Below are positions 1-64,000 of a stretch of DNA of 64,000 nucleotides, one piece after another (the first letter of the stretch is position 1; every line of letters begins with the position of its first letter). This DNA is from Polynucleobacter sp. JS-Safj-400b-B2 (GTDB taxonomy: Bacteria; Pseudomonadota; Gammaproteobacteria; Burkholderiales; Burkholderiaceae), in contig NZ_JACVPJ010000004.1 in the NCBI RefSeq assembly GCF_018881975.1, positions 1-64,000 of the forward strand, written 5' to 3'. Both the position numbers and the translations under genes were made by a program. The notes beneath the pieces were generated by a model that worked only from the letters and a program-made list of their open reading frames with translations, made no database searches and was not told the DNA's origin.

Positions 1-65
1 TTCCAGCGCTCCCACATTAAAGCCTTCTGGGTAGCTGTGTAATAGATTCGAGGTCGTTGTTTCAT
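1..65 (-). CDS. IS30-family transposase, N-terminal fragment (runs off window)
   Basis: The reverse strand from 65 encodes MKQRPRIYYTATQKALMWER and is open to the window edge. The RIYYT-x-TQKALMWERW start is characteristic of IS30-family DDE transposases, which bind their terminal repeats through this N-terminal helix-turn-helix region. Only about 21 residues are visible, so intactness cannot be judged. The A+T-rich leader at 66-130 probably contains the element's end, but the inverted repeat cannot be defined from one side. Confidence 0.65.
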   Translation of the reverse strand, partial: MKQRPRIYYTATQKALMWERW

Positions 66-344
66 GAGCAACACTCCTTGCGCTTACGCAGTTTGTAGTG
101 TGTTGCATCGACGGGTTGAAATCAAGGTCGATAGCTGCCACTCATTCATAAAAGATCTTTTTTGTGAATATTGGCTGATGCAGCTATATCAATAGAGGAG
201 TTTTACCCCACCCCCCCATGCCTTAGTGCCTGAAGACTAAATCACAGGTAGTTGTTGCAATTAATCTCAATGAGGTGGCTTTTAAATGGTTGCCGTAATG
301 TGGTGAATGTTGTCCATATGTTGTCTATGGACTAGAAAGTAAAA
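66..344. other. Host intergenic flank, no gene seen
   Basis: This stretch holds the presumed upstream end of the IS30-type element (about 66-130), where short gcaacac/gtgttgc repeats occur, and then unremarkable AT-rich host sequence with a C-run near 205-217. I see no open reading frame with a ribosome binding site and no convincing RNA structure. Confidence 0.5.
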
Positions 345-375
345 AAGCCTTCAGGGCTATTAACTCTGAAGGCTT
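345..375 (-). terminator. Original host terminator of tRNA-Asn, stranded by integration
   Basis: Two 10-base arms, AAGCCTTCAG at 345-354 and CTGAAGGCTT at 366-375, form a perfect stem with an 11-base loop. Read on the minus strand the stem is followed by a T-run. It lies just downstream of the 3' end of the displaced tRNA-Asn fragment, so it was probably the terminator of the intact tRNA gene before phage insertion. Confidence 0.7.
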
Positions 376-380
376 CTACT

Positions 381-432
381 TATTTGGCTCCTCGACCTGG
401 GCTCGAACCAGGGACCTACGGATTAACAGTCC
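381..432. other. Left attachment site: displaced 3' end of tRNA-Asn
   Basis: These 52 bases are identical to 43421-43472. They contain the tRNA-Asn sequence from the anticodon loop through the encoded CCA, on the minus strand. Identity stops at 433, where the complete gene continues with its anticodon stem and 5' half. This copy lacks the 5' half and cannot be a tRNA. It is the host-derived 3' end pushed away by phage insertion. Confidence 0.92.
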
Positions 433-493
433 CAACCGCCTGAATCATTCCAAGCATTTATTTTGATTACCTTTTTACCCATGCTTTAGATGT

Positions 494-560
494 GCAATTG
501 CCTAATATAAGCAGACCGCAGACCCTTATTCTTCTGTTCCAGTTCTCAAAATATTAGGCA
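494..560. promoter_or_regulatory. Candidate integrase arm-type sites, left
   Basis: GCAATTGCCTAAT at 494-506 and AAAATATTAGGCA at 548-560 both recur at the other prophage end within 43343-43365. The shared half-site is ATTAGGCA in both orientations. The second site lies over the 3' end of the integrase gene. Placement on both sides of the core repeat in the circular form fits arm-type binding sites of a tyrosine integrase or its directionality factor; this is inference. Confidence 0.45.
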
Positions 561-1524
561 TTTTTAAGGCCTCTATAGAGTCAATTTCTCGCCGTTTTAC
601 ATAGTGCGCCGTCATCTCTTCAGTAGCGTGTCCGGCCAGCATCTGAGCATCAATTCCGGCGCGCTTAGCATCGGTCAGCGCCTTGGCTCTAATGTCGTGA
701 AAATGAAAGTCTTTGACCTCGGTTTTCTTCTTGGCTCTTTGCCACATGGAGTCAAAACCATCGTATGAGTATTGTTTGCCCTTGCGGTTGTGAAACAAGG
801 TCAAGCCCTTGACAGTAGGGTGAATGCGCCTAGATCTATCAATAACGGCCTGTAAATCCGAATTCATGCCGATTAATATCTTTTTCCCCGTTTTGTTCTG
901 ATCGAACAATATCCCATCTTTAGTGATGTCACGCATCCTAATGTCTAATAAGTCTCCAATACGCTGAGCCGTTAAGTAGGCTACATCCATCAAGCATCGA
1001 ATAGTGAGATTGGCCTTTTGCCAGACCGCTTTGAACTCATCATCGGTAATGTACCTATCTCGATCCACTTCTTTGTTTCTGTGAACACCTCTGCATGGGT
1101 TTGAATCAACTATCCCCCAGCGCATTCCCATAGTGAATACATGACTCAACAAGGCTTTCTCGCGATTAGCCCTCACTGGGGCATCCTTACCCCTTAAGTC
1201 CAAATATTTAGCGACATGGTGTGGCTTAACATCCCTCGGGTTCATCTTGCCAAACACTGCTAGCAATTTAAGAGATTCAGTCTTATTGTCTTTGTAGGTT
1301 CTAGGAGCCTTTAGCGGTGCTACTTCAACCATGTAACGATGAATGAGGGCAGTCATTCCAGTAGGGGGTTCGCTCCCATCCAATTCGCACCATTTCAGCT
1401 TGGCTGCATCCAAATCTCTACCAAGCGGAATCCACTTATTCTCACGGGTAACGTAGAAATACGCCCCATGACTAAGATACATTCGCGGGGGTAAATGGAG
1501 GTTTGACGATCTTCTACGACCCAT
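526..1524 (-). CDS. int: Phage tyrosine-recombinase integrase
   Basis: The 332-residue protein has the tyrosine recombinase catalytic set: Arg188 in TAQRIGDLL, a Lys near 211-214, His276-x-x-Arg279 in HDIRAKAL, His299 in AGHATEEM and the nucleophile Tyr308 in AHYVKRR. Residues about 55-150 form the core-binding SAM-like domain. It recombines attP with the tRNA-Asn gene to insert or excise the phage. It is the last gene of the leftward operon and ends about 90 bases from the left attachment site. The start at 1524 follows the DUF4224 gene by one base. Length and motifs are intact. Confidence 0.95.
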   Translation of the reverse strand: MGRRRSSNLHLPPRMYLSHGAYFYVTRENKWIPLGRDLDAAKLKWCELDGSEPPTGMTALIHRYMVEVAPLKAPRTYKDNKTESLKLLAVFGKMNPRDVKPHHVAKYLDLRGKDAPVRANREKALLSHVFTMGMRWGIVDSNPCRGVHRNKEVDRDRYITDDEFKAVWQKANLTIRCLMDVAYLTAQRIGDLLDIRMRDITKDGILFDQNKTGKKILIGMNSDLQAVIDRSRRIHPTVKGLTLFHNRKGKQYSYDGFDSMWQRAKKKTEVKDFHFHDIRAKALTDAKRAGIDAQMLAGHATEEMTAHYVKRREIDSIEALKMPNILRTGTEE

Positions 1525-1525
1525 A

Positions 1526-1744
1526 TTAAGCGCCTAGTGCGTTCCAGTCAGGTTCTTTTGGGTGTTCTCTGTTTTTATTTTCATCACTTGACCCAAGCAG
1601 CCGTTCAACTTCGGATTTTAAGACGACAGGGCGACCATGCAGACCAATAGCAAAGGGCACGCCAAAAGCTTTCAAGGCACGTATCTGACAGCTCACTATC
1701 TGATAGCCAGTAAATTGCTTTAGCTCTTCTTTAGAGAGGAACAT
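1526..1744 (-). CDS. DUF4224 family phage protein, possible excisionase
   Basis: The 72-residue protein begins MFLSKEELKQFTGY and contains ALKAFGVPFAIGLHGRPVV. This is the pattern of DUF4224 proteins found directly upstream of phage integrases (a small wHTH-like fold). Position and size suggest the recombination directionality factor that steers excision, but no function can be read from the sequence. It is followed by int after one base. Confidence 0.7.
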   Translation of the reverse strand: MFLSKEELKQFTGYQIVSCQIRALKAFGVPFAIGLHGRPVVLKSEVERLLGSSDENKNREHPKEPDWNALGA

Positions 1745-1965
1745 TACTTTTCACTCGCCTTAATTCCAAATTGCTCCATGGCAATGTCAATATTATCAAT
1801 GCCTCGAATAATAAAAAGATCATGACATTCCTCAATAATTAACTTGGCAAGCGCTTCAAGCTTAATAAAGCCTTCCGGTGGAAAATCGTTTTCAACATAG
1901 CCGCCCGGATAGTAAGGATCGGCTTTAATTAGGCCAAATTTCTTTGCAATATCCTCTAATGTCAT
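1744..1965 (-). CDS. Hypothetical phage protein, 73 aa
   Basis: Not recognised. It starts MTLEDIAKKFGLIK, with an acidic, aromatic middle and a helix rich in Leu/Ile. Its stop overlaps the start of the DUF4224 gene (TAATG), and its ATG overlaps the stop of the upstream gene, so it is part of a tightly coupled operon. It ends in KASEK, as does the next gene upstream, and the DNA at the two 3' ends is similar. Confidence 0.6.
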   Translation of the reverse strand: MTLEDIAKKFGLIKADPYYPGGYVENDFPPEGFIKLEALAKLIIEECHDLFIIRGIDNIDIAMEQFGIKASEK

Positions 1966-2219
1966 TTCTCACTTGCCTTTCTTAAAAACTCGACAGTAGC
2001 CAATATGATTTTTTTGTATTGGTTAAATTCTTCGGGAGTTTTCCAAATTGCACATCCAGGGGCCTCAATTTCAGCTTGTTGCTGGCGTAGCATGGTGGCG
2101 GCTAGTAGATTTTGGTCGCTATAAAGACGATTTGTTTCGACTCTGCCGTGAAGCGCAGTCGCTAAGTAATTTGCGTTCATCATTGAGTCCACTGGCTCAC
2201 TATTTAATTTGTCGGTCAT
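1962..2219 (-). CDS. Hypothetical phage protein, 85 aa
   Basis: Not recognised. It is mostly helical, with MRQQQAEIE in the middle and a C-terminal FLRKASEK. It overlaps both neighbours by four bases, consistent with translational coupling in the leftward early operon. No transmembrane segment or metal motif is visible. Confidence 0.55.
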   Translation of the reverse strand: MTDKLNSEPVDSMMNANYLATALHGRVETNRLYSDQNLLAATMLRQQQAEIEAPGCAIWKTPEEFNQYKKIILATVEFLRKASEK

Positions 2220-2860
2220 ACAACCCTCTTAAACTCAATAACCCACACCCAAGAGTTTGAGCTCCAGTTTTTATAGATAGAATCCCAAAGTTCTTGGAAT
2301 TCATGAGATGGATCAACATCAGGCGAGTGTTTAATGCCTTCTGCGATGCAATCATTAGCTGAAATTTCCTGCAATCTCTGAACACGGACATTGGTAATTT
2401 CTAATGTGATGCGACTTGCATTGCGAGGCATGTGAATAGATGGTTTCCATGGTGTATTGCACCATTCGCCATCGACCTCCCAATCTATGTGTCCATCAGC
2501 TCTGTAAAAGGTTTTGATTGGGTTTTCGTTGCCGTCTTGATCGTATTGATCAGGCTCTCCATCACCATTTACATCTTCCCAGCCTTGAATAAATGTCTCA
2601 CGCACCCATAAGCGATCCCCTACTTGACCATAAGGACAATCTGCATATGCAGCGGTTGTGTATCCATATAATCCAAACCAACGACCATCTTGTAGTCGCC
2701 ACTCTAAAATTTCCTTATGGGCAAGATCTACATTGCCTCCATGCATGTAGTTGCCATCCTTATTAAGGATTGGCTTAACGCATCTTCTGGTCTGCGTCTT
2801 AGTGCCGTCTAGAATGGCTCTGACCATTTCACCATTGAAAAGGATAGGGCGCTCAGTCAT
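2216..2860 (-). CDS. Phage protein with KTQTRR motif, ASCH-like
   Basis: The 214-residue protein opens MTERPILFNGEMVRAILDGT followed by KTQTRR, a signature of a widespread phage family that resembles ASCH/PUA-like RNA-binding folds. Later conserved parts are GDRLWVRETF, ASRITLEI and RVQRLQEISANDCIAEGI, also family features. An acidic insert with DVNGDGEPDQYDQDGNE (about residues 96-112) looks like a calcium-binding-type loop. The biochemical role is not established; a nucleic-acid binding role is inferred from the fold. It sits in the early accessory operon. Confidence 0.7.
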   Translation of the reverse strand: MTERPILFNGEMVRAILDGTKTQTRRCVKPILNKDGNYMHGGNVDLAHKEILEWRLQDGRWFGLYGYTTAAYADCPYGQVGDRLWVRETFIQGWEDVNGDGEPDQYDQDGNENPIKTFYRADGHIDWEVDGEWCNTPWKPSIHMPRNASRITLEITNVRVQRLQEISANDCIAEGIKHSPDVDPSHEFQELWDSIYKNWSSNSWVWVIEFKRVV

Positions 2861-3126
2861 GCTTGCTCCTTTTTGGGGTCAAAATTTCTAGGAGAAAGTG
2901 TTGCAGCCATAACTGGCGATATTCCTTCGCTATATGTATGCAAAGCATTTGGCTTGATAGCTTCTTCAATAAAGTCTATGCAATAGTCAATATAGCTGTG
3001 TGCGTCCTGAAGATGGTCTTGAATATCATCATCCTTTTCAATATCAGCCATGTCGCTAATTTCAGAAGCAATAATTTCAAGGCGGTCTATAAATTTTTGT
3101 AGTTTGTTTTTGTTGCGCTTATTCAT
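2857..3126 (-). CDS. Hypothetical phage protein, 89 aa
   Basis: Not recognised. A basic N-terminus (MNKRNKNKLQKF) is followed by an acidic helical region with DIEKDDDIQDHLQDAHSYID. Start and stop overlap the neighbouring genes by four bases. Confidence 0.55.
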   Translation of the reverse strand: MNKRNKNKLQKFIDRLEIIASEISDMADIEKDDDIQDHLQDAHSYIDYCIDFIEEAIKPNALHTYSEGISPVMAATLSPRNFDPKKEQA

Positions 3127-3398
3127 ACTTGCTCTCCTTTAGCTTTAGTGATAGCGGCACGGGCGTTATCTATCCATAAGGTTTGAGTAGAGTCTCCAGC
3201 AAGTGGGGCAAACAGCGTCACCAATGCTGTTAAAGATTCTAATAGCTCAGGTGCAGCGGCTATTAAATTGGCGTTGGCTTCTTCACCCATCGTTACAGCA
3301 ACACCAATGGACAAATCGGGGTGAGTTCCCGATAGCACAACAAACTCCCCCCTAATTCCTTCTATATACCTCCAAGGCCCAGCAGTATGTTTACTCAT
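3123..3398 (-). CDS. Conserved phage protein of the NANLIAAAPELLE type
   Basis: The 91-residue protein starts MSKHTAGPWRY and carries NANLIAAAPELLESL, the hallmark of a very common small phage protein found in early operons of many temperate phages. Function is unknown for the family. It is coupled by ATGA-type overlaps to both neighbours. Confidence 0.75.
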   Translation of the reverse strand: MSKHTAGPWRYIEGIRGEFVVLSGTHPDLSIGVAVTMGEEANANLIAAAPELLESLTALVTLFAPLAGDSTQTLWIDNARAAITKAKGEQV

Positions 3399-3871
3399 TT
3401 CAACACCTCTAATGATTTAGGCCATCCTGTTTGGCCGTCAAAAATTACTTTAATCTTTGGCTGACCTTCATCAATAAACACCTCATTAAATCGCAATCCA
3501 AGCAAAGGATTCGATTCAAGGGCAAAAGTTTTAATTACATCAGGCTTTGGCTCGGGCTTGACACACCTAGAAATAGCCTCTGACTCTCTAAGCAACCTCT
3601 CGCTTAGTTCGCTATGTCCCCACGCCGCCAGTATCCCAGCTGCATCAGCTAGATCATCGGATAGCTTGTGAGACTTCTTGGCTGGTTCAATGACCTCTTC
3701 CACAAGATCCCAATGGTCAAAGCCTGGAATGGAGAATCTTCCATCTGGGCGATAGCTTTTACTGCCATCGGAATATGGGTCTTGCCATGCGCCGTCATAT
3801 TTTCTTATCTCAACGATCTCACCTTCACGGTTTCGATACCTTTTGCCGACCTCTAATTTAATTTGAGTCAT
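3395..3871 (-). CDS. Hypothetical phage protein, 158 aa
   Basis: Not recognised as a named family. The N-terminus (KRYRNREGEIVEIRKYDG) looks like a small beta-barrel similar to other phage KRYRxRxG-type proteins. The middle is helical and the C-terminus begins EVFIDEGQPKIKVIFDGQTG. It overlaps the next gene upstream by 14 bases. Confidence 0.55.
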   Translation of the reverse strand: MTQIKLEVGKRYRNREGEIVEIRKYDGAWQDPYSDGSKSYRPDGRFSIPGFDHWDLVEEVIEPAKKSHKLSDDLADAAGILAAWGHSELSERLLRESEAISRCVKPEPKPDVIKTFALESNPLLGLRFNEVFIDEGQPKIKVIFDGQTGWPKSLEVLK

Positions 3872-4079
3872 TTTTCATCCTGTCGTAAATATTCCAAATT
3901 TGTGAAGTCTCTACATCGGCATCCATGAGCTTGTCTTCAACTGCTTTCCAGTCGACATTGATGGGGTCTGAGTTAATGATTGCCATGGCTTGATCAAGAA
4001 TTCTCTTGGCGTTTGTGATGTGCGCCGACATATCGCTTGCTTGAGCAATAATGCGATCTTCTCTGGTGAATGTGGTCAT
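3858..4079 (-). CDS. Hypothetical phage protein, 73 aa
   Basis: Not recognised. Predicted all-helical and acidic, with no cysteine pairs or membrane segment. Its ATG at 4079 overlaps the stop of the gene upstream. Confidence 0.5.
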   Translation of the reverse strand: MTTFTREDRIIAQASDMSAHITNAKRILDQAMAIINSDPINVDWKAVEDKLMDADVETSQIWNIYDRMKNDSN

Positions 4080-4261
4080 GGCCTTGCCCTCTTTGAATGT
4101 CGCATGTACATCCTTTCGTAAGATTTAAAATATTCAGAAAAACAAGCCTCTAACTTTTTCCTATTAATTTCATCTGCCGCATACCAGGCTTTAGCTATCA
4201 GGCTAACAAACGACCCGCCGAATTCCTGCATCATATGAACTGCATCTTCATAGTTAGTCAT
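4076..4261 (-). CDS. Hypothetical phage protein, 61 aa
   Basis: Not recognised. It is a short helical protein with a basic C-terminus (RMYMRHSKRARP). Four-base and eight-base overlaps with its neighbours support translation within the operon. Confidence 0.5.
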   Translation of the reverse strand: MTNYEDAVHMMQEFGGSFVSLIAKAWYAADEINRKKLEACFSEYFKSYERMYMRHSKRARP

Positions 4262-4478
4262 CCTTACGAGCCTCCATCATTGCATCTGCGATCATGTAAG
4301 CCTCTTCTGCCATCAAGTCTGAAAAATGCACAAAATCAGCCATTGGTTCGAGATTTTTAATATTGAATTCATAAACGGATGAAATGGCTTTAGCCGCAAA
4401 GTAATCACGCAAGTTCATGCCTTCCGACCCGACTTCCATGCCTTCAACTGGAAATGCTTTAGTAAATTTGTCGCTCAT
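4254..4478 (-). CDS. Conserved small phage protein of the GMNLRDYFAAKA type
   Basis: The 74-residue protein contains GMNLRDYFAAKA followed by AEEAYMIADAMMEAR, the two conserved blocks of a common phage family with unknown function. The start overlaps the stop of the 49-residue ORF upstream (ATATGAG). Confidence 0.72.
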   Translation of the reverse strand: MSDKFTKAFPVEGMEVGSEGMNLRDYFAAKAISSVYEFNIKNLEPMADFVHFSDLMAEEAYMIADAMMEARKDD

Positions 4479-4624
4479 ATTCTTCTCCCTGTAACCAATG
4501 ATGGAAGTGACCTATATGAATCAATATCCCGCTGCCTTGGGTGAGGTTTGGGCGTGTAATTTGACTCCCTGACCCTGGCTCTTGGCTGAGGGGTTGGTGC
4601 TTCACTTGCTTTTCTTCTTCCCAT
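4475..4624 (-). CDS. Small basic Arg/Pro-rich phage ORF, 49 aa
   Basis: On the minus strand an ATG at 4624 opens two bases after the stop of the membrane-protein gene and ends at a TGA overlapping the next start (ATGA). The product, starting MGRRKASEAPTPQPRARVRE and ending RSLPSLVTGRRI, is very basic. The preceding GTGAAGAAA may serve as ribosome binding site. The exact fit between its neighbours supports it as a gene. Similar short Arg-rich proteins occur in phage early operons; function is unknown. Confidence 0.6.
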   Translation of the reverse strand: MGRRKASEAPTPQPRARVRESNYTPKPHPRQRDIDSYRSLPSLVTGRRI

Positions 4625-4626
4625 GA

Positions 4627-4839
4627 TTATTTCTTCACTTTCTTGTTAAAAAATCTACGCAATGCGTATGAACGGGTAATGCTTACGCCCATAAAAATTA
4701 GGCCTATTTGGATGTTTTGACCAAATGTGAAGGTGGCGCCATATAGCGGATACACCACTAGCTGTACAAGCAAATTCACGAAATAGCCAATGAAGGTGTT
4801 TGACCATGCTTCGATGAAGGAATGAAGGCGGGATTGCAT
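4627..4839 (-). CDS. Small two-TM phage membrane protein (DUF7220-like)
   Basis: The 70 residues start MQSRLHSFIEAWSNTFIGYF and contain two hydrophobic helices at about 14-36 and 43-60, followed by SYALRRFFNKKVKK. The pattern QSRLxSxxEAxxNxxxGYxxN with a C-terminal RSYxLRRxFN is that of a widespread small phage inner-membrane protein of unknown function. Its start abuts the stop of the wHTH gene. Confidence 0.7.
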   Translation of the reverse strand: MQSRLHSFIEAWSNTFIGYFVNLLVQLVVYPLYGATFTFGQNIQIGLIFMGVSITRSYALRRFFNKKVKK

Positions 4840-5153
4840 TAGGAGCGACAGCCATATAGATGCTGCATTAGTGGATGTGGTTTTGGCGCGTTGGATTTGC
4901 CATCGGCCTTACCCATAACAACTTTCCGCGTATCGCTCTTGCTAACGCTAAATACAGTGGCGCGATGTTGGTGGCTTGTCCTGATACTCTTTTTATCGAG
5001 CAAGTCTCCAAGATCATCAAGAGTGTTGTAGACCGTTGATAGACCAAGTTGCAATCCTGTTGAAATTTGTTTAGCTGATGACTGTGGATGCTCTTTAAGA
5101 AAATCAAGGATCGCTTGAGCTTTTTCATGTGACTTTAGATATACCTTGGTCAT
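4839..5153 (-). CDS. Winged-helix DNA-binding protein
   Basis: Residues about 8-75 (KAQAILDFLKEHPQSSAKQI, then STVYNTLDDLGDLLDKKSI) have the helix-turn-helix plus wing pattern of MarR/FUR-like winged helices. No ligand or metal motif is seen. It directly follows the SMC-like ATPase gene (start at 5153, next to the ATPase stop at 5154), so it may regulate or assist the recombination module. Regulatory role is inference. Confidence 0.6.
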   Translation of the reverse strand: MTKVYLKSHEKAQAILDFLKEHPQSSAKQISTGLQLGLSTVYNTLDDLGDLLDKKSIRTSHQHRATVFSVSKSDTRKVVMGKADGKSNAPKPHPLMQHLYGCRS

Positions 5154-6899
5154 TTAGGCCGCCTCTTTTAGTTGAGCAATCGATCCAGCCTCAATCCAAA
5201 ATGACTCAATCGACTCTGACAGGCCGCTTGGTGCTGATTTGAGCGTTCCAAAGATCAAGGCACTATCAAGCTGGTTAGCATCCACCAAGGTATCAAGCCA
5301 CTCAATTAATTCACTGCGACCGCTAAGGTCAAGAACATCAAAGCGATCGAGTGCAAGCAGCTTCAATTTGGAGAGGTGAGCAATGGCCTCAGCCAGCATT
5401 GCATCAACTCGCCATTGCTCTGACTCTGAGAGTAGGGCGTAATCATGTGCCCCGCCAGTAATGCTCATATCGTTATGAACCTCAACCTTTAGCCATTTGG
5501 TGGCGCTAAAGGATTGGTGCAGTCGATCATTCAGCGGCTCCAATGCCTCCGAGAGGATTTCGCCTGGTATGCCATTTGGAGAAAGCGCATCGGCAATAGC
5601 CGACCATTGCTCAACGCCCTGGTGCAAGGATTTAGCCTTGACAGTAATACCCTCGGCTTCTTTGGCCTTACGCTCAACATCCTTTAATTCTGAGATCTTC
5701 TTAGCGCACTCTTTGCGTTCGTTAACTAGGCCGTCGATTGCCTCACCTGACTTTTTAATATCTTCATCCGAGGGGTATTTTTCAGCCGCAAGCTCTAATT
5801 CAGCGATTGCCTTGATCGCTTCTTCGGCCTCGGCAAGATCGCGCTTGTCGTTGGCGACGGTGTTTTGCATGAGATTAAATGCATTCTCATACTCGGGAAG
5901 CCTTTTTTCATCTTCATCAGAAATTACCTTGCTGGGCCCCGAATGAATCCAGCCAATTAAGCGACCGTCTTGCAACATGAGCTCATGTTTGCAATCAGGG
6001 CAATGCAACTTCTCCGGAGGACTTAATACGGCTTTCTTTTTGGCTACTAGGTCGCGCAAGAACTCAACCTTGCTATGCCAATCATTGAGCTCAGCCTCAT
6101 CACGAGACAGCTTCTCAACAATACGATCTCGTTTACCAGCCTTTTCACGCAAAGCGGGTAATTTGGCTTTGGCAGTGTTATGGCGGGTTGCATCTGCTTG
6201 CAATGCACCCATGCGTTGATTCTCAGTGGCAAGATCAGCTTCACACTCAGCCAGTTCGCGATCGTAATCTGCAAGCTCTTGGGCATCAAAAGCTGGCTTC
6301 TCAGCAGACCATGAAGCAGCCTTGACCTCCCCATAGGTTTCGCCAGTAATTGCGCGCCATGCCGCCTTTTCATCACGCGCCTTGGCTTGTGCCTCTTTGC
6401 ATGCCGCATCAAATCCCGAGCGCAGCATGGGAATGATGGAGTCCGCTTTTTGCTCATCACAACCCTTGGCTATTAGGCGCTTCTTAACCTCTGCACCATT
6501 GGCAGATAGGCCCATGAGCCCAAATAAGAATGCGCGTCGATCATTTGGTGCTAACTTGGCAAATCGCTGGGCATCAAGGACGTAGGGTAGGGCTACTGGT
6601 GCAACGTACTCAGTTGGTGGATTTGTCTTGCCATCGGGCAGAGTCACAAATACTCGGGTGGAGCCATCAATCTCAATTTCTGCAAACCCAGACTTATGAC
6701 CATCCGTTACGAGCTGGCCATAATCTTTCTTCAAATTTGCCCTGACGGATTCGCCAGTTAAAGCCATGCGAACCGCCTCTTGAATGGAGGACTTGCCAGC
6801 ACCATTCTTGCCTGCAAAGATCGTGATGGGCCTGCTTAGGGCAACATCAACCGATTGAGCGCCCAAGAAGTTCTGAATACTTAAGTTGGTGAGTTTCAT
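5154..6899 (-). CDS. SMC/SbcC/RecN-like ATPase with zinc-hook motif
   Basis: The 581-residue protein has the ABC-type N-terminal half with Walker A GKNGAGKSS at 30-38, a long coiled-coil middle, a CPDC zinc-hook (Cys300, Cys303) and a C-terminal half with LALDRFDVLD as Walker B. This is the layout of a shortened SbcC/Rad50-like molecule that organises DNA ends for a nuclease. It is translated with a DEDD exonuclease gene (6901-7512) one base upstream and shares the operon with RecT and a second nuclease. No SbcD metallophosphatase is present, so the DEDD exonuclease may be its partner; that is inference. Confidence 0.8.
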   Translation of the reverse strand: MKLTNLSIQNFLGAQSVDVALSRPITIFAGKNGAGKSSIQEAVRMALTGESVRANLKKDYGQLVTDGHKSGFAEIEIDGSTRVFVTLPDGKTNPPTEYVAPVALPYVLDAQRFAKLAPNDRRAFLFGLMGLSANGAEVKKRLIAKGCDEQKADSIIPMLRSGFDAACKEAQAKARDEKAAWRAITGETYGEVKAASWSAEKPAFDAQELADYDRELAECEADLATENQRMGALQADATRHNTAKAKLPALREKAGKRDRIVEKLSRDEAELNDWHSKVEFLRDLVAKKKAVLSPPEKLHCPDCKHELMLQDGRLIGWIHSGPSKVISDEDEKRLPEYENAFNLMQNTVANDKRDLAEAEEAIKAIAELELAAEKYPSDEDIKKSGEAIDGLVNERKECAKKISELKDVERKAKEAEGITVKAKSLHQGVEQWSAIADALSPNGIPGEILSEALEPLNDRLHQSFSATKWLKVEVHNDMSITGGAHDYALLSESEQWRVDAMLAEAIAHLSKLKLLALDRFDVLDLSGRSELIEWLDTLVDANQLDSALIFGTLKSAPSGLSESIESFWIEAGSIAQLKEAA

Positions 6900-6900
6900 A

Positions 6901-7512
6901 TTATTGGACTCCCGCAGCTTCTGATTGCTTGATTGCGAAATAGACCTTCATGCAGGCGTTCACGTCTGCCATAGCGTTATGAGCGTTTTCCATTTCTGCG
7001 CCCATGAAATGGCGGTAGGCCTCAGCAAGATTCGGGGTCTTGAAATGGTTTCTGCCGACCGCGCGCATCTTTTCGGTTGGGGGAAGGGCGCAAGGCGAAG
7101 TTGCCAATCTAGCGGTGCAGGCGCTAATTCCTAACTTCCAGTTATTGGCGGTAGCTTCGCTTTTGAAACGCTTTAATGCAATGCGAATGATTCGGGCATC
7201 AAATTGCTCGTTATGCCCAATGCGTAAGCGACCAGACCAAAGAGCTAAGAATTGATTAATAGCTTCTGACTCGGGAATGCCTACTTGCAGTGCTTGATCA
7301 GTTGTAATGCCATGTATGGCAGATACTTCGGGTGGAATAGACCAGTCCGCAGGCTTAATGATCACGTTCATGCTGTTGATTACGTCTTGCGTATCAAGAT
7401 CAACAACGCAAGCAGCTAACTGCACAATATGGGGTTGATCAGGATGTTCAGATGGCTCTTTGAACAATGGCAAACCTGTTGTCTCTGTATCATAAAAAAG
7501 TGCGAGGTTCAT
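6901..7512 (-). CDS. DnaQ-like DEDDh 3'-5' exonuclease
   Basis: The 203 residues show Exo I FYDTETTGLP (Asp8, Glu10), Exo II GHNEQFDARII with the second Asp, and Exo III HNAMADVNACMKVYF with the His and last Asp. This is a complete DEDDh set. Such proteins remove nucleotides from 3' ends with two metal ions. The gene lies between the SMC-like ATPase and the RMF-like protein, with a one-base stop/start overlap at 7512. A proofreading or end-processing role in phage recombination is likely. Confidence 0.85.
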   Translation of the reverse strand: MNLALFYDTETTGLPLFKEPSEHPDQPHIVQLAACVVDLDTQDVINSMNVIIKPADWSIPPEVSAIHGITTDQALQVGIPESEAINQFLALWSGRLRIGHNEQFDARIIRIALKRFKSEATANNWKLGISACTARLATSPCALPPTEKMRAVGRNHFKTPNLAEAYRHFMGAEMENAHNAMADVNACMKVYFAIKQSEAAGVQ

Positions 7513-8255
7513 TAAGCAGCCTCCCCGCCAAGTTCATCATCATTGCCGTTTTCTTGCCACCAGTCGGTATTGTTTTCTTCTTGGTAGGATTTCCAGCCTT
7601 TGATCCACTCAATGCACAATGCTCCGGTCATTGTTGGGCATGCCGATTGGTCTTTATCTTCGCTGGCGGCCTCATAGCCATCTTCGAAAGCCTTATCTAA
7701 TTCAGCCTCCAAAGGCTTGTGCTCGATGGCTTGAACATCAACAACTTCACCACCTTTAAACGCCCCATCCATGCCGTCGCCATCGCCCTTGGGGTTGTAT
7801 TCCTTACCCAAGTCCATGGCGCGCTGATCTGATTCACCTTGAATGTCTTTCATGCCGCCTGTATGAGCATCTACGTCAGCCACTACAAGCATGCAAGGTT
7901 GACCCACTGATTCAAATAGGTGCTGCAAAGACTCAATATCTTGGGCTTTGTGAACCTTGAATGTGGCCTTGATGTCATCTTTAATTGCTACGCCCTCAAG
8001 ATCGGCAACCACTTTGATTGCGCCGTTACTGGCAATCAGGTGAACCACCATCTTCACATTGGTTTCAACACGATCACGCAAGCGATCGATCACGTCATCC
8101 TGCTTTTTCTTTGAGAGCTTTACCCATAAATCAGGGAGCAATTTGATTTCTTGAACGAGGGCTTGCAATAAGTCGCGGCCTACGGTGTCAGAGGTCATTG
8201 AGAGTAAGTTTTTTACATCATCGTCTTGATTTTTGTTTGTTGATTTTTTGGTCAT
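7512..8255 (-). CDS. Phage protein with C-terminal ribosome-modulation-factor-like motif
   Basis: The 247-residue protein has a helical N-terminal half with a short conserved-looking segment near 70-130, an acidic linker, and at 190-222 FEDGYEAASEDKDQSACP followed by EWIKGWKSYQ. The pattern G-x-x-A-x-x-x-x-K-(x)n-CP-(x)n-W-x-x-GW is that of the ribosome modulation factor (Rmf) core. Rmf dimerises 70S ribosomes in enterobacteria; here the motif is a tail on a longer phage protein, so function is open. Start at 8255 has AAGGA eight bases upstream. Confidence 0.55.
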   Translation of the reverse strand: MTKKSTNKNQDDDVKNLLSMTSDTVGRDLLQALVQEIKLLPDLWVKLSKKKQDDVIDRLRDRVETNVKMVVHLIASNGAIKVVADLEGVAIKDDIKATFKVHKAQDIESLQHLFESVGQPCMLVVADVDAHTGGMKDIQGESDQRAMDLGKEYNPKGDGDGMDGAFKGGEVVDVQAIEHKPLEAELDKAFEDGYEAASEDKDQSACPTMTGALCIEWIKGWKSYQEENNTDWWQENGNDDELGGEAA

Positions 8256-8342
8256 TTTTTATTTCCTTAATAAATTAATTAATGTGTTTGGGTGAACCTA
8301 CTCGCTGCGTCTGTTCGGTGGGGTGTCGGGCTACATGGGTCT

Positions 8343-8489
8343 CTAGAAACCACATATAGCTTGCCCATCCTCCGTTTGCTTTCCTGTCCAGCATCCGCTT
8401 TCAGCTCGTTGATAGGGCGGGGCCGCAACTACTATCGGGCCGCTAGGATCACTAGCGGAGGACTTCCCTTTGATTTGCATTGGCCCCAT
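8343..8489 (-). CDS. Possible small phage ORF, 48 aa
   Basis: A minus-strand ATG at 8489, five bases after the recT stop, opens a 48-codon frame ending at TAG 8343-8345. The product begins MGPMQIKGKSSASDPSGPI and contains ESGCWTGKQTEDGQ. TGGA about nine bases upstream could be a weak ribosome binding site. It fills most of an otherwise empty 240-base gap in a tightly packed operon. The same stretch contains a CGCTAG/CTAGCG hairpin, so a regulatory RNA is the alternative. Confidence 0.4.
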   Translation of the reverse strand: MGPMQIKGKSSASDPSGPIVVAAPPYQRAESGCWTGKQTEDGQAICGF

Positions 8490-8494
8490 GATCG

Positions 8495-9517
8495 TTATTC
8501 CAAGTTCGCGGCTGCTCTACGAGTCTTGGTTGATGTTGTCTCTGGAGCAATTCCAGCTTCCTGCAATTCGCGCTGTTTGATTGCAGCTTGCTCTTCTGAC
8601 GATGGAGTCCAGTTGCTATTTGATTGGCCTGATTGATCGGTTATCTCGCCAGTTGATGGGTCAACAACTTGACCGCCTTCATCGCCAACATATGCGCCAT
8701 ATTGACCATCCTGGATTACGTTAAATTCACCATCAATCGTGTCAAGCGCTTGATCATTTCCACCTGCTGCGGCGTTATCAAGGGCGACTGCAGTTTGAAA
8801 TTCAATTGAAAGTGGAAGGTACTTGGCTAGGCGTCGAATTACAGTTTTTCGACCCATTTCGGTGAAATGCTCTTGCCAAACTTTTGATGGATATTTATTT
8901 TTCTTATCGCCTGCCTCTTGAATTTTCTCAACCTGCAGACGGCTCATAAATTCAAAGCAATGACCGCCATCCTTTAGTTTGGCGACTGCGTAAAATCCGA
9001 CGATTGCGCCACGTTCACCCATCGAAGGGGTGTGGTTTAACTTTTCATCAAGCCCATAGACCAATTCAAAAACATCGTTTTCGCAAACCTCGTGGGCGGC
9101 AATGCTAACGATCTGACCGGATCGGCGCGCAAGGTCAATCAAGCCTTTGTAGCCAATAATTACTTGGACAGAATTTACCCAGCGCTCAACACCATTGGCA
9201 TCTTTGCGCTTAGTGTTGAATGGCACAAGATAGGCATGACCCAATACGGTATTTGGCTCTAACCCCATCTGAGCGCACTGACCGATAGCCCCAACAAGAC
9301 TTGCAACGTCGCACTTTGCCAAAGCTGGCGTAGTGGTTGCTGCAATTTGAGCCACCTTTAGTAAGCGTTCAGCGTTTAAGTGCTTTGGAAGCATTTTGGC
9401 AATTTCTGCTTGCTTGGTTTTGAGCAAATAAGCAATTTGCTCTTTTGGCTTCATTTCTGCCAATGGGCGAACTGGTGATTGATTGCTTTTTAAATCTGCA
9501 ATATTTGATGTTGTCAT
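8495..9517 (-). CDS. recT: RecT-family single-strand annealing recombinase
   Basis: The 340-residue protein matches RecT along residues 20-260: LLKVAQIAATTTPALAKCD, QCAQMGLEPNTVLGHAYLVPF, VQVIIGYKGLIDLARRSGQI and GDKKNKYPSKVWQEHFTEMG then KTVIRRLAKYLPLS. RecT anneals complementary single strands produced by a partner 5'-3' exonuclease. That partner is encoded immediately upstream (9551-10363). The C-terminal 80 residues are acidic and less conserved. Confidence 0.93.
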   Translation of the reverse strand: MTTSNIADLKSNQSPVRPLAEMKPKEQIAYLLKTKQAEIAKMLPKHLNAERLLKVAQIAATTTPALAKCDVASLVGAIGQCAQMGLEPNTVLGHAYLVPFNTKRKDANGVERWVNSVQVIIGYKGLIDLARRSGQIVSIAAHEVCENDVFELVYGLDEKLNHTPSMGERGAIVGFYAVAKLKDGGHCFEFMSRLQVEKIQEAGDKKNKYPSKVWQEHFTEMGRKTVIRRLAKYLPLSIEFQTAVALDNAAAGGNDQALDTIDGEFNVIQDGQYGAYVGDEGGQVVDPSTGEITDQSGQSNSNWTPSSEEQAAIKQRELQEAGIAPETTSTKTRRAAANLE

Positions 9518-9550
9518 GGCGTGTTTAATCCTTCTAGTTGGTTAAAAAAT

Positions 9551-10363
9551 TCAATCGTGAAAGTGGCAAGTTGCAAAGCGTGGGCAGTATTTCTCCGAGC
9601 AAAGCAACGATTTAGGGTTTGGGTAGAAACGACCGCTTTTGAACATTTCGGCGGCAAACTCAATGAGTCCTGGTTGATCTTCGGTGCCGATCATTACGCG
9701 TTTACTGTTGGCGAGTGTTGCCGTAGCAATCTCAGACGTGCCTTTGGTTTTTAAGCCAATAATCTCGGCAATGTCAGTGATTTCTTCGCCAGTGGTGTGC
9801 TCGTACAGAAGCTCGTAAGTTCCAATTTGTGGGCCATGGCCCTTGGTAACGGCAACGCCCTTTTGAACTGCGGCAGATCCACTCTTAATATCGGCAATGC
9901 CAACACCACAAGAGGATTTGCGAATGCGTGCGCGGTCCATGGTTCCGGTAAGCCGCACGATGACACCACCTCCGCAATCAATATCAAGAGGTTTGGTTTC
10001 CATTTCAACCGCTACAAAGTTGTAGTTCGGTGATACTTCAAGGCAATACTTGGTAAGTAGCGATAGGCCAATACGCTCTGCATCGGGCATGGTGATGTCA
10101 TCACGACCTGGATCAAACTCATTCTCAGGATCGCGTAACTTATCTACAAAAACACCAGCTGCGTCATCTGCGCTAATGCCGGCAACATCAAGTCGGCCTT
10201 GGTCAAATACAGCTGTGCCGGCATGAATGGCGGTGCCAAGGGCGGCTCTCAATCCAACGACATTACGCATGCCGTCGATGTGAATAGCGCTCCATTTGTA
10301 GGCGCAGTCAAAAAGACTTGCCCATGAACTTGCGCGGACGATGATTGATGGCTCTACGCTCAT
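9551..10363 (-). CDS. PD-(D/E)XK-type exonuclease, RecT partner
   Basis: The 270 residues have the features of Cas4/RecB-like nucleases: LRAALGTAIHAGTAVFD near the N-terminus (the conserved His), DRARI and the GIADIKSG strand (Asp and Lys of the motif), then QIGTYELLYEH (the conserved Gln-x-x-x-Tyr). The tail CSEKYCPRFATCHFHD is a Cys cluster typical of Fe-S Cas4-like nucleases. It should resect duplex DNA for RecT, whose gene follows. The ATG at 10363 overlaps the upstream stop. Confidence 0.8.
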   Translation of the reverse strand: MSVEPSIIVRASSWASLFDCAYKWSAIHIDGMRNVVGLRAALGTAIHAGTAVFDQGRLDVAGISADDAAGVFVDKLRDPENEFDPGRDDITMPDAERIGLSLLTKYCLEVSPNYNFVAVEMETKPLDIDCGGGVIVRLTGTMDRARIRKSSCGVGIADIKSGSAAVQKGVAVTKGHGPQIGTYELLYEHTTGEEITDIAEIIGLKTKGTSEIATATLANSKRVMIGTEDQPGLIEFAAEMFKSGRFYPNPKSLLCSEKYCPRFATCHFHD

Positions 10364-10533
10364 AACGCCGCCTTAGCTGCGTGAAAAACTTGAACCACAA
10401 GCAAAAATGCTGCCGCGCCAATAAGTGACCAGTTAAATGCGGCATCTGTGCGCTTGTGCGCGCTTTGATGTTCTTGTTCATCAACCCAAAAGATTGGCTG
10501 GCCGATAGGGGAGACATAGAAGCCTTTTTTCAT
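10360..10533 (-). CDS. Small membrane protein, 57 aa
   Basis: The likely start is the ATG at 10533 (MKKGFYVSPIGQPIFW), two bases after the upstream stop and about nine bases after GGAG; a TTG at 10548 would lengthen it. One hydrophobic helix, WSLIGAAAFLLVVQVF, lies in the C-terminal half. The stop overlaps the exonuclease start (ATGA). Not recognised. Confidence 0.55.
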   Translation of the reverse strand: MKKGFYVSPIGQPIFWVDEQEHQSAHKRTDAAFNWSLIGAAAFLLVVQVFHAAKAAL

Positions 10534-10535
10534 GA

Positions 10536-10859
10536 TTAGCGGCTCCAAATGATTTGGTGTTCAGCAGACTTTTCTACGGCTTCGATGTGCAACTTTGATA
10601 AAAGCTCGATAAGCTCTTTGGCGCACTCGTCAGCAGGGCGCTTCATGAGGTTGTATTCCACCAAGATCTTGCTAATGGCGTTACGTTGCCCATAGATCGT
10701 GTCCTCAAAGTCGAGGTGATCAGTGCCTTTGCCAGCTAAACAATCAGCCTCTATCTCGCTAACCTTGTTGTCGTGTTCATCGGTGCGATCGCCTTCGGCA
10801 TCCATGTGAGCAGCTGCTGTGCTGGCTAGACTGCGGTCAATTCCTGCTAATCTCATCAC
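10536..10859 (-). CDS. Hypothetical phage protein, first gene of leftward operon
   Basis: The 106-107-residue helical protein starts at GTG 10859 or ATG 10856, after a strong AGGGGAC ribosome binding site. It contains HMDAEGDRTDEHDNKVSEIE and LMKRPADECAKELIELLSKL. It is the first gene after the leftward promoter at 10906-10934, a place often used for anti-host or regulatory genes in phages, but nothing in it identifies a function. Confidence 0.65.
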   Translation of the reverse strand: MMRLAGIDRSLASTAAAHMDAEGDRTDEHDNKVSEIEADCLAGKGTDHLDFEDTIYGQRNAISKILVEYNLMKRPADECAKELIELLSKLHIEAVEKSAEHQIIWSR

Positions 10860-10905
10860 TAAGTCCCCTTCAGTTGAAATTCATAAAAACGTCTTGATAG
10901 GTTCT

Positions 10906-10934
10906 ACTTTACCTACAGGTAATGTATTAGTCAA
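10906..10934 (-). promoter_or_regulatory. Leftward early promoter (PL-like)
   Basis: On the minus strand TTGACT (plus 10929-10934) and TAAAGT (plus 10906-10911) are separated by exactly 17 bases, a good sigma70 match. It would drive the operon from 10859 to integrase. The repressor-type palindrome at 10909-10922 fills the spacer and covers half of the -10 box, so a bound repressor would block RNA polymerase. Confidence 0.7.
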
Positions 10935-10947
10935 TACCCACAGGTAA
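10909..10947. promoter_or_regulatory. Two repressor operators over the leftward promoter
   Basis: TTACCTACAGGTAA at 10909-10922 is a perfect TTACCT-N2-AGGTAA palindrome. ATACCCACAGGTAA at 10934-10947 is a near copy 25 bases away. The same motif occurs three times between the repressor and cro-like genes. See the PL and PR promoter entries for register. Confidence 0.75.
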
Positions 10948-11038
10948 TTATTTTCTAAGTAGATTCCCTAATGAGGTTTTGATGCTTTTTTTTTGGGATT
11001 TTTGAGAGGCTAGGGCGCTTGTACGCAATTTGGGCTAT

Positions 11039-11061
11039 AAAAAACCCGCCGTAGCAGGATT
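11039..11061 (-). terminator. Probable leftward intrinsic terminator
   Basis: On the minus strand an imperfect AATCCTGC-TACG-GCGGGTT stem is followed by T6. It lies just after the 44-residue ORF at 11080-11214. Its core (AAAAAACCCGCCGTAGC on the plus strand) is repeated in the stronger terminator at 11305-11328. Confidence 0.55.
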
Positions 11062-11079
11062 TTTTGGGTTTTGGAATGG

Positions 11080-11214
11080 TTAAGTGCAGTAAGTCTCAGC
11101 CATAGTGCACTTAATTTTTTTGTTGATATTGCGCTCACAAAGATGGCGGATGACGACGTCATCGGCATGGGCGATTGCGGATTTTAAGATGCCGTTTAAA
11201 TCCATCAAGGCCAT
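11080..11214 (-). CDS. Possible small ORF between two terminators, 44 aa
   Basis: A minus-strand frame from ATG 11214 (or 11205, better spaced from GGAAGG) ends at TAA 11080-11082. The product runs MALMDLNGILKSAIAHADDV and ends MAETYCT, with two Cys and a basic stretch NINKKIK. It is bracketed by a terminator on each side, so it would be its own transcription unit near the leftward promoter. Not recognised; the good ribosome binding site and soluble composition favour a real protein. Confidence 0.5.
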   Translation of the reverse strand: MALMDLNGILKSAIAHADDVVIRHLCERNINKKIKCTMAETYCT

Positions 11215-11304
11215 CCTTCCGCCATGATTGAGGCTTATGTCTACTGGGTTAGGAGGTGATTTTTTCTTCCGCCATCAATGGCACGCCATTTTATTTAGAC
11301 AACA

Positions 11305-11328
11305 AAAAACCCGCCGTAGCGGGTTTAG
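11305..11328 (-). terminator. Terminator of the repressor-rex-like operon
   Basis: On the minus strand AAACCCGC-TACG-GCGGGTTTTTTG forms a strong stem with a T-run, starting about 20 bases after the stop of the 91-residue gene. It closes the leftward unit that begins with the repressor gene. Confidence 0.75.
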
Positions 11329-11346
11329 GAGTCGAAAATGTAGGTT

Positions 11347-11622
11347 TTACTTGGCGTGAGTGGCGATGAAGTAGACCGCAGCGACAAGGGCAGAGGCTCC
11401 ACCTAGGAGCTTCCAAGTCATGGCGTGGAATTCTTTATGCATTTCGGTGCGAATTTCGCCGCCCACCTTGGCTAAATCTTCTTTAGTCGCAAGCGTTGGG
11501 ATGATCGTTTCAATTCGGGTTACTCTAGCTTCCATCGGGTCATTATATGGCGGTTCAGATCCGCCGTGTAGAGAATTGTTTGCTCCGGCAATGAGCCTTA
11601 AATTTGGTTTTTGTACGCTCAT
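11347..11622 (-). CDS. Small coiled-coil membrane protein, third gene of rex-position cassette
   Basis: The 91 residues have a polar N-terminus, a helical part MEARVTRIETIIPTLATKED like many small phage coiled-coil proteins, and one C-terminal membrane helix at about 70-88 (WKLLGGASALVAAVYFIATH). Its ATG overlaps the stop of the zinc ribbon gene. It is the last gene before a strong terminator. Function unknown; a membrane effector of a lysogenic cassette is an inference from position. Confidence 0.65.
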   Translation of the reverse strand: MSVQKPNLRLIAGANNSLHGGSEPPYNDPMEARVTRIETIIPTLATKEDLAKVGGEIRTEMHKEFHAMTWKLLGGASALVAAVYFIATHAK

Positions 11623-11924
11623 TCTGCATTACCTTTAAAAAAATCGTTACCAACGCCCAAAACAAAGGCATTGAGCAACTGGGTATTCCCACATTTGTTA
11701 CAGGTTAGAGGAATAAGCGGCAAGGATCCCGCAACCTTTGCGGTTTTAGGGTCCCCACTATCCGTTACGTTTAGCAAAAGATACCTATCCAATACCACAT
11801 AGCTATTTTTAGATTGGCAAATTGGGCATGTTTGCTCGTTAGCATCTCGTGCCTCAAGCAATTGATTGATTCGAGCCGCAGAATCTTGTTTTATTTGGAG
11901 TGATTGGTTTTTATCGTCATTCAT
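11619..11924 (-). CDS. Zinc ribbon protein, second gene of rex-position cassette
   Basis: The 101-residue protein carries Cys33-x2-Cys36 (CPIC) and Cys75-x2-Cys78 (CNKC), enough for one zinc site. The segment SLPLIPLTCNKCGNTQLLNA resembles a broadly distributed, uncharacterised zinc ribbon family. It lies two bases after the two-TM gene and overlaps the next gene. It might sense or bind nucleic acid or protein at the membrane with its neighbours; that is inference. Confidence 0.65.
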   Translation of the reverse strand: MNDDKNQSLQIKQDSAARINQLLEARDANEQTCPICQSKNSYVVLDRYLLLNVTDSGDPKTAKVAGSLPLIPLTCNKCGNTQLLNAFVLGVGNDFFKGNAE

Positions 11925-11926
11925 AT

Positions 11927-12571
11927 TCAGGATGGTTTTCTTGTATTCCGCTCAATGGCAAGCAGCACCAATACAAGAGATAGCAGTGAAATTATGGCAA
12001 TAAAACCACCAAAAATGCCAGCGTACAAAGTCATATTTGATTCAAATTTTGCTTCTTGTGAATTGCGATCGTCAATTTTTTGAAACTTTAACTCTTTATA
12101 TTTATTGAGCGCCTCACCAAAAATTATGCCCTGCTTTTCGCTAGGAACTTTCCCTTGCGCCTTTTCTTTTTCCATCGCCTTTTCAAAGACGGCATGTATT
12201 TCGTCAATAAAATTCTGACGATCCTCTGGGTCAAGTGAATTTAGCCATGCATCAAGAACTTCCTTATTTCTTCCAGTCATCGTTTCTTTGATGATTTTTG
12301 GGATTTTTAATCCAGATTCCACATCTTCTGGCAGGTCTTGATTCTCGGTTGTGGCGGCGCCTTGTCGTGGCGAATTCTTATTGCTAGTCTCGATAGCTGA
12401 AAAAACACTATCGACGGAGACTTTTGTACTAACTCTTGATTCTTGGTATCTATCAATAAACTTATAGGAGCCGACCATGAAGGCGAGCATGGTTAAGAGC
12501 ACTAAGACCAGAAAAATTGCACGCGTTGCTGAAAAAAGAAATTTCTTCTCAAATGATTCAAAAACTTTCAT
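11927..12571 (-). CDS. Two-TM membrane protein, first gene of rex-position cassette
   Basis: The 214-residue protein has transmembrane helices at about 17-37 and 182-206 with a hydrophilic 140-residue domain between, rich in charged helices (MEKEKAQGKVPSEKQGIIFG). Both termini would be cytoplasmic if the loop is outside. AGGAGAGG precedes the ATG. It lies 87 bases downstream of the repressor gene with no terminator between, the position of lambda rexA. Not recognised; a superinfection-exclusion role is an inference from context. Confidence 0.7.
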   Translation of the reverse strand: MKVFESFEKKFLFSATRAIFLVLVLLTMLAFMVGSYKFIDRYQESRVSTKVSVDSVFSAIETSNKNSPRQGAATTENQDLPEDVESGLKIPKIIKETMTGRNKEVLDAWLNSLDPEDRQNFIDEIHAVFEKAMEKEKAQGKVPSEKQGIIFGEALNKYKELKFQKIDDRNSQEAKFESNMTLYAGIFGGFIAIISLLSLVLVLLAIERNTRKPS

Positions 12572-12658
12572 TACCTCTCCTTTGCGCAGGGTATTTATGG
12601 GACCAAGTGGAATTCGCTAAAAAATAAGAGTTGCGCCTTGGGCTTGGATTTATCCACC

Positions 12659-13051
12659 TTACGCCGCTTTTGGGGTGGCGGCAGGTGAATCACCAGGGCT
12701 TTTCTTTTGAGTAACCGCCAATCGGTGGGCTAGTCCAATAACTGCCTTTTTGTCATCTAAATTCTTCAGGTTCTCAAAAATTTCTAAAAGCTCCTCTGTC
12801 AACGGGGAGGATTTGGCGATGCTGGCAAATTTTTCATTAAATGCCTTATTGGAGTATTCGTAGTCCCAAAAAGGGTGAACCACTCCAATTGCGTCGATTA
12901 TCTCTACGCCAATCTTTTTGTACCCCTTTTTGTCCTCTGGCCACATACACCTAGATATATAGGACGGATCCAAGCCTACGGCCCTGCCAAATTCGGCAAC
13001 CGAAGGGTAATTCTCGTCAATCAACAGCTCGAGCGCTTTGCGTCTATCCAT
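12659..13051 (-). CDS. CI-like phage repressor, short form
   Basis: The frame is open further upstream, but the ATG at 13051 (MDRRKALELLIDENYPSVAE) leaves the operators outside the gene and gives 130 residues. Residues about 13-40 (SVAEFGRAVGLDPSYISRCM) form a helix-turn-helix. The remainder is helical with no Ser-Lys S24/LexA peptidase domain, so RecA-stimulated self-cleavage is unlikely. It faces the cro-like gene across three operators. No Shine-Dalgarno is evident at this start. It should maintain lysogeny by binding the TTACCT-N2-AGGTAA sites. Confidence 0.75.
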   Translation of the reverse strand: MDRRKALELLIDENYPSVAEFGRAVGLDPSYISRCMWPEDKKGYKKIGVEIIDAIGVVHPFWDYEYSNKAFNEKFASIAKSSPLTEELLEIFENLKNLDDKKAVIGLAHRLAVTQKKSPGDSPAATPKAA

Positions 13052-13073
13052 AGATTTGCATTTTGGGGGGTAA

Positions 13074-13135
13074 TTACTTATAGGTAAATTCCCTAAAGGT
13101 AACTTTTCCTTGACAAGATAATTACCTGTAGGTAT
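13074..13135. promoter_or_regulatory. Three repressor/Cro operators in the divergent region
   Basis: Sites are TTACTTATAGGTAA (13074-13087), TTCCCTAAAGGTAA (13089-13102) and TTACCTGTAGGTAT (13122-13135). All fit TTACCT-N2-AGGTAA with one or no change per arm. The third sits in the rightward promoter spacer. The first two lie where a repressor promoter would be, with a candidate -10 TATAAG on the minus strand at 13077-13082. Confidence 0.78.
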
Positions 13136-13138
13136 TGT
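13110..13138 (+). promoter_or_regulatory. Rightward early promoter (PR-like)
   Basis: TTGACA at 13110-13115 and TATTGT at 13133-13138 are 17 bases apart. The operator 13122-13135 starts six bases after the -35 box and covers the first half of the -10 box, exactly as at the leftward promoter. Transcription should start near 13145, only a few bases before the ATG at 13149. Confidence 0.7.
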
Positions 13139-13148
13139 TTCGTTCATT

Positions 13149-13388
13149 ATGGATAAATTACTCAAATTCTTAAATTCACTAGAAACATCCCAGCAAAAGG
13201 CCTTTGCAGATAAGTGCGGCACATCTGTTGGCTACCTTCGAAATGCAGTTAGTAGCAATAAATTGCTAGGCGCAGAACTCTGCGTGCTTATCGAACAGGA
13301 GTCTGCGGGGGAGGTAATCAGGCGGGAGCTGTGCCCAAGTTGCTGGAAAGAGCGCTGGCCCGAGCTGGCCGAAAAAGAGGGGGTCTGA
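13149..13388 (+). CDS. Cro-like repressor of the YdaS family
   Basis: The 79-residue protein reads LLKFLNSLETSQQKAFADKC then GTSVGYLRNAVSSNKLLGAE, the helix-turn-helix of YdaS/Cro-like proteins, followed by a tail ELCPSCWKERWPEL. It is the first gene of the rightward operon and faces the repressor gene. No ribosome binding site precedes the ATG and the predicted transcript leader is about four bases, so translation may be leaderless. It should bind the shared operators and favour lytic growth. Confidence 0.82.
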   Translation: MDKLLKFLNSLETSQQKAFADKCGTSVGYLRNAVSSNKLLGAELCVLIEQESAGEVIRRELCPSCWKERWPELAEKEGV

Positions 13389-13467
13389 ATTGGTCCTGGC
13401 CAAGCTAAAAATCGACATAAGCGAGCTACTAGAACAGACCGAAAGGTTCTCTGTGGCCCTTCAAAAA

Positions 13468-13686
13468 TTACCCCAACCCCTTCTTGATTGCGATAGAGAT
13501 TTGGTTCTTGACTATCTCGACGGTCTGGAATCCGATGTCGTTCTCTGTCAGAACGTAGGAGCAACCCGTACAGATGGCCCCATTGAAATCCTCTATTCGT
13601 TGAGGCTTGGCTCCGGTTTTGAAGGTTTGCTCGTTGCACTTGGGGCAACGAAGAGTGATGGTGGCCCCAGTGTTGTTTGAAGTCAT
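13468..13686 (-). CDS. Zinc ribbon protein on the strand opposite the early operon
   Basis: The 72-residue frame has Cys14-x2-Cys17 (CPKC) and Cys39-x2-Cys42 (CTGC), typical spacing for a zinc ribbon, with FKTGAKPQRIEDFNGAICTG between, a pattern seen in small phage zinc ribbons. GGAAGGGG lies six bases before the ATG. The overlapping plus-strand frame (13390-13680) starts with TTG and has no recognisable motif. The gene is antisense within the rightward operon, so it may be expressed in the lysogen. Confidence 0.65.
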   Translation of the reverse strand: MTSNNTGATITLRCPKCNEQTFKTGAKPQRIEDFNGAICTGCSYVLTENDIGFQTVEIVKNQISIAIKKGLG

Positions 13687-13842
13687 GACTACCCCTTCCT
13701 TTGTTAATGGTTGTGTGAGAACTCCATTCTCTCAGGTTGCGGGTGGTCGCCAGTTTTTGCGTGAGTTGATCCATGACTCTAGTTTCATTTTTTTTGTCAA
13801 TTTTGACCACTCAACCGCTCTCAACAATGTTGCGAGGTATCA

Positions 13843-14208
13843 ATGAGCCAGATAGCACTACCAACCCCAGTAACGCCTGAACAGGTATCAATCCAAAGAA
13901 GTCTTGGCGAATCAATATCGCTTTGCCTTCGAGTAGCAGGGTATGACATTGATAAAACTCCGGCTGGAGACTTGGGTATTGATAAGGCGCAGTTTTCCCG
14001 ATGGAAATCCAACCAAGAAGGTATTAAGTGGGAAAAACTTACTGACCTTATGGATCGTTGTGGAAACGATGCCCCGCTCCTGTGGATGCTTCACGCTAGA
14101 GGTTATGACCTAACCAGCTTGCGCCAAAGAGAAACTGAACTGCAGCGTGAAAACAGAATTTTGAGGGATCAGCTTGCAGCTGCTCGGCTTTTGTTGGGGT
14201 TCAAATGA
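13843..14208 (+). CDS. CII-like phage transcription regulator
   Basis: Residues 18-75 (RSLGESISLCLRVAGYDIDK, GIDKAQFSRWKSNQEGIKWE) form a helix-turn-helix with the QFSRWKSNQEGI recognition region typical of CII-like regulators, followed by NDAPLLWMLHARGYDL and a coiled-coil C-terminus. This family is common in beta- and gammaproteobacterial phages immediately before replication genes. It overlaps the next gene by four bases. It probably controls the lysis-lysogeny choice or early gene expression. Confidence 0.75.
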   Translation: MSQIALPTPVTPEQVSIQRSLGESISLCLRVAGYDIDKTPAGDLGIDKAQFSRWKSNQEGIKWEKLTDLMDRCGNDAPLLWMLHARGYDLTSLRQRETELQRENRILRDQLAAARLLLGFK

Positions 14209-14525
14209 GGCAATCAACCGCCTTTCGCGATACCAGCGCCCAATGCTTTCACAGCTTGCCGGCTGAGTATTTCACCAGCCAAGAGGATCGAATCTTCTTC
14301 ATCGTCTCCAATGATCGCCGTCCAAATATGCCCATGCGCGAGATTGAGGCTGCCTACAAGAGTCGCTACGAAGAGATTGATTACAGCTCTATATCAAGGG
14401 CTATCAACGTCCTTGTGAATAAGAAATTTCGCCTAATCAGGCTTGCCACAAAAAGAGAGTGCTCATTTAGTCATGTGCTCATTCATCCAGTTTCAATTCC
14501 GAAGGGTCAATTAGAGCTTCTATGA
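14205..14525 (+). CDS. Hypothetical protein, possible winged helix
   Basis: The 106 residues include MPMREIEAAYKSRYEEIDYS followed by SISRAINVLVNKKFRLIRL, a helix-turn-helix and wing-like pattern. Not assigned to a family. It sits between the CII-like regulator and the Dam methylase with ATGA overlaps on both sides. Confidence 0.55.
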   Translation: MRQSTAFRDTSAQCFHSLPAEYFTSQEDRIFFIVSNDRRPNMPMREIEAAYKSRYEEIDYSSISRAINVLVNKKFRLIRLATKRECSFSHVLIHPVSIPKGQLELL

Positions 14526-15373
14526 CCGTTATCAAACATCCCGCAATGCGTTACCACGGCGGTAAATGGCGCTTGGCTAAGTGGGTTATTAGCCACATGC
14601 CAGAGCATCGCAATTACGTTGAGCCTTTTGGTGGCGCAGCTGGTGTGTTGCTCCAAAAGGAGCCTGCTTATTGCGAGGTTTACAACGACCTTGATTCTGA
14701 GGTCGTCAATTTTTTCCGCGTGCTGCGCGATCCCGCATTAAGCCAAAGACTAATTGATGCTTGCGTACTAACGCCGTACGCCAGGGATGAATTTGAGCTT
14801 GCTTATGAACCAACGGATGACCCAGTAGAGCTGGCCAGACGCATGGTTGTTAGGGCAAGCATGGGATTTGGTTCGGCGGGAGCTACCAAAAACACCACTG
14901 GCTTTCGTATTGATACCGAACGTAAATATTCTACGGCGATGCATCTATGGGCTCGGTACCCAGAAAATATCGCTGTTTTAGGCCAAAGATTTTCTGCGGT
15001 ACTCATTGAAAATCGTCCGGCAATTTCGGTATTGCAACAGCATGATGCACAAGATTGTTTGCATTTCGTGGATCCACCGTATTTGCCAGAGGTGAGATCG
15101 CGCGCCAAGGAAAAAATGTATTTCCACGAAATGAGCCGCGAGGATCATCAAGAGCTTATTGATGTGGTGCATTCACTTAAAGGCATGGTGATGGTGTGCG
15201 GCTATGAATCAGAGTTTTATGAGCAGGCATTTAAGGGCTGGACAAAGGTAAGCACCAGCGCCCGAATTAGCGCCTTCAGAGGCACAAAAACCAAAACAGA
15301 GTGCATGTGGCTAAACGATAGCTGCACATCCTCACTCGAGCCAGAGAATTACCAGCAAAGGTTAATTGCATGA
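14522..15373 (+). CDS. Dam-type DNA adenine methylase (D12 class)
   Basis: The 283-residue protein has MRYHGGKWRLAKWVISHMP, the SAM-binding EPFGG at 34-38 and the catalytic DPPY at 184-187, in the order of alpha-class N6-adenine methylases. Phage Dam enzymes protect DNA from restriction or set methylation signals. No cognate restriction gene is near. The target site cannot be read from sequence. It is coupled to both neighbours by ATGA overlaps. Confidence 0.92.
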   Translation: MTVIKHPAMRYHGGKWRLAKWVISHMPEHRNYVEPFGGAAGVLLQKEPAYCEVYNDLDSEVVNFFRVLRDPALSQRLIDACVLTPYARDEFELAYEPTDDPVELARRMVVRASMGFGSAGATKNTTGFRIDTERKYSTAMHLWARYPENIAVLGQRFSAVLIENRPAISVLQQHDAQDCLHFVDPPYLPEVRSRAKEKMYFHEMSREDHQELIDVVHSLKGMVMVCGYESEFYEQAFKGWTKVSTSARISAFRGTKTKTECMWLNDSCTSSLEPENYQQRLIA

Positions 15374-16359
15374 ACCACTTTCCATTCCATATAGGCGACT
15401 ATGCCGAAGCAACTGGGCACCTTAGTTTTGTCGAGGACGCCACTTACTTCAGATGCATTCGCAAATATTATTCGACCGAAAAAGCCCTTCCGAGAGAAAT
15501 TTCTCAAGTGCAACGACTCATCGGAGCAAAAACAAAAGAAGAAAAAAATTCTGTCGAGGTTGTACTCAATGAATTTTTTATTCTTGAAGCGGATGGGTGG
15601 CATAACAAAAGATGCGATCAAGAGCTCGAAAGATACCACGAAGGCAGCCATGAAGATCAAGAGAAAAAGCAACATGAGAAGGAGCGATTAAGACGCTATC
15701 GTGAAGAGCGAAGCCTTATGTTTAAAGCCTTGCGGGAATTTGGTGTTATTCCTAAATGGGATACACCAATGGAAACATTGCGCAGATTATTCGATCAAAA
15801 CTGCAACGCACCTGAAACGGGTACAGGTTCAGTACAGGAGCAGAACTGCAACGCACCTGATACGAGTTGTGATACGGCTATTACTAACCAAGAACCAATA
15901 ACCAATAACCAAGAACCAAATATAAAACCTAAGAAGGCTGCGCCTTCCGTCGATTCTGATTTTGAAAATGCTTGGGGTTTGTATCCAAAACGCCCAGGTG
16001 CAAGTAAGGCCGCATCGCTAAAGGCATGGAAAGCACGAATCAAGGCTGGAGTTGATCCATGCGTGATGGTTGAGGGGGTTAAGCGCTATGCCAACTTCTG
16101 CAAGACCATGGCAACCGATTCTCAGTTCATCAAGCAACCAGCAACCTTCTTTGGTCCTGACGAGCATTACCTTGCCGACTGGACACCAGCCGAAGCAACA
16201 CCCAAAACCAAAGAATTGCCGCTTGGTACAGATGCTCAGATCGAACACGCCTATCGGGTCGAATGCGGTGGTGACCCGAAGCAGTCACGGTTTGCCAGCT
16301 ACCCCGACATGCGCAAATTCATCTTGGATTGGCGTGAGAAAAGAAAGGCTAAGGCTTGA
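15370..16359 (+). CDS. DUF1376-type phage replication protein
   Basis: Residues 1-95 (FHIGDYAEATGHLSFVEDAT, YFRCIRKYYSTEKALP, GWHNKRCDQELERYHE) match DUF1376/YdaU, found at the start of phage replication initiation proteins. A low-complexity linker (about 165-200, Asn/Gln/Glu/Pro-rich) precedes a C-terminal domain with FENAWGLYPKRPGASKAASL, similar to lambda O-like and DnaT-like replication proteins. It probably loads the host helicase at a phage origin, which may lie within the gene. Located between dam and rusA. Confidence 0.75.
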   Translation: MNHFPFHIGDYAEATGHLSFVEDATYFRCIRKYYSTEKALPREISQVQRLIGAKTKEEKNSVEVVLNEFFILEADGWHNKRCDQELERYHEGSHEDQEKKQHEKERLRRYREERSLMFKALREFGVIPKWDTPMETLRRLFDQNCNAPETGTGSVQEQNCNAPDTSCDTAITNQEPITNNQEPNIKPKKAAPSVDSDFENAWGLYPKRPGASKAASLKAWKARIKAGVDPCVMVEGVKRYANFCKTMATDSQFIKQPATFFGPDEHYLADWTPAEATPKTKELPLGTDAQIEHAYRVECGGDPKQSRFASYPDMRKFILDWREKRKAKA

Positions 16360-16547
16360 ATGTGCAAGTACAAAAGCACCGCTGTGCCGTCCGTCAAATG
16401 CTTGCCTGGCGCCAACGAATGGGACGTGAAAAGTTTAGAGATTTTTGCTTCGATAAAAAGATTTATCCCATGTGGATCACCCTGCAGGACGACTTCATCA
16501 AGCAATGGAAGCTCGGAAATCGTGGGCAATGGGGTTTGTGGTTATGA
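16356..16547 (+). CDS. Small phage protein with QWKLGNRGQWGLW motif
   Basis: The frame opens at TTG 16356 or GTG 16362, the latter about eight bases after AAGG. The product includes HRCAVRQMLAWRQRMGREKF and ends FIKQWKLGNRGQWGLWL, which resembles small proteins of unknown function between replication and RusA genes in related phages. An overlapping ATG frame (16360-16587) lacks such features and is rejected. Confidence 0.55.
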   Translation: MNVQVQKHRCAVRQMLAWRQRMGREKFRDFCFDKKIYPMWITLQDDFIKQWKLGNRGQWGLWL

Positions 16548-16583
16548 GGTCAAGAAAAGCATTTTTAACGAGAGAGGGTGTGT

Positions 16584-16757
16584 ATGAAATTTAAGAACGG
16601 TCAAAAACCTGCAAAACGCATCAACGCAAGAGTTTTAAATAAACCAAAGCATTCGTTTGAATTGGATTATTCAAGAACTCATCCAATGCCTCACCGTTAC
16701 GACGAAAAGAGCTTGCGTGGCACAAAGCCTTTCAAAACGTTTAAGGCATTGGGATAG
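16584..16757 (+). CDS. Small basic phage ORF, 57 aa
   Basis: ATG 16584 follows GAGAGGG and opens a 57-codon frame starting MKFKNGQKPAKRINARVLNK with a C-terminus of RGTKPFKTFKALG. It is strongly basic and lies between genes on the same strand. It may bind nucleic acid. No family is recognised. Confidence 0.52.
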   Translation: MKFKNGQKPAKRINARVLNKPKHSFELDYSRTHPMPHRYDEKSLRGTKPFKTFKALG

Positions 16758-16813
16758 GCGATGGTGATTGCGGATCTCCATTTGAATATTTTTGACATAA
16801 AAAGGAAATTCTG

Positions 16814-17236
16814 ATGCCTCAAGTCATCGCCTTCACCATTCCTGGTGAGCCAGTTGCAAAGGGTAGGGCAAGGTCATTCGTGCGCAATGGTCATGTGGCC
16901 CACTACACCCCCGAGAAAACCGCAAGATACGAAAACCTCGTAAAACTCGCAGCTGGTCAGGCCATGGCTTCATTAACGCCCATCGAAGGTGCGGTTGCAA
17001 TCACGGTACGAGCCTACTTCTCCATTCCCAAAAGTTGGAGCCTTAAAAAGCAACGTGCCGCCGCATTGGGCGAGATCTTGCATACCAAGCGCCCAGACCT
17101 TGATAACGTCGTCAAAGCCGTTAAAGACGGCGCAAACGAGGTTGTGTGGAAGGATGACTCTCAGGTTGTTCGAGTGTTAGCCAGCAAGAGTTATGGCGAT
17201 CCAAGAGTTGAGGTGGAAGTGACGGTGCGCCAATGA
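16814..17236 (+). CDS. rusA: RusA Holliday-junction resolvase
   Basis: The 140 residues match RusA: VAKGRARSFVRNG near the N-terminus and KRPDLDNVVKAVKDGANEVV followed by WKDDSQVVRV. The aspartates of PDLDN and WKDDSQ are the metal-binding catalytic residues. RusA cuts four-way junctions arising in recombination-dependent replication, which fits the RecT system on the left arm. AAGGA precedes the ATG. Confidence 0.93.
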   Translation: MPQVIAFTIPGEPVAKGRARSFVRNGHVAHYTPEKTARYENLVKLAAGQAMASLTPIEGAVAITVRAYFSIPKSWSLKKQRAAALGEILHTKRPDLDNVVKAVKDGANEVVWKDDSQVVRVLASKSYGDPRVEVEVTVRQ

Positions 17237-17439
17237 CCGCTTTGGAATCTTGGGAGTACGGAGACCCTGAACGTGTCGCAATTCGTAGGGAGCTTGATGC
17301 GCTACGGAAGGCCAAGGCATGTGGTCAGTTTGTTTACAAGGTCACGACTGAGTGGAATGGCGAAAAGTATTTTGGTTGTGAATTTAAGCGCCGAGTTTAT
17401 GGCATACGTTGCGAATTGTTCAAAAGGATGAAGTCATGA
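17233..17439 (+). CDS. Hypothetical phage protein, 68 aa
   Basis: Not recognised. A charged helical N-terminus (DPERVAIRRELDALRKAKAC) is followed by TTEWNGEKYFGCEFKRRVYG. It overlaps rusA and the next gene by four bases. Confidence 0.6.
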   Translation: MTALESWEYGDPERVAIRRELDALRKAKACGQFVYKVTTEWNGEKYFGCEFKRRVYGIRCELFKRMKS

Positions 17440-18011
17440 GTGATGTGGTTACCCCGATTTTTAAATCCGTTGAGCAGGCATTGCATGTGAGTTTCCTGAT
17501 GGAAATCTTGCCAGCGACCCAAAAGAGCGCCATGCAAAGCATGATCGAGCGCATGATGGAAGAAATGGGAATTGTGCAAGAGAGGGAGAAGGGTACGATT
17601 AACTTTAGCGGCCTTTCCTCGCTTGAAATCAGGGGGCAGTGCGCCATGGTGAGGGGTGCGGTACTGCATCACTTGCCTCAGCCCGAAGCTGATGCGGTTC
17701 ACGCCAGGTACGGCTATCACCTGCTCAAGAGCAATGGAATCAAAGGGGTTCGTGACTACAGCCTGCCGATGATGGCTACTCAAGACGACTGGGCTACGCT
17801 GGCGATGGCGGTGAGCGTCTTTGGCACCGCAAGGCAGCGCGAGGAATATTCCACCCGCATGATTGCGAAGTCGTGGGGACTTTCTCAAAGTACGGTTGTG
17901 CGTGACATCAAGATCATTCGCAACACGGCTAGAGTGCTTCAAGAGCGCGCTTGCGATCGGCTGAATTCATTTTTTGAAATACATGGTTTAGTCGGTTTTA
18001 ATGATTTTTAA
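17436..18011 (+). CDS. Candidate late-gene regulator, Q-like position
   Basis: The ATG at 17436, with AAAGGATG upstream, gives 191 residues. Residues near 150-175 (REEYSTRMIAKSWGLSQSTV, VRDIKIIR) form a clear helix-turn-helix. The N-terminal 60 residues are helical and Met-rich. It is the last gene before a terminator (18091-18112) and the terminase genes, the place of the antiterminator Q. The long late operon contains several intrinsic terminators, which supports a need for such a factor. Function is inferred from position and the DNA-binding motif. Confidence 0.5.
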   Translation: MSDVVTPIFKSVEQALHVSFLMEILPATQKSAMQSMIERMMEEMGIVQEREKGTINFSGLSSLEIRGQCAMVRGAVLHHLPQPEADAVHARYGYHLLKSNGIKGVRDYSLPMMATQDDWATLAMAVSVFGTARQREEYSTRMIAKSWGLSQSTVVRDIKIIRNTARVLQERACDRLNSFFEIHGLVGFNDF

Positions 18012-18090
18012 AAAACTATTGCGGGTTTGGTTCACTTGAGGTACATTTTGTCTATCGTAGGGATTTTGGTCTAACAAATTTCCCGCATCA

Positions 18091-18112
18091 ACCCGCCAAG
18101 TGCGGGTTTTTT
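18091..18112 (+). terminator. Intrinsic terminator before the late operon
   Basis: ACCCGC (18091-18096), loop CAAGT, GCGGGT (18102-18107) and a T-run. It separates the early rightward operon from the packaging genes. Confidence 0.75.
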
Positions 18113-18133
18113 GCTTTTCCACACACCGAATTA

Positions 18134-19393
18134 ATGCGCGACTTAGTGATCAATACTCGTTCTATCGAGCAGTTGATACCTTACGCTCGTAACTCGCGGA
18201 CACACTCTGACGCTCAGGTAGCTCAGATCGCCGCAAGCATTAGAGAGTTTGGCTGGACCAATCCAATTTTGGTGGATGGCGATAACGGCATCATTGCTGG
18301 ACATGGACGCGTTTTAGCTGCGCGCAAACTTGGGCTTACCGAGGCGCCATGTCTTGAGATCGGCAATCTGACGCAGGCGCAAAAGCGTGCTTACGTCATT
18401 GCTGACAACAAGCTCGCTGAAAATGCCGGATGGGATAAAGACCTGCTGGCCTTAGAGCTAGGCGATCTTAAGGCGGATGGATTTGATCTTGATCTGCTTG
18501 GCTTTGGTATCGAAGACTTGGGTAAATTGCTCGAGCCAGACTCCAAAGCTGGGTTAACCGATGAAGATGATGCCCCCGCCTTGGGTGGTGAGTCCATATC
18601 CCGCGCTGGTGATATTTGGCTCTGTGGCAATCATCGAGTGATGTGCGGTGACAGCACAAAGCTGGTCGACGTTGAGTTGCTGATGGACGGCTACAAAGCC
18701 GACTTAGTGATTACCGACCCGCCTTACAACGTGTCGTATGAGGGTAAAACCAAAGACGCATTGAAGATTCAGAACGACAGCATGTCGAACGGGGATTTCT
18801 ATCAATTCCTGTATGACGTGTATGCCGCGCTCTTTGCTGTTTCCAAAGACGGTGCTGGAATTTATGTATTTCACGCCGATTCGGAAGGTATGAACTTTCG
18901 CAAGGCCATGCTCGATGCAGGCTGGAAGTTGGCGCAATGTTGTGTTTGGGTAAAGCAAGCCCTTGTGATGGGTCGCCAAGACTATCACTGGCAGCATGAG
19001 CCCGTCCTTTATGGTTGGAAGCCAACAGGGTCGCATCGTTGGTTCGGTGATCGCAAGCAAACAACGGTTTGGAGTTTTGATCGCCCACAGCGTAACGATG
19101 TTCATCCGACCATGAAGCCAGTAGCGCTCATCGAGTATCCGCTTTGCAATAGCAGTCGCGGTGGCGATGTTGTATTGGACTTGTTTGGCGGCTCAGGCTC
19201 CACCTTAATCGCTTGTGAAAAACACAGTCGATCAGCTCGGTTAATGGAGCTTGATCAAAAGTGCTGCGACGTTATCGTGCGTCGTTGGCAAGAATTCACT
19301 GGACAGCAGGCAATGCTATCCGGTGATGGACGCGCATTTTCCCTGGTGGAAAAAGAGCGCATGGAGAATGTAAATGCCTGGAGCAAAGGGTAA
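18134..19393 (+). CDS. ParB-domain/DNA methylase fusion
   Basis: The 419-residue protein starts with a ParB/Srx-like N-terminal domain (LIPYARNSRTHSDAQVAQIA, PILVDGDNGIIAGHGRVLAA), then an N4/N6 methylase with DPPYNV (Asp195-Tyr198) before the SAM motif DLFGGSGS near residue 346. That order marks a beta-class enzyme. Such fusions are common next to phage terminases and are thought to modify phage DNA before packaging. It overlaps the small terminase gene by 20 bases. No Shine-Dalgarno is obvious at the ATG. Confidence 0.9.
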   Translation: MRDLVINTRSIEQLIPYARNSRTHSDAQVAQIAASIREFGWTNPILVDGDNGIIAGHGRVLAARKLGLTEAPCLEIGNLTQAQKRAYVIADNKLAENAGWDKDLLALELGDLKADGFDLDLLGFGIEDLGKLLEPDSKAGLTDEDDAPALGGESISRAGDIWLCGNHRVMCGDSTKLVDVELLMDGYKADLVITDPPYNVSYEGKTKDALKIQNDSMSNGDFYQFLYDVYAALFAVSKDGAGIYVFHADSEGMNFRKAMLDAGWKLAQCCVWVKQALVMGRQDYHWQHEPVLYGWKPTGSHRWFGDRKQTTVWSFDRPQRNDVHPTMKPVALIEYPLCNSSRGGDVVLDLFGGSGSTLIACEKHSRSARLMELDQKCCDVIVRRWQEFTGQQAMLSGDGRAFSLVEKERMENVNAWSKG

Positions 19394-19802
19394 ATCTGGC
19401 GGTAAACGTACTGGCGCTGGTCGCATGGCGTTTAAGGCAACAGAAGAGCAAAAAGACTTGGTGATGCAGTTAGCGGCCTTTGGTCTGCGACATGCTGACA
19501 TTGCGTTATTTGTAAAAAGCGCCAATGGTCAATCAATCTCTGAACCAACATTACTTAAGAATTTCAAGAACGAACTTACCACTGGCAAACTAAAAGCCAA
19601 TGTTAAGGTCGCTCAAACGCTTTACAAGAAGGCAATTGGTGGCGACACGACCTCAATCATCTTTTGGTTGAAGTCGCAAGCTGGCTGGAAAGATACGCAG
19701 CGGGTTGAGGTAACTGGTAATTCCGGTGGACCCATTCAAAGCGTCTACATGACCAACGATGAATTTCATCGGGTAGCCAAAACCATTGTCGATGAGTTTT
19801 AG
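19374..19802 (+). CDS. Terminase small subunit, probable
   Basis: The 142-residue protein begins MPGAKGKSGGKRTGAGRMAF, a GKRTGAGR-type basic start, followed by a helix-turn-helix-like part (LRHADIALFVKSANGQSISE) and YKKAIGGDTTSIIFWLKSQA, a pattern shared with phage small terminases. It would recognise the packaging site and load the large subunit, encoded two bases downstream. Confidence 0.75.
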   Translation: MPGAKGKSGGKRTGAGRMAFKATEEQKDLVMQLAAFGLRHADIALFVKSANGQSISEPTLLKNFKNELTTGKLKANVKVAQTLYKKAIGGDTTSIIFWLKSQAGWKDTQRVEVTGNSGGPIQSVYMTNDEFHRVAKTIVDEF

Positions 19803-19804
19803 CC

Positions 19805-21205
19805 ATGCGCGAATTTAGCCCTGACGAACGATTCGCGGCGGCAAAACTAGCGCAGGCAGACCTTTATTCATTCTGCCGTTGGATGTTTTTTCAACGGCGT
19901 AGGTATAAATGGCTCCGTGGCCCACACCACAAGCCTATCTGCGATGCCCTAATGAGGGTATTTCGTGGCGAATGCAAGCGTCTGATCATCAACGTGCCAC
20001 CTCGGTACTCAAAAACCGAGATTGCCGTAGTGAACTTCATTGCATGGGCGTTGGGTCAAGTGCCTGATGCTGAGTTTATTCATGCAAGTTATGCGGCGCC
20101 ATTGGCGATCAATAACAGCGCCAACGTGCGTGCATTGGTTCAGCATGAGGCTTACGCACAAGTATTTCCAGGCTGCAGGCTTGCCTCTGACGCAAAAAGT
20201 CATTGGACGACCACGCAGGGTGGCGTGATGTATGCGGCTGGTGCCGGTGGAACCATTACAGGTTTCGGCGCCGGCAAGCATCGTGATGGCTTTGGTGGTG
20301 CGATCATCATCGATGACCCACACAAGCCTGATGAGGCTAAAAGCGATGTGATTCGGCAAGGTGTTATTGATTGGTTTCAAAATACGCTAGAAAGTCGTAA
20401 AAATAGCCCCCAAACTCCAATCATCTTAATCATGCAGAGATTGCATGAGCATGACTTGGCAGGGTGGTTGCTTGATGGTGGTAACGGAGAAGAGTGGGAG
20501 CATGTTTGCTTACCCGCAATTCAGGAAGATGGCACTGCGCTATGGCCTGAAAAGCACACTCTTGAAGATTTACATCGGATGGAAAGGGCTGCGCCCTATG
20601 TGTTTGCAGGTCAATATCTGCAACGCCCAGCGCCTCCCGAGGGTGGAATTATTAAGCCTGATGCTATTCAGGTGATTGATGCAATACCCGCTGAACCCAT
20701 TAAATGGATTCGTGGCTGGGACTTGGCGGCATCGGTTGATGGTGACTACACCGTCGGCGCAAAACTTGGAAAGATGGCTGATGGTCGTTTCATCATTGGC
20801 GACATGGTCCGTTTGCGTTGTACGACTGATGAGCGTGATGCGGCGTTAAAAAATACCGCTGCCCGTGATGGCAAAGGTGTGCGCATTAGCTTGCCGCAAG
20901 ACCCAGGGCAATCAGGCAAGAGTCAGGTTTTGTATTTGATTCGTAGCTTGACTGGATACACCGTTCATTCATCCCCTGAATCAGGAAACAAGATTGTCAG
21001 GGCTGAACCATTAGCTTCTCAGATCAACGTCGGCAATGTGCTGATGCTCAGAGGGCAATGGAATGATGAATTGATTAATGAAATGCGAATGTTTCCAAAC
21101 GGAACTGCGGACGATCAGGTCGATGCGCTATCAAGGGCATTTTCTGAATTGATTGCACCGCCTGAACCAGCTCGAACCATTCGTGTGCCACACATGCAGC
21201 GATAG
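19805..21205 (+). CDS. Terminase large subunit
   Basis: The 466 residues show the packaging ATPase with a Walker A variant NVPPRYSKTE (about 63-72), Walker B GAIIIDD (165-171) and a coupling motif region near ILIMQRLHEHD. The nuclease half begins RGWDLAASVDGDYT (Asp306). This drives DNA into the capsid and cuts at the end. Full length, no truncation. Confidence 0.92.
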   Translation: MREFSPDERFAAAKLAQADLYSFCRWMFFQRRRYKWLRGPHHKPICDALMRVFRGECKRLIINVPPRYSKTEIAVVNFIAWALGQVPDAEFIHASYAAPLAINNSANVRALVQHEAYAQVFPGCRLASDAKSHWTTTQGGVMYAAGAGGTITGFGAGKHRDGFGGAIIIDDPHKPDEAKSDVIRQGVIDWFQNTLESRKNSPQTPIILIMQRLHEHDLAGWLLDGGNGEEWEHVCLPAIQEDGTALWPEKHTLEDLHRMERAAPYVFAGQYLQRPAPPEGGIIKPDAIQVIDAIPAEPIKWIRGWDLAASVDGDYTVGAKLGKMADGRFIIGDMVRLRCTTDERDAALKNTAARDGKGVRISLPQDPGQSGKSQVLYLIRSLTGYTVHSSPESGNKIVRAEPLASQINVGNVLMLRGQWNDELINEMRMFPNGTADDQVDALSRAFSELIAPPEPARTIRVPHMQR

Positions 21206-21331
21206 TAAAACCCACAGCAAGGGATTGGGGCTAATAAAACTTGCAGGCCGTGATGTGGAGCGTGCCGAATCTCCTTCTACGCTTAGGCGTGTTTTTACGG
21301 CGGCAGGCGCGGCCAATATGGATTAGGACTG

Positions 21332-22786
21332 ATGTTTAAAACAATTACCTCGAAAATTGAGCGAGATCAGGACTACCCAGAGCGCCAGTTCACCATCGAC
21401 GTGTTAACTAGGGTGCTAGAGGGAAAGCTGTACGACCATTTGGAGCATGATTTTCAAACGGAAATGACCACTAGCGGGGAATATATCCCGTTACGCAATC
21501 GTCGCCCATCTGTGCGCTATGCACTTTGCAAGACTGTGGTTGATGATTCTGTTTCGCTACTGTTTAGCGAAGGGCATTTCCCATCCATCGACTGCGAAGA
21601 TGAGAACACCCGTGATTCACTCTCTGACTTGATCAAAGAATCAAAGCTCAATGAGGTGATGATCGAGGCAGCATTGCGTGGCTCAGTGGGATCGGTGGCA
21701 ATCTTCATGCGCGTGATTAACGGACGCATGTTCTTTGAAGTTAAGGGCACACAGTTCTTGACCCCCGTTTGGCGTGATGATGCGCCTGATACGCTAGAGT
21801 CAATCACGGAGCAATACAAGGTTAAAGGTTCAGCCTTAAAACTGGCTGGTTACGCCATAAGCAACGATGATCTAGTTGCTGACTTTTGGTTTCGGCGCAC
21901 ATGGGATGACACAAACGAGACGTGGTTCACTCCCTGGAAGGTCAAGGATGAAAATGCTGGTCCCGTAGTGGATGCAGCCAAGACAAAAAATCATTCTTTA
22001 GGCTTTGTGCCGGTTGAGTGGGTGAAGAATCTGCCTGGCGGTAATGGCATTGATGGTGCCTGCACATTCTTGGATGCCATTAATACCAGCATTGAAATCG
22101 ATTACCAGCTATCGCAAGCTGGTAGAGGCTTGAAATACAGCAGTGAGCCGACATTGGTTCTTAAAGAGCCGTCTGTCGAGGATGGCAAGATTGTTCGCGG
22201 TGCCGGAAATGCTTTAGTGGTTTCCGCTGAAGGCGATGCCAAGCTCTTAGAAATTAGTGGTGATGCTGCAGCTGCAGTGGTTGAGTATGTGCGCGCATTA
22301 CGTGAGCTGGCTCTTGAGTCGATTCATGGAAATCGCGCCAATGCTGACAAGGTAAGCGCCGCCCAATCAGGCCGCGCCATGGAGCTTATGAATCAAGCCT
22401 TGATCTGGCTTGCAGATAAGCTACGCATTAGCTATGGAGAAGGCGCTTTGCTCTCGCTTCTACGCAAAATAGTAGCCGTTTCAGCAAAATATGAGCTCAA
22501 GATTTACGGCAAAGCAATTGAGCCTCTTAATGCTGACAAAAAGGTTTCATTGCGCTGGCCAGCATGGTATGCGCCAACCTATGCAGATAAGCAAACGGAA
22601 GCTGAAACCCTGACAACGCTTCGTACTGGCGAGCTTTTATCGAGAGAAACAGCAATCAAATCGCTGTCAAATTCTTACGACATTGAAGATCCACAAGACG
22701 AGTTAGAAAGCATTAAGGCTGACCCGCCTGCACCAACGGCGCAAACGCCAAAGCTGCAAAAACCTAATTCAGATGCAAACGACTGA
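21332..22786 (+). CDS. Portal protein
   Basis: The 484-residue protein follows the large terminase and has portal features: CKTVVDDSVSLLFSEGHFPS, the central beta/alpha part, QSGRAMELMNQALIWLADKL near the C-terminal helix, and a Pro-rich tail. It forms the dodecameric ring through which DNA enters. The 126-base gap before it holds a doubtful 33-codon TTG frame (21225-21326). Confidence 0.85.
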   Translation: MFKTITSKIERDQDYPERQFTIDVLTRVLEGKLYDHLEHDFQTEMTTSGEYIPLRNRRPSVRYALCKTVVDDSVSLLFSEGHFPSIDCEDENTRDSLSDLIKESKLNEVMIEAALRGSVGSVAIFMRVINGRMFFEVKGTQFLTPVWRDDAPDTLESITEQYKVKGSALKLAGYAISNDDLVADFWFRRTWDDTNETWFTPWKVKDENAGPVVDAAKTKNHSLGFVPVEWVKNLPGGNGIDGACTFLDAINTSIEIDYQLSQAGRGLKYSSEPTLVLKEPSVEDGKIVRGAGNALVVSAEGDAKLLEISGDAAAAVVEYVRALRELALESIHGNRANADKVSAAQSGRAMELMNQALIWLADKLRISYGEGALLSLLRKIVAVSAKYELKIYGKAIEPLNADKKVSLRWPAWYAPTYADKQTEAETLTTLRTGELLSRETAIKSLSNSYDIEDPQDELESIKADPPAPTAQTPKLQKPNSDAND

Positions 22787-22794
22787 GGCTCTAA

Positions 22795-23226
22795 ATGACG
22801 ACTTACAACCTTGATACTGTTGCCAACGCATTAATTGTTGATTCAATGAAGCGTCAAAATGGCAATGGCGCTTATCGCTACGATCGCTATTACAACGTGC
22901 TGGCACAGGCTGGCTTAGTTGTTGGCGACGTTGCGTATTTCGATATTGATGTACCTGAATGGGTGCGAACGATCACCAGTCAGAAGCGTAGCTCGACAAG
23001 CAACGCAGATTCATTGGTAATGTCATCAGTAGATCCGCAATTTAATACCGGTGTTCAACCATTGCTATTTAGCATTTATGCAAATACGCCTGGAACGAGT
23101 AACGCCAATACAAACTGCAACGTCATGGCCTGCAAACCCGTTGGATCGAGGGTTAGGGTGGCACTTACTTTAGCTGGGTCAGTCCCAACAAGTTTGGTGC
23201 TCGGCGTGAGCATGTACGACTCTTAA
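22795..23226 (+). CDS. Hypothetical virion protein, 143 aa
   Basis: Not recognised. It is mostly beta-strand by composition (VAYFDIDVPEWVRTITSQKR, GSRVRVALTLAGSVPTSLVL). Between portal and scaffold, it could be a head decoration or minor capsid protein. Confidence 0.6.
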   Translation: MTTYNLDTVANALIVDSMKRQNGNGAYRYDRYYNVLAQAGLVVGDVAYFDIDVPEWVRTITSQKRSSTSNADSLVMSSVDPQFNTGVQPLLFSIYANTPGTSNANTNCNVMACKPVGSRVRVALTLAGSVPTSLVLGVSMYDS

Positions 23227-23266
23227 TGCTTTAAACCTTCCGCTTGATGTGGGAATTTTGTAACCG

Positions 23267-23288
23267 ACCGCCTGATGGCGGTTTTTTT
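23267..23288 (+). terminator. Intrinsic terminator between portal region and scaffold
   Basis: ACCGCC-TGAT-GGCGGT followed by T7. It lies inside the late operon just before the scaffold gene's ribosome binding site. Confidence 0.72.
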
Positions 23289-23302
23289 ATTGGAGTGGCT
23301 AG

Positions 23303-23842
23303 ATGCCTAATTCAGACCCAAACCCAAATCCTAATCCACCAGCAAATCCTCCGGCTCCACCGGCAGCGCCACCAGCGCCACCTCCAAAGGAGCCTGAAAA
23401 TTTCTCCGCTGAATATGTGCAAGAGCTGCGTCGTGAAAATGCGCACTACCGCACAAAGGCAAAAGAGAAGGAAGAAGCTGCGATTAAGGCCGCTAAGGAT
23501 GCGGAAGAAACGACCACAAAGGCTAAGGCTGATGCTGATAGTCGAATTATTCGCGCAGAGCTAAAGGCCGCCGCTTTAAAGGCGGGGATGATCGATCTTG
23601 ACGGTTTGAAGTTGGCAGATCTTTCAAAGGTATCTTTAAAAGAAGATGGTTCTTTAGAGGGTGCCGATGAATTAATGGAGGGCCTTAAGACGGATAAGCC
23701 TTACCTATTTGAAAAGCTGTCAACAACCACCAACACCAATAAAGCACCTGATCCAAATCCACCAGCCTCTAAAAAGGCTTCGGAAATGACTCAGGAAGAG
23801 TATGCGGCTGCTAAAGCCGCTGCGCTTAAAGGTAATAAGTAA
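23303..23842 (+). CDS. Capsid scaffold protein, probable
   Basis: The 179-residue protein has a Pro/Asn-rich N-terminus, a long charged coiled coil from about 30 to 95 (EYVQELRRENAHYRTKAKEK), and a basic C-terminal end. Phage scaffolds immediately upstream of the major capsid gene look like this. TGGAG precedes the ATG. Confidence 0.75.
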   Translation: MPNSDPNPNPNPPANPPAPPAAPPAPPPKEPENFSAEYVQELRRENAHYRTKAKEKEEAAIKAAKDAEETTTKAKADADSRIIRAELKAAALKAGMIDLDGLKLADLSKVSLKEDGSLEGADELMEGLKTDKPYLFEKLSTTTNTNKAPDPNPPASKKASEMTQEEYAAAKAAALKGNK

Positions 23843-23939
23843 TTAGTAAACGCCCTGGCTATGTAGCTAGGGCGAGTATCCCATCGGGTGCAGGCCACCA
23901 AGGGGAATGAAACCAACCTCATTTTTCTTGGAGTGAAAT

Positions 23940-25310
23940 ATGCCTATTCAAAATATGCCAACGGCTTTACAGCCAATTATTCAACAAGGTTTCTTGGAGC
24001 GTGAGTTCCATGATGCATTGCAATCCTCTATTGGCTATCGTGCCGTAGCGGATCGTGAGCCTGTAGCAATTAACGTTGGTGAAACTGTCACCAAAACTCG
24101 TAACGGCTTAAAAGGCCCTGTTACAACCCCATTGGCTGCCAACACAAATACCAATATGGACAATGGCATTACGCCGTCATCCTTCACGGTTGAGCAGTAC
24201 ACGCTTGGTATTAACCAATACGGCGATTCGATCGATCTGAATATCGTTACCTCACAAGTTGGTATCGCCAATCAATTTTTAAAGAACGCTCAGGTCAATG
24301 GCGTGCAGGCTCGTCAGTCGCTAGATCGTATTGCGCGTAATGCGTTATTTAACGCTTACATGGGTGGCAATACTCGTGTGCGTACCACTTTGGGCGCTCC
24401 TGCAACTACATTGGCGGTAGATGATATTCGTGGTTTCACCACAGCATTGTCAAACGGTCAAATGTTGGCTGTATCGGTAAGCAACCCATTGCCTGTATTG
24501 GTTGGTGGCACTGTTTACAGCGTTATTGGCGCTACGCCTGATGGCACTAACGTATCTACCACGGTTATCACTGGTGGCGGCACAAGCGGCGTGTCTGGCA
24601 CACTGACCTTCTCAGGTAACGTATCTGTCGCTGACGGTACTGCTCTAAATGCCGTAACAAGCACTTATGCGCCTCCAATCATCCGTCCAAACGGTAAATA
24701 CATCGGCGGTTCAGCAACTCAGGCTACAGCTACACAAGCCTCACTTGCTTCTACTGATAAATTGACCTTGGGCGCTGTTGAAGATGCTGTTGCCTTGTTG
24801 CGTAACAACACCGGCATGGATAGCGTGAACTTCAACTTGTACTTGGACAATATGTCTATGCGCCAGTTGTGGGCTGATAACGACTTTAAGTTGATGTATC
24901 AAGGTCAGTACGGCTCCCAAGAAATGCGTGTTGGCAAGGTATTCCAATTGCTTGGTTGCAACTTCATCCCAACTACAGAAGCCCCTGTGCAGGCCTCCAA
25001 TGCTGGCGTTACCGCCGGTGTTCGCCGTCCAATTCTTTGTGCTCCTGGTGCATTGGTTGAGGGCGACTTTGCTGGTATGGCTGAACGTGCTTTTGATACC
25101 GCCGGTAAAAATAGCGTTGTTCAAACCGTTGACGATGTTGTGCAAGTTGTGCGTGCACCTATCGACCGCTTGCAACAAATCGTTGCGCAGTCATGGTTTT
25201 GGATTGGTGGCTTTGCCGTCCCAACTGATGCAACTGCAACTAGCAACATCATTCCAACTGCATCGCCAACTTATTACAAGCGCGCGATCATACTTGAACA
25301 TGCGGCCTGA
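23940..25310 (+). CDS. Major capsid protein
   Basis: The 456 residues follow the scaffold gene with a strong CTTGGAG ribosome binding site. N-terminal part VETVT-like GETVTKTRNGLKGPVTTPLA, a large Thr/Gly/Val-rich insertion (about 145-255) that looks like an added surface domain, and a C-terminal P-domain-like part fit a HK97-fold capsid. Assignment rests mainly on position, size and composition. Confidence 0.82.
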   Translation: MPIQNMPTALQPIIQQGFLEREFHDALQSSIGYRAVADREPVAINVGETVTKTRNGLKGPVTTPLAANTNTNMDNGITPSSFTVEQYTLGINQYGDSIDLNIVTSQVGIANQFLKNAQVNGVQARQSLDRIARNALFNAYMGGNTRVRTTLGAPATTLAVDDIRGFTTALSNGQMLAVSVSNPLPVLVGGTVYSVIGATPDGTNVSTTVITGGGTSGVSGTLTFSGNVSVADGTALNAVTSTYAPPIIRPNGKYIGGSATQATATQASLASTDKLTLGAVEDAVALLRNNTGMDSVNFNLYLDNMSMRQLWADNDFKLMYQGQYGSQEMRVGKVFQLLGCNFIPTTEAPVQASNAGVTAGVRRPILCAPGALVEGDFAGMAERAFDTAGKNSVVQTVDDVVQVVRAPIDRLQQIVAQSWFWIGGFAVPTDATATSNIIPTASPTYYKRAIILEHAA

Positions 25311-25336
25311 CCTATTAATTAGGTAGCAATCTTGTT

Positions 25337-25360
25337 GCCCGACTGCTTCGGCGGTCGGGC
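25337..25360 (+). promoter_or_regulatory. Strong hairpin after the capsid gene
   Basis: GCCCGAC-T-GC / GC-G-GTCGGGC with a TTCG loop forms a stable stem without a T-run. It may stabilise the abundant capsid mRNA end or pause RNA polymerase rather than terminate. Confidence 0.5.
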
Positions 25361-25366
25361 ACAACC

Positions 25367-25496
25367 CAACCCAACAAAGGCAAGGTAAAAATCATGGCAA
25401 AAGCTAATCCAAAAACTGCATCTATTGAAGATTTGAAACAGGATGGCGCGCAGGGCGAAGATGCTCCTAAGCAACCCAACAAAGGCAAGGTAAAAA
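25367..25496. repeat. 25-bp direct repeat across a gene start
   Basis: The 25 bases at 25367-25391, just before the ATG at 25394, recur exactly at 25472-25496 inside the same gene, 105 bases on. The second copy encodes QPNKGKVK in frame. Confidence 0.85.
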
Positions 25497-25654
25497 GCGA
25501 TGAGCCTTTACTGCCAACAAGCATTACATTGTCGGCACCGCATGGTTTTATTGATGAAGATACTGGTGAGCATCGCTACTGGCATGCTGGCATGGAAGTC
25601 ACTGACCCCGAAGAAATCAAGCTATTGATTGATCGTCAAGCCCCACTGGAGTAA
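25394..25654 (+). CDS. Small virion-region protein, 86 aa
   Basis: A charged, Lys/Gln-rich N-terminus (the repeat-encoded part) is followed by SAPHGFIDEDTGEHRYWHAG and VTDPEEIKLLIDRQAP, similar to small head-completion region proteins of phages. Function unknown. Follows the major capsid gene. Confidence 0.65.
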   Translation: MAKANPKTASIEDLKQDGAQGEDAPKQPNKGKVKSDEPLLPTSITLSAPHGFIDEDTGEHRYWHAGMEVTDPEEIKLLIDRQAPLE

Positions 25655-25657
25655 AAA

Positions 25658-26038
25658 ATGTTAACCGACGCACAAAAGGCAGACGTCCGGCGCTTTGCTG
25701 GATATGGCAGTTTTGGCTCTCAATCATTGCCCGCCTCTGGCTATCGGTTTTCAACCCAGTACGGCGTGCTTGAATATAAGCTCAATAACTTTAGACCCGA
25801 GGAAGAGGCAACTCTTACAACGGTCTTTTTAGCCAGACTTTATCAACTAGAAACTGATCAGGTCGATCAAACTTCGCAAAATCTTGATACGGATGAAGCT
25901 GCAGTTTGGAAGCACAACAAAAATGAGCACCGAGACCGACGAGCATTGTATTTTGATTTTCGCCGTCAAATGTGCGGGTTTATTGGAATACCACCTGGGC
26001 CTAACCTTGGTGGCGGTGGAATAACGGTCATCGTATGA
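25658..26038 (+). CDS. Head-tail connector-region protein
   Basis: The 126 residues start MLTDAQKADVRRFAGYGSFG, a pattern seen in proteins between capsid and tail genes, and end in a Gly-rich GPNLGGGGITVIV. Helical composition and position suggest a connector/adaptor. It overlaps the next gene by four bases. Confidence 0.65.
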   Translation: MLTDAQKADVRRFAGYGSFGSQSLPASGYRFSTQYGVLEYKLNNFRPEEEATLTTVFLARLYQLETDQVDQTSQNLDTDEAAVWKHNKNEHRDRRALYFDFRRQMCGFIGIPPGPNLGGGGITVIV

Positions 26039-26733
26039 ACGCAGCTCAAATACACGCCAAGATTTATGCAGGTAGGGCAAAGGCGGCATTGCGACTGGGA
26101 TTGGTCTACAACGTATATAGACCAATCCAAGCCACCGACCCTTTAAGCAATCAGATCCTGAGTATTAATGCCGCATTTAATGCTGGTGATAGTACTTACA
26201 AATCCCCAAACCTACCAGGCGATCCTATTTGGTATGGCGATTTTGATGGGCGCTTAACCCGACCTGGCGACTATCTGATTCATTCGGAAAATCCAACAGA
26301 CATTAAATATATTGCAGCCCAACAGCAACTATTGCCAATAATCTGCATTGACTGCAATCGGTTTATTCGGATTGCGAGAGCTGCCCCTCTTGGTGCTGTG
26401 GGTGCGGTAGGTGCCCTTGGGTATAGCGGTATTGCAGATACGAGCACCGAGTCATCTGATGTGCTTGGTGTTAACCCATTAAATAACAACGGCACTTTTA
26501 TTGGCTGGCCTTGCTCAATGATCTTTGGCAAGGGCAGACTAAGAAATGCTGAGGCATTACCAAGCGGAACGTCTGAGCAGATGGGATCGATGGTTTACCT
26601 CCCAATATCTGTACCAATTGTGGTGGGTTCTGGCGATAGGCTGATTGACGATCTTGGCAGGATGTTTGTGGTTAATGGTGCCGAGCAGTCTGATATTGGT
26701 TGGCGAATTAATGCAATAGAAATGCATCCTTAA
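26035..26733 (+). CDS. Hypothetical virion protein, 232 aa
   Basis: The protein has NVYRPIQATDPLSNQILSIN near the N-terminus, a short Ala/Gly/Val stretch (APLGAVGAVGALGYSGIADT), and a C-terminal beta-rich part ending in GWRINAIEMHP. It is part of the connector module. No specific family is recognised. Confidence 0.62.
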   Translation: MNAAQIHAKIYAGRAKAALRLGLVYNVYRPIQATDPLSNQILSINAAFNAGDSTYKSPNLPGDPIWYGDFDGRLTRPGDYLIHSENPTDIKYIAAQQQLLPIICIDCNRFIRIARAAPLGAVGAVGALGYSGIADTSTESSDVLGVNPLNNNGTFIGWPCSMIFGKGRLRNAEALPSGTSEQMGSMVYLPISVPIVVGSGDRLIDDLGRMFVVNGAEQSDIGWRINAIEMHP

Positions 26734-26744
26734 GAGAGTGGTAC

Positions 26745-27371
26745 ATGGCAGACATTACAGACGTTGGGCAGGCTTTGGTTGCATTGATTGCAGGCGCAGC
26801 TTATCCAAATGGTAATGCCGCCCCCTCTATTGGAAATTGCCCAGTTCTTGTTTATCAGGGATGGCCCAACCCAGAGCAGTTAGCCTCTGATCTTCCGATC
26901 GGTAAGGTGCATATTTCTGTTTTCCCTCGCCCTGGTGATAAAAAAACTTGGGTGGGGCAGGGAACTCCGCAGGCTGGAACCACAAACCCTGATGGGTCTG
27001 TAAATTACTTTCAAGAAATCCAAAGGCGCAAGCGTGATTTTCAGATAACGGTTTGGGCTTCTACCCATGACTTGCGAGATCCTGTTGCAAAGGCTATTGA
27101 TAGCGCCTTGGCGAATATCAATGTGTTGCCTGTGTCAGATGGCAGTAGCGCAATTTTGCGGTACTCAACTAGCGCTCAGGATGATAGCAGTCAAAAGCAG
27201 GGTATTTATCGGCGCGACTTGTTTTATTCGGTTGAATACTCAATCGTGCTTACTTCGGTGGCATGGCCTGTGACTAAGCACGTTGTCAATGTCAATGTTT
27301 CTGCCCCGCAAGCCAATCCTTCGCCACCAGCAACACCAGGTAGCGCCAACCTCAACATAACCAATACATAG
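26745..27371 (+). CDS. Tail-terminator-region protein, 208 aa
   Basis: ITDVGQALVALIAGAAYPNG, KVHISVFPRPGDKKTWVG and RRKRDFQITVWASTHDLRDP suggest a beta/alpha protein like phage tail terminator or neck proteins that precede the sheath. The Pro-rich C-terminus is low complexity. Assignment is by position. Confidence 0.6.
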   Translation: MADITDVGQALVALIAGAAYPNGNAAPSIGNCPVLVYQGWPNPEQLASDLPIGKVHISVFPRPGDKKTWVGQGTPQAGTTNPDGSVNYFQEIQRRKRDFQITVWASTHDLRDPVAKAIDSALANINVLPVSDGSSAILRYSTSAQDDSSQKQGIYRRDLFYSVEYSIVLTSVAWPVTKHVVNVNVSAPQANPSPPATPGSANLNITNT

Positions 27372-27379
27372 GTGAATTC

Positions 27380-27577
27380 ATGCATTTAATTGCAAACCAA
27401 CCATTTACAGCTAATGGCAAGTCATATAGCCAAGGCCAATCAATTTCCGATGCCGGCGAGGTGAAATTTATTCTCGAAAACGGATCAGAGCATTTCGTCA
27501 CAAAGGTTGCAGATGCTCCGGTAGCAGATGTCGACACTGTTCAAAGCGCTCAGGTAGCGAAAAAGACAGCAAAGTAA
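27380..27577 (+). CDS. Small virion-region protein, 65 aa
   Basis: Not recognised. MHLIANQPFTANGKSYSQGQ then a beta-turn-rich part and a Lys-rich end. The N-terminal pattern resembles the second half of the 86-residue gene's product (DAGEVKFILENGSEHFVTKV), so it may be a related fold. AGGTG precedes the ATG. Confidence 0.55.
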   Translation: MHLIANQPFTANGKSYSQGQSISDAGEVKFILENGSEHFVTKVADAPVADVDTVQSAQVAKKTAK

Positions 27578-27615
27578 TTTCGCCCGACCGCCTTAAATGG
27601 TGGATTTCAATTTTT

Positions 27616-27640
27616 AGGTCGCTATATGCGGCCTTTTTTA
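27616..27640 (+). terminator. Intrinsic terminator before the sheath gene
   Basis: AGGTCGC-TATAT-GCGGCCT followed by T5 and further T-rich sequence. Confidence 0.65.
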
Positions 27641-27653
27641 TTTTGGAGGTTTT

Positions 27654-29198
27654 ATGCCTATTGTTCAACAAGGCCAAATTAATCCTATTGGATCGAACGT
27701 CCCTAACTGGTGGGTGCAAATCATGCAGCCAAGCGCTGCTCCCATTGTCGGCGCGCAATCCAATGTTTCTGCATTGGTAGGTACAGCATCATGGGGTCCA
27801 GTCAATCAAATTGCCTATGGTGGTGGCATTGCTGACTACAAAGCCCAATTTGGCCCAATCATGCCTCGCAAATACGACATGGGCGCTCATGTAACGATTC
27901 AGGGTATGCAAGGCGCGAGCATGTTTATGTTCGTGCGAGTTACCGACGGAACCGATACATCGGCTACAGGTACGATTACAGCCGCAAGTGCTGCTGACGC
28001 TACTGCTATTGCATTAGCCATTAACTCTGGTCAAAGCTCAATTCGTGGGGCTTCTGCGTTGATCAACGCCTCTGCCAATAATGCTGTCGTAACTCTGAGC
28101 AGTAAGTACACCGGCAGTTATGGCAACAATACGGCTATTAGCGTTGCCACTGGCACTCGCTTAAACACCACAAAAGTAACGGTATCAATGCCAGGTCGAA
28201 ATGTGGAAACATTCGATAACTTGGGCGCTGCATCCGCAACTGTGGCAAGCATTACATTGGCTGGCGGTACTGATGGATACACAGGCGTAACTTCCACTTC
28301 ATTGGTTGGTGTTGATGGCACCAATCGTACCGGCATGTATGCATTGCGTAAAAGTGGCGCTGCCGTTGTATCACTCTGCGATGCTGATGATTCCACTCAA
28401 TGGGCTAGTCAGGCGGCATTTGGACTTGGTGAGAACTGCTATGTCATTGGTACAGGTCCTGCAGGCGACACGATCGCTAATGCTGTTTCAACCAAGAATA
28501 CGGCTGGAATCGATAACTGGTGCTTCCGGTTGCAATTCGGTGACTGGACTTACTTCAACGATACCGATAACGGATTGATTCGCTTGGTATCTCCACAGGC
28601 GGCTATTGCTGGTTTGCGAGCTGCTTATGCTCCGCACCTCTCGCTGTTGAATCGCCCAATGCAGGGCATTGTCGGTACTCAGCGTAATGGCTTGCCAGGC
28701 ACCTCAGTAACACGTCCATACTCTGATGCTGATTTATTGCAATTGGCAAATGCTGGTATCGACGTGATTAGCAACCCTTCTGTGGGCGGCAACTTCTTCT
28801 CATCCCGCATTGGTCACAACACTTCAAGCAATCCGCTGACGCGTGGCGATAACTACACATCATTGACTAACTTCATTGCTAAGAGCATTGGTGGCTGGTC
28901 AGGTCAATGGGTTGGTAAATTGCAGACGATCGATCAACGCCGTCAGGCAAAAGCTGGATTAGATGGCTTCTTTGCAAGCCTTCAAAACCAAGGAATGATC
29001 GGCGCTGTTAACGGTGGCCCAGCGTTTTGGACAAAATTAGACGCAGGCAATAACCCTTTATCTCAAGTCTCTTTGGGTATCGAGCAAGCCGATGTCAAGG
29101 TTCAATACTGGTCCGTAATTGAAACCTTCCTCGTCAACGTTGAAGGCTCACAAGCCACGGTTATTCCAAGCGGCGCACCAGTGCCAGCGGCTCAATAA
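27654..29198 (+). CDS. Contractile tail sheath protein
   Basis: The 514-residue protein has the sheath N-terminal part (VGAQSNVSALVGTASWGPVN, ADYKAQFGPI), a long Thr/Ala/Gly-rich surface domain, and the conserved core with RLVSPQAAIAGLRAAYAPHL, IDVISNPSVGGNFFSSRI and a C-terminal RRQAKAGLDGFFASLQNQGM. It polymerises around the tube and contracts to inject DNA. This identifies a myovirus. GGAG precedes the ATG. Confidence 0.88.
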   Translation: MPIVQQGQINPIGSNVPNWWVQIMQPSAAPIVGAQSNVSALVGTASWGPVNQIAYGGGIADYKAQFGPIMPRKYDMGAHVTIQGMQGASMFMFVRVTDGTDTSATGTITAASAADATAIALAINSGQSSIRGASALINASANNAVVTLSSKYTGSYGNNTAISVATGTRLNTTKVTVSMPGRNVETFDNLGAASATVASITLAGGTDGYTGVTSTSLVGVDGTNRTGMYALRKSGAAVVSLCDADDSTQWASQAAFGLGENCYVIGTGPAGDTIANAVSTKNTAGIDNWCFRLQFGDWTYFNDTDNGLIRLVSPQAAIAGLRAAYAPHLSLLNRPMQGIVGTQRNGLPGTSVTRPYSDADLLQLANAGIDVISNPSVGGNFFSSRIGHNTSSNPLTRGDNYTSLTNFIAKSIGGWSGQWVGKLQTIDQRRQAKAGLDGFFASLQNQGMIGAVNGGPAFWTKLDAGNNPLSQVSLGIEQADVKVQYWSVIETFLVNVEGSQATVIPSGAPVPAAQ

Positions 29199-29222
29199 CT
29201 AAATACTTTTTACTAACACCTA

Positions 29223-29247
29223 AGCCCTCATTCGTGAGGGCTTTTTC
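29223..29247 (+). terminator. Intrinsic terminator after the sheath gene
   Basis: AGCCCTCA-TTCG-TGAGGGCT followed by TTTT; a perfect eight-base-pair stem with a stable TTCG loop. Confidence 0.75.
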
Positions 29248-29267
29248 CATTATTGGAGGCATCAAAT

Positions 29268-29699
29268 ATGAGTACTCTTGGACGATCAACCGGACGTGAC
29301 TTAAGCATTGCAATTGTGGCTGGCGATGGCACAAATTTCAATCTCGGAAATATCCTTGATTTCAAGCCAAAGCAAGAAATCACCAAACAGCGAGTTAAGC
29401 CAATTAACGGAAAAAATGCTGAGTTAGTCCACATCGATGGTTGGAGTGGAAGTATTCAAGTTGAACGTATGTCAGCCGATATTGATAACTACTTTGCAAC
29501 GCAAGAAAAAAATTATTACAACGGAATCAGCAGTCAGCCTTGCACCATGCAGTTAACAATTAATGAACCAAATGGTTCTGTTACTCAATGGAGATTTACA
29601 GGCGGTACATTGACTTTTGATAACGCTGGCGATTGGCAGCAAGATAAGTCTGTGTCGCTGACCATCGGTTTCTTTTTTAGTTCTCGCGAACCAATTTAA
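29268..29699 (+). CDS. Tail tube protein
   Basis: The ATG at 29268, nine bases after GGAGG, gives 143 residues (a TTG at 29253 would lie inside the ribosome binding site). MSTLGRSTGRDLSIAIVAGD, WSGSIQVERMSADIDNYFAT and a C-terminal beta-strand fit a Mu/P2-like tube protein. It follows the sheath, as usual. It forms the inner tail tube. Confidence 0.8.
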   Translation: MSTLGRSTGRDLSIAIVAGDGTNFNLGNILDFKPKQEITKQRVKPINGKNAELVHIDGWSGSIQVERMSADIDNYFATQEKNYYNGISSQPCTMQLTINEPNGSVTQWRFTGGTLTFDNAGDWQQDKSVSLTIGFFFSSREPI

Positions 29700-29705
29700 G
29701 ACTTA

Positions 29706-29759
29706 TGCGTGGCTAAGGTCATTCCTGAAAAGCGGGGCACACCTCCCGCCTGCCACGCA
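29706..29759 (+). other. Structured leader between tube and chaperone genes
   Basis: Arms TGCGTGGC (29706-29713) and GCCACGCA (29752-29759) close a region that contains a second stem GCGGG/CCCGC (29732-29736, 29745-29749). There is no T-run. It may set relative expression of tube and chaperone, but function is not known. Confidence 0.45.
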
Positions 29760-29788
29760 CCTTTAATGGTGATTTTGGAGAAGTGAAA

Positions 29789-30184
29789 ATGTCTGAAAAT
29801 ACAAATAAAGTTGGCGATGTAAATGTAACCCTCAAACCAAGTGAGCAGATCGCAAGAGCTGCCGCAAAGGAATTTGAGGTTATCGACGATTTAGGCCGAA
29901 TCATTAAATTGAAGAAGCCAAACCCATTGGCGAATTTAGATTTTGCGAAGGCTTCGGGTGGTGAAAAGCTCAACGTGAGCTATTTATCTGAGGTATTTCA
30001 CCTTAAGTATGTTGCTGGCATTGATGGCGACATAGTCATTACGCCAAGCACCGAGGGTGAATTAAGGGCTCTATACAAGCGCCTGGGGGATGAGGGCAAC
30101 CAAGCCGCAATGCTTGGTGTCATGGAGCATTTCCTTAATCCTCAGTCTGAGCAGAAAAGTGATTCAGAACTAAAAAACTCCTAG
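29789..30184 (+). CDS. Tail assembly chaperone, short form (gpG-like)
   Basis: The ATG at 29789 is nine bases after GGAG; a GTG at 29783 is too close to it. The 131-residue protein begins MSENTNKVGDVNVTLKPSEQ. Its place between tube and tape measure and the frameshift signal near its end identify it as the short tail assembly chaperone that guides tube polymerisation around the tape measure. It is made in excess over the frameshifted form. Confidence 0.8.
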   Translation: MSENTNKVGDVNVTLKPSEQIARAAAKEFEVIDDLGRIIKLKKPNPLANLDFAKASGGEKLNVSYLSEVFHLKYVAGIDGDIVITPSTEGELRALYKRLGDEGNQAAMLGVMEHFLNPQSEQKSDSELKNS

Positions 30185-30351
30185 AGGACAACGCCATAAG
30201 CGATTGTTTATGGCTTGTCCACAATGGAGTTCCTTTTGATGTCGCCTTTTCTCTTGATGATGTGACGAGAACTGCTTTTGCTATTACATTTCAAGAATTT
30301 AATGGCGCTGAGTTTGATCTCAATAGCATGACTTTTAAGGACAAATCATGA
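29789..30351 (+). CDS. Tail assembly chaperone, -1 frameshift fusion (gpGT-like)
   Basis: Ribosomes slipping back one base on AAAAAAC (30172-30178) avoid the TAG at 30182-30184 and read 57 further codons, starting LLEDNAISDCLWLVHNGVPF, to a TGA at 30349-30351. That stop overlaps the start of the next gene (ATGA), as expected for a used frame. The fusion would be 187 residues. Fusion chaperones of this sort bind the tape measure in lambda and P2-like phages. Confidence 0.82.
30172..30220 (+). promoter_or_regulatory. Programmed -1 ribosomal frameshift signal
   Basis: Slippery heptamer A AAA AAC at 30172-30178 lies in the correct zero frame (CTA AAA AAC). After seven bases a 13-base-pair stem follows: GGACAA-C-GCCATAA (30186-30199), an eight-base loop, TTATGGC-TTGTCC (30208-30220), with one bulged C. 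Heptamer, spacer and stem all match the canonical design. Confidence 0.88.
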
Positions 30352-30851
30352 GGTCATTTGAAGATCTTGGTTCATTCGCAGCCGAGCTAATTGCTGTTGA
30401 GGTTGGCTTTCACATGCAACTTGCTCATGGGCTTGAGAAGGTGGCTCAAAAGGTTGAAAAAACCGCTAAAGATGAGATTGGTGAATATCAAGAGGCTATT
30501 GGACCATTCCCTGACTGGGAGCAGTTAGCAGATAGCACCAAAGAAGATCGGGTTAGGAGGGGCTTTACTGAAAACGACCCCTTGCTTCGGTCTGGCGCCT
30601 TAAGAGATTCAATAGGCCATCAAACGGATGTCAATAGCCTGGAAGCCGTTGTTGGTTCAACGTCAGATATTGCCGTTTATCAAGAGCTAGGTACGGAAAA
30701 GATACCGCCTAGACCATTCCTTGGTCCGGCTGTTGAGCAAAACCGTAATGCAATTAAAAAGATTGTAGGTGGCGCAGCAATTAGAGGTTTGCTGGGTGGT
30801 GGCTCAATACCCGCTGAGTTGGAGTATGACCACGATATTCATGAGGGTTAG
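30348..30851 (+). CDS. Tail completion protein (HK97 gp10-like)
   Basis: The 167 residues include WEQLADSTKEDRVRRGFTEN, DPLLRSGALRDSIGHQTDVN and VYQELGTEKIPPRPFLGPAV. The LLRSG-x-L-x-x-S and YQE-x-GT-x-x-x-PPRPFLGPA blocks define HK97 gp10/Mu gpG-type tail completion proteins. It follows the chaperone frameshift product with a four-base overlap. Confidence 0.85.
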   Translation: MRSFEDLGSFAAELIAVEVGFHMQLAHGLEKVAQKVEKTAKDEIGEYQEAIGPFPDWEQLADSTKEDRVRRGFTENDPLLRSGALRDSIGHQTDVNSLEAVVGSTSDIAVYQELGTEKIPPRPFLGPAVEQNRNAIKKIVGGAAIRGLLGGGSIPAELEYDHDIHEG

Positions 30852-31120
30852 AACCAGCTAGAAACAATTGCGTAGAGAACTATGCAAGCAACGAGTATCA
30901 GAATTAAAGAGAAGCCCCCAGCAATCAAAGAGTACATCAGCACAAACAATTTACCAGCCCAACTGAGGCGCGCCTTTTCGCTATTGCCATCCATTTCAAT
31001 TAATGGGTTGCTTCCGTGGCGTTGCCAGTTAGGGCGCTTAGATTCTTGGCGAATGTGTGGGTACTGAATAAAGCTAAATTTATTCGCTAAAAACTCTTGG
31101 ATGCGTTCAAAGAAAGTCAT
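30848..31120 (-). CDS. Antisense small membrane protein inside the tail operon
   Basis: On the minus strand a 90-residue frame fills the 271-base gap between the tail completion and tape measure genes. It has a polar N-terminus (FERIQEFLANKFSFIQYPHI) and a long hydrophobic segment at about 57-88 (LFVLMYSLIAGGFSLILILV and beyond). Its start codon lies two bases from the tape measure start. No strong ribosome binding site is evident. It may be a moron gene expressed in the lysogen; the plus-strand frame in the gap looks non-coding. Confidence 0.6.
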   Translation of the reverse strand: MTFFERIQEFLANKFSFIQYPHIRQESKRPNWQRHGSNPLIEMDGNSEKARLSWAGKLFVLMYSLIAGGFSLILILVACIVLYAIVSSWF

Positions 31121-31122
31121 AT

Positions 31123-33033
31123 ATGAGCCTAGATGCTTACAAAGTTGCGGTAAAGATAGCGCTGGTTGAAAATGTGACCGCTGGCCTTGCCAGCATGTCT
31201 AAGCATTTTGCCACAGCAAATTTGGGCGCAAAAGAGCTCAATGCCCAGCTCAAAAGCATTGGTCAAACCGCCATGCTGGGCGGTGGATTGGTTGCAATAG
31301 GTGGTTTAGGGCTTCATTTGATGAAAGGGCCGCTTGAAGAGGCTAAGAAATATCAAAACCAAATGGCAAAGCTCCAGGCCCAGGGTGTTGGGGATGCGGC
31401 ATTAATTCAAGCTGACAAGTATTCAAAAGCACAGCGCATTATTGGCGCCAGCTCGACTGATACGCTCAAGATGCTGTCTGAGGCTAATTCCGTACTTCGC
31501 GATATGCATCATGCTGAAGAGGTAACGCCCATGCTTTTGAAGATGAAGTTTGGCATTGAGTCCGTAATGACTCAAGGTGGGCATGGCGGTGGTCATGGCG
31601 AAAAAGCAGAGCGCATGTTTATGGATGCGCTGAAAGTAGGCGAGTTGCGTGGAGCCCTTATAGATCAGAGCACTGGGAAATTTAGCGCAGAAAAGTTCAA
31701 AGAGACAATGGACTTTATGACTCGCGCCTATACAGCGTCTGGTGGTTTGGTAAAGCCAACCGAGTATTTAAATATGATTAAAACTGGCGGTATTGCTGCC
31801 AAGTCTTTGTCTGATCAGGCGTTTTATTTTGGGCTCATGCACATGGCTCAGGAGCAGGGCGGTAGTCGTACCGGTACTGGCTTGATGTCGGCATTCCAAA
31901 ATATGTATATGGGCCGTACTACTCAGCAGGTGGCTGAGGAAATGAACAAAATGGGCTTGCTCCAAAAGGATAAGCTGCATTATGGAAAGACGGGACACCT
32001 AGCTAAGATCGATGCTGGATCACTAAAGGATGCAGACCTTTTCCGAACCGATCAATTCAGGTACATGAATGAAGTCATGTTGCCTCAGTTACGGGCAAAA
32101 GGCATTCAAGACGGCGAGGCCATGAAGATGGAGATTGCTAAATTGTTTAGCAATCGAGTTGGCGGCAGTCAATGGGTAACGATGTACCAAGAGCGTGCCA
32201 ATATTCAAAAACATATTGATGCTGCAAAAAATGCGCTCGGTGTTGATGATCTTGCAAAACTTGGCGCCACAACATTAAGCGGCAAAGAAGTTGACTATGA
32301 GGCTAAGTTAGCAAGTCTCAAATTAGAGCTTGGACAGAAGATATTGCCATTAGCCGTTAGATCTCTAGAGTTATTAATTAACGTGATTGATAAGGTCACC
32401 CAATTTTCACAATCCTACCCAGTTCTAACTAAGTTTATTGTTCAGGCTTTCGCGATCGTGTCAGTTTTGGCGGTTTTAGGTGGCTCATTATTGCTATTTA
32501 AGTCTGCGCTCATGGGCTTGTCATTGCTTAATCCTGTTGCTCTTGGATTAAGGGCTGTCGCTATGGCTAGCGCCCCACTTGCCATTGGTGGCGTAGCTGT
32601 TGCCCCCGTTTTATTGGGATTGGGCGCATTGGTGGCCGCTGTTGCTGGTCTTTCCTATGTACTGCCTAAGATTTTTGGTGATGGCATTCATGACAAAGAT
32701 CATCCTGGCCAACACTTTGAGCGCCATGGTCGTGGTGCCAATAATGGCGTGTGGGTGTATGACGATGCCACCAAGAAAAATGATGCTGTAAAGCAAGATC
32801 ATGCTGGACAACACTTTGTTAGGGCTGGGCGTGGCGGTACTTGGGTTAATAACAAGCCCTCAGCTGATGGTGGCAATCAAAAAACCATTCAAGTGAAAAC
32901 GGAACTTAATGTTGATGGCAGAAAGTTAGCCGAAGCCGTTAGTCAGCACCAAGCAAGAGAGGCATCCCGCCCTGGTGCAGGCGCTCCTACTTATGACCCA
33001 TCTATGGGCCCTGTTCCTGTTGGATTGAATTAA
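31123..33033 (+). CDS. Tape measure protein
   Basis: The 636-residue protein follows the chaperones and has the expected features: a helical N-terminal part, Gly-rich hydrophobic segments (GGGLVAIGGLGLHLM near 50, and several between 430 and 515), and a variable C-terminus. Residues 526-548 and 559-580 are a degenerate tandem repeat with DHPGQHFERHGRG and DHAGQHFVRAGRG. Length sets tail length; at the usual 0.15 nm per residue this gives roughly 95 nm. Confidence 0.85.
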   Translation: MSLDAYKVAVKIALVENVTAGLASMSKHFATANLGAKELNAQLKSIGQTAMLGGGLVAIGGLGLHLMKGPLEEAKKYQNQMAKLQAQGVGDAALIQADKYSKAQRIIGASSTDTLKMLSEANSVLRDMHHAEEVTPMLLKMKFGIESVMTQGGHGGGHGEKAERMFMDALKVGELRGALIDQSTGKFSAEKFKETMDFMTRAYTASGGLVKPTEYLNMIKTGGIAAKSLSDQAFYFGLMHMAQEQGGSRTGTGLMSAFQNMYMGRTTQQVAEEMNKMGLLQKDKLHYGKTGHLAKIDAGSLKDADLFRTDQFRYMNEVMLPQLRAKGIQDGEAMKMEIAKLFSNRVGGSQWVTMYQERANIQKHIDAAKNALGVDDLAKLGATTLSGKEVDYEAKLASLKLELGQKILPLAVRSLELLINVIDKVTQFSQSYPVLTKFIVQAFAIVSVLAVLGGSLLLFKSALMGLSLLNPVALGLRAVAMASAPLAIGGVAVAPVLLGLGALVAAVAGLSYVLPKIFGDGIHDKDHPGQHFERHGRGANNGVWVYDDATKKNDAVKQDHAGQHFVRAGRGGTWVNNKPSADGGNQKTIQVKTELNVDGRKLAEAVSQHQAREASRPGAGAPTYDPSMGPVPVGLN

Positions 33034-33035
33034 CT

Positions 33036-33809
33036 ATGGCACCTGATACATCTTTAGTGCTTGGAACATTTCAATTTGATGGTGTTGAGGTCCCAGAGGA
33101 AATCGGCTTTGGTGGTGATCAACGTCTAAACGTTCACGAGCTAGTTGGTGGCGTAAGAAAAATTGATGTAATGGGCGAGTCTCCATCAATGATTGAGTGG
33201 AGTGGGCTATTCATGGGTCAAGGCGCAATTGATCGCGCCAAAATGATCGATGGCATGCGAATTGATGGCTTGCCATTGGTTCTCTCGATGCATGACTACA
33301 TGTATAGCGTGCTGATTCGTTCGTTCAAGTACAAGTTTCAGCGTTTTTATAAATCCCCTTACAGCATTTCGCTTGAAGTGATTTCAGACCTGACAAGGCC
33401 TGCGCCGCTATCGAGCACAGGCATTAATCAGGCAATTAATGATGACCTAGATAAATCCAGTGGATTGGCTGGCTTGATAAATGATTCGGGCTTATCGTCG
33501 GCAATGGCCGATATTCGTACTGCTACTGCAGAAATCAAAGATTTTGCGAAGGCAACTCAATCGCAGTTAAATCAAGTAATTCAGCCTTTGGTCCAGGCAA
33601 GGCAGCAAGTGGGGCAACTTATCCAGGCTACAAACTCAGCCGTAAGTTCAGTCACCACTCTTGGGGGAATTCTTCCTGGGAACCCAATAGCAAAGCAGGC
33701 AAGTGCATTGATTAATCAAACTGCAAATGTCAAGAAGCTCACTAATCTAGTTTCGATGAATGCAACGCTTGGTAGCCTGACCAACAACTTAGGATCCATT
33801 GGGAAATGA
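33036..33809 (+). CDS. Baseplate/tail protein with DNA-circularisation-type N-terminus
   Basis: VLGTFQFDGVEVPEEIGFGG, VRKIDVMGESPSMIEWSGLF and RIDGLPLVLSMHDYMYSVLI resemble N-terminal domains of Mu gp43-like and P2 gpU-like tail proteins. The C-terminal half is helical, Gln/Ala-rich. It lies just after the tape measure, where a tail tip or hub assembly protein is expected. Confidence 0.7.
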   Translation: MAPDTSLVLGTFQFDGVEVPEEIGFGGDQRLNVHELVGGVRKIDVMGESPSMIEWSGLFMGQGAIDRAKMIDGMRIDGLPLVLSMHDYMYSVLIRSFKYKFQRFYKSPYSISLEVISDLTRPAPLSSTGINQAINDDLDKSSGLAGLINDSGLSSAMADIRTATAEIKDFAKATQSQLNQVIQPLVQARQQVGQLIQATNSAVSSVTTLGGILPGNPIAKQASALINQTANVKKLTNLVSMNATLGSLTNNLGSIGK

Positions 33810-33991
33810 GCAAGCAAATCACAGTTGCTGGTGGGAATCTTTATCAGATTGCCGCGCAGCAGTATGGCAACCCAATGGGGTGGGTGCAGATAGCGCAAGC
33901 CAATGGACTTAGCGATCCAAAGTTGGTCGGACTGGTGGCCTTGATTATTCCGCCATACAACGGCGATTCAACAGGGGTGTGGAATGCCTAG
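33806..33991 (+). CDS. LysM-like tail protein (gpX type)
   Basis: The 61-residue protein (VAGGNLYQIAAQQYGNPMGW, VQIAQANGLSDPKLVGLVAL, IIPPY) has the LysM fold pattern of P2 gpX-like baseplate proteins. It overlaps its neighbours. It probably sits at the inner tail tip. Confidence 0.78.
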   Translation: MSKQITVAGGNLYQIAAQQYGNPMGWVQIAQANGLSDPKLVGLVALIIPPYNGDSTGVWNA

Positions 33992-35135
33992 CTTAAATAT
34001 CACTCCCGCCACGCCATCCTCACGTCAGCCAAGGGGCGCAGTAAAGATTTACTACCTTGATGATTATGGCAATTCAGTTGGCGAGATTGTGCCTGGATGG
34101 ACTTCATGGGAGGTTGATAACAATGCCTATCGCAGTGCCGACACTTTTCGAGTAAAGTTTTCCGCTGCATTGTTGCCAGCCACAAGGGATATAAATTGGC
34201 TTTCAAATCAGGCAAATATTGGCGTTGAAATATTTGCTAATGAGAGTCCATTGGACCCAAATAACTATGTGCCACTGCAGGCTGATAGTTTGATTTTTGG
34301 AAGCGTTGATGATATTGCTTATGACCCAGTTCTAGGAGCTCTTGAGCTAACAGGCCGAGACTTAACCGCAAAACTGATTGATACCAAAACCAGTGAGCAT
34401 TTCAAGGAAAAGACTTCTAGCCAGATTGCAGCAGTTTTGGCAAAGCGTCATGGGCTTGGTATTGGCAACATTGTCGCAACCACAAAAACGGCTGGTTATT
34501 ACTATGCCCACGATCATTCCAGCACCACTCAAGAGCAAAGCGAATGGGAGCTTTTAACCTACCTAGCGAACTTGGAAGATTTTGATGTTTATGTCAAAGG
34601 TCGGGATCTGTATTTCCAGCCTCGCGTCGCATCAAGTGGTGACTACATCATTGACTGGAAGGCTCCCGATGCTAGTCATGGTTATGCCATATCCAATGTT
34701 GTGGATCTGAGGTTTACAAGAGCTTTGCATATCGCAAAGGGTGTTGTTGTTGAAGTCCATAGCTGGAACTCAAAAAGCAAAGCTGGCTTTTCAGAAACTT
34801 GGCCTAGAAATGCAAAGGCTATAAAGCCTGGGCAAGCCGAGGCAAGATCGCAGGTCTATCGCTATACATTCCCTGGGCTTGATCGTGATAAGGCCCAGCA
34901 ACGAGCACAAAGCATCTATAAGCAGATCGTGGCTCATGAAATGCGGCTTACGGGGTATTTGCCTGCGGACAGTATTTTGGATTGTTCAAGAATGATCGTG
35001 GTTCAAGGCACTGGCAGCTCATTTGATCAAGCCTATTACCCTGAAAGCGTAATGCGCTCCATGAGTATGTCTGAAGGTTATCGCATGAATATCAGGGCTA
35101 AGAATACTGGCCCTGTATTGGAGAATCCGCAGTAA
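33984..35135 (+). CDS. Baseplate hub protein (Mu gp44/P2 gpD-like)
   Basis: The 383 residues include VPGWTSWEVDNNAYRSADTF, LELTGRDLTAKLIDTKTSEH, EWELLTYLANLEDFDVYVKG and AYYPESVMRSMSMSEGYRMN. This is the layout of hub proteins with a phage late control D-like fold. It forms the centre of the baseplate to which tube and spike attach. Confidence 0.82.
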   Translation: MPSLNITPATPSSRQPRGAVKIYYLDDYGNSVGEIVPGWTSWEVDNNAYRSADTFRVKFSAALLPATRDINWLSNQANIGVEIFANESPLDPNNYVPLQADSLIFGSVDDIAYDPVLGALELTGRDLTAKLIDTKTSEHFKEKTSSQIAAVLAKRHGLGIGNIVATTKTAGYYYAHDHSSTTQEQSEWELLTYLANLEDFDVYVKGRDLYFQPRVASSGDYIIDWKAPDASHGYAISNVVDLRFTRALHIAKGVVVEVHSWNSKSKAGFSETWPRNAKAIKPGQAEARSQVYRYTFPGLDRDKAQQRAQSIYKQIVAHEMRLTGYLPADSILDCSRMIVVQGTGSSFDQAYYPESVMRSMSMSEGYRMNIRAKNTGPVLENPQ

Positions 35136-35815
35136 TGAATCATTTACTCAACCAGCTGAAATCAACCGCACAGCAGGCCACTCAGGGGCGTGCAAATACG
35201 CGACACGGCACTATTTCCAGTTATGACGCTGGCGCATACGCTGTGAAGGTCATGCTTCAGCCGGATAACGTGGAGACTGGTTGGCTACCGCTTAAATCAA
35301 TCTTCATTGGGAATGGCTGGGGAATTTTTTGCCCTCCTTCCATTGGCGATGCGGTTGAAATCGACTATCAAGAGGGCGATAACGAAGTAGGCTCAGTTGG
35401 TATGCGGTTCTTTAATGACCAAGATAGACCGCTTCCTTGTCCGTCTGGTGAGTTTTGGTTGGTGCATAAAAGTGGGGCCTCAATCAAATCTACCAACAAT
35501 GGAATGCTTACGCTATCGGACCCATCGGGCACCGTACTTCAGCTTTCAAACGATGGCAATGTCCGCATCACTGGAAATTTGATTGTCAGTGGAAACACAA
35601 CGACTAAAGGCAATACAGAGACCGACGGCACGACATTAAGCAAGGGCGCTATCACTGGTCAGGGCGGCATGGCTGTCAGTGGTGGTAATGGCGCATCTGT
35701 GGCTGGTAATTTGGCTGTCAGTGGTGGTGATGTAACAGCCGATAGCATCAGCCTGAAAAACCATCTGACCGCAGGCGTACAGCCTGGATCAGGAACATCA
35801 GGAAAACCACAATGA
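35135..35815 (+). CDS. Baseplate spike protein (Mu gp45/P2 gpV-like)
   Basis: An OB-like N-terminal domain (TRHGTISSYDAGAYAVKVML, IFCPPSIGDAVEIDYQEGDN) is followed by a Gly/Thr/Asn-rich beta-helix (about 135-205) and a short tip ending TAGVQPGSGTSGKPQ. The tip usually has a H-T-H-G-G-V iron-binding motif; here the corresponding part is KNHLTAGV with a single His. It punctures the outer membrane. Confidence 0.83.
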   Translation: MNHLLNQLKSTAQQATQGRANTRHGTISSYDAGAYAVKVMLQPDNVETGWLPLKSIFIGNGWGIFCPPSIGDAVEIDYQEGDNEVGSVGMRFFNDQDRPLPCPSGEFWLVHKSGASIKSTNNGMLTLSDPSGTVLQLSNDGNVRITGNLIVSGNTTTKGNTETDGTTLSKGAITGQGGMAVSGGNGASVAGNLAVSGGDVTADSISLKNHLTAGVQPGSGTSGKPQ

Positions 35816-36195
35816 GCTTAAATGATCTATCGCATTACATAGGCGGTGATTTATCCCCGTCCGGTACTGGCGACATGCAAACGGCTAACGGCATTCTGAG
35901 AGGCAAACAGCGTATCTTGCGAAGATTGCTAACCAATCCAGGCGATTACATTTTTCAGCTTGATTACGGCGCTGGTTTGCCGCAATACATTGGTCAATTA
36001 GCCGATATTCCTAAGATTACTGCCCTCATTAGAGGGCAGATTCTTTTGGAAGATTCGGTGGCAAAAACTCCGGCACCGGTGGTTAATGTGAAAGCGATTA
36101 ATGGCGGTGTATCTGGTGGGTTTTCGGTGGAAATTTCTTATACCGATGCCTCAACGGGTGAGCAAACCAGTTTGAACTTTAATGTGAGCAAGTGA
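35812..36195 (+). CDS. Baseplate wedge protein (Mu gp46/T4 gp25-like)
   Basis: The 127 residues with GILRGKQRILRRLLTNPGDY, FQLDYGAGLPQYIGQLADIP and a C-terminal beta-sheet match the gp25/gpW-like baseplate family. It links the hub to the wedge. Confidence 0.8.
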   Translation: MSLNDLSHYIGGDLSPSGTGDMQTANGILRGKQRILRRLLTNPGDYIFQLDYGAGLPQYIGQLADIPKITALIRGQILLEDSVAKTPAPVVNVKAINGGVSGGFSVEISYTDASTGEQTSLNFNVSK

Positions 36196-36196
36196 T

Positions 36197-37324
36197 ATGT
36201 CTAATTTACAGGCGCAAGATTTTCAAACGCTAGTACGCAATCAAGTTGCGGCAATTCAAGGTAGCAGTACCCAGCTGGTGGATCTATCTGTTGGGAGCAT
36301 CTTGCGCTCAATAGTTGAGGCTTACAGTGCGGTAGCTCTTTGGTTGCAAAGTTTGATTTTGCAGTTACTGGTTGTTACGCGCGCAGCCACCTCAAGCGAT
36401 GCCGATTTAGATTCTTGGATGGCTGATTTTGGGCTTGTTCGCCTGCAGGTAGTTGCGGCAAGTGGATTGGTGACGTTCTCACGGTTTACCCCCACAGCTC
36501 AAGCAATCATCCCCATTGGTGCTATTGCTCAAACTGCGGACGGTACACAGCAATATGCTGTTGTGGTTGATGCCACAAATCCAGCCTATAGCGCTGCTCT
36601 TGGGGGTTATGTTTCTGCCGCCGGCAATGCATCCGTTAATGTTCCAGTTATTGCGGTTTCTGCTGGTGCCGCCGGCAATGCATCCGTTAATGGGGTTAAT
36701 ACCCTAGGGCAGGCAATACCTGGCATTGATACGGTCACCAATTCCGCAGCGTTTACCAATGGTGCCGACGCGGAGAGCGATACCGCATTGCGCATTCGGT
36801 TTATTGCCTATATTTCGTCACTCTCAAAGGCAACTAAACAGGCCGTTGGCTTTGCCGCTTCTGCGCTTAAGCAGGGCTTGACCTGTACATTGGTTGAAAA
36901 CCAGCAGTACAGCGGTACGGCTCAGATGGGTTATTTCTATTTGGTTGTTGATGATGGAACTGGCTATCCAACATCGTCACTCTTAGCATCGGTTTATAAC
37001 GCTGTCGATGCAGTAAGGCCATTAACCAGCACCTTCGGAGTATTCGCTCCCATTGTTGTGCTGGCAAATATTGGTATGACGGTTTCAACGGCTGCGGGAT
37101 ATGACCATGCCGCAACTGCTGCACTGGTTTCTACAGCGCTGACAAATTACATCAATGCATTGCCATTGGGGTCTTCATTGGCGTGGACTCGTTTATCTCA
37201 GGTTGCTTATGAGGCATCCCCAGGGGTGATTAACGTATCGGCAGTTTTACTCAATGGAGCAACTGGCGACTTGTCTGCAAACAATAAACAGGTCATTAAG
37301 GCTGGAACGGTAGCGGTGGCTTGA
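36197..37324 (+). CDS. Baseplate J-like protein (Mu gp47)
   Basis: The 375-residue protein contains QLVDLSVGSILRSIVEAYSA, a DLDSWMADFGL segment, GADAESDTALRIRFIAYISS and QVAYEASPGVINVSAVLLNG, the conserved order of baseplate J/gp47 proteins. A 25-bp DNA repeat gives AAGNASVN twice near residues 138-165. It forms the periphery of the baseplate wedge. Confidence 0.88.
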   Translation: MSNLQAQDFQTLVRNQVAAIQGSSTQLVDLSVGSILRSIVEAYSAVALWLQSLILQLLVVTRAATSSDADLDSWMADFGLVRLQVVAASGLVTFSRFTPTAQAIIPIGAIAQTADGTQQYAVVVDATNPAYSAALGGYVSAAGNASVNVPVIAVSAGAAGNASVNGVNTLGQAIPGIDTVTNSAAFTNGADAESDTALRIRFIAYISSLSKATKQAVGFAASALKQGLTCTLVENQQYSGTAQMGYFYLVVDDGTGYPTSSLLASVYNAVDAVRPLTSTFGVFAPIVVLANIGMTVSTAAGYDHAATAALVSTALTNYINALPLGSSLAWTRLSQVAYEASPGVINVSAVLLNGATGDLSANNKQVIKAGTVAVA

Positions 37325-37325
37325 T

Positions 37326-37988
37326 ATGGCAACAGGTGATCAAAATGATTTCTTGTCGAGGATTGAGGCGCTAATCCCTAATTGGTTTAGCGATAGCAAT
37401 CCAATACTCAACGCTCTTTTGTCCGGTATCGCGTGGGCCAAGGCATTTGTGTACAGCATGATCATGTATGCAACCTTGCAGACTCGCATTAAAACTGCGA
37501 CGGATGGCTGGCTTGACATGATTGCTTTTGATTTCTTTGGCTCATCTGTCTTGCGCAAGTCTGGTCAATCAGACGCATCGTTTCGCAATACCATCATCAT
37601 CAACTTGTTTCGTGAGCGTGCAACACGCAACGGCTTAATTAAAGTCTTAACCGATCTAACGGGCAGAGCCCCAGCAGTATTTGAGCCCACTAGACCGCTT
37701 GATACTGGCGTTTATGGTGGCCCATTGATCGGTTATGGAGTAGCAGGTGGTTATGGCTCCATGCTCTTGCCATTTCAGGCCTTTGTAACCGCATTTAGGC
37801 CAACGAGTACGGGTATTCCGAATGTTGCTGGCTATGGCATTTCAACGGGTGGTTATGGACAGGCATCACAAGCAGAGCTTGCCTCTTTGAGCATGATCCA
37901 AGGCGCTGTAACCGATGCGGATATATATGCCGCCATTGATAGCGTGAAACCCGTCGGCACAACCGTTTGGGCTCGAATCAGCAATTAA
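37326..37988 (+). CDS. Baseplate/tail protein (Mu gp48/P2 gpI-like)
   Basis: The 220 residues include FLSRIEALIPNWFSDSNPIL, ATDGWLDMIAFDFFGSSVLR and a Gly/Tyr-rich stretch (GVYGGPLIGYGVAGGYGSML). Its place between J-like and fibre genes matches gpI. It is thought to connect fibres to the baseplate. Confidence 0.72.
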   Translation: MATGDQNDFLSRIEALIPNWFSDSNPILNALLSGIAWAKAFVYSMIMYATLQTRIKTATDGWLDMIAFDFFGSSVLRKSGQSDASFRNTIIINLFRERATRNGLIKVLTDLTGRAPAVFEPTRPLDTGVYGGPLIGYGVAGGYGSMLLPFQAFVTAFRPTSTGIPNVAGYGISTGGYGQASQAELASLSMIQGAVTDADIYAAIDSVKPVGTTVWARISN

Positions 37989-38032
37989 TCGTTGGCGCAG
38001 AAAGTTGCGCCCAAATCAGTTTTAACAACCAG

Positions 38033-38053
38033 CCGCCTTCGGGCGGTTTTTTA
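38033..38053 (+). terminator. Intrinsic terminator before the fibre gene
   Basis: CCGCC-TTCG-GGCGG followed by T6. Confidence 0.72.
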
Positions 38054-38064
38054 TTGGATGCAAA

Positions 38065-39624
38065 ATGAAAAGACAGATTGTGTACCCTGGATCTATCCCC
38101 TTAGATTCTGACTTGTTAAACACCAATCGAAATACGATGGTGGCAATAGCAAAGGTTGCCGCTGCCATGCTTGGGACGGCTACGATTGTGAATGGACTGG
38201 CTTGTAGTCCAACAAGCCCAGTATCTATGCAGGTGCAAGTTGCGCCAGGTGAGATTTATAGCCTTGCCAACTTGGATGGCACAGCCTACGGCTCATTGGC
38301 GGCTGATACCGCACATCAGATCCTTAAACAGGGTATTTTGTTGGACGCTGTAACGCTGAGTTGCCCTGCGCCAACCACTAACGGCTTTAGTGTGAATTAC
38401 CTGATTGAGGCGATCTATCAGGACGTAGATTCAAATGCACTGGTCTTGCCTTATTACAACGCAAGCAATCCTTCTCAAGCATTCTCAGGCGCTGGCAATA
38501 ATGGCGCAGCTCAAAATACTACCCGTGACGGTGTTTGTACCTTGCAAGTTAAGGCTGGTATTGCTGCAGCTACTGGCACCCAAGTTACACCATCAGCTGA
38601 TAGTGGATATGTTGGCTTGTGGGTGGTTACTGTTGCTTATGGTCAAACCACGATTACTTCGGCAAATATTGCTCAAGCTATTAATGCCCCTTTCTTGCCA
38701 GCAGGAATAGTCCCGTCGATTCAAAGTAGCTCCATGACTTTTGCGATGGATACTGGCACGGTAAATGCGTATAAAGCACAGTACAACCCACCTGTCACGC
38801 AGCCTGTTGATGGAATGCTTCTATCATTTAAGGCTAAAAACACCAATACCGGTGCGGCTACATTTTCACCGAATGGTCTAGCCGCCAGCACAATTTATTC
38901 TCAGGCGCATGTGGCTTTGCTGTCAGGTGAAATTGCGGCTAATGGCTTTGTTGAGGTGGAGTGGAATAGTACGCTCAATGGCTGGGTTTTGTGTGAAAAC
39001 ACAGGCGGCATTGCTCACGGCACCACGCCAACTGCAGGTGATAACAGTCAAAAACTTGCTACTACAGCCTTCGTGCAGGCCGCAGCTGCCGCCATGTTGG
39101 CTTTATCTGGCGCTCCAGGATCGGTAAGTTTCTTTGCAAATACGTCCGCACCAAGTGGATGGCTTAAGGCAAATGGCGCAGCAATATCGCGTTCGACATA
39201 TTCGGCGCTTTTCTCCGCAATCGGGATAACCTTTGGCGCAGGAGATGGGACAACGACCTTCAACCTTCCTGATTTACGCGGTGAGTTTTTGCGTGCATAC
39301 GACGATAGTCGTGGGATCGATAGCGGTCGTACTTTTGGTTCGTGGCAAAAGGGTTCTGCAATTGCTGCGAATGCGCCGCAATCTGAAAACTTGATTCATG
39401 GTCTTTGCGCTGGAACTGGGTCCGATACTGGACAAACTCATCGCGCCATACTTGGGTATGACGATGATGCAAATTCATCAACAAATTACAGTGGGTCAAC
39501 CGAATATGCAATTTCCCCAGCTTCAGCAGGCACAAATAGCGGGGACTGGATGCATGGGGTTGGATGGGGTGGAGGCGTTTCACGTCCACGCAACGTTGCG
39601 CTGCTTGCTTGCATTAAATTTTAA
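38065..39624 (+). CDS. Tail fibre protein with collar domain
   Basis: The 519-residue protein begins MKRQIVYPGSIPLDSDLLNT, has a middle part with KAKNTNTGAATFSPNG, a QKLATTAFVQAAAA linker and a C-terminal tail collar domain (SAPSGWLKANGAAISRSTYS, TTTFNLPDLRGEFLRAYDDS, RPRNVALLACIKF). It should bind the host surface. The last 60 residues are likely the receptor-contact part. Confidence 0.88.
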   Translation: MKRQIVYPGSIPLDSDLLNTNRNTMVAIAKVAAAMLGTATIVNGLACSPTSPVSMQVQVAPGEIYSLANLDGTAYGSLAADTAHQILKQGILLDAVTLSCPAPTTNGFSVNYLIEAIYQDVDSNALVLPYYNASNPSQAFSGAGNNGAAQNTTRDGVCTLQVKAGIAAATGTQVTPSADSGYVGLWVVTVAYGQTTITSANIAQAINAPFLPAGIVPSIQSSSMTFAMDTGTVNAYKAQYNPPVTQPVDGMLLSFKAKNTNTGAATFSPNGLAASTIYSQAHVALLSGEIAANGFVEVEWNSTLNGWVLCENTGGIAHGTTPTAGDNSQKLATTAFVQAAAAAMLALSGAPGSVSFFANTSAPSGWLKANGAAISRSTYSALFSAIGITFGAGDGTTTFNLPDLRGEFLRAYDDSRGIDSGRTFGSWQKGSAIAANAPQSENLIHGLCAGTGSDTGQTHRAILGYDDDANSSTNYSGSTEYAISPASAGTNSGDWMHGVGWGGGVSRPRNVALLACIKF

Positions 39625-39637
39625 TTGAGAGCTGAAA

Positions 39638-40219
39638 ATGACCAAAATCTATAACTATGACCCTCAATCTGGGGCTTTTATTAATTCATCAAATGCAGAT
39701 CCATCACCTCTTGAGGATGGGGTATTTTTGATTCCCGCCTTCGCAACAGCTCTAGCCCCTCCTAGCGCCGGCGCTAATCAAGTGGCAGTGTTTGCAAATG
39801 GGGCGTGGACTTTAAAAGATATTCCTCAACCTACTGCTGCCCAGAAATTAGCTCAAGCCCAGCAAGCCCAACTAGCCACCATTAGTTCTGCTTGCGCCGC
39901 CGCCATAGTCGGTGGTTTTAAATCTTCTGCGCTTGGCAAGTCTTACACATATCCAAGCAACGAGACTGACCAGCTCAATTTATCAGGTAGCGTTATGTCT
40001 AGCCTGTTTCCGAATTTACCGGCGAACTGGACAACTCTGCAGGCGTGCTGCGATGAAAATAGTAACTGGGCGTATCTGCCACACACCGTTGCGCAGATTC
40101 AACAGGTTGGAATTGACTTTAAGACATTTAAGCTCAATTGCCTAACTCGTAATGCGACTTTGCAAGCGCAAGTAGCAGCCGCAAAGACTGTTGATGCAGT
40201 ACAAGCAATCAACTTTTAA
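39638..40219 (+). CDS. Tail fibre assembly-type protein (DUF4376-like)
   Basis: The 193 residues have a short N-terminal part (YNYDPQSGAFINSSNADPSP) and a C-terminal domain KLAQAQQAQLATISSACAAA, FKSSALGKSYTYPSNETDQL typical of DUF4376 proteins downstream of fibres. A chaperone or fibre-tip role is likely. Confidence 0.7.
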   Translation: MTKIYNYDPQSGAFINSSNADPSPLEDGVFLIPAFATALAPPSAGANQVAVFANGAWTLKDIPQPTAAQKLAQAQQAQLATISSACAAAIVGGFKSSALGKSYTYPSNETDQLNLSGSVMSSLFPNLPANWTTLQACCDENSNWAYLPHTVAQIQQVGIDFKTFKLNCLTRNATLQAQVAAAKTVDAVQAINF

Positions 40220-40242
40220 CAGTTACCTATAAACCACTTAAG

Positions 40243-40263
40243 GCCGCCTTCGGGCGGCTTTTT
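40243..40263 (+). terminator. Intrinsic terminator between fibre and lysis modules
   Basis: GCCGCC-TTCG-GGCGGC followed by T5. Confidence 0.75.
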
Positions 40264-40279
40264 CATTTATGGAGCGTCA

Positions 40280-40534
40280 ATGAAATACCTTAAAACAGGC
40301 TGGGCTTATCTGCGAAAGTACATCGTCGATTTGCTGTTGTGGATTGATGAAGGTGGCAACGCCATCACATTAGGTGATCCGGCAGAAACGATTTCCAGCC
40401 GAAGCGCTAAAGCTCGCAATGAGGGCAAGGCTTGGGGCTGTGTGATGTGCAAGTTTCTCGACCTATTTCAAAAGGGGCATTGCGATAAAGCCCTTGAACC
40501 CAACCTAGGCAGCGATGCCATTTTGAAAGATTAA
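40280..40534 (+). CDS. Conserved small phage protein before lysis genes
   Basis: The 84 residues contain DEGGNAITLGDPAETISSRS, followed by KAWGCVMCKFLDLFQKGHCD with three Cys and His, a pattern of a small conserved phage protein upstream of holins. Function unknown. GGAG precedes the ATG. Confidence 0.65.
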   Translation: MKYLKTGWAYLRKYIVDLLLWIDEGGNAITLGDPAETISSRSAKARNEGKAWGCVMCKFLDLFQKGHCDKALEPNLGSDAILKD

Positions 40535-40536
40535 GC

Positions 40537-40815
40537 ATGGAAGCATTTTCAACAAAAGAAGTTGTCCAGTTGCTCGTTTACCTATTGATATTGGGTCTCT
40601 GGTCTGTGCTTTGGTCAAACTATCAAGACGTCAAAAAGAAGGTCGATCAAACTCAAAAGGAGTTAAGCGAATTCAAGCTCCATGTTTCTGAGTTTTATCA
40701 CAGAAAAAGCGACCTTGAGCAATTCATGGAGCGCTTTGATCAACAGTTTCATGCCCTGCGTGAGGACATGAAGCGCATGTTTGATTTGCTCGATCGGAAG
40801 GCCGATAAGCCATGA
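40537..40815 (+). CDS. Single-TM coiled-coil lysis-region protein
   Basis: A hydrophobic helix at about 9-27 (VQLLVYLLILGLWSVLWSN) is followed by a charged coiled coil to the end (KKKVDQTQKELSEFKLHVSE). Such N-in/C-in or N-out proteins accompany holins; it could be a holin or antiholin. Confidence 0.6.
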   Translation: MEAFSTKEVVQLLVYLLILGLWSVLWSNYQDVKKKVDQTQKELSEFKLHVSEFYHRKSDLEQFMERFDQQFHALREDMKRMFDLLDRKADKP

Positions 40816-41015
40816 AGCTCTACCCAAATTGGAAGACGATTCTTAAAAGGGCATGGTCTATTCGATTTAACGTATTGGCGGCGCTATTTTCTTGCGCAGA
40901 GTATCTGCTGCCTTATTACTCAGACTCATTTCCCAAAGGCATTTTTGCGTTGCTATCAATTCTTGCCATTTTTGGGAGCAATCTATCCCGCATTGTTTTT
41001 CAGGAAAGCGTATGA
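40812..41015 (+). CDS. Holin candidate, 67 aa
   Basis: The protein WSIRFNVLAALFSCAEYLLP then FPKGIFALLSILAIFGSNLS has two hydrophobic helices and a basic start, the pattern of small phage holins upstream of lysozymes (DUF7940-like). It overlaps the lysozyme gene by four bases. It should permeabilise or depolarise the inner membrane at lysis. Confidence 0.75.
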   Translation: MKLYPNWKTILKRAWSIRFNVLAALFSCAEYLLPYYSDSFPKGIFALLSILAIFGSNLSRIVFQESV

Positions 41016-41497
41016 ATCCAAGCGAGAACCAAAGGCGTATTGCTTCTGCTGTAGCTTTGGCGGTAGCAATAGCAACGCCTGCAGAGGGTTTGCGTAGGTG
41101 GGCTTATGACGATACAGGCGGCGTTCTGACTGTATGTAGGGGCCACACGGGCAAGGATGTGGTTCGCGGCAAAGAGTACAGCCTTGCTCAATGTGACGCG
41201 CTCATGGATCAAGATATGAAAGAGGCGGTGCTCACTGTTGAGCGCTGCGTGCCTGGATTGCCTGCCAATGTGCTCGGTGCCTTTGGCGACATCGTTTACA
41301 ACGAGGGCCCTACAGCCGCCTGCAATAAATCGGCTAGTCATGCCGCTAGGTATCTGGCCAGTCATAACTATGTTGCCGCTTGCAAGGAATTGCCGAAGTG
41401 GAATAAATCCAAGGTCGGCGGGGTACTTGTGCCTTTGCCTGGATTAACTAAACGCAGAAATGCTGAAGTGGCTGTTTGCCTAGAGGGGCTGTCATGA
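41012..41497 (+). CDS. GH24 lysozyme (SAR-type endolysin)
   Basis: The ATG at 41012, with CAGGA upstream, gives 161 residues. The catalytic triad of T4-type lysozymes is present with exact spacing: Glu25, Asp34, Thr40 (EGLRRWAYDDTGGVLTV). Residues 10-24 (IASAVALAVAIATPA) are a weakly hydrophobic Ala-rich helix, as in signal-anchor-release endolysins, so it could be exported by Sec and held inactive until depolarisation. A longer upstream frame is not needed. Confidence 0.88.
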   Translation: MNPSENQRRIASAVALAVAIATPAEGLRRWAYDDTGGVLTVCRGHTGKDVVRGKEYSLAQCDALMDQDMKEAVLTVERCVPGLPANVLGAFGDIVYNEGPTAACNKSASHAARYLASHNYVAACKELPKWNKSKVGGVLVPLPGLTKRRNAEVAVCLEGLS

Positions 41498-42051
41498 TGT
41501 ATTTACTTTACCCAGCGCTGGCGCTGGTGAACTTTCTCTTTTCATATTTGATAGCCTACCCATTAGCTTTTGTATTGCCGTTACTTGCAACACAGCAAAT
41601 GGGTTGGTGCGACAACCAAAGCTATCAAGGTTATGGCCCACGTTTACCAAACTGGCTCAATTGGTTTATGACACCGGATAACTCTTTGGATGGCGACGCT
41701 ACTTTTAAATTAATTAACGGTACCGGATACTGGGCGCAAGTCAAATGGTTAAGGCGTAACCCTGCATATTCATTCTGCCTTGTTTGGTTGACCCCGCCCT
41801 ATAACGCCACCTTCTCGGGTGATAACACCATTAAAGACAACCAAGGCGCCAAAGAGGGGTGGTGCCTTGTTAAGGCTGGTGGGCTATTTCAGTTGACCTA
41901 TGTGAAGCGGATATTTTCCACTGATACATGTCTCTACTGTAATTTTGGCTGGAACATACGTGCTCTGGTTGACAACAACGTAAACCCCAAGCCAAACCCT
42001 TATCAAGCCACTTTCGTATTCTCACCACGGCGCTCAGGATTCTTGCCATGA
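41494..42051 (+). CDS. Phage membrane protein of DUF7338 type
   Basis: ATG 41494 overlaps the lysozyme stop. The 185 residues begin with a hydrophobic segment (LLYPALALVNFLFSYLIAYP LAF region), then WLNWFMTPDNSLDGD and NPAYSFCLVWL. This TPDN-x-LDGD pattern is seen in a family of phage lysis-region proteins of unknown function. Confidence 0.65.
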   Translation: MMYLLYPALALVNFLFSYLIAYPLAFVLPLLATQQMGWCDNQSYQGYGPRLPNWLNWFMTPDNSLDGDATFKLINGTGYWAQVKWLRRNPAYSFCLVWLTPPYNATFSGDNTIKDNQGAKEGWCLVKAGGLFQLTYVKRIFSTDTCLYCNFGWNIRALVDNNVNPKPNPYQATFVFSPRRSGFLP

Positions 42052-42680
42052 ATAATCCATCAACACTCCAAAGATTTAATTTGGATGATTTGGCTCAGTA
42101 CACCAAAGAGCGTAGTTTCTCGCCTAATTCAAGTTCAGATTTTCGTTTGTTCTACGTTGGCAGAGATAACGTTCACGAAATCCTAAAGCACGTTTTTTCT
42201 CGGGCAAGTGTGTCCATTTATCTCAACATGTTTGGGTTTGATGACGATGAGCTTAACGAGATATTGATGCAAAAGGCGCTTGATCCTGACATCACCATGA
42301 TGATTACCTTGGACAAGTCGCAGGCTGGCGGGGTTCATGAGTCCAAACTGCTTAATGCGGATAAGGCTCACAACCTCAAAGCCTTTAATACGCACTTCAC
42401 AATCGGGCAATCAGCTACACATCAAATAAGCCATACCAAGGGATTTGTGATTGATGGCGTAGTAGGTGGTGAGGGTTCAACCAATTGGAGCGCAAGTGGC
42501 GAGGGCTATTTTGTAGTTGGTGGCAGAGGGCAGGCTGGTGGCTCCAACTTCAAGGCTCAAAACAACACCCAAAGCATCTTTACCTGTCCCGATGCCTTGG
42601 CTCGCTTTCAGGCTGAATTAATTAACGAGCACCTTATCGCACAACAACAGCAACAGAAAGCAAATCATGCCAAGTCTTAG
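42048..42680 (+). CDS. PLD-like nuclease-superfamily protein
   Basis: The 210 residues carry one HxKxxxxD motif, His129-Thr-Lys131 to Asp136 (HTKGFVID), followed by GGEGSTNWS, the typical downstream GSxN motif of the phospholipase D/Nuc superfamily. An N-terminal part FYVGRDNVHEILKHVFSRAS resembles PLD folds. One motif implies a dimer like Nuc. It lies between lysis genes. Substrate (nucleic acid or lipid) cannot be told. The C-terminus is Gln-rich. Confidence 0.75.
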   Translation: MNNPSTLQRFNLDDLAQYTKERSFSPNSSSDFRLFYVGRDNVHEILKHVFSRASVSIYLNMFGFDDDELNEILMQKALDPDITMMITLDKSQAGGVHESKLLNADKAHNLKAFNTHFTIGQSATHQISHTKGFVIDGVVGGEGSTNWSASGEGYFVVGGRGQAGGSNFKAQNNTQSIFTCPDALARFQAELINEHLIAQQQQQKANHAKS

Positions 42681-43122
42681 TTTCATTTTAGGAGCAATTC
42701 TGGCCGTCATTTTGTCATTTGGTGGGGGCTTTGTCGCCGGCGATCATCATCGTGGCGTGGTGGATAAAAAAGATCAGGTAATTGAGATCGCCAAAGGCAA
42801 TGATGGTGCAAGGGCGGCAGAGCATCAGGCTGGCGCCAAGCAAAACAAGATCGAGAAAAACACTCTGGGAGAGAAAAATGCTATCGAGCAAAAACGCAAT
42901 CAATACCTTGCTGACATTAACCCTGCTATCGGCTTGCGCCCATCAGGAGCCAGCGTACCAGCCGGCGCAGAAACCAGCTTTGGAATTGGAGGTCAAGCAC
43001 TCCGATTATCAGGACAGGATGCAATCTACCTTAAACAAATACTTACCAACTTCGCAGCTGAATGTTCGATAAGTGAGGCAGAGCGTAATGAGGTCATCTT
43101 GAAGTATGAGGCCTTGCCATGA
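42667..43122 (+). CDS. Rz-like inner-membrane spanin
   Basis: The 151-residue protein has an N-terminal membrane helix (LSFILGAILAVILSFGGGFV) and a long charged coiled coil (about 30-80), the structure of inner-membrane spanin Rz. The Rz1 gene is embedded in another frame. Together they fuse inner and outer membranes at the last step of lysis. Confidence 0.8.
   Translation: MPSLSFILGAILAVILSFGGGFVAGDHHRGVVDKKDQVIEIAKGNDGARAAEHQAGAKQNKIEKNTLGEKNAIEQKRNQYLADINPAIGLRPSGASVPAGAETSFGIGGQALRLSGQDAIYLKQILTNFAAECSISEAERNEVILKYEALP
42878..43072 (+). CDS. Rz1-like outer-membrane spanin lipoprotein, nested in Rz
   Basis: In the +1 frame within Rz, ATG 42878 follows GGGAGA and encodes 64 residues: a signal peptide MLSSKNAINTLLTLTLLSAC with lipobox LSAC, then a Pro-containing mature part (AHQEPAYQPAQKPALELE). 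This is the textbook embedded Rz1. It is attached to the outer membrane through the lipidated Cys. Confidence 0.82.
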   Translation: MLSSKNAINTLLTLTLLSACAHQEPAYQPAQKPALELEVKHSDYQDRMQSTLNKYLPTSQLNVR

Positions 43123-43352
43123 CCGATTTCATTGATCAGGCATCAGAAGATGAGGATAAATTCAGGGATTACTCGGTAGCACGTCAAAGAGCCAAGAATC
43201 AGCCCTTAAAGTTCACGGGTAGATGCCTCTATTGCAACGAGGAAATAACGATAGGGCGGTTCTGTAATAAAGACATAGAAGATTGCGCCGACCAATGGGA
43301 ATTTGAGCAAAAAATGCGTGGGATTATGGGGCTCTTATTTAGAAAATATTAG
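43119..43352 (+). CDS. TraR/DksA-type zinc finger protein
   Basis: The 77 residues begin MTDFIDQASEDEDKFRDYSV and carry CLYCNEEITIGRFCNKDIED followed by Cys, a C-x2-C ... C-x6-C finger as in small phage TraR/DksA homologues that bind RNA polymerase. It overlaps Rz by four bases and ends about 70 bases before the right attachment site. Confidence 0.72.
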   Translation: MTDFIDQASEDEDKFRDYSVARQRAKNQPLKFTGRCLYCNEEITIGRFCNKDIEDCADQWEFEQKMRGIMGLLFRKY

Positions 43353-43365
43353 GCAATTGCCTAAT
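43343..43365. promoter_or_regulatory. Candidate integrase arm-type sites, right
   Basis: The perfect palindrome ATTAGGCAATTGCCTAAT (43348-43365), extended left to AAAATATTAGGCA (43343-43355), shares 13-base blocks with two places beside the left attachment site. It may bind integrase or a directionality factor. It overlaps the 3' end of the preceding gene. Confidence 0.45.
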
Positions 43366-43386
43366 AAACCGCTATTCTTGGACAAT

Positions 43387-43418
43387 AAAAAAGGGGCTAC
43401 CTGACGGCAACCCCTTTT
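43387..43418 (-). terminator. Phage-supplied terminator for tRNA-Asn
   Basis: Arms AAAAGGGG (43389-43396) and CCCCTTTT (43411-43418) form a stem; on the minus strand the T-run follows. It lies just downstream of the tRNA-Asn 3' end, inside the phage, replacing the host terminator now at 345-375. Confidence 0.7.
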
Positions 43419-43420
43419 AC

Positions 43421-43472
43421 TATTTGGCTCCTCGACCTGGGCTCGAACCAGGGACCTACGGATTAACAGTCC
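43421..43472. other. Right attachment site within tRNA-Asn
   Basis: Identical to 381-432. It is the 3' part of the complete tRNA-Asn, which the phage carries so that integration leaves a functional gene. Confidence 0.92.
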
Positions 43473-43500
43473 GGCGCTCTACCGACTGAGCTATCGAGGA
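43425..43500 (-). tRNA. tRNA-Asn (anticodon GTT)
   Basis: The 76-base minus-strand gene runs TCCTCGATAGCTCAGTCGGT to GAGGAGCCA with encoded CCA. The loop CTGTTAATC gives anticodon GTT. All four stems can form. The 5' part is host and the 3' part, from the anticodon loop on, is phage-derived. TATAAT (plus 43511-43516) lies ten bases upstream. Confidence 0.97.
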
Positions 43501-43510
43501 ATAAGCCGAT

Positions 43511-43516
43511 ATTATA
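43511..43516 (-). promoter_or_regulatory. -10 box of tRNA-Asn
   Basis: A perfect TATAAT on the minus strand, ten bases before the tRNA 5' end. The -35 region would lie inside the thiD coding start and is not clear. Confidence 0.55.
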
Positions 43517-43521
43517 GCAAG

Positions 43522-44400
43522 ATGAAATCACTTCTTCCTACTTCTGTACAGATCCCCAAAGTACTGACCATTGCTGGGTCTGATAGTGGCGGCGGGGCGG
43601 GGCTGCAAGCCGATCTCAAGGTGATCACCGCCTTAGGTGGCTATGGGATGTCTGTCATCACGGCAATAACTGCCCAAAATACCTTGGGCGTCACCCGTAT
43701 TCAGGATGTAGAGCTTGAAGTAGTTGAAGCCCAGATTGATGCTGTTTTAATGGATATTGGTGCTGATATTGTCAAAATCGGCATGCTGGCAAGTCCAGAA
43801 ATAGTCCGCACAGTTGCTAAATCTTTACGCAAGCACGGTGTGAAACGCATTGTCCTTGACCCTGTTTTGCGTGCTACTTCTGGCGCAAGCTTAGGTGGTG
43901 ACGATACCGCCCAAGCGATGATCACTGAATTGTTTCCGATTGCCTCGCTCATTACACCCAACATGGATGAAGTTTCTTTGTTACTTGGTCGCGAGATTAG
44001 TGGCCCCAACGATTTCAAATTAGCCGCAGAAGAATTACTCGAGATGGGTCCACAAGCAATACTCATCAAAGGTGGCCACTTAGATAGCACGCATACACAA
44101 ATTACCGATTACCTAATGTGGCGCACACTCGAAGATGGTCTTGAAGTTGTCCAGACAAAAGAATTCAAACACTATCGCGTGAATACTCCAAACACCCACG
44201 GCACTGGATGCTCTCTAGCATCTGCAATTGCTACATACCTTGCTGATGGTCATGATCTAGCGCATGCAGTTGCTAAAGCAATTGCCTATGTAGAGGCAGG
44301 CCTAGAGGCGGGTCGCTTCTTAAGTATTGGTGAAGGTCCAGGCCCTTTATGGCATATGCATGATTTTTATCAAACAGTACTGCTAGATGAAAAAGATTAG
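43522..44400 (+). CDS. thiD: Hydroxymethylpyrimidine/phosphomethylpyrimidine kinase
   Basis: The 292-residue protein has VLTIAGSDSGGGAGLQADLK at the N-terminus, KIGMLASPEIV, LDPVLRATSGASL and the C-terminal ATP site with NTHGTGCSLASAIATYLADG. ThiD phosphorylates HMP and HMP-P for thiamine synthesis. It is convergent with thiE. It is divergent from the tRNA-Asn, so it lost nothing by the phage insertion. Confidence 0.95.
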   Translation: MKSLLPTSVQIPKVLTIAGSDSGGGAGLQADLKVITALGGYGMSVITAITAQNTLGVTRIQDVELEVVEAQIDAVLMDIGADIVKIGMLASPEIVRTVAKSLRKHGVKRIVLDPVLRATSGASLGGDDTAQAMITELFPIASLITPNMDEVSLLLGREISGPNDFKLAAEELLEMGPQAILIKGGHLDSTHTQITDYLMWRTLEDGLEVVQTKEFKHYRVNTPNTHGTGCSLASAIATYLADGHDLAHAVAKAIAYVEAGLEAGRFLSIGEGPGPLWHMHDFYQTVLLDEKD

Positions 44401-44442
44401 AATTAAAACCAATACTGAACAGAGAAAGAAGCAAAGAAAGCT

Positions 44443-45369
44443 CTAAGCCTGCATTAATTCTTGTAAGTGCTTAACTGCTGCCCTGGGGTCCTTGGCTTGT
44501 GTAATGGCCCTCACTACGGCCACCGAACCAACACCGCTCTTACTAACCGCATGAATACTATCTTGATCAATGCCACCAATAGCTACCAGTGGATAGTTAC
44601 TCATTAATTTGGCGTACTGATATAAGCGACCAAGCCCTTGTGGTGCTGTTGGCATCTTCTTTAAGTTTGTCGGAAAAACAGCGCCCATCGCAATATAGCT
44701 TGGGCAAAATCGATCTGCATAAGCTAGTTCTGCATAGCCATGCGTACTTAAACCCAATCTTAAGCCTGCTGCACGGATCTCTTCCAAGTTGGCATCTACC
44801 AAATCTTCTTGACCAAGATGCACACCATATGCTCCTGCGTCAATCGCTTCTCGCCAATAATCATTAATGAAGAGCAGGGTTTTGCTGTCTTTGACGGCAG
44901 CAACAGATTCTTTAATCTGTTTTCTGATCTTGGATTTTTCATCCGACTTAAAGCGTAGCTGTACAGTTGGTAATTGGGCATCCACCATACGTTTGACCCA
45001 GTCAGCATCTGGCATGACACCGTATAAACCTAAGCGTTTTGGACATTCTCTGAAGGCGTTGGGATTCATGTTCCGAGTCCAAGGCAATAAATCAAAATGC
45101 TCTGGTCTGCTGGGCCATTTAAAAGGATTAAAACCGCCATCTTGCAAAGTCATACGTGACCATGCCTTACCTAACACTTTTGCATCTGACTCAATAAACC
45201 CCATCTCAATACTGGCTAAAGCACCAGCTAGTTCGTAATGATCAGCAGCGGCTTCATTGTCAATCAGTGGAGGCGGTGAGTTGAGGCTAAAAGCTGGTAT
45301 CGCAATGCTTAGATCTTCATTGCGATGCGCAGCAACGATTTGGTCTGCAAGATCTCGAATTAGGCTCAT
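44443..45369 (-). CDS. thiE: Thiamine-phosphate synthase with N-terminal extension
   Basis: Residues about 110-308 are ThiE-like: VQLRFKSDEKSKIRKQI, LFINDYWREAIDAGAYGVHL, GLSTHGYAELAYADRFCPSY, FPTNLKKMPTAPQGL and LVAIGGID. It joins HMP-PP and thiazole-phosphate to thiamine phosphate. The first 110 residues are extra; ALASIEMGFIESDAKVLGKA resembles the C-terminal region seen in longer betaproteobacterial ThiE proteins. One usual Arg of the INDR motif is Tyr here. Confidence 0.85.
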   Translation of the reverse strand: MSLIRDLADQIVAAHRNEDLSIAIPAFSLNSPPPLIDNEAAADHYELAGALASIEMGFIESDAKVLGKAWSRMTLQDGGFNPFKWPSRPEHFDLLPWTRNMNPNAFRECPKRLGLYGVMPDADWVKRMVDAQLPTVQLRFKSDEKSKIRKQIKESVAAVKDSKTLLFINDYWREAIDAGAYGVHLGQEDLVDANLEEIRAAGLRLGLSTHGYAELAYADRFCPSYIAMGAVFPTNLKKMPTAPQGLGRLYQYAKLMSNYPLVAIGGIDQDSIHAVSKSGVGSVAVVRAITQAKDPRAAVKHLQELMQA

Positions 45370-45404
45370 GAGTTCAGTGTACTCAACTTGGTGTAACTAA
45401 GTAA

Positions 45405-46223
45405 CTATGATTGGTGCCAAAAAGGCGTGCCCACCAGAGGCGTACTTGCTTGGGCTGACTCTTGGGGTTTCATGGCGCCAGATAAATAGGCTGCACGACC
45501 AGCATCAGTAGCCATCGCAAAGGCTTTAGCCATTACTACCGGGTCATCTGCCAAGGCTACTGCAGTATTGAGTAGTACGCCATCAAACCCCCATTCCATG
45601 ACGGTACAAGCATGTGAAGGGAGGCCCAGGCCAGCATCGACCAAAAGCGGAACCTTGAGGCGATCGCGCAAGAGTTTCATGGCATACGGATTTAAAGGGC
45701 CCTGCCCTGTTCCAATTGGTGCAGCCCAAGGCATCACCGCTTGGCAACCCACATCAACCAAACGTTGGCACAAAATCAGATCTTCAGTGCAATACGGTAG
45801 TACCTTAAAATCATCCTTGATGAGCGTCTCTGCTGTCTGCACTAAGCGCAAAACATCGGGCTGCAAAGTGTAGTCATCACCAATGAGTTCTAACTTGATC
45901 CAATCCGTTTCAAAAACTTCACGCGCCATTTGTGCTGTCGTAATCGCTTCTTGGGGGCTATGACAGCCAGCAGTATTTGGAAGAACTGGAACAGCCATTT
46001 TCTTGAGTAAATCCCAAAAGCCACTATGCGCTTGCGCAGTAGACGTTCCCTGGCGACGAAGACTCACAGTAATCATGGCGGGATTAGATGCCTGCACTGC
46101 ATTCTCTAATATCTGCGGAGACGGGTAGCGTGATGTACCCAATAGCAAGCGACTCGCAAAGCTCTCGCCATAGAGGACAAGCGTATCGGCGCTGTTGAGG
46201 CTGCTGGGTAGAGGTGCGTTCAT
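45405..46223 (-). CDS. thiG: Thiazole synthase
   Basis: The 272 residues begin with the [20 protein letters not shown] block and include the active Lys in [57 protein letters not shown] and [20 protein letters not shown]. ThiG builds the thiazole ring using ThiS thiocarboxylate. It follows thiS in the operon. Confidence 0.95.
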
Positions 46224-46251
46224 TTCAACTTCATTCTTATATTCATTTAAT

Positions 46252-46449
46252 TCAACCTCCAGTCACTGGGGCAATGACTTCAATGCGATCATTCTCATTT
46301 AAAGCAAAGTTTGCATGCTTTGTCTTAGGCACAAAATTCAGATTTACAGCAACAGCGTAAGGTGGCTTTGCATTAATTAAAGCCAATGCATCACTCACCA
46401 TGCTCTTGCTAGGCAGCTCATAAGCAATTTGATTGACGATTACGCGCAT
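46252..46449 (-). CDS. thiS: Sulfur carrier protein ThiS
   Basis: The 65-residue ubiquitin-like protein ends in VIAPVTGG; the C-terminal GG is adenylated and converted to thiocarboxylate. It overlaps thiO by ten bases and precedes thiG. Confidence 0.93.
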
Positions 46450-47591
46450 ACCACCTCAATACGATTATTGTCTTGAGTAAGGCTCAAGCCTAACTCCAAT
46501 GCCGTTTTGCTCGTGTCAAATTCTAAAAGCTCCAAGGCGCAATCCAGCACTGCTGGAGAAATCATAAAACCATGGCGATACAAGCCATTGATCAGGATCA
46601 AATCAGCAAGTCCTTTATCTTTTTGGGATCTAATTTCTGGAAGATTATTTTTTAAAGTTGGGCGACACTGCGTAGCCATCTCTAAAATACGGGCTTCTGC
46701 AAAGCCGCTATGAACTGTGTACACCGCACTCAGTAATTCCATCGCAGAGCGCACACTCATTTCTGACAAATCATCGGATTCAATCTCCGTTGCACCCACC
46801 ACATAAATATCATTTTCTTTGGGGGCAATGTAGATTGGATAGCGCGGATGTATTAAGCGCGTAGGGCGACGCAGCTTTACTTCTGGAGCGTAGAGTCGAA
46901 TCACTTCACCACGTACGCCACGCAAGCTATTAGGTGATTCGCCAGAAGACCACGATTCCTTAGCGCCCGTGCCGCGGCAATCAATTACTGCCTTATAGCT
47001 TGTCTGTTTACTCAGTTCTGATGGATTGATCTCGGTATGCCAGCGGCAATTTACTTTCTGTAGCTTTAACTCATTAGCGAGGGCATCTAATAATTGGCGA
47101 TTATCCAATTGACCTTCATTGGGTAAATACAGGCCTTGATTAAACCGATCAGCAACGCCAGGCTCAATTTCTCGTAATGCTTCGTTATTGAGTTTTTGCG
47201 GTGCACTTAGTCCAGAATTAGAACGACAGTTTTTTTCTAGATGCGCAGCAAAGCGCTCTGCATCACTAACATCTTGGTGATGCCACAAAATTAAGGTGCC
47301 TTCTTGCTGAAAGTAAACCGGAGCAGTCAAACTGGCAATAAGCTCTTTCCAGCGAGGCAGGCTATACAAACCCATGCGAACCACCGAAGCTTCGGTAATG
47401 GCTGATTCGGCTAAGGGCGCCAACATTGCTGCAGCAATCCTGGCGGCAGCATGAGCTCCGTCGGGACCCCCCTTATCAAACAGATCAACTTGAGCACCGC
47501 CTTTAGCAAGCGCAAGCGCTAGCAGGCGACCCATCAGGCCGCCGCCAACAATCGCATACTTGCTATTGGAGAAGCTCGCGCTAGTCATCAT
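46440..47591 (-). CDS. thiO: Glycine oxidase for thiazole synthesis
   Basis: The 383 residues show a FAD Rossmann start (YAIVGGGLMGRLLALALAKG) and the DAO-family features YIAPKENDIYVVGATEIESD and INGLYRHGFMISPAV. ThiO oxidises glycine to the imine used by ThiG. It is the second gene of the thi operon. Confidence 0.92.
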   Translation of the reverse strand: MMTSASFSNSKYAIVGGGLMGRLLALALAKGGAQVDLFDKGGPDGAHAAARIAAAMLAPLAESAITEASVVRMGLYSLPRWKELIASLTAPVYFQQEGTLILWHHQDVSDAERFAAHLEKNCRSNSGLSAPQKLNNEALREIEPGVADRFNQGLYLPNEGQLDNRQLLDALANELKLQKVNCRWHTEINPSELSKQTSYKAVIDCRGTGAKESWSSGESPNSLRGVRGEVIRLYAPEVKLRRPTRLIHPRYPIYIAPKENDIYVVGATEIESDDLSEMSVRSAMELLSAVYTVHSGFAEARILEMATQCRPTLKNNLPEIRSQKDKGLADLILINGLYRHGFMISPAVLDCALELLEFDTSKTALELGLSLTQDNNRIEVVCA

Positions 47592-47619
47592 TGCTTATTC
47601 GACTTAATGCCCAAATGAC

Positions 47620-49588
<1,969 letters not shown>

Positions 49589-49601
49589 GAAACCGGGTGT
49601 C

Positions 49602-49699
49602 GGTCTGATGTAACTCCCCACGCCAGCATTACCTGGATCGGGTTATAGGGTCTTTCTCAGCGCCTTCAAGCTAAATCCGCTTTAAAGGGCACCCCTGTT
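49602..49699 (-). ncRNA. TPP riboswitch (thi box)
   Basis: On the minus strand the sequence from about 49699 reads GGGGTGCCC, then GCGCTGAGAAAGACCC, ATAACCCGATCCAGGTAA and TGCTGGCGTGGGGAGT, the conserved thi-box core including CUGAGA and ACCCG-x-UC. It binds thiamine pyrophosphate and shuts down the thiCOSGE operon. Confidence 0.95.
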
Positions 49700-49790
49700 T
49701 CATCCTTAACATGGATTTAACCACGAATTGGCTGATTACGGCATGATGCCAGTCAAACAGGAATAAAACGGCTCAATAAGACCAAAAGAT

Positions 49791-50624
49791 CTATTTATTG
49801 CGACGCAATATAAAGTCCGCAGTAACAAAAGCAGCATCAGAGGTAAATTCATCGGCCAAGATGCGTGCGGCAGCCTCGGTGAGGGAGATTTCAATAAAAC
49901 CGCTTACTTCACCATCATGATTGGTTGGTACAAAGTTATCCGCAAGCTCTAAGTCATAAACATAGAGCTGTTCATCATGAAAGCCTCGCCCGATGGATGG
50001 TCGGCGCATATGAATACGACCAACAGGCTCGATTTGATCTACAGTTTGTTCGGGCACGCCAGCTTCTTCCCAAAGTTCGCGACGCGCGCTGACCCAGGGC
50101 GTCTCATCGGCTGTAATACCGCCGGCAGCTAGGTTATCTAACTTGCCCGGATCGGTAGGCTTAGTTTCACTGCGTCTACCTAACCAAACCGTATTGCCTT
50201 GCGTATAGCCATTGATATGCGTTGCCATGCTGCGAAAGCCAAAGGTACGAAACGCAGCGCGTTCCATACGAAAGTACTTGTGACCATTTTGATCAACCCA
50301 AGCAAAGTCTTCGTTACGCCAGCCTGGAATAAATCCACCCAACCTCATGCGATTAGCTAATTGATAAAGGCTATTTGATAAATCCCTGGGTTTGCCTAAT
50401 TGAATGGAGAGTTTGTCATGCCCTATTGAAATCATTGGAATAGATTCCTTGTGCAAAGACTCTTGCAAATAGGGGGTGAAATCAGGACTTAGGTGGCCGA
50501 TGAGTTGTTCACCTGTTGCACCGCGGGATAAATAAATTGGCAAGTAATCCCCGGGAGCAGAACGCGCCGTGTTTTGGAGCATTTCCTCAAGGGCTGCTAG
50601 TGTGCTGGTTGATAGGCTATTCAT
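49791..50624 (-). CDS. Nudix hydrolase with DUF4743 domain (Tnr3/YJR142W-like)
   Basis: A DUF4743 N-terminal domain (about 1-130, with NRMRLGGFIPGWRNEDFAWV and ERAAFRTFGFRSMATHINGY) precedes a perfect Nudix box GGITADETPWVSARRELWEE AGV at 168-190. This pairing occurs in plant and yeast proteins that remove phosphate from damaged or oxidised thiamine diphosphates. Its place beside the thi operon supports a thiamine-salvage or repair role; activity is an inference. Divergent from the tRNA-Arg region. Confidence 0.85.
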   Translation of the reverse strand: MNSLSTSTLAALEEMLQNTARSAPGDYLPIYLSRGATGEQLIGHLSPDFTPYLQESLHKESIPMISIGHDKLSIQLGKPRDLSNSLYQLANRMRLGGFIPGWRNEDFAWVDQNGHKYFRMERAAFRTFGFRSMATHINGYTQGNTVWLGRRSETKPTDPGKLDNLAAGGITADETPWVSARRELWEEAGVPEQTVDQIEPVGRIHMRRPSIGRGFHDEQLYVYDLELADNFVPTNHDGEVSGFIEISLTEAAARILADEFTSDAAFVTADFILRRNK

Positions 50625-50848
50625 GGCCCAAGTGTAAGGGAACTTGGCGTTCTGTGCCCTTGTTAATCAATGCTCCTAACACAAAATCTGATAGGAACTA
50701 GATTAAATATTCATAAGCAAACACGCAAAATAGTGCAATGCATTCTGCACACAAATTAGGCAAGCTAGGTCATCCTATACAAATCTGTGACTTACGAAAA
50801 CTTTTGAGGATTTATCCACAAGGCCTGTGGATAAGTTTGAAGAATTTT
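50625..50848. other. Intergenic region with DnaA boxes
   Basis: The 224-base region between the Nudix gene and tRNA-Arg is AT-rich and without a credible gene. Its only clear feature is the pair of DnaA boxes at 50812-50834. Confidence 0.6.
50812..50834. promoter_or_regulatory. Two perfect DnaA boxes in inverted orientation
   Basis: TTATCCACA at 50812-50820 and its inverse TGTGGATAA at 50826-50834 are separated by AGGCC. Both match the strong consensus exactly. As a palindrome it could also form a hairpin, but there is no T-run. Confidence 0.8.
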
Positions 50849-50923
50849 TGGTCCCGCCGACAGGAATCGAACCTGTATCCCACGCTTAGGAGGCATGTGC
50901 ACTATCCATTGTGCTACGGCGAG
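50849..50923 (-). tRNA. tRNA-Arg (anticodon CCT)
   Basis: The 75-base minus-strand gene starts CTCGCCGTAGCACAATGGAT and ends with encoded CCA. The loop gives anticodon CCT. A G-U pair is in the acceptor stem. TTCGATT is the T-loop. Confidence 0.93.
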
Positions 50924-51000
50924 TCGGATGTGAATCTAAAAATATGTTAAGGGGAATTCTAACGAATTACCTATCAAGACCCGTCAAGACCTGCCAAGAG

Positions 51001-51144
51001 CTACCAACCACAAAGAGCCCAAACCTGATTGGTTACTGCCACCATCATATCGGGTGCAAAGTACATCGAAAAAATAAATAGCAAAACAAAGAAAGCAAAT
51101 CCATAGGAAATGATGTTCCATGGGAATGATCTTTTCCTAAGCAT
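51001..51144 (-). CDS. Small membrane protein coupled to MFS gene, 47 aa
   Basis: ATG 51144 overlaps the stop of the MFS gene, giving MLRKRSFPWNIISYGFAFFV followed by LLFIFSMYFAPDMM and ending VWALCGW. One hydrophobic helix covers about residues 10-28. The overlap implies translational coupling, so it may be a subunit or stabiliser of the transporter. Not in any family I can name. Confidence 0.6.
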   Translation of the reverse strand: MLRKRSFPWNIISYGFAFFVLLFIFSMYFAPDMMVAVTNQVWALCGW

Positions 51145-52369
51145 TGGCTACTCGATGTACTGCTCGTTCTTTTACAGGAAGGTTGACTAGGCAGGCAAAG
51201 ACACCCAATCCAATTGCAATTTCCCAAACAATTAAATACGAACCTGTCTGATCAAACAAATAACCACCGAGGAAAGCCCCGCAGAAACTTCCCAGCTGAT
51301 GCGAGAAAAAAATGAGACCCGAAAGCATTGTCAAATACTTCACGCCAAAAATTTGCGCAACGATACCGTTAGTTAATGGAATAGTGGACAGCCATAAGAA
51401 TCCCATGATGGCTGCAAAGATGTATGTGCTCATCGGCGTTGGGGGCAGCAATAAGAATGCTGTAATAGCAATGGATCGCCCAATATAAATTGCGGATAGC
51501 AAATATCGCTTAGGAAAGCGCTGACCCAAGATGCCTGAGCTATAGGTGCCAAAGATATTAAAGAGGCCAATCAAGGCTAGGGCAGTTGTGGCGACAACTG
51601 GAGCGCCTACGGCTGGATAACTTGAAGAGAGGTCTTTTAGGTATGGAGCTAGATGAACTGCAATAAACACCACCTGAAAGCCGCAAACAAAATAACCCAA
51701 GGTTAAGTAGCGAAAGCTGGGGTTGCTGATGGCTTCTTTTAAAGCCTGCTTGATCGTTTGATCACCCAAATGATGCTTGTGAGTGAAATTCTTCTCACGC
51801 AACATAAACGCAGTTGGAATTATCAAACTAGCCATCAATGCCAACATCAGTAGTGCATCTTGAGTGCCAAACATACTGAGCAAACCTTGCTCTGTTGGAA
51901 TCATGAGGAACTGGCCAAATGAACCGGCAGCTGCAGTAATGCCCATTGCCCAAACCCGTTTTTCTGCCGATACGTTGCGACCTAAGATTCCATAGACCAC
52001 ACTGTAGGTAGTTGCGGTTTGTGCCAAACCAATGAGTAAGCCGCCAGCCAGAGTGAAGTTCATCACATCGGTAGAGATCGCCATGCCCGCCAAACCTAAG
52101 GCATACAAAATTCCTCCAGCGACCATGATTTTAAATGCGCCATAACGATCGGCTAACGCGCCAGTGACTGGTTGAACTGCACCCCAAATCAGATTTTGCA
52201 GGGCAATAGTCAGCGCAAATGTTTCACGACCCCAGCCATTGGCTGAAGTAATGGGTAAATTGAACAGACCAAAGCCATGACGAATACCCATGGATAGGGT
52301 GACCATGAGTCCGCCATAGATGAGGACTTCCTTCATTGAAAGTCCTGCTTTGGAGGTTTGCGTAGTCAC
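51137..52369 (-). CDS. MFS transporter
   Basis: The 410-residue protein has 12 predicted membrane helices, with the intracellular-loop motif GALADRYGAFKIMVAG between helices 2 and 3 and LGQRFPKRYLL as its counterpart. A central loop follows helix 6 (REKNFTHKHHLGDQT). It is downstream of a CoA-transferase gene by three bases, so an organic acid is a likely substrate. Substrate is inferred. Confidence 0.85.
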   Translation of the reverse strand: MTTQTSKAGLSMKEVLIYGGLMVTLSMGIRHGFGLFNLPITSANGWGRETFALTIALQNLIWGAVQPVTGALADRYGAFKIMVAGGILYALGLAGMAISTDVMNFTLAGGLLIGLAQTATTYSVVYGILGRNVSAEKRVWAMGITAAAGSFGQFLMIPTEQGLLSMFGTQDALLMLALMASLIIPTAFMLREKNFTHKHHLGDQTIKQALKEAISNPSFRYLTLGYFVCGFQVVFIAVHLAPYLKDLSSSYPAVGAPVVATTALALIGLFNIFGTYSSGILGQRFPKRYLLSAIYIGRSIAITAFLLLPPTPMSTYIFAAIMGFLWLSTIPLTNGIVAQIFGVKYLTMLSGLIFFSHQLGSFCGAFLGGYLFDQTGSYLIVWEIAIGLGVFACLVNLPVKERAVHRVANA

Positions 52370-52372
52370 AAT

Positions 52373-53593
52373 CTAGATGATTCCCTTGGTACGTAGTTCT
52401 TCTATCGCTTGATCATCAAGCTTGAGGCGCTCATGCAAGATCTCTTGGGTATGCTGACCAAGCGTTGGCGGGGCCATCCGAACTTCCGTAGGAGTTTTTG
52501 ATAGATGCATCGGGCTAGCAACCAATTTCATATTTCCAACAGTGGGGTGAGGAACATCAATCTGTACGCCACGATGAATGACTTGCTCGTTTTCAAAAAC
52601 TTCTTTGAAGTTATTGATTGGGCCACAAGGAACATTGGCTTTCTCGAGCAGTGCAATCCATTCGCCCTTGGTCATTTTTCGAGTCATCTTCTCCAGAAGG
52701 GGGATGAGTTGCTTGCGATGCTCAACACGCAAGGGGTTGGTGACATAGAGTGGGTTATCTGCTAAGTGGGCTTCGCCACCAGCGGTCACAAAATGTCGGA
52801 ATTGACCATCATTACCGGCACCCACAATCATCCAGCCATCAGAAGTCGGGAAGGTTTGATAGGGAACAATGATCGGAGATGCATTGCCCCAGCGCTTAGG
52901 AACTTCGCCTGAAGTCAAATAAGCGCTTGATACATTGGCCATTACGGCTACTTGGGTATCTAACAAGGACATATCGATATATTGGCCTTCTCCGGTGTGG
53001 TCGCGATGGACTATGGCAGCCAATATGGCAGTGCTGGCATACATGCCGGTAAAGATATCTGCGATGGCAACACCAGATTTTTGTGGGCTAGCACCTTCAA
53101 AATCATGTGCTTCACCTGTCACACTCATGAAACCGCCCATACCTTGGATAATGAAATCGTAGCCAGGACGGTGAGCATAAGGACCAGTTTGTCCAAATCC
53201 AGTAATGGAGCAATAGATCAAATTCTCTTTGACCTTTTTGAGGCTTTCATAATCAAGACCGTATTTTGCGAGGTCGCCAACTTTATAGTTTTCAATGACA
53301 ACATCGGATTCTGCGGCAAGCTTACGAATGAGGTCTTGACCTTCAGGTTTTGCAATATCCACCGTAATAGAGCGTTTATTTCGGTTAATGCAAATAAAAT
53401 AGGCAGATTCGTCGGTTTCCTTGCCATTTGCGTCTTTGGCAAATGGAGGACCCCAATGACGGGTATCGTCCCCAACCCCAGGCCTCTCGACTTTGATGAC
53501 ATCCGCACCCAAATCGGCGAGATTTTGAGCGCACCAAGGACCAGCCAAGACACGGCTAAGGTCTAAAACGCGAATGTGACTTAAGGCTCCCAT
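52373..53593 (-). CDS. CaiB/BaiF CoA-transferase
   Basis: The 406 residues show LDLSRVLAGPWCAQNLADLG, DVIKVERPGVGDDTRHWGPP, LNRNKRS-like CINRNKRSITVDIAKPEGQ, GFGQTGPYAHRPGYDFIIQG and the catalytic Asp region YIDMSLLDTQVAVMANV. This is a class III CoA-transferase that moves CoA between organic acids. Its partner transporter follows. Confidence 0.9.
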   Translation of the reverse strand: MGALSHIRVLDLSRVLAGPWCAQNLADLGADVIKVERPGVGDDTRHWGPPFAKDANGKETDESAYFICINRNKRSITVDIAKPEGQDLIRKLAAESDVVIENYKVGDLAKYGLDYESLKKVKENLIYCSITGFGQTGPYAHRPGYDFIIQGMGGFMSVTGEAHDFEGASPQKSGVAIADIFTGMYASTAILAAIVHRDHTGEGQYIDMSLLDTQVAVMANVSSAYLTSGEVPKRWGNASPIIVPYQTFPTSDGWMIVGAGNDGQFRHFVTAGGEAHLADNPLYVTNPLRVEHRKQLIPLLEKMTRKMTKGEWIALLEKANVPCGPINNFKEVFENEQVIHRGVQIDVPHPTVGNMKLVASPMHLSKTPTEVRMAPPTLGQHTQEILHERLKLDDQAIEELRTKGII

Positions 53594-53672
53594 CCCCCGA
53601 TTTTGGCATGGATGACAGGGCTATTCCTGAAAATTTCGGCCTAGGCCTCAGACATGACTACAATTTGCGCGC

Positions 53673-55661
53673 ATGGCTACCCGTAAAACTTCCGAATACA
53701 GCGAATCGTCGATTCAGGTCCTAAAAGGACTAGAACCAGTCCGTCAACGGCCTGGAATGTACACCCGTACCGACAATCCACTCCACATCATCCAAGAGGT
53801 GCTTGATAACGCATCTGATGAGGCTTTGGGCGGGTTTGGTAAGCAAATCATCGTCACTATGCATGCCGATGGCAGCGTAAGCGTCGAAGACGATGGTCGG
53901 GGTATTCCAGTGGGTATGCATCCTACCGAGAAATTGCCGGTAGTCGAAATTGTATTTACCCAGTTGCATGCTGGTGGCAAGTTTGAAAAAGGCACTGGTG
54001 GTGCATATGCCTTCTCTGGTGGTTTGCACGGAGTGGGTGTTTCAGTAACCAATGCCTTGTCGAAAAGATTAGAAGTGACTGTTTGGCGTGATGGCCAAAT
54101 GTCAACATTGACCTTTGCTGATGGCAAGGTGATTGAAAAACTCAAAACGATTGCCTCTTCAAAAGAAGATAAATCGCACGGTACTCGCGTTCGTGCGTGG
54201 CCAGACGGTAAGTATTTTGATAGCTCAGTGATCCCAATGCCTGAGCTCATTCGTCTATTGCGTTCTAAGGCAGTGCTATTGCCTGGCGTGAAGGTAACAC
54301 TGATTCAAGAAAAATCAGGCGACACCCAGACTTGGCAATACGCACAAGGCTTGCGTGGCTATCTGAATGAAGCAATTGCACAAGCCGGCCATGGCGCTGA
54401 AGTCATTCCTCCGTTCGAAGGCGAGCAATACGCTACGGGCTCTGGTGATGATGATTCTTTTGCTGAAGGCGAGGGCGCCGCTTGGGTAGTTTGTTGGACA
54501 GAAGATGGCGCACCAGTACGCGAGAGTTACGTGAACTTGATTCCAACTCCTGCCGGCGGTACGCATGAAAGTGGTTTGCGTGAAGGCTTATTTAACGCCG
54601 TTAAAGGCTTTATTGAGATGCATGCATTGCAACCGAAGGGTGTGAAGTTGATGCCTGAAGACGTATTTGCTCGCGCCTCATTTATTTTGTCTGCAAAGGT
54701 TTTGGATCCACAGTTCCAAGGGCAGATTAAAGAGCGTCTTAATTCTCGTGATGCCGTACGTTTGGTTTCTGGATATGTGAAGTCTGCTTTAGAGCTCTGG
54801 CTCAATCAGCACGTTGACTACGGTCGTAAGTTAGCTGATTTGGTAATTAAGCAGGCACAAGCGAGAACTCGTGCTGGCCAAAAGGTTGAAAAGAAAAAAT
54901 CCTCTGGCGTAGCAGTATTACCTGGAAAGCTCACGGATTGTGAGAGTCAAGATATCGGCATGAACGAAATCTTCCTGGTAGAGGGTGATTCCGCAGGGGG
55001 CTCAGCCAAGATGGGCCGGAATAAAGAATATCAAGCCATCCTGCCATTACGTGGCAAGGTATTAAACACCTGGGAGGCTGAGCGTGATCGCTTGTTTGCC
55101 AACAATGAAGTGCATGACATTGCGGTAGCAATTGGTGTTGATCCTCATGGAGCAAATGACAACCCGGATCTATCTAATCTGCGCTACGGTAAGGTTTGCA
55201 TTCTGTCTGATGCGGACGTTGATGGTGCACATATTCAGGTATTGCTTTTAACCCTATTCTATAAACATTTCCCGAAACTCATTGAGTTAGGACATATACA
55301 TATTTCGAGACCGCCCCTGTTCAGGGTTGATGCCCCAGCACGCGGCAAGAAGCCAGCGCAAAAGATTTATGCCTTGGATGCCAATGAGCTCCAAGCGATC
55401 GAAGATAAGTTGCGTAAAGATGGCGTGAAAGAAACTGCCTGGCAGATCTCACGCTTTAAGGGCCTAGGAGAAATGAGTGCAGAACAGCTTTGGGACACTA
55501 CTTTGAATCCCGATACTCGCCGTTTATTGCCCGTAACCTTAGGTGCATGGACTGAAGACGAAACATTTAAAACAATGGATATGTTGATGGGCAAATCTGA
55601 ATCTGGCGCACGTCGTGACTGGTTGGAAGAGCGCGGCAACGAAGTGGAGGCCGATATCTAA
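53673..55661 (+). CDS. parE: DNA topoisomerase IV subunit B
   Basis: The 662-residue protein has [20 protein letters not shown], the GHKL ATPase motifs [19 protein letters not shown] and [14 protein letters not shown], and [19 protein letters not shown] and DADVDGAHI. The start pattern and pairing with a ParC-type protein favour topoisomerase IV over gyrase. Its stop overlaps the parC start by one base (TAATG). Confidence 0.92.
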
Positions 55662-58135
55662 TGGCAACTAAAAAGACTCCTGGACAAAATACTCCGGCCG
55701 ATCAGGCGGATTTATTTGCTAGCCCCATTGATGAAATGGAAGCAGTTGAAGCAACTGAAGCAACTGAAGCAGCTAAGGCCAATCAGGCACCAGCAGTTGC
55801 TGCTTCCTCTGGTGGATCAGATAATCATGACCCAAAAACGGTTGATCTAAATGAAGATGGCAAAGACAGCTTAACTCTGGCTGTTTACGCAGAACGTGCA
55901 TATTTAGATTACGCCATTAGCGTAGTTAAGGGCCGCGCTCTGCCTGATGTATCGGATGGTCAGAAACCTGTGCAGCGCCGCATTCTGTTCTCCATGAGCG
56001 AAATGGGTTTGCGTGCCGATGCTAAGCCGGTGAAGAGTGCCCGCGTAGTTGGTGATGTACTCGGTAAGTTCCATCCTCATGGTGACCAATCCGCATACGA
56101 TGCCTTGGTTCGTTTGGCACAAAGCTTCTCCTTACGCTATCCATTAATTGATGGTCAAGGAAACTTTGGCTCACGTGATGGTGATGGCGCAGCAGCAATG
56201 CGTTATACCGAAGCGCGTTTAACCAAGATTGCTGGCTTGCTATTAAGTGAGATTGATGAAGGTACGGTAGATTTTGCGCCGAACTATGACGGCTCATTCC
56301 AAGAGCCAAAATTATTACCAGCACGCCTGCCATTTGTTCTGCTGAATGGAGCATCTGGTATTGCCGTTGGTATGGCGACCGAGATTCCGTCACATAATTT
56401 ACGTGAAGTAGCTACTGCTGCTGTTGCCCTTATGAAGTCTCCGAAAATGAGTACTTCAGAGTTGTTAGAAATCATGCCTGGTCCTGACTATCCAGGCGGT
56501 GGTCAAATTATTTCCTCTGCAGCAGAAATCGCTCAGATTTATGAGGCAGGGCGTGGCAGTATCAAGGTACGCGCACGTTGGTCTGTCGAGGAATTAGCTC
56601 GTGGTCAATGGCAAATTGTGGTTAATGAATTGCCGCCTGCAACCTCCTCACAGCGTGTCTTGCAGGAAATTGAAGAGATCACCAATCCTAAGGTCAAGGT
56701 CGGTAAAAAGACTCTCACTCCTGAGCAAAATAATCTCAAATCAACCATTCTGAATGTGCTTGATGGCGTGCGAGATGAGTCTAGTAAAGATGCCGCAGTA
56801 CGTTTGGTATTTGAGCCTAAGAGCAAGAATATTGATGTCAATGAGTTCGTAAATCTCTTGTTAGCGCACACCTCGCTAGAGTCCAATGCGCCAATGAACT
56901 TGGTGATGATCGGCAATGATGGTCGCCCACGTCAAAAAGGTTTAAAAGAAATCCTCTCAGAGTGGGTTGCATTTAGGGTTGCTACGGTGACTCGTAGAAC
57001 GCAACATCGCTTAGGCAAGGTTAGAGACCGTATGCATATTTTGGAAGGGCGTTTAATCGTTCTTCTCAATATTGATAAGGTCATCAAGATTATCCGCAAT
57101 AGCGATGACCCTAAAGCCGATCTGATTAAAGAATTCAAACTCAGCGATCGTCAGGCTGAAGATATTCTGGATATCCGTTTACGTCAGTTGGCTCGCTTGG
57201 AAGGTATCAAGATTGAGCAAGAACTTAAAGAGCTCAAAGCAGAACGTGATGATCTAGAGGGTTTATTACAAAGCGATACCGTACTGCGCAAGCGCATCAT
57301 TAAAGAGATCGAATCTGATATGAAGGATTTTGGCGATTATCGCCGTACCCTCATTCAGGAAGGCAAACGCGCTGTAGCGGAGACCAAAATCATTGATGAG
57401 CCAGTCACAGTGATTGTTTCTCAAAAGGGTTGGGTACGTGTTCGCCAAGGGCATGAGCATGATGCAACTCAGTTTGCCTTCAAGGCAGGCGATGCTTTAT
57501 ATGCGACCTTTGAAGTGAGGACTGTAGACGTCATTCAGGGCTTTGGCAGTGACGGACGTGTGTACACAGTGCCCGTCAGCGAATTACCAGGTGCTCGCGG
57601 GGATGGCTCTCCATTGACCAGCTTCGTTAACTTGGCTGCTGGCTCTCAGATGGTTGCGTATTACGCTGGCCAGTCTGATGATTTGGTATTGCTCTCTACA
57701 AAAGCGGGCTTTGGTTTCTTAGCCAACGTTGCTGATATGACTACGCGTAACAAGGCGGGTAAATCATTCTTAAGTATGGATGCCAAGGTTCCTGGCGATG
57801 CACCTTTGGGTGCTGCCAAGGTTAAAGTCGGCATGAAGCAAGTTGCTTGTTTATCTGAGGCCTCTAAATTATTAGTATTCCCATTGGATGAGCTCAAACG
57901 TTTGCCAACAGGCGGTAAGGGCGTAATCCTGATGGGCTTGGACGAAAAAGAACATTTAGCTTCAGCTATTGCGGTTGGACCAGACGGCGCCACTTATTCA
58001 GGCGCAGGACGTGCTGGCAAGCCTACTGAACTGAGTTTGGATGCGAAAACCTTGAAGTCATTTGCAGGTAACCGTGCACGCAAGGGCCACTTTGTTGAGC
58101 CGCGCTTAAAAGACGGCAAGCTAACAGCAAACTAA
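55661..58135 (+). CDS. parC: DNA topoisomerase IV subunit A
   Basis: The 824-residue protein has the 5Y-CAP core: [40 protein letters not shown] and the active Tyr182 in [11 protein letters not shown]. The C-terminal beta-pinwheel part begins near residue 580. The first 65 residues are an acidic extension, with a 9-bp tandem repeat in DNA (about 55737-55775) encoding [10 protein letters not shown]. Co-translated with parE. Confidence 0.92.
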
Positions 58136-58144
58136 GTAAGGTAT

Positions 58145-59104
58145 TTAGGTTTTCTTCGGAATACTTACGCCATATTTAACGGCAATCACTTCCGCCAGAA
58201 TCGAAACAGCGATCTCTGGTGGGGTGAGGGCGCCAATATACAGTCCAACAGGGCCATGTAGCTTCTCAGCTTGTTCTTGGCTGACATCAAACTCTAGTAA
58301 ACGCTCTTTGCGTTTCTGAGTGTTTTTACGGCTTCCTAATGCGCCTACATAAAAGGCGGGCGACTTCAGAGCTTCCATCAGTGCCATATCGTCTAACTTA
58401 GGATCATGTGTAAGCGCAACAACCGCTGTATGAGAATCAACACCAATCTCTAGCAATACATCGTCTGGCATGCCCTTTGAGAAAGTAATATCTGAGCGAT
58501 TAAGGCCCTCAGCATATTCTTCACGTGGATCGATCACAATCACTTCAAAGTCAGAGGCTAGCGCAAAATCTGCGGTATATAAGGAAAGCTGACCAGCACC
58601 AATCATGACCATACGCCAACGTGGGCCGTAAGTCGTTTGCATTGCTTGCTCGGAGCAGGCAAATTCATCGCTGCGGTCACCTTGGCTGAGAGTGGATTTC
58701 CCGGAAGCTAAATTTACAGAGCGGCGGGTAATTTGATGAGAAGAAATATTTGCAAGTAATTTTTCCAGCACTGCTAATTCTGGCTTAGGCTCAACCAATA
58801 ATCGCAAAGTCCCGCCACAAGGAAGGCCAAAACGTGCGGCCTCTTGTTGGGTTACGCCATAAACGACCATTTCGGGGGTATCGCGAGTAAGAATTTCAGT
58901 TTGGACTCGGCGTATCAGATCATCCTCAACGCAGCCGCCAGAAACAGACCCAGCTACTTGCCCGTCAGCCCGAATAGCAAGCCAAGAGCCTATTGGACGT
59001 GGTGCTGAGCCCCATGTCTGTACAACGGTCGCAATAGCAACAGATTGACCCGATTGGAGCCATTCAACGGCGGATTTGAGGACGCTTAAATCAGTACTGT
59101 TCAT
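58145..59104 (-). CDS. xdhC: XdhC/CoxI-family maturation factor
   Basis: The 319 residues start with the XdhC domain VVQTWGSAPRPIGSWLAIRA, VSGGCVEDDL and have a Rossmann half with MVMIGAGQLSLYTADFALAS and ALGSRKNTQKRKERLLE. XdhC binds molybdenum cofactor and inserts it, after sulfuration, into xanthine dehydrogenase-type enzymes. It is convergent with parC, ten bases apart. Confidence 0.88.
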   Translation of the reverse strand: MNSTDLSVLKSAVEWLQSGQSVAIATVVQTWGSAPRPIGSWLAIRADGQVAGSVSGGCVEDDLIRRVQTEILTRDTPEMVVYGVTQQEAARFGLPCGGTLRLLVEPKPELAVLEKLLANISSHQITRRSVNLASGKSTLSQGDRSDEFACSEQAMQTTYGPRWRMVMIGAGQLSLYTADFALASDFEVIVIDPREEYAEGLNRSDITFSKGMPDDVLLEIGVDSHTAVVALTHDPKLDDMALMEALKSPAFYVGALGSRKNTQKRKERLLEFDVSQEQAEKLHGPVGLYIGALTPPEIAVSILAEVIAVKYGVSIPKKT

Positions 59105-59167
59105 GCTTTTTCTTTTTATATGTTCTTTTGCAAATATTTTTATTAATAACTATTTATTATCACTCTA

Positions 59168-59818
59168 ATGACCGTTTCTAGTGAACCTTCCAAAAACTCA
59201 AAATTGCGCCTAGCCATCATCATATTGGCTGCGGGTCAGGGGAGTCGTTTGGGCGGATATGCCAAAGCCTTATTAAAAAAGGATGGGGACAGTTTGTTAA
59301 CCCGCTTCATTCAAGCAATTCAAATTTGTGATCCCCTCGAGACTTTGGTAGTCACCGGCTTTTACTCAGACAAAATTGAAGCGGAGATCAATTCATTAAA
59401 ACCAACTATCCATAGTTCAATCACTTTGGTGAAAAATCCCAATCCAGATTTAGGTCAATCTTCTTCTGTACGTCTGGGTCTTGAGTCGCTAAAGTCTGAA
59501 TATGATGTTTTGTTAATTGCGCTATGTGATCAGCCTAGTATCGCTAGCGCTGAGATCGAGGTATTGTTAGAGCAATTTAATCAAAGAAGCGCAAATCAAG
59601 AAATTGTGTTGCCGATGATTAATAATCAACGCGGCAATCCAGTATTGTTTTCAAAGCGGGCGATTGAAAAAATCCTAGTAACCCCCGAGATGGTCTGTAG
59701 ACCCTATATGGATCAGCATCCAGAACTAGTTAAAGTATTTGTGACTGAGAACCAAGCCTATTTAATGGATGTCGATACACCAGCTGATATCCAGAAACTA
59801 GGACTTGATCCTATTTAA
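59168..59818 (+). CDS. MocA-like molybdenum cofactor cytidylyltransferase
   Basis: The 216 residues show IIILAAGQGSRLGGYAKALL, a nucleotidyltransferase signature, GQSSSVRLGLESL, LIALCDQPSI and QRGNPVLFS. This is the MocA/MobA-like family that makes MCD for xanthine dehydrogenase-type enzymes. It is divergent from xdhC, supporting that pathway. Confidence 0.85.
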   Translation: MTVSSEPSKNSKLRLAIIILAAGQGSRLGGYAKALLKKDGDSLLTRFIQAIQICDPLETLVVTGFYSDKIEAEINSLKPTIHSSITLVKNPNPDLGQSSSVRLGLESLKSEYDVLLIALCDQPSIASAEIEVLLEQFNQRSANQEIVLPMINNQRGNPVLFSKRAIEKILVTPEMVCRPYMDQHPELVKVFVTENQAYLMDVDTPADIQKLGLDPI

Positions 59819-59828
59819 TTTAATTGAA

Positions 59829-60287
59829 TTAAATTTCAGCGATTAATTCAATTTCAACACAAGCCCCAAGCGGGATCTGTGCCACACCAAATGCACTACG
59901 CGCATGTTTTCCAGCATCACCAAACACTTCAAATAGTAGTTCTGAGCAGCCATTCACTACCAGGTGTTGCTCTGTATAGCTGTCAGTGGAGTTAACCAAT
60001 CCCATGACTTTAACAATACGCCTTACTTTGTCTAAAGAGCCCAAATGATTTTGCAAGGTAGCAATCAAATCAATTGCAATCGCGCGCGCGGCAGTTTTGC
60101 CAGTCTCTGTGTCCATATCCTTACCTAGTTTTCCAACCCAAGGTTTGCCATCGCGTTTAGCAATATGACCAGAGAGAAAAACAGTATTGCCAGTGGTAGC
60201 TGCCATGACATAGGCAGCAGCAGGGGGTCCTGGTGGAGGTAAATCAATTCCGAGGGTTTTAAGGCGTTCGCTGATGTTTATAGTCAT
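59829..60287 (-). CDS. RidA-family protein
   Basis: The 152-residue protein has FLSGHIAKRDGKPWVGKLGK, LNHLGS-like ATLQNHLGSLDKVRRIVKVM, and SAFGVAQIPLGACVEIELIA. The late Arg-x-x-x-GVxxLPxG-type motif is RSAFGVAQIPLG. RidA proteins deaminate reactive enamines and imines. Convergent with the mocA-like gene. Confidence 0.88.
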   Translation of the reverse strand: MTINISERLKTLGIDLPPPGPPAAAYVMAATTGNTVFLSGHIAKRDGKPWVGKLGKDMDTETGKTAARAIAIDLIATLQNHLGSLDKVRRIVKVMGLVNSTDSYTEQHLVVNGCSELLFEVFGDAGKHARSAFGVAQIPLGACVEIELIAEI

Positions 60288-60324
60288 ATTGAATATCGTT
60301 TATTTAAATTGAATTGTTTAAATC

Positions 60325-61500
60325 TTACTTGGAAAGTTGACACATGGCACTTTCAAGGCCATTTAAGGTGACTGGGTACATACGATCTCTCATGAGGTTT
60401 TGCATAATATCGATCGATTGACGATATTGCCAAATGGATTCAGGTTCTGGGTTCAGCCAAGCAAAGTGGGGAAAGTGATCGATAAGTCGATTAATCCAAA
60501 CAGCGCCTGCTTCCTTATTGTTGTATTCAACGGCACCATTGGGACTCAGTATTTCATAAGGAGACATGGTCGCATCGCCAACGAAGATCAACTTATAGTC
60601 CGGCCCATACTTGTTAATGATGTCTTGAGTGGGTGTAACTTGATCTCGCCGCCGGCGATTGCTCTGCCAGAGATTTTCATAAACACAGTTATGAAAGTAG
60701 TAATGTTCTAAATGCTTAAATTCGTCTTTAGCAGCAGAGAATAGCTCCGCTATACGCTGAATATGATCATTCATCGAGCCACCAACGTCCATGAGTAGTA
60801 ACACTTTGACTTGATTGTGGCGTTCAGGCCGCATTTGAATATCGAGCATGCCAGCATTTGCAGCAGTTGAATGAATGGTCTTATCTAAATCAAGCTCCAT
60901 CGTAGAGCCTTCTCGAGCAAAACGCCGCAAGCGTCGTAAGGCCACTTTGATATTGCGGGTGCCTAAAGCTAAATCGCTGTCATAGTCTTTAAATTCTCGA
61001 GCCTCCCAAACTTTGATGGCAGTTCTATTGCCAGCACTTTCACCACCAATTCGAATGCCTTCAGGATGGTAGCCGCTATGACCAAAGGGTGAGGAGCCTC
61101 CAGCGCCAATCCACTTATTACCGCCCCCATGCCATTCTTTTTGTTCTTTTAAGAGTTCCTCAAGACGCTTCTTCAAGGCGTCTGGACCACCCAATTTTTG
61201 GAGTGCCGCTTTTTCTTCATCAGTCAGTACGCGTTGTAGCTTTTTCTCAAGCCAATCTAGCGGGATGTCTGGTGAGAGAGCAATAATTTGCTCAACACCA
61301 TTAAAGTAAGCCCCAAAAACTTGGTCAAAGCGATCAAAGTGCTGCTCGTCCTTAACCAGGGTCATGCGTGAGAGTTGATAAAACTCATCAATAGAAGGAT
61401 TAATAACGCCTGATTTCAAGGCCTCCAAAAGAGTTAAAAATTCTCGGACTGAAACAGGCACCTTGGCCTCTTTCAGGTTAAGGAAGAATTGAATCAACAT
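60325..61500 (-). CDS. VWA protein of the CoxE family
   Basis: The 391 residues start with the CoxE-like helical part (FLNLKEAKVPVSVREFLTLL) and have a von Willebrand A domain with a MIDAS site DVGGSMNDH near 233 and FVGDATMSPYE. CoxE-like proteins pair with CoxD/MoxR ATPases in maturation of molybdenum hydroxylases and related enzymes. It is downstream of the MoxR gene. Confidence 0.85.
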   Translation of the reverse strand: MLIQFFLNLKEAKVPVSVREFLTLLEALKSGVINPSIDEFYQLSRMTLVKDEQHFDRFDQVFGAYFNGVEQIIALSPDIPLDWLEKKLQRVLTDEEKAALQKLGGPDALKKRLEELLKEQKEWHGGGNKWIGAGGSSPFGHSGYHPEGIRIGGESAGNRTAIKVWEAREFKDYDSDLALGTRNIKVALRRLRRFAREGSTMELDLDKTIHSTAANAGMLDIQMRPERHNQVKVLLLMDVGGSMNDHIQRIAELFSAAKDEFKHLEHYYFHNCVYENLWQSNRRRRDQVTPTQDIINKYGPDYKLIFVGDATMSPYEILSPNGAVEYNNKEAGAVWINRLIDHFPHFAWLNPEPESIWQYRQSIDIMQNLMRDRMYPVTLNGLESAMCQLSK

Positions 61501-61532
61501 GAAAATTCTGTGCGCTGATGAATTGCTGTGTA

Positions 61533-62402
61533 CTAGCGATGATTGCGATTCATCATTACCAAACGTTCAAACAGGTGAATATCTTGTTCGTTTTTCAGAA
61601 GTGCACCATGTAACGGCGGAACCGCTATCTTTTCATCGTTGCTATGAAGTGCTTCTGGTGGAATGTCTTCGGCCAGTAAAAGCTTGAGCCAGTCAATTAA
61701 CTCCGAGGTAGAGGGTTTCTTTTTAAGTCCAGGCAAAGAGCGTATTTGGTAGAAGGCCTTGAGGGCCGCCTCCAGAAGATCTTGCTTAATATTGGGGTGA
61801 TGGACATCCACGATACTTTGCATTGTTTGCGCATCAGGAAAGGTAATGTAATGAAAGAAGCAGCGACGCAAGAAAGCATCCGGCAATTCTTTTTCATTAT
61901 TGGAGGTAATGATGACGAGTGGGCGATGTTTCGCTTTAATTAATTCACGAGTTTCATAAACATAGAACTCCATGCGATCAATTTCACGTAACAAGTCATT
62001 CGGAAACTCAATATCAGCTTTATCGATTTCATCAATTAGCAACACTGTAGGTTCATCGGCTTCAAAGGCTTGCCAAAGAACGCCCTTAACAATGTAGTTG
62101 CGAATATCTTTTACTTTTTCATCGCCCAATTGCGAGTCGCGCAAGCGGCTGACAGCGTCATATTCATAAAGACCTTGTTGCGCTTTTGTGGTGGACTTGA
62201 TGTGCCACTGCAATAGCGGCATGTTCAGCGCGGCCGCCACTTCCTCGGCAAGCATGGTCTTACCAGTACCTGGTTCGCCCTTAATGAGGAGCGGGCGTTG
62301 TAGTGCAATTGCTGCATTGACTGCTAGCTTGAGATCGTCCGTAGCAACGTAGCTTTGGCTTCCATCGAAGCGGTTCTGAGGTGAAGAGGTGTGTTTGCTC
62401 AT
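61533..62402 (-). CDS. MoxR/CoxD-type AAA ATPase
   Basis: From the ATG at 62402 (MSKHTSSPQNRFDGSQSYVA), 289 residues show Walker A GEPGTGKTMLAEE, Walker B VLLIDEIDKAD and sensor I IITSNNEKELPDAFLRRC. Upstream in-frame starts would add 18 residues but lie in the promoter region. MoxR ATPases remodel partner enzymes with a VWA protein, encoded next. Confidence 0.88.
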   Translation of the reverse strand: MSKHTSSPQNRFDGSQSYVATDDLKLAVNAAIALQRPLLIKGEPGTGKTMLAEEVAAALNMPLLQWHIKSTTKAQQGLYEYDAVSRLRDSQLGDEKVKDIRNYIVKGVLWQAFEADEPTVLLIDEIDKADIEFPNDLLREIDRMEFYVYETRELIKAKHRPLVIITSNNEKELPDAFLRRCFFHYITFPDAQTMQSIVDVHHPNIKQDLLEAALKAFYQIRSLPGLKKKPSTSELIDWLKLLLAEDIPPEALHSNDEKIAVPPLHGALLKNEQDIHLFERLVMMNRNHR

Positions 62403-62529
62403 TTTGCCGTCTATAAAGTACAGGGTTAAGCGTTCCAGTATAGGTAAATGAGGCAAATTTTTCAGTATTTATAGTGTTTTTGGCCTCTGAAATGGCGAGA
62501 AGGGCATCTGTCCGCTATACTCTTGCCAA

Positions 62530-62543
62530 TTGATCAAAATCAA
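62530..62543. promoter_or_regulatory. Perfect FNR/ANR-type box
   Basis: TTGATCAAAATCAA matches TTGAT-N4-ATCAA exactly. It lies 11-20 bases before the first cytochrome start, downstream of a TATACT (62516-62521) that could be the -10 box. At that place FNR would block transcription under low oxygen. Confidence 0.7.
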
Positions 62544-62554
62544 ACTCATTAATA

Positions 62555-62929
62555 ATGATTTTTATGAAAAAACTCTCAATTCTTCCTCATTTAGCTGTTG
62601 TCGCAACCTTCGCTTTTGCTGGTTCTGTTGCTCAGGCTGATGAAGTAAAAGGTAACGCCGCTGCTGGTAATGCCAAGGTTTGGCTATGTGTTGGCTGCCA
62701 TTCCATTCCCGATTACCGTGCTGATTACCCTTTGGTTTACAAAGTGCCTATGTTGGGCGGCCAGAATGCTGCTTATGTCGCTACTGCTTTGTCTGAATAT
62801 AAAAAAGGCGATCGTAAGCATCCAACGATGCGTGCCATTGCTGCTAGTTTGTCTGACCAAGATATGGCTGATATCGGCGAATACTATGCCGCGCAAACTG
62901 CCAGCTCACCTAAAAACCCATTGAAGTGA
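62555..62929 (+). CDS. Small c-type cytochrome, first of a pair
   Basis: The start may be ATG 62555 or the in-frame ATG 62564 (MKKLSILPHLAVVATFAFAG). A Sec signal peptide ends at about AQA-DE. One haem site CVGCH (Cys45, Cys48, His49, counted from 62555) is present, with Met ligands available in PMLGGQ or MRAIA. It resembles cytochrome c4/c553-type electron carriers. No Shine-Dalgarno is strong. An FNR-type box precedes it. Confidence 0.85.
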   Translation: MIFMKKLSILPHLAVVATFAFAGSVAQADEVKGNAAAGNAKVWLCVGCHSIPDYRADYPLVYKVPMLGGQNAAYVATALSEYKKGDRKHPTMRAIAASLSDQDMADIGEYYAAQTASSPKNPLK

Positions 62930-62960
62930 TTCATTGATAAAGATACATAGAGATACTTTT

Positions 62961-63314
62961 ATGAAATTCGCACTAATTACAGCAGTTTTGCTCTCAAGCA
63001 TTGGTTTAGTAAACGTGGCAAATGCTGCTAGCGTCGATAAAGGCCAGGCATTGGTGGAGAAGGCTAACTGCGCTTCTTGTCATGGTGCAGGACTAAATGC
63101 CCCAATTTTGCCAGCGTACCCAAAGCTAGCTGGTCAGCATGCTGACTACCTCTATTACGCACTGAAGGCTTACAAAGTAGGTAACGGCAATCCTCAATAC
63201 GGTCGTATCAACGCCATCATGGCTTCACAAGTTCAAGTCTTTACTGATGCGGATTTACAAGATATTGCAGCTTATGTTGCTTCACTACCTGGTAACTTAG
63301 TCGTTAAAAAGTAA
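62961..63314 (+). CDS. Small c-type cytochrome, second of a pair
   Basis: ATG 62961 gives 117 residues with a signal peptide MKFALITAVLLSSIGLVNVA and the haem motif CASCH (Cys37, Cys40, His41), GLNAPILPAYPKLAGQHADY and MASQVQVFTDADLQDIAAYV. It is a cytochrome c553/c4-like single-haem protein, 30 bases after the first cytochrome and probably co-transcribed. Confidence 0.87.
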   Translation: MKFALITAVLLSSIGLVNVANAASVDKGQALVEKANCASCHGAGLNAPILPAYPKLAGQHADYLYYALKAYKVGNGNPQYGRINAIMASQVQVFTDADLQDIAAYVASLPGNLVVKK

Positions 63315-63336
63315 ACTTCCTTAGGCTGCTTACATC

Positions 63337-63370
63337 AAAGGCTTAGAAGAATCTTCTAAGCCTTTATTTT
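63337..63370. terminator. Bidirectional terminator after the cytochromes
   Basis: AAAGGCTTAGAAG/CTTCTAAGCCTTT form a stem of 13 pairs with a three-base loop and T-runs on the plus strand, A-rich on the other side. It closes the cytochrome operon and probably the GntR gene as well. Confidence 0.8.
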
Positions 63371-63388
63371 TTATAGGTTTTTCAATAT

Positions 63389-64000
63389 TTAACGAAGCGC
63401 CTCTAGACCTTGGGCAAGGTGTTTCCGCATAGTTGATTCAGCTGCTTGCTCATCTCGTTTTAACAGTGCCCTGAGTATTTCCCTGTGCTCAACTAGGGAG
63501 TTTTGCAGTCTTCCAGTACTTGTTAATGATTCTCTGCGATGTAATTTAAGGACCTTACGCAGGTCGGCAATGACGCCATTCATCCAGCGATTGCCTGCAA
63601 TTTCTTGTATTAATTCATGAAATTTGCCATTTATCTCAAAAAACTGCTCAATATCACGATCAGCAGCTGCTTTTTCCAGGCGATGGTGCAAGTGGTCCAA
63701 GAGGTTTAACTCAGCCTCTGTCGCCTTAATAGCGGCTTCTTTAGCTGCCTGTCCTTCCAAAAGTGAGAGGACAGTAAAGATTTGTTCCAGATCCTTCCTG
63801 GCAACCTCCGTTACATAAGCGCCCCGGCGCATCTTGATGGTGACAAGGCCTTCAGATGCCAAAACCTTAATGGCTTCACGCATAGGTGTGCGGCTAATGC
63901 CAAATTGATCGGCCAAGGATTGCTCATCAAGCCAGCTCCCGGGGGCTAGCTGTTTGCTAAATATCTGCTCCCGAAGTCTATCGGCAACATCCTCATATAG
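63389..64000 (-). CDS. GntR/FCD transcription regulator, 5' end beyond window
   Basis: The frame is open from 64000 and begins LYEDVADRLREQIFSKQLAP, giving a winged helix with QSLADQFGISRTPMREAIKV, then an FCD ligand domain (KDLEQIFTVLSLLEGQAAKE, NGKFHELIQEIAGNRW, LVEHREILRALLKRDEQAAE). FadR-family regulators of this kind sense organic acids. The start lies outside the window, so only about 204 residues are seen. The target is unknown. Confidence 0.88.
   Translation of the reverse strand, partial: LYEDVADRLREQIFSKQLAPGSWLDEQSLADQFGISRTPMREAIKVLASEGLVTIKMRRGAYVTEVARKDLEQIFTVLSLLEGQAAKEAAIKATEAELNLLDHLHHRLEKAAADRDIEQFFEINGKFHELIQEIAGNRWMNGVIADLRKVLKLHRRESLTSTGRLQNSLVEHREILRALLKRDEQAAESTMRKHLAQGLEALR

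Follow-up and report, generated by a model that had tools for sequence, protein, structure and literature searches.

Ribosomal −1 slippage that yields two tail-helper proteins from one gene is well known in tailed phages, and in lambda the slip site is G GGA AAG. Frameshifted tail assembly chaperones have been confirmed for lambda, P2, HK97 and others, as stated in the accessible portions of two reports (PMC5313236; PMC5009743), so that the system described below is of an already known kind. A preliminary description of the locus had cited lambda and P2 as established cases, and PMC5313236, in the portion accessible, indeed names P2 (gpE/E′), a contractile-tailed phage like the present one, as experimentally confirmed. 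For an HK97-like chaperone cluster, the frameshift efficiency was measured to be 7% (accessible portion of PMC3711429), and the phage KS10, which also has a contractile tail, is reported without a frameshift in the accessible portion of PMC2628397.

Here we describe a predicted chaperone gene of this kind in a prophage within the window, by which we mean the whole stretch of 64,000 nucleotides analysed (contig NZ_JACVPJ010000004.1 of Polynucleobacter sp. JS-Safj-400b-B2, whose genome measures 2.6 Mb). As in the lambda gpG/gpGT and HK97-type systems, two products are predicted, the −1 slip would take place near the 3′ end of the gene, and the gene lies between those for the tube and the tape measure; the lambda mechanism is taken from the accessible portion of PMC5009743. 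Unlike in these systems, an additional HK97 gp10-like gene is found between the chaperone and tape measure genes, and no sequence match was obtained from the window's family to solved chaperones. The heptamer is also different, being A AAA AAC rather than the lambda site. No Pfam phage model matched the family.

Two described phages show a similar arrangement. In Acinetobacter phage Loki (gp12/gp13, LN890663), A AAA AAC likewise stands beside the chaperone stop, and the gene order is chaperone, HK97 gp10-like, tape measure (accessible portion of PMC5313236; record LN890663); the joined product is annotated in the record. However, the Loki chaperone is not detectably related to that of the window (hhalign E 0.43), its −1 extension is long, and Loki is a siphovirus without a sheath according to the same portion of PMC5313236. 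In Komagataeibacter phage phiKX1 (LC644975), an isolated phage, both halves are homologous to those of the window (hhalign E 1.9e-11 and 5.8e-7), and the gene order is the same; the heptamer is followed directly by the stop, the junction being GCA AAA AAC TGA. The phiKX1 record holds two separate hypothetical proteins, with the −1 part starting from an internal ATG, and no annotated fusion. This phage was found solely via its tail sheath; a tblastn search of phage records with P0001, P0002 and three proteins of distant members (two zero-frame, one −1) gave no match at the limits used. The Aquitalea record NZ_CP029540 has the junction GCA AAA AAC TAG, and its gene table, which is incomplete by design, shows no gene over the −1 part. 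The earlier expectation that the fusion would be missed by ordinary gene calling thus fits both annotated homologues, NZ_CP029540 with its incomplete table and phiKX1. A literature search that covered few subscription papers returned no report of a frameshift in this family and none that mentions phrog_20383, the profile family to which the zero-frame protein belongs.

We read gene 29789 as a predicted −1-frameshifted tail assembly chaperone of the lambda G/GT type, with a probability of roughly 0.93. This reading rests on the anatomy of the signal, the conservation of both the site and the frame, selection on the −1 frame, hairpin pairing within the window's clade, gene order and a modest fold match. 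What is new is that the hairpin belongs to the window's clade, that a sister group mostly does without it and has its stop directly after the heptamer, and that a homologue lies unannotated in phiKX1.

Prophage setting and predicted frameshift signal

The prophage and its tail module comprise the following features, with all those from the sheath gene onward on the plus strand.

526–1524: integrase ORF, a prophage gene
27654–29198, plus: tail sheath gene (phrog_23, E 7e-38)
29268–29699, plus: putative tail tube gene, assigned by position only; its profile match, phrog_12993, is of unknown function
29789–30184, plus: zero-frame ORF, predicted short form of the chaperone, 131 residues (phrog_20383, E 2e-22)
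30172–30178, plus: slippery heptamer A AAA AAC, in phase and conserved in relatives
30179–30185, plus: spacer of 7 nt, which includes the zero-frame TAG at 30182–30184
30186–30220, plus: hairpin of 15 bp with one bulged C and a 4-nt loop, putatively stimulatory
30177–30230, plus: possible outer helix of 5 bp (30177–30181 with 30226–30230), predicted only, overlapping the slip site
30178–30351, plus: −1 extension, 57 codons and TGA, predicted C-terminal domain of the fusion
30348–30851, plus: HK97 gp10-like or tail completion gene (PF04883, E 4e-4; phrog_5, E 3e-15)
31123–33033, plus: tape measure protein gene (phrog_28, E 2e-18)

Direct repeats bracket the prophage at positions 381 and 43421 and match over at least 40 nt, the maximum length tried; the latter copy begins just 5′ of a tRNA-Asn gene (43425–43500), and the two are probable attachment sites. 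The order sheath, putative tube, chaperone, gp10-like, tape measure places the chaperone gene between the major tail genes and the tape measure gene, with the one extra gp10-like gene intervening. Among the 57 other distinct loci of the family (see below), a tube gene lies upstream of the chaperone gene in 54 and a gp10-like match lies 3′ of it in 53, within 165 nt of the −1 stop in 51 of these 53. The gp10-like gene is displaced by 553 nt in L026 and by 2172 nt in L029, where other DNA separates it from the chaperone gene; in L038, L062, L064 and L094, no gp10-like match was detected downstream.

The zero-frame context CTA AAA AAC TCC TAG puts the heptamer in the correct X XXY YYZ phase, 10 nt ahead of the TAG at 30182–30184. 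After a −1 slip, the first codon would be CTC at 30178, and the −1 frame continues to a TGA (30349–30351) that overlaps the ATG of the gp10-like gene (30348–30350), which makes the fusion 130 + 57 = 187 residues long. The preliminary description had given the phase of the heptamer, the seven-base spacer, the 57-codon −1 frame with its overlapping TGA and the 187-residue product in the same way, and the reading frames bear it out; its stem-loop holds as to position and single bulge, the pair count being 15 (stems of 6 and 9) in place of 13. The hairpin has a predicted energy of −21.8 kcal/mol (z −6.2), and none of 200 shuffled sequences was as stable; the same holds for the wider stretch 30172–30230 (z −7.6; 0 of 200). 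In the 34 listed genes of the window there are 41 in-phase XXXYYYZ heptamers, just two of which have a −1 frame that extends beyond the zero-frame stop: AAAAAAC at 30172, and GGGCCCT, late in the tape measure gene, where the −1 frame is simply the next gene.

Conservation of the slippery site and coding in the −1 frame

A first scan gave 30 IMG/VR loci with 57–71% identity, two of which run off before the stop. In the 28 relatives that could be read to the stop, AAAAAAC is found at stop−10 in 27 and AAAAAAA at stop−7 in one. A second scan with the −1 domain as the query found 105 loci, 80 of which were kept. Of the 145 loci collected in total, 133 have a plus-strand match to the −1 domain; the 133 examined include the window and leave out its own copy, L031, and many are overlapping extracts of one contig. 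Two are cut off and two lack the heptamer (L043 and L049). Collapsing those with a heptamer at 97% identity resulted in 58 distinct sequences, the window included, all with an A6-N heptamer at the same codon (45 AAAAAAC, 11 AAAAAAA, one AAAAAAT and one AAAAAAG). The 12 leftover loci comprise three that run off the contig and nine with a minus-strand match, which stand outside the hairpin, selection and tree counts; all nine have the heptamer (five AAAAAAC, three AAAAAAA, one AAAAAAG) and the −1 domain. Judged from these sequences, the arrangement is not due to chance, because 58 distinct sequences and nine further loci all have the heptamer at this one codon. The preliminary description had staked its proposal on conservation of the slippery site and the −1 frame among relatives, and both are conserved.

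The two loci without the heptamer differ from each other. L043 (1850–1865) has A AAG AAG before TAG in its place and keeps the −1 domain, with the shift perhaps occurring at A_AAG alone. L049 (1800–1870) has one A fewer than L037, a second copy in the same genome with an intact heptamer; the chaperone is thereby shifted to the +1 frame, either through mutation or through an error of sequencing. With the window's own genome counted in each case, P0001 matched 18 of the 398 genomes from the host's taxonomic family and one of 186 from its genus, and the PHROG profile matched one of 369 genomes in a class-wide draw.

Following the heptamer, 50 codons are open in the −1 frame in all 58 sequences, in the +1 frame in two and in the zero frame in none. 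Among codons with a single change in 24 disjoint sequence pairs, 124 are synonymous and 24 nonsynonymous when read in the −1 frame; the corresponding counts are 13 and 133 in the zero frame and 14 and 134 in the +1 frame. By this measure, the −1 frame is under strong purifying selection. An 11-residue insertion after the conserved VAF of the −1 domain, which brings it to 69 codons in total, is common to L007, L008, L011 and L012.

Hairpin and stop position among lineages

The distinct sequences were grouped by the position of the zero-frame stop. In the group with the stop at slip+10, to which the window belongs, a stretch with z ≤ −2 lies directly after the heptamer in 26 of 30 sequences, compared with 1/30, 3/30 and 3/30 for three control stretches. 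In the group with the stop at slip+7, which is directly after the heptamer (TAG in 27 of 28), a hairpin is found in just 4 of 28 (controls 0/27, 1/28 and 0/28, stretches too near a contig end having been set aside), and it is therefore not a general requirement. The signal had been called unusually clean, which is fair for the window's clade but does not extend to a hairpin throughout the family.

Pairing was counted in 11 of the 30 sequences, chosen by eye as those laid out like the window, together with L028 and L075; L004, nearly identical to L003, and the misaligned L064 were dropped from an earlier alignment. In these 11, 92.2% of cells are paired, as against 36–46% when the pairing is slid, and the covariation score is above that of all 500 shuffles. 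Three pairs are doubly changed, but 42 of the 500 shuffles have at least as many; for further pair types, 208 of 500 equal or exceed the observed number. Elsewhere in the group, for example in L013 and L026, a strong fold is retained in a different layout.

On the tree, the window falls inside a clade of 28 rows (support 99), 25 of which have the hairpin. The stop position changes at least four times, with just three independent pairs on supported branches, too few to test a link between hairpin and stop, and that link may be one clade-level event. A tentative and rather doubtful reading is that the lineages have exchanged one frameshift stimulator for another, with a hairpin and a stop one codon further on in one clade, and a stop directly after the heptamer in the clade without the hairpin. 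Slow termination at the adjacent stop, perhaps together with other elements, would then stimulate the slip. A Shine–Dalgarno-like duplex of −5 kcal/mol or stronger, 6–13 nt 5′ of the heptamer, is present in 26 of 30 sequences with the stop at slip+10, where the controls give 2/30 and 5/30, and in 8 of 28 with the stop at slip+7, where they give 4/28 and 8/28; glutamate codons could explain it, and the window itself is without such a stretch (−0.9 kcal/mol).

Protein family and fold

The zero-frame proteins match phrog_20383, a family of unknown function, in 50 of 50 members scanned. The predicted model of the window's protein (mean pLDDT 76) has as its best match among solved structures 2ob9, the HK97 tail assembly chaperone, with a Z of 4.8 (rmsd 4.5 over 94 residues; next match Z 2.9), a value in the range where just a common arrangement may be shared; in this the short form may resemble the HK97-type systems. 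Another chaperone-like model, that of Bg_9562, gave a DALI Z of 4.5 to the same structure, according to the accessible portion of PMC9603447. In a viral structure library, one match passed E 0.001, a phage protein with no named function (E 2e-6); next came the tail assembly chaperone of a Bacillus phage (E 0.02).

The −1 domain is modelled confidently (pLDDT 93); its fold search gave no match of Z ≥ 2 among 59 chains and a best viral E of 2.1. Pfam searches with 25 zero-frame and 25 −1 members gave no phage family up to E 0.1 (best unrelated E 0.0031), and NCBIfam searches with 50 zero-frame members gave 12 unrelated families (best E 0.0002) and no tail-chaperone model; these matches are to unrelated, chance-like families and were rejected. 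In PHROGs, the best of 25 −1 members reached E 0.015, in one member. A sequence search of the PDB returned two unrelated entries for the zero frame (E 0.15 and 0.79) and none for the −1 domain. We assign chaperone identity because of the conserved heptamer, the selected −1 frame, the gene order and the modest fold match to 2ob9.

Alternative explanations and proposed mechanism

The same fusion would arise if RNA polymerase, slipping on the A6 run, added an A in some transcripts. The conserved element is a run of A, extended to A7 in 11 of the 58 sequences, and sequence alone does not separate transcriptional from ribosomal slippage. An A6 run is, however, short for polymerase slippage, the hairpin, which in the window's clade lies 7 nt away, is consistent with ribosomal stalling, and L043, which lacks a long A run, still has its −1 domain; we therefore regard slippage by the polymerase as very unlikely. 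Less probable still is re-initiation past the zero-frame stop, which would make the −1 domain a small protein of its own; phiKX1 is annotated in this way, with its internal ATG. Some ATG, GTG or TTG ahead of codon 12 is present in 24 of 58 sequences, two of which, both with TTG, also have a Shine–Dalgarno-like stretch; but in 34 sequences, that of the window among them, a search of the −1 frame as far as codon 12, starting from its upstream stop or no more than 20 codons back, found no such codon, and re-initiation would leave no reason for the heptamer to be kept. The slightest chance of all goes to a sequencing error or a recent frame-breaking mutation in one continuous gene. Such changes or errors do occur, as the A missing from L049 relative to its sister copy indicates, but 58 distinct sequences share this relation of frames, and the −1 frame is under purifying selection; for the family this explanation is refuted.

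With gene 29789 as a frameshifted chaperone, most ribosomes would end at the TAG at 30182 and release the 131-residue protein; a smaller number, aided by the hairpin seven bases downstream, would shift back at A AAA AAC and produce the 187-residue fusion, in which the −1 domain accounts for 57 residues. On the model of lambda G/GT, the part common to both products would serve to coat the tape measure protein, and the −1 domain to recruit tail tube subunits. We infer the occurrence and efficiency of slippage as well as this division of labour. The proposal provides a likely function for phrog_20383 and for a 57-residue domain without a match in the libraries searched, and draws attention to two annotated homologues whose gene tables lack the fusion. 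It also offers, within one family, a natural set for comparing frameshifting with and without a hairpin.

Reverse-strand reading frame at the tape measure gene

On the minus strand, a conserved ORF of 90 residues (30848–31120), hydrophobic in its C-terminal half, lies between the gp10-like and tape measure genes and begins at the tape measure start codon. At E 0.01, tblastn matches it in 15 of the 57 other loci. The motif xLADR...QYP marks an ORF at the same place in 35 of 56 sequences, the window's LANKFSFIQYP being missed by the pattern. Searches with seven members found no PHROG or Pfam family (best E 0.044). In 28 of the 35, the ATG of the reverse ORF and an ATG of the plus strand overlap within the palindrome CATG; the plus-strand ATG opens a long ORF in 23 of these 28, which is, by position, the tape measure gene. 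Seven disjoint pairs of the reverse ORF show 122 synonymous and 53 nonsynonymous single-change codons. Such an ORF requires an antisense transcript, and it may therefore be expressed in the lysogen.
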